Source: Acetobacterium sp.
Lineage (GTDB): Bacteria > Bacillota > Clostridia > Eubacteriales > Eubacteriaceae
Direction of reading: 5' to 3'
DNA length: 6,165 nucleotides
Assembly: GCA_022013395.1 (NCBI GenBank)
Contig: JAKLQL010000406.1
Location: 1 to 6,165, forward strand
In this document: positions 1 to 6,165 of the stretch, one piece after another
Layout of the letters: each line of letters starts with the position of its first letter
How positions within the stretch are numbered: position 1 is the first letter of the stretch
The notes under the pieces: generated by a model
What the model was told of the DNA's origin: nothing
Database searches by the model: none
Seen by the model: the letters and a program-made list of their open reading frames with translations, nothing else
Program-made: the position numbers and the translations under genes

Positions 1-270
1 GACGGTTTGACCATTATGTTTTTGAGTCGCTTTGGCCTGGAAGTTACTGAAGGTACCAAAGATCATCTGGCATCCCATTACCAGAGTTTTCTGGAACAGA
101 TCGAAGCGCTGCCGGCAGAAGAACAGAAAAAATATAACTTGAACCTGTCCATGGACAAGGTCAACAATACCTATAAGGAACATATCGGAGCGATGGAAGA
201 ACATTTGAATCAACTAAATGCCGGGGCACAGTCTGAAGACTATGAAGAAGAATGGGAGCAGGAAATGTGA
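1..270 (+). CDS. C-terminal fragment of an unrecognised protein, cut by the window start
   Basis: The frame is open from base 1 to the TGA at 268-270, giving about 89 residues. A TTG at 7 and an ATG at 16 could be starts, but no Shine-Dalgarno precedes either, so this is most likely the 3' end of a longer gene. The visible part is hydrophilic and predicted helical: a segment around residues 18-60 contains the run LEQIEALPAEEQKKYNLNL, followed by a charged helix and a very acidic tail ending EEEWEQEM. No catalytic motif, signal peptide or membrane segment is seen, and I do not recognise the family. It lies upstream of the polyvalent gene of a conjugative element, so an element accessory protein is plausible, but no function is assigned. 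Its last seven codons and stop align in frame with those of the fic gene downstream (22 of 27 bases identical over 247-273 versus 1294-1320). Confidence 0.7.
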   Translation, partial: DGLTIMFLSRFGLEVTEGTKDHLASHYQSFLEQIEALPAEEQKKYNLNLSMDKVNNTYKEHIGAMEEHLNQLNAGAQSEDYEEEWEQEM

Positions 271-272
271 TT

Positions 273-329
273 CTGTTTCCCGAGGAAACAGGAAATAGAA
301 AAACATAATCTTGTTTCTCGAGGAAACAA
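273..329 (+). repeat. Hairpin repeat array, copy 1 (two 19-nt units)
   Basis: There are two 19-nt inverted repeats. Unit 1 (273-291) is CTGTTTCCCGAGGAAACAG, with perfect 8-bp arms around CGA. Unit 2 (311-329) is TTGTTTCTCGAGGAAACAA, with 8-bp arms including one T.G wobble around the same CGA. They start 38 bp apart and are separated by an AT-rich spacer (292-310) similar to the spacers of the second array. The outermost pair covaries, C-G in unit 1 and T-A in unit 2, so pairing is conserved. The function is unknown: either RNA hairpins ahead of the terminator or protein-binding palindromes. Confidence 0.85.
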
Positions 330-351
330 AATACAGAAAACACATTACAAT

Positions 352-376
352 GAGATTCAAGCGGATCTCTTTTTTT
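352..376 (+). terminator. Intrinsic terminator after the first gene
   Basis: The stem GAGATTC (352-358) pairs with GGATCTC (363-369), including one U.G wobble, around the loop AAGC. It is followed by seven T (370-376). It lies 82 bp after the stop of the first gene, behind the two hairpin repeats. It is homologous to the terminator at 1435-1458. The short 7-bp stem suggests moderate strength. Confidence 0.75.
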
Positions 377-531
377 CAATCTCAATGACAAGCTCATTCT
401 GATGCATGGTGAACAGGCTGAAGGGAGGTTTTTTAAAAATAGATAATAAGGATGGCATGAATTGTGTTATCATTAGCTAAACATTTTACCGTTGTCAAAG
501 AAAGTATGCTAAGAAAGTGAGGGATGATCGA
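377..531 (+). other. Leader region between terminator and fic; orphan RBS and short decayed frame
   Basis: Bases 377-420 match the leader of the polyvalent gene, but its ATG start is replaced here by CTG (418-420). From that CTG the frame runs 20 codons to TAA at 478-480 and shows no similarity to any protein I recognise. A very strong Shine-Dalgarno-like AAGGGAGG (421-428) has no start codon at usable distance. A 7-codon ATG frame (457-480) has an AAGGA four bases upstream and could be a leader peptide, but support is weak. GATAAT (442-447) resembles a -10 box but lacks a recognisable -35. No convincing promoter for fic is seen. Confidence 0.45.
519..523 (+). promoter_or_regulatory. Ribosome binding site deciding the fic start
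   Basis: GAGGG ends eight bases before the TTG at 532. The alternative GTG at 517, in the same frame, has no purine-rich site upstream. This site and the family-typical N-terminus (MKIEQLLKEI) favour TTG 532. Confidence 0.55.
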
Positions 532-1317
532 TTGAAGATTGAACAGCTATTAAAAGAAATTGAAAATAAAAATAACGTCCTTCAGTCCTGCCGGCCTTTA
601 ACGCAAGGAGAATTAGAACGACTCAACGAATCATTTATGGTTCAGTTTACCTATAACTCCAATGCGATTGAAGGCAATACCTTAACGCTTGGAGAAACAG
701 CCATGGTTTTAGAAGGGCTTACCATTGATCAAAAACCCTTAAAAGATCATTTGGAAGCCATTGGTCATCGGGACGCCTTTGAATATATTAAGGACCTGGT
801 GAGTGAAAAAGCCATTTTATCCGAAGCAGTTATTAAAAATATTCACTCCTTGGTTTTAATCAATCGACCCAAGGATAAGGGGATTTATCGTCGAATACCG
901 GTTTCAATTGCAGGAGCCTTTATCGAGCCGGTGCAGCCGGTTCAGATACAGCCATCCATGGAAGAATTGATTCTAAAGAATGAACAGTGGAAGTCAACAC
1001 TTCATCCAATCGAGCGAGTCGCACGGTTTCATCTAGAATTTGAAGGGATTCACCCCTTCATAGACGGAAATGGTCGAACCGGTCGGTTAATCCTTAATCT
1101 TGATCTGATGCAGAATAATTATCTGCCTGTTAATGTGAAATTTTCAGATCGAAAAAAGTATTATGAAGCATTCGACACATATTTTAAAAATGATGATGTT
1201 TCAGCAATGGCTGAACTGATCGGAATCAACCTTTTAGAACGCATTAATGAATATATCAACATTCTGTCCGATTCTCAAACCCTTGAAAATAATGAAGAAT
1301 GGGAACCGGAACAGTAA
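532..1317 (+). CDS. fic: Class II Fic family protein, probable protein AMP transferase
   Basis: Fic enzymes transfer AMP, or sometimes another phosphate-containing group, from a nucleotide to a hydroxyl side chain of a target protein in the cytoplasm. From TTG 532 the protein has 261 residues; GTG 517 would add five. The catalytic loop HPFIDGNGRTGR (residues 174-185) matches HxFx(D/E)GNGRxxR in full, with catalytic His174, Asp178 and Arg185. The N-terminal inhibitory motif (S/T)xxxE(G/N) is present as SNAIEG (43-48), with Glu47 expected to block productive ATP binding, so the enzyme is autoinhibited and needs no separate antitoxin. A probable target-docking flap lies around residues 120-140 (RRIPVSIAGAFIEPV). 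No C-terminal winged helix is present. The gene looks more AT-rich than the methyltransferase-coding part downstream, lies between two copies of one intergenic module and has a terminator on each side, all consistent with a cargo gene. Its target is unknown. The tail EEWEPEQ resembles that of the first gene. Confidence 0.93.
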   Translation: MKIEQLLKEIENKNNVLQSCRPLTQGELERLNESFMVQFTYNSNAIEGNTLTLGETAMVLEGLTIDQKPLKDHLEAIGHRDAFEYIKDLVSEKAILSEAVIKNIHSLVLINRPKDKGIYRRIPVSIAGAFIEPVQPVQIQPSMEELILKNEQWKSTLHPIERVARFHLEFEGIHPFIDGNGRTGRLILNLDLMQNNYLPVNVKFSDRKKYYEAFDTYFKNDDVSAMAELIGINLLERINEYINILSDSQTLENNEEWEPEQ

Positions 1318-1319
1318 TT

Positions 1320-1412
1320 CTGTTTCCCGAGTAAACAGGAAATAAAAATCATAATCTTGTTTCTCGATGAAACAGGAAATAAAAATCACAATCTTGTTTC
1401 CCGAGGAAACAA
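1320..1412 (+). repeat. Hairpin repeat array, copy 2 (three units, 37-bp period)
   Basis: Units lie at 1320-1338 (8-bp arms with one mismatch), 1357-1375 (T.T mismatch next to the loop and a wobble at the outer end) and 1394-1412 (TTGTTTCCCGAGGAAACAA, perfect 8-bp arms). All have CGA at the centre. The two 18-bp spacers (1339-1356 and 1376-1393) differ at only one base, so the array is a tandem direct repeat of 37 bp whose core is a palindrome. A lone half-site GGAAACA (1419-1425) follows and could pair alternatively with the 5' arm of the last unit. Confidence 0.87.
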
Positions 1413-1434
1413 AATACAGGAAACACATCGCAAG

Positions 1435-1458
1435 GAGATCCAATCGGATCTCTTTTTT
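1435..1458 (+). terminator. Intrinsic terminator between fic and the polyvalent gene
   Basis: GAGATCC (1435-1441) and GGATCTC (1446-1452) form a perfect 7-bp stem around AATC, followed by six T (1453-1458). It lies only 46 bp before the start of the polyvalent gene, with no recognisable promoter in between. That suggests conditional readthrough rather than a simple gene end. Confidence 0.8.
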
Positions 1459-1491
1459 CTTTTCAATCACAATGACAAACTCATATTGACG

Positions 1492-1498
1492 AAAGGTG
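1492..1498 (+). promoter_or_regulatory. Ribosome binding site of the polyvalent gene
   Basis: AAAGGTG lies six bases before ATG 1505. An in-frame TGA at 1487-1489 closes the frame upstream. The only other candidate start, GTG 1496, overlaps this site and is less likely. Confidence 0.7.
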
Positions 1499-1504
1499 AA
1501 TAGA

Positions 1505-4500
1505 ATGAATTCAAGAGAAATACAATATTTTCCCCAAATAGCGCAAGAAAATTTTCAGACACCTGAAAACTGGATGACCTTTCTGGAACAGTCGGCCTGG
1601 CATTATAAGCATACCTTTTACAATCAGATGCTGATCGTGTTCCAACGACCGGATGCGACCGCAGTAACCGCAATCGAGGCATGGAATAAAAAACTTAATC
1701 GAACAGTCAACGTCGGTGCAAAGCGAATTCTGGTGCTGGATGATCAGCTGAAGTATGAATTTAAAAATGTGTTCGATGTGAGTGATACTCACAAACGTAA
1801 TCCGGATGGCCCGGATTTTAAATTGTGGAGCCGGGAAAATGTGGATGAAGTAGAGATTATTAAACGCGCAACTGAACATTACCAGGAAACACGCTCAAAG
1901 CATACCCTGCCATACTACATTATGACGGAAATGAAAGTGCGAAATAAAGATCAGTTTGAGTATTTTAAGGCTGAGATCATGGAGTCGAACAGACTTTATC
2001 TCAGGAATCTGGATGTGAGTGACTTTGCCACTCTGTATGATAACAGTGTGATTTATCAGATTTTATCCCGATGTGGCTATAATCCCAGGGATTATTTTAA
2101 TCCGGAAGATTTTGCACAAATAAAAAACATAGGGAACTTTAAATCGCTGATATTTTTGGGTAATAATGTAACGAGTACCACCAAACCCTTTCTCATTGAA
2201 ATGGGAAAACTGGTGCAAACCATTGAAATGGAACAACTGAAAAACAAAATAGAAGGAGAACTAAAAAATGAGCAAGAACCAGGAAACATTCAAACCTATG
2301 GAATTGACCTATCACCAGGAAGGGGAGTTTCTGACCCCGGATATCAAACCCCTGACTCCACCCAGTCAGGAAATCGGGAAGTACGGGAACTTAAGGAACC
2401 AGTATCTGAAGGAATTCAAGCCGGATCTGTTGATGGAACTGATCTTCGACGACAAGATCAACGAACACCTGGTGGAAGTGGATCAGGCAGCCAGGCGCCG
2501 ACTGGAGCTGATCTTGGCGGGGATGATGAAAAATCATCCGGCCCCGGACAAGAAAACCCAGCCCCTGGAATGGGCGGGTCATATGAACAACCTTCAGAAC
2601 CTGGCCAACGAGATCGTTCTTTCGGAACTCATTTACAACTAAGCCTGTTTAAGCCTGAACAGGAGCCAATAAAAACAAACCAAAAAGCGGAGAGCCAACA
2701 GCCCTCCGCTTTTTATATGCCCCAACATGATATTGATGTCATTCTTCGCAGTGCCGGCAATGACCGGGATAGTCAGTTGCATATTGTGGCACATTATAAG
2801 AAGCAGCTGCCGACCGAAGACAACGTGGCCTTTCTAAGATCAGAATATCGCACCGGTGGCAAAGGCTTTTACATCGATGAAAAAGAAGTGGCGGTCTGGT
2901 TTGATAAAGACGGTATGCAGGTCGCCCAGGGAAGCTCAGTTCAGAGCAATTTTATGAAAACTACCCTGTCCTGGGAACAGGTTGAAAATCGGATCGGGGA
3001 GCTGCTGGAAAGTGGTCTTTATATTGGTCAGGAACACCTGGATAAAGTCGATAGCTTTGAACGCAAAGAACTGGCAAATAAACTCTGGTATCTGCATCAG
3101 GATCGAGCCGGGGGATTTTTCATGGAGGATGAGATTTTCCAGGGAGGATTTCCGGATAGCACGAAACGAATTGGCGAACTTTATACTGATCCGGATAAAT
3201 TGGATGAAATCATTACTGGACTGGACGGGTTTACCCAAAAATATAAAGAAGACCGATCCATTTTGCGTTTTCACTTTCACAAGCTAGATGAACTATTAAG
3301 CCGACTCAGTGATTTAAAGCGGGAGCGCCGGGACTATCAGGTGAACGGGTTTGATTATCAGGAACCGGCGATGTTTATCACCCAGGATGAAGTGGATGCG
3401 GTTTTATGCAAAGGTAGTGGTATGTCCGATGGAAAACAACGGATCATCAACTATTTTAGCGAAAATCATTCACCACAGGAAAAAGCGAATTTTCTTAAAA
3501 ATGAATATGCAACAGGTGGCAAAGGGATTTTGTTACGCCGGGATGAAGCAGAAAAGAGCATCCTTTTATCCTGGCCAAAGGTGGCAAAGCGTATCGATGA
3601 ACTGATGGCCCAGGGACGTTATGTGATTGATGAAGCAAAACGGGTTAAACCTACCGAACAGAAACCAGAAAAGCCAGCAATTCCGCTGGTCGATATTCAT
3701 GATCTACTAAAAAACGTGACCCCGGACGACTACACCCGGCCAGTAATTTATGATTTATTGCCCGAAACCAAAAATAATGCAGAGTTTGGCGAAGTGATTA
3801 AAAACACCTATTTATTCAGCGAAGTTCCGGTACTCGGGAATCTCACGGATGCCTACCGGCAGCATCTTGATCAGAGTGGGATTCGCTTTGAAAAAACATC
3901 GGATCCGTCGATTCATCATTTTTTATCCTGGACGGAAATTGCCGGGGAAGTCAAACAACTCATTGAAGCCGGTCAATACGTCGTGCCAGGAGCATATCAG
4001 GAAATGGACCCGGAACCCTATGTCGAAAGCTTTGGGGAAACTCGGTCATTTATAACCTTTGATCGAGATCCGGAAGATGCTAAAGATCGGGAATTGATCG
4101 ATATATCCGCAGCGGATCAGGATGAAGGGGATCACAACGACCAGAAAAAAACGGATAGCAATACCCTTAAACCGGAAAATTATAAAATTACTGCTGATGT
4201 TTTGGGTGAAGGCTCACCACGACAAAAGTTCAAAGCCAATGTATTGGCAATTCAAACCCTGCAAGAGATTGAAAAAGAAAAGCGGATGGCCACGCCGGAT
4301 GAACGGGTGATCTTATCCCGATATGTGGGTTGGGGTGGGCTGCCACAGGCATTCGATTCGGATAACATCCATTGGAAACCGGAAGTTCAGGAGTTAAAAG
4401 AATTGTTATCTGAGGATGAATACAGTTCGGCCAAGGGATCAACACTAAATGCCCATTATACAGCGCCGGTTATTATCAAAGCCATGTACGGCGCACTGGA

Positions 4501-6165
4501 GCAGATGGGCTACTACAAAGGGAATATCCTGGAACCAGGGATGGGCGTGGGTCATTTCTTTGGCTTATTGCCAGATGCCATGAAGGATTCGAAGCTTTAT
4601 GGCGTGGAGCTGGATGAGATTACTGGTCGGATCGCCAAAGCCCTTTATCCGGAAGCAAACATATCCGTGTGCGGGTTTGAGAAAACCCAGTTCTCCAATA
4701 ACTTTTTTGATGTGGCCATCGGGAATGTCCCCTTTGGTGATTATCAGGTTTATGATAAAGCTTATGACAAACACAGTTTTATGATCCATGATTATTTCTT
4801 TGCCAAGTCTCTGGATAAGGTACGGAATGGGGGCGTGTTAGCATTTATCACCAGTAAGGGCACGATGGATAAGAAGTCGCCCATGGTCAGGCAGTATCTG
4901 GCTGAACGGGCGGAATTAATTGGAGCCGTGCGCCTGCCGAATAATGCCTTCAAAGCGAATGCCGGCACGGAGGTAACATCGGACATCATCTTCATGAAGA
5001 AGCGGGATCGGAAGGTTCTGGCAGCGGATGAACCCTGGGTACATCTGGGAATGGATGAAAATGGGATCCCCATGAATCAGTATTTCATTGATCACCCGGA
5101 AATGATCCTGGGGGAGATGCAAATGGTGTCCGGACGGTTCGGTGAGGAATCGGCCTGCCTGCCGATCCCCGGGAACGATCTGAAGCTTGCAATGGAAAAA
5201 GCCCTGGGCAATCTGGATTATCAGTTTCCTCAAGTGGAAATTGAAGCTGAAAGCCTTATGGAAGATGACCGGGTTACCATCCCCGCCGATCCGGATGTGG
5301 CCAATTACAGTTATACCATCGTTGATGATGAACTTTACTACCGGGAAAATTCTGTAATGAACCGGATGGATAAACCCGCAGCCACAACGAGCCGGATTAT
5401 GGGATTGATCGGTCTCCGGGACTGCACCCGGGAACTGATTGCTCTACAACTGGAAAACGGCAGTAATTGGGATATTGAAAAGAAACAGGAAGAACTACAC
5501 ACCTTATACGATGCTTTTGCCAAGAAACACGGTCTGATTAACGCCACCGGGAACCGCCGGGCCTTTGATGAGGATGGATCCTATTGGCTTTTATGCGCTC
5601 TGGAAGTTCTAAATGAAGACGGCACCTTTAAAGAAAAATCGGACATCTTCTATAAGCGCACCATTCGCACCAATGAGGTGGTCACGGCGGTAGATACTTC
5701 CAATGAAGCGCTGCTGGTTTCCATCAACGAAAAAGCCAAGGTCGATCTGGACTATATGAGCAGTTTAACCGGAAACCCCCGGGAAGTTATCATTAACGAT
5801 CTGGAGGGACTGATCTTCCGGGATTTTGGCAATCTGGATCCGGAGCAACTCCCCCAAAACCTATCCGATGCTACGGACATTCCCTTTGTCACCGCCGATG
5901 AATACCTGTCCGGAAATGTCCGCCGGAAGCTGGATCATGTCCGTCAGCTATTTGAAAACCTACCCAACGATCAGGCTCAAACCCTTTTACCAAACATCAG
6001 TGCACTGGAAGCAGCTCAGCCCCGGGATCTGGAAGCATCGGAAATCGAAGTACGGTTGGGAGCAACCTGGATCGATCCCCGCTATATCCAGGATTTCATG
6101 GTTGATACCTTTAAGCCGGCAACCTATCTGGTTAACAGCGAATCCATCAAGATCCATTATTCCCC
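1505..6165 (+). CDS. Giant polyvalent mobile-element protein: ArdC-like, repeat modules, N6-adenine methyltransferase (helicase part beyond window)
   Basis: One uninterrupted frame of 1,553 codons runs from ATG 1505 off the window end. Residues 20-79 (PENWMTFLEQ... FQRPDATA ... GAKRILVLD) match the ArdC-like ssDNA-binding N-terminus of polyvalent proteins in Tn1549-type elements. Residues 178-205 (LSRCGYNPRDYF) continue that family region. Residues 255-400 are a Gly/Ser/Pro/Gln-rich, probably disordered linker that overlaps tnpV and holds QLSLF (378-382). Three related modules follow at about 401-507, 621-708 and 745-827. The methyltransferase part shows YVGWGGLPQAFD (940-951), NAHYTAP (982-988), the S-adenosylmethionine site LEPGMGVG (1009-1016) and the catalytic NVPF (1074-1077), then the family-typical ITSKGTMDKK and GTEVTSDI. 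YLSGNVRRKL (1467-1476) and the Trp1522 region (WIDPRYI) are typical just before the SNF2-like helicase, which is expected beyond the window but not seen. The likely role is protecting, modifying and unwinding element DNA during transfer. Family assignment is from recalled homologues. Confidence 0.92.
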   Translation, partial: MNSREIQYFPQIAQENFQTPENWMTFLEQSAWHYKHTFYNQMLIVFQRPDATAVTAIEAWNKKLNRTVNVGAKRILVLDDQLKYEFKNVFDVSDTHKRNPDGPDFKLWSRENVDEVEIIKRATEHYQETRSKHTLPYYIMTEMKVRNKDQFEYFKAEIMESNRLYLRNLDVSDFATLYDNSVIYQILSRCGYNPRDYFNPEDFAQIKNIGNFKSLIFLGNNVTSTTKPFLIEMGKLVQTIEMEQLKNKIEGELKNEQEPGNIQTYGIDLSPGRGVSDPGYQTPDSTQSGNREVRELKEPVSEGIQAGSVDGTDLRRQDQRTPGGSGSGSQAPTGADLGGDDEKSSGPGQENPAPGMGGSYEQPSEPGQRDRSFGTHLQLSLFKPEQEPIKTNQKAESQQPSAFYMPQHDIDVILRSAGNDRDSQLHIVAHYKKQLPTEDNVAFLRSEYRTGGKGFYIDEKEVAVWFDKDGMQVAQGSSVQSNFMKTTLSWEQVENRIGELLESGLYIGQEHLDKVDSFERKELANKLWYLHQDRAGGFFMEDEIFQGGFPDSTKRIGELYTDPDKLDEIITGLDGFTQKYKEDRSILRFHFHKLDELLSRLSDLKRERRDYQVNGFDYQEPAMFITQDEVDAVLCKGSGMSDGKQRIINYFSENHSPQEKANFLKNEYATGGKGILLRRDEAEKSILLSWPKVAKRIDELMAQGRYVIDEAKRVKPTEQKPEKPAIPLVDIHDLLKNVTPDDYTRPVIYDLLPETKNNAEFGEVIKNTYLFSEVPVLGNLTDAYRQHLDQSGIRFEKTSDPSIHHFLSWTEIAGEVKQLIEAGQYVVPGAYQEMDPEPYVESFGETRSFITFDRDPEDAKDRELIDISAADQDEGDHNDQKKTDSNTLKPENYKITADVLGEGSPRQKFKANVLAIQTLQEIEKEKRMATPDERVILSRYVGWGGLPQAFDSDNIHWKPEVQELKELLSEDEYSSAKGSTLNAHYTAPVIIKAMYGALEQMGYYKGNILEPGMGVGHFFGLLPDAMKDSKLYGVELDEITGRIAKALYPEANISVCGFEKTQFSNNFFDVAIGNVPFGDYQVYDKAYDKHSFMIHDYFFAKSLDKVRNGGVLAFITSKGTMDKKSPMVRQYLAERAELIGAVRLPNNAFKANAGTEVTSDIIFMKKRDRKVLAADEPWVHLGMDENGIPMNQYFIDHPEMILGEMQMVSGRFGEESACLPIPGNDLKLAMEKALGNLDYQFPQVEIEAESLMEDDRVTIPADPDVANYSYTIVDDELYYRENSVMNRMDKPAATTSRIMGLIGLRDCTRELIALQLENGSNWDIEKKQEELHTLYDAFAKKHGLINATGNRRAFDEDGSYWLLCALEVLNEDGTFKEKSDIFYKRTIRTNEVVTAVDTSNEALLVSINEKAKVDLDYMSSLTGNPREVIINDLEGLIFRDFGNLDPEQLPQNLSDATDIPFVTADEYLSGNVRRKLDHVRQLFENLPNDQAQTLLPNISALEAAQPRDLEASEIEVRLGATWIDPRYIQDFMVDTFKPATYLVNSESIKIHYS
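2253..2258 (+). promoter_or_regulatory. Ribosome binding site of tnpV inside the polyvalent gene
   Basis: AAGGAG lies nine bases before ATG 2268. It is the strongest Shine-Dalgarno associated with a gene start in the window. In the overlapping frame the same bases encode Glu-Gly-Glu. It supports independent translation of tnpV. Confidence 0.8.
2268..2642 (+). CDS. tnpV: TnpV-family transposon protein, overprinted on the polyvalent gene
   Basis: This is a 124-residue protein in a different frame of the same strand as the giant gene. It matches the TnpV family, first named in the clostridial element Tn4451 and common in related mobile elements; its molecular function is not established. Family signatures are IGKYGNLRNQYLKE (36-49), a helix VDQAARRRLE (71-80), PLEWAGHMNN (99-108) and the end ELIYN (120-124). 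It is complete, with its own AAGGAG and a start context ctaaaaaATG. Its stop (2640-2642) lies 40 bp before a terminator-like hairpin. The overlap is total: residues about 255-380 of the giant protein are read from the same DNA in the next frame as a low-complexity linker. Because tnpV gives the well-ordered, family-matching product, it is probably the constrained frame here. The protein is soluble, helical and basic in its centre. The identification rests on recalled family members. Confidence 0.85.
   Translation: MSKNQETFKPMELTYHQEGEFLTPDIKPLTPPSQEIGKYGNLRNQYLKEFKPDLLMELIFDDKINEHLVEVDQAARRRLELILAGMMKNHPAPDKKTQPLEWAGHMNNLQNLANEIVLSELIYN
2636..2650 (+). other. Sliding-clamp binding motif QLSLF in the polyvalent protein linker
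   Basis: Residues 378-382 of the giant protein read Q-L-S-L-F, an exact match to the bacterial beta-clamp binding consensus QL(S/D)LF. It sits in the disordered linker, the usual setting for such motifs, and spans the tnpV stop codon. This is a motif match only; binding is inferred. Confidence 0.55.
2682..2714 (+). terminator. Terminator-like hairpin inside the polyvalent gene, after tnpV
   Basis: AAAAAGCGGAG (2682-2692) and CTCCGCTTTTT (2704-2714) are perfect 11-bp complements around an 11-nt loop. This gives a GC-rich inner stem followed by five T, and the five A on the other side would let it act on the minus strand too. It starts 40 bp after the tnpV stop and is inside the open frame of the giant protein, near residues 394-404. 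It fits a tnpV terminator. It should be masked when ribosomes translate the giant frame. Confidence 0.7.
2705..3985 (+). other. Region encoding three related modules of the polyvalent protein
   Basis: Copy A (2705-3025, residues 401-507) and copy B (3365-3628, residues 621-708) share the order Q-x-(E/D)-(V/I)-D-x-(I/V)-L, then FL(R/K)xEY(R/A)TGGKG (GGKG at 451-454 and 671-674), then LSWxxVxxRIxEL and G-x-Y-(V/I). Copy C (3737-3985, residues 745-827) keeps the LSWxEI...L-x-x-GQYV end but lacks GGKG. These resemble the large-polyvalent-protein-associated domains of mobile-element proteins; the exact family is not assigned. The copies are diverged at DNA level, so the duplication is old. Confidence 0.65.

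What the first reader, a model, noticed from the sequence alone, without database searches (positions are those of the whole stretch)
2253..2650. Complete tnpV gene overprinted inside the giant polyvalent gene
A 124-codon TnpV-family gene with its own AAGGAG lies wholly within another long open frame on the same strand. The giant frame stays open through all 125 codons, and both products make sense: TnpV is ordered and family-matching, while the other frame gives a Gly/Ser/Pro/Gln-rich linker joining two conserved parts. I recall the linkers of related Tn1549-type proteins containing a stretch like PDEMGRPDEQ, which is what a TnpV motif such as PMKWVGRMNN would give when read one frame over. 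The overlap may therefore be ancient and conserved. Linker composition would then be a by-product of tnpV.
Basis: partly seen in the sequence, partly recalled or inferred. Interest (0 to 1): 0.8.

Follow-up and report, generated by a model that had tools for sequence, protein, structure and literature searches.

The report
Ancient gene nested in giant gene
In a mobile DNA element of an Acetobacterium bacterium, a complete small gene, tnpV, lies wholly inside a giant gene but is read one base out of step; the same nesting was found in 94 of the 99 loci assessed, this one included, so one stretch of DNA likely makes two proteins and has probably done so since early in this family's history.

Summary
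A 124-codon TnpV gene (PF14198, E 9.6e-28) at 2268-2642, with AAGGAG at 2253-2258, lies wholly inside the giant DarB-like frame (ATG 1505 to beyond 6163), same strand, frame +1. It is neither chance nor decay. Searching with the giant's N-terminal domain, 94 of 99 assessed loci (window included) carry TnpV nested in the hinge, 94 of 94 in the same frame; the query came from nested giants, so rarer forms may be under-sampled. Nine of nine hand-picked plasmid giants agree, including Listeria and Enterococcus. In close relatives the fast-evolving codon position switches inside tnpV: pN/pS there is 0.21 in the tnpV frame and 1.8 in the giant frame, against 0.21 in the giant's N-domain; 20 pairs from other clades repeat this. 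The giant frame nevertheless stays open, and tnpV's synonymous sites are biased in ways that keep the hinge open and hydrophilic. Shine-Dalgarno matches are kept. The hinge is thus largely, not wholly, a by-product of tnpV. No annotated locus examined (nine, in eight records) lists both genes in full; literature searches found no description. Translation of both frames and TnpV's function are untested. The kind is known (mobB, comS); the breadth appears new.

The parts
1505..6165 (+). Giant DarB-like gene (5' part; runs off the window; GTG alternative start at 1496)
   Evidence: Open frame 1496->6163; PHROG DarB-like antirestriction E 1.5e-190 over residues 874-1538; Pfam Eco57I methylase E 2.8e-6
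1505..2266 (+). Conserved N-terminal domain of the giant (weakly ArdC-N-like)
   Evidence: Alignment of this domain matched 78 of 291 class genomes; PF08401 ArdcN matched by 1 of 20 members at E 0.037 only; some relatives annotated 'ArdC-like ssDNA-binding'
2253..2258 (+). Shine-Dalgarno AAGGAG of tnpV, 9 nt before the ATG
   Evidence: Sequence; a match of 5 or more nt at 75 of 88 nested tnpV starts against 160 of 792 control windows
2262..2264 (+). In-frame TAA just upstream of tnpV; argues against reaching tnpV by a frameshift from the giant
   Evidence: Sequence
2268..2642 (+). tnpV, 124 codons, frame +1 relative to the giant
   Evidence: PF14198 E 9.6e-28; AlphaFold2 mean pLDDT 89.5, beta hairpin and four helices
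2268..2642 (+). Hinge of the giant protein encoded by the same bases in the giant frame
   Evidence: Open across tnpV in the window and in 94 of 99 assessed loci, window included; FILMVWYC fraction 0.129 in hinges against 0.337 in N-domains
4115..6109 (+). DarB-like methylase region of the giant
   Evidence: phrog_10089, residues 874-1538

Best explanation
A complete tnpV gene lies inside, and one frame over from, the hinge of a giant DarB-like gene, and the two proteins are likely made from one mRNA, the giant by ribosomes that would read straight through and TnpV by ribosomes that would start internally at tnpV's own Shine-Dalgarno site. Shown: both frames are open; TnpV belongs to PF14198; the nesting and its frame recur in divergent elements; selection in the overlap acts mainly on the TnpV frame; the giant frame stays open; the Shine-Dalgarno match is kept. 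Inferred: that both frames are translated; that the hinge is a flexible spacer whose exact residues matter little; that the giant's hinge was written over a pre-existing tnpV (TnpV is the folded family with stand-alone members) and the pair has mostly stayed locked since; that TnpV is an accessory protein of element mobility or early establishment. The published suggestion of an excision role rests on claimed homology with lambda Xis and was neither confirmed nor excluded here.
For: Pfam match and containment. N-domain-first samples: 94 of 99 assessed loci nested, 94 of 94 in frame +1; the TnpV model gave 105 hits of 15 bits or more among 6857 six-frame segments of those loci, 102 in the hinge in frame +1 and 3 TnpV genes upstream of giants. 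Substitutions by giant codon position in 7 Acetobacterium sequences: N-domain .087/.069/.256, overlap .208/.089/.063, downstream (6 of the 7) .099/.073/.243; pN/pS N-domain .206, overlap tnpV frame .206, overlap giant frame 1.80. Same switch in 20 non-Acetobacterium pairs that share no locus: overlap .172/.093/.067; upstream, 17 of those pairs.082/.049/.207. T before AA/AG/GA at tnpV third positions: 0 of 1897 nested, 70 of 389 non-nested (circular in part). Synonymous third-base identity raised over the giant's N-domain and non-nested TnpVs. Shine-Dalgarno kept. TnpV and N-domain distances correlate, r 0.77 over 2701 non-independent pairs of 74 loci.
Against: No expression data. The N-domain query A3 was itself built from 20 nested giants, so TnpV-less giants may be under-sampled, and some of the 99 loci are near-identical copies. 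The 88-gene stop count used genes chosen as nested, so it is circular in part. Exceptions: L144 has a giant-frame stop inside tnpV, L185 is a broken giant, L188 and L241 are giants without TnpV, L240 is a 299-codon protein; in three loci counted as nested (L139, L170, L180) the giant frame ends within about 130 nt after TnpV, and L180's TnpV is truncated. L010, L011 and L016 have TnpV just upstream instead. 20 of the 94 have TnpV scores under 40 bits. 84 of 129 PF14198 hits in a class sample lie elsewhere, so TnpV does not need the overlap. At 25-40 percent TnpV identity most of the raised third-base identity outside stop contexts follows from base composition (.362 seen.340 expected). TnpV has no known fold, so its function is a guess. 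The direction of overprinting is not resolved.
Confidence: 0.82

Rival explanations
1. Chance or decaying tnpV-like frame inside the giant gene.
For: Degraded TnpV copies exist elsewhere (hits with internal stops).
Against: PF14198 E 9.6e-28, purifying selection in the tnpV frame, nesting in 94 of 99 assessed loci, kept Shine-Dalgarno.
Confidence: 0.02
2. tnpV is the real gene and the giant is not read through it; the N-domain and the methylase-helicase part are separate proteins and the giant frame is open by accident.
For: pN/pS 1.8 in the giant frame of the overlap; one locus with a giant-frame stop in tnpV (L144); nested genes' own codons permuted stay open in 10.7 percent of cases on average; in Monoglobus the table lists only the downstream part of the giant.
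Against: With non-nested codon usage the mean P(open) is 0.0067, yet the frame is open in 94 of 99 assessed loci; tnpV third positions are biased in the direction that keeps it open; conserved giant parts lie in one frame on both sides.
Confidence: 0.08
3. TnpV is made as the tail of a frameshifted N-domain product and not by internal initiation.
For: In 28 of 88 nested loci the tnpV frame is open for more than 120 nt upstream of the match, up to 456 nt.
Against: In this window a TAA begins 6 nt before the ATG; 20 of 88 have an in-frame stop within 30 nt upstream of the match and 46 of 88 within 60 nt; Shine-Dalgarno matches are kept.
Confidence: 0.05
4. The hinge is itself a selected functional segment of the giant and shapes TnpV rather than the reverse.
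For: Reduced synonymous divergence in tnpV and G-rich giant first positions; a recurrent hinge motif of the type DLHxERGLPD (15 of 88 nested, 0 of 18 non-nested).
Against: Giant-frame pN/pS 1.8; hinge identity to the window 60-97 percent against 81-97 percent for TnpV in the same six relatives; L010, L011 and L188, which lack a nested TnpV, have short hinges.
Confidence: 0.05

Closest known systems
RSF1010 mobB inside mobA/repB (IncQ plasmid)
   Same: Small mobility gene located in a larger multifunctional gene and translated in a different frame (PMC2200642, passages read)
   Different: Shared sequence was not tested; here the host gene is a DarB-like giant and the nested gene is TnpV, recurring in many divergent elements
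comS inside srfAB (Bacillus subtilis)
   Same: Small out-of-frame gene embedded in a large gene (PMC8160284, one passage read)
   Different: A chromosomal competence gene; the overlap here lies in mobile elements, and tnpV has stand-alone relatives
TnpV of Tn4451 and Tn6104
   Same: Same family name; PMC3158075 (passages read) gives a Tn6104 product 48 percent identical to Tn4451 TnpV and repeats the postulated excision role
   Different: Described as separate genes of elements with large serine recombinases; no nesting in the passages read. Their sequences were not compared here
DarB-like polyvalent proteins
   Same: Adenine methylase, with SNF2 ATPase in relatives, as described for polyvalent proteins of phages and conjugative elements (PMC5512222, passages read)
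   Different: A second gene in the linker is not described in the passages read, and the word 'overlapping' does not occur in the main text

Membership tests
TnpV (PF14198) | Match above Pfam's gathering score over the profile | tested here: met
   96.8 bits against cut-off 27, profile 1-111 of 111
Lambda Xis-type excisionase | Recognisable relation to Xis or its fold | tested here: inconclusive
DarB-like methylase-helicase polyvalent protein | Adenine methylase of the DarB type | tested here: met
   phrog_10089 E 1.5e-190, Eco57I E 2.8e-6
DarB-like methylase-helicase polyvalent protein | SNF2 ATPase in the same polypeptide | not tested
   The window ends before that region; relatives are annotated SNF2-related
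DarB-like methylase-helicase polyvalent protein | ArdC-N domain at the N terminus | tested here: inconclusive
   1 of 20 members at E 0.037; annotation of some relatives only
Same-strand nested overlapping gene pair | Both frames open and conserved in homologues | tested here: met
   94 of 99 assessed loci, same frame in 94 of 94
Same-strand nested overlapping gene pair | Frame-specific selection in the overlap | tested here: met
   Codon-position switch; for the giant frame only openness and composition show constraint
Same-strand nested overlapping gene pair | Both proteins expressed | not testable with these tools
   No ribosome profiling or proteomics held
Tn1549-type element | Tn1549 backbone genes around the window | not tested

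The most novel reading that the evidence does not exclude
One early overprinting event joined the parts of a mobile-element giant across a tnpV gene, and the pair has been locked for most of the family's history: one of the widest and deepest same-strand nested gene pairs in bacteria. tnpV writes the hinge of these 2000-3000-residue antirestriction-type proteins, and giant-translating ribosomes passing over tnpV's start would set TnpV dosage.
Probability: 0.35. Interest if true: 0.85.

Novelty: new variant of a known kind. Interest (0 to 1): 0.74.

Why it matters
Long protein-coding overlaps are disallowed by standard annotation programs outside viruses (abstract passage of PMC8665328). This one recurs in divergent mobile elements, including plasmids of Listeria and Enterococcus, and both partners belong to described families, so it offers many natural replicates for testing how two proteins share one sequence. 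It points to a concrete annotation fault: of nine annotated nested loci examined (eight records), none lists both genes in full; six list the giant without tnpV, and three list tnpV while the giant is missing or starts about 3 kb late (the gene tables are incomplete by their own description). It also cautions that residue conservation in the hinge of these giants need not mean function of the giant.

Tried and rejected
Chance frame or decay: rejected. Sequencing error: unlikely. Frameshift fusion: disfavoured. Function of TnpV by sequence or fold: no useful match in the PDB; this does not show a new fold. Ancestral state by trees: nested and non-nested TnpVs interleave, 6 changes on the best tree and 3 forced by well-supported branches; in the N-domain tree TnpV-less L188 and TnpV-upstream L010 group together inside nested diversity, but they are long branches that meet, so loss is suggested, not shown. 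The 18 non-nested TnpVs may include some from broken giants (L072 and L095 sit among nested ones in the tree). Origin by insertion of a TnpV-bearing element: PMC9815147 (passages read) reports TnpV-bearing cargoes inserted in snf2 genes of Streptococcus suis elements; not pursued. Internal promoter: three promoter-like sites in 1300-2700 against 2.4 expected. RNA families: none at gathering scores. Structure at the tnpV start: no better than shuffles. Viral-contig search with the giant: no relative confirmed. Literature: searches gave no description of TnpV nested in another gene; TnpV is in 20 held papers, of which I read passages of three and saw the rest as listings only; open-access texts only.

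Full report
What is there. The window has one giant + strand frame from ATG 1505 (GTG 1496) past its end and, wholly inside it, a 124-codon frame at 2268-2642 with ATG, TAA and AAGGAG at 2253-2258. The small protein is TnpV, PF14198, E 9.6e-28, full profile. The giant matches DarB-like antirestriction proteins (PHROG E 1.5e-190) and the Eco57I methylase family. The window is G000:C359, a whole contig of a 666-contig genome. Same-genus loci coincide with named Acetobacterium contigs (for example G004:C19:22749 and L058 of A. dehalogenans), so the host is an Acetobacterium.

Conservation in the family. With the window's own N-domain as query, 12 of 40 family genomes had a match. The seven same-genus loci L003-L009 carry TnpV, 80-98 percent identical to the window's, in the corresponding place and frame; in L009 the giant's 5' end is interrupted by an insertion, but tnpV lies inside what remains. 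L012, L013 and L015 of another genus carry it nested at about 38 percent identity, L019 carries a weak TnpV-like frame there (20.5 bits), and L010, L011 and L016 carry TnpV directly upstream of the giant instead. The weak short hits L017, L018 and L020-L022 were not assessed.

Conservation beyond. Two samples were then drawn with an alignment of N-domains (A3), which ends before tnpV but was made from 20 giants known to be nested: 78 of 291 class genomes and 30 of 398 phylum genomes had hits. Loci came: 82 class entries (window included, its duplicate L165 dropped) and 34 new phylum entries (three duplicates dropped). Contig ends removed 4 and 1, and 12 phylum hits covered under 90 model positions; none of those 12 had TnpV. 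Of 78 and 21 assessed, 75 and 19 have TnpV nested, 94 of 94 in frame +1. The five exceptions are L144 (giant-frame stop inside tnpV), L185 (broken giant), L188 and L241 (giants without TnpV) and L240 (a 299-codon protein). In L139, L170 and L180, counted as nested, the giant frame ends within about 130 nt after TnpV. Some loci are near-identical, so 94 is not a count of independent cases; after removing close copies over all sources 88 distinct nested TnpVs remain. Twenty of the 94 have scores under 40 bits, but the model is specific on these loci: 105 hits of 15 bits or more among 6857 segments, 102 in the hinge in frame +1 and 3 upstream TnpVs. Nine plasmid loci picked by hand from giant matches (L286-L294; Virgibacillus, Enterococcus, Listeria, Ruminococcus, Monoglobus, Subdoligranulum) are all nested in frame +1, at 25-148 bits; two of them (L289, L294) were already known to hold TnpV there. 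TnpV itself is wider: of 129 near-full PF14198 hits typed from the capped list (196 class genomes), 45 lie in the position after a giant N-domain and 84 elsewhere.

Selection. In seven Acetobacterium sequences the substitution rate by giant codon position is .087/.069/.256 in the N-domain and .099/.073/.243 downstream (six of the seven), but .208/.089/.063 in the overlap, so the free position becomes tnpV's third. Uncorrected pN/pS is .206 for the giant's N-domain.206 for tnpV, 1.80 for the giant frame in the overlap and .889 for the remaining frame. Twenty pairs from other clades that share no locus repeat the switch. The giant frame is constrained in two ways: it stays open, and tnpV third positions are biased to G and against T even where no stop threatens (1078 G and 229 T of 2170 nested four-fold sites; 205 G and 94 T of 539 non-nested). 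The hinge has 12.9 percent FILMVWYC residues against 33.7 percent in the N-domain and 20.3 percent in the same frame of non-nested tnpV. The absence of giant-frame stops in the 88 genes is descriptive, since they were selected as nested; 0 of 18 non-nested genes are open. Permuting the nested genes' own codons leaves 10.7 percent open, and recoding them with non-nested usage 0.67 percent.

How it likely works. A Shine-Dalgarno match of 5 or more bases precedes 75 of 88 nested tnpV starts (8 of 88 have none), against 160 of 792 control windows, and in the window a stop begins 6 nt before the ATG, so internal initiation is the likely route. The giant would be read straight through. TnpV is predicted as a beta hairpin plus four helices (pLDDT 89.5) with no solved relative found. 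Its postulated excision role comes from the literature (PMC3158075, passages) and was not tested.

Annotation. In the plasmid gene tables, nested loci list either the giant (L286, L287, L288, L290, L291, L293) or TnpV (L023, L025, L289; the last two in one record), never both in full. In Monoglobus L289 the giant frame runs 6986-14662, but the table lists TnpV and an SNF2-related protein only from 10097. These tables are incomplete by their own description, so this is an indication, not a survey.

Literature. Searches for TnpV, for overlapping or nested genes with mobile elements, and for polyvalent proteins gave no account of this overlap, within open-access papers and mostly from listings. 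Known nested pairs of the same kind are mobB in mobA/repB (PMC2200642, passages) and comS in srfAB (PMC8160284, one passage).

Verdict. Translation of both frames, TnpV's function, the age and the direction of overprinting remain to be shown.

Noticed in passing
window 242-422 and 1289-1509: The Fic-family gene (517-1317) is bracketed by two copies of a spacer (about 180 and 220 bases, 79-88 percent alike per block, including the last codons of the gene before each copy), as if it were a cassette slotted in by recombination.
   Followed up: partly
window 1432-1455: Terminator-like hairpin with a T-rich tail about 50 bases before the giant's start codon, with a near-copy of its sequence at 349-372; possible attenuator before the giant gene.
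   Followed up: no
L010, L011, L016: TnpV lies directly upstream of a giant instead of inside it; the hinge of L010 and L011 is short.
   Followed up: partly
L289 6986-14662: Giant frame of 2559 codons whose listed annotation begins about 3.1 kb late, beside an annotated TnpV.
   Followed up: partly
L085, L100, L120 and similar loci, tnpV start: Non-nested tnpV genes whose first part is overlapped by an upstream frame open for about 120-156 codons in the same relative frame as the giant; reason unknown.
   Followed up: no
L009 and L014: In one relative the giant's N-domain is split by an insertion with frames of 109 and 311 codons (transposase-like by eye, not tested).
   Followed up: no
weak hits: Proteins of about 300 codons match the giant's N-domain alone, several on the same contig as a giant; possible solo versions of the domain.
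   Followed up: no
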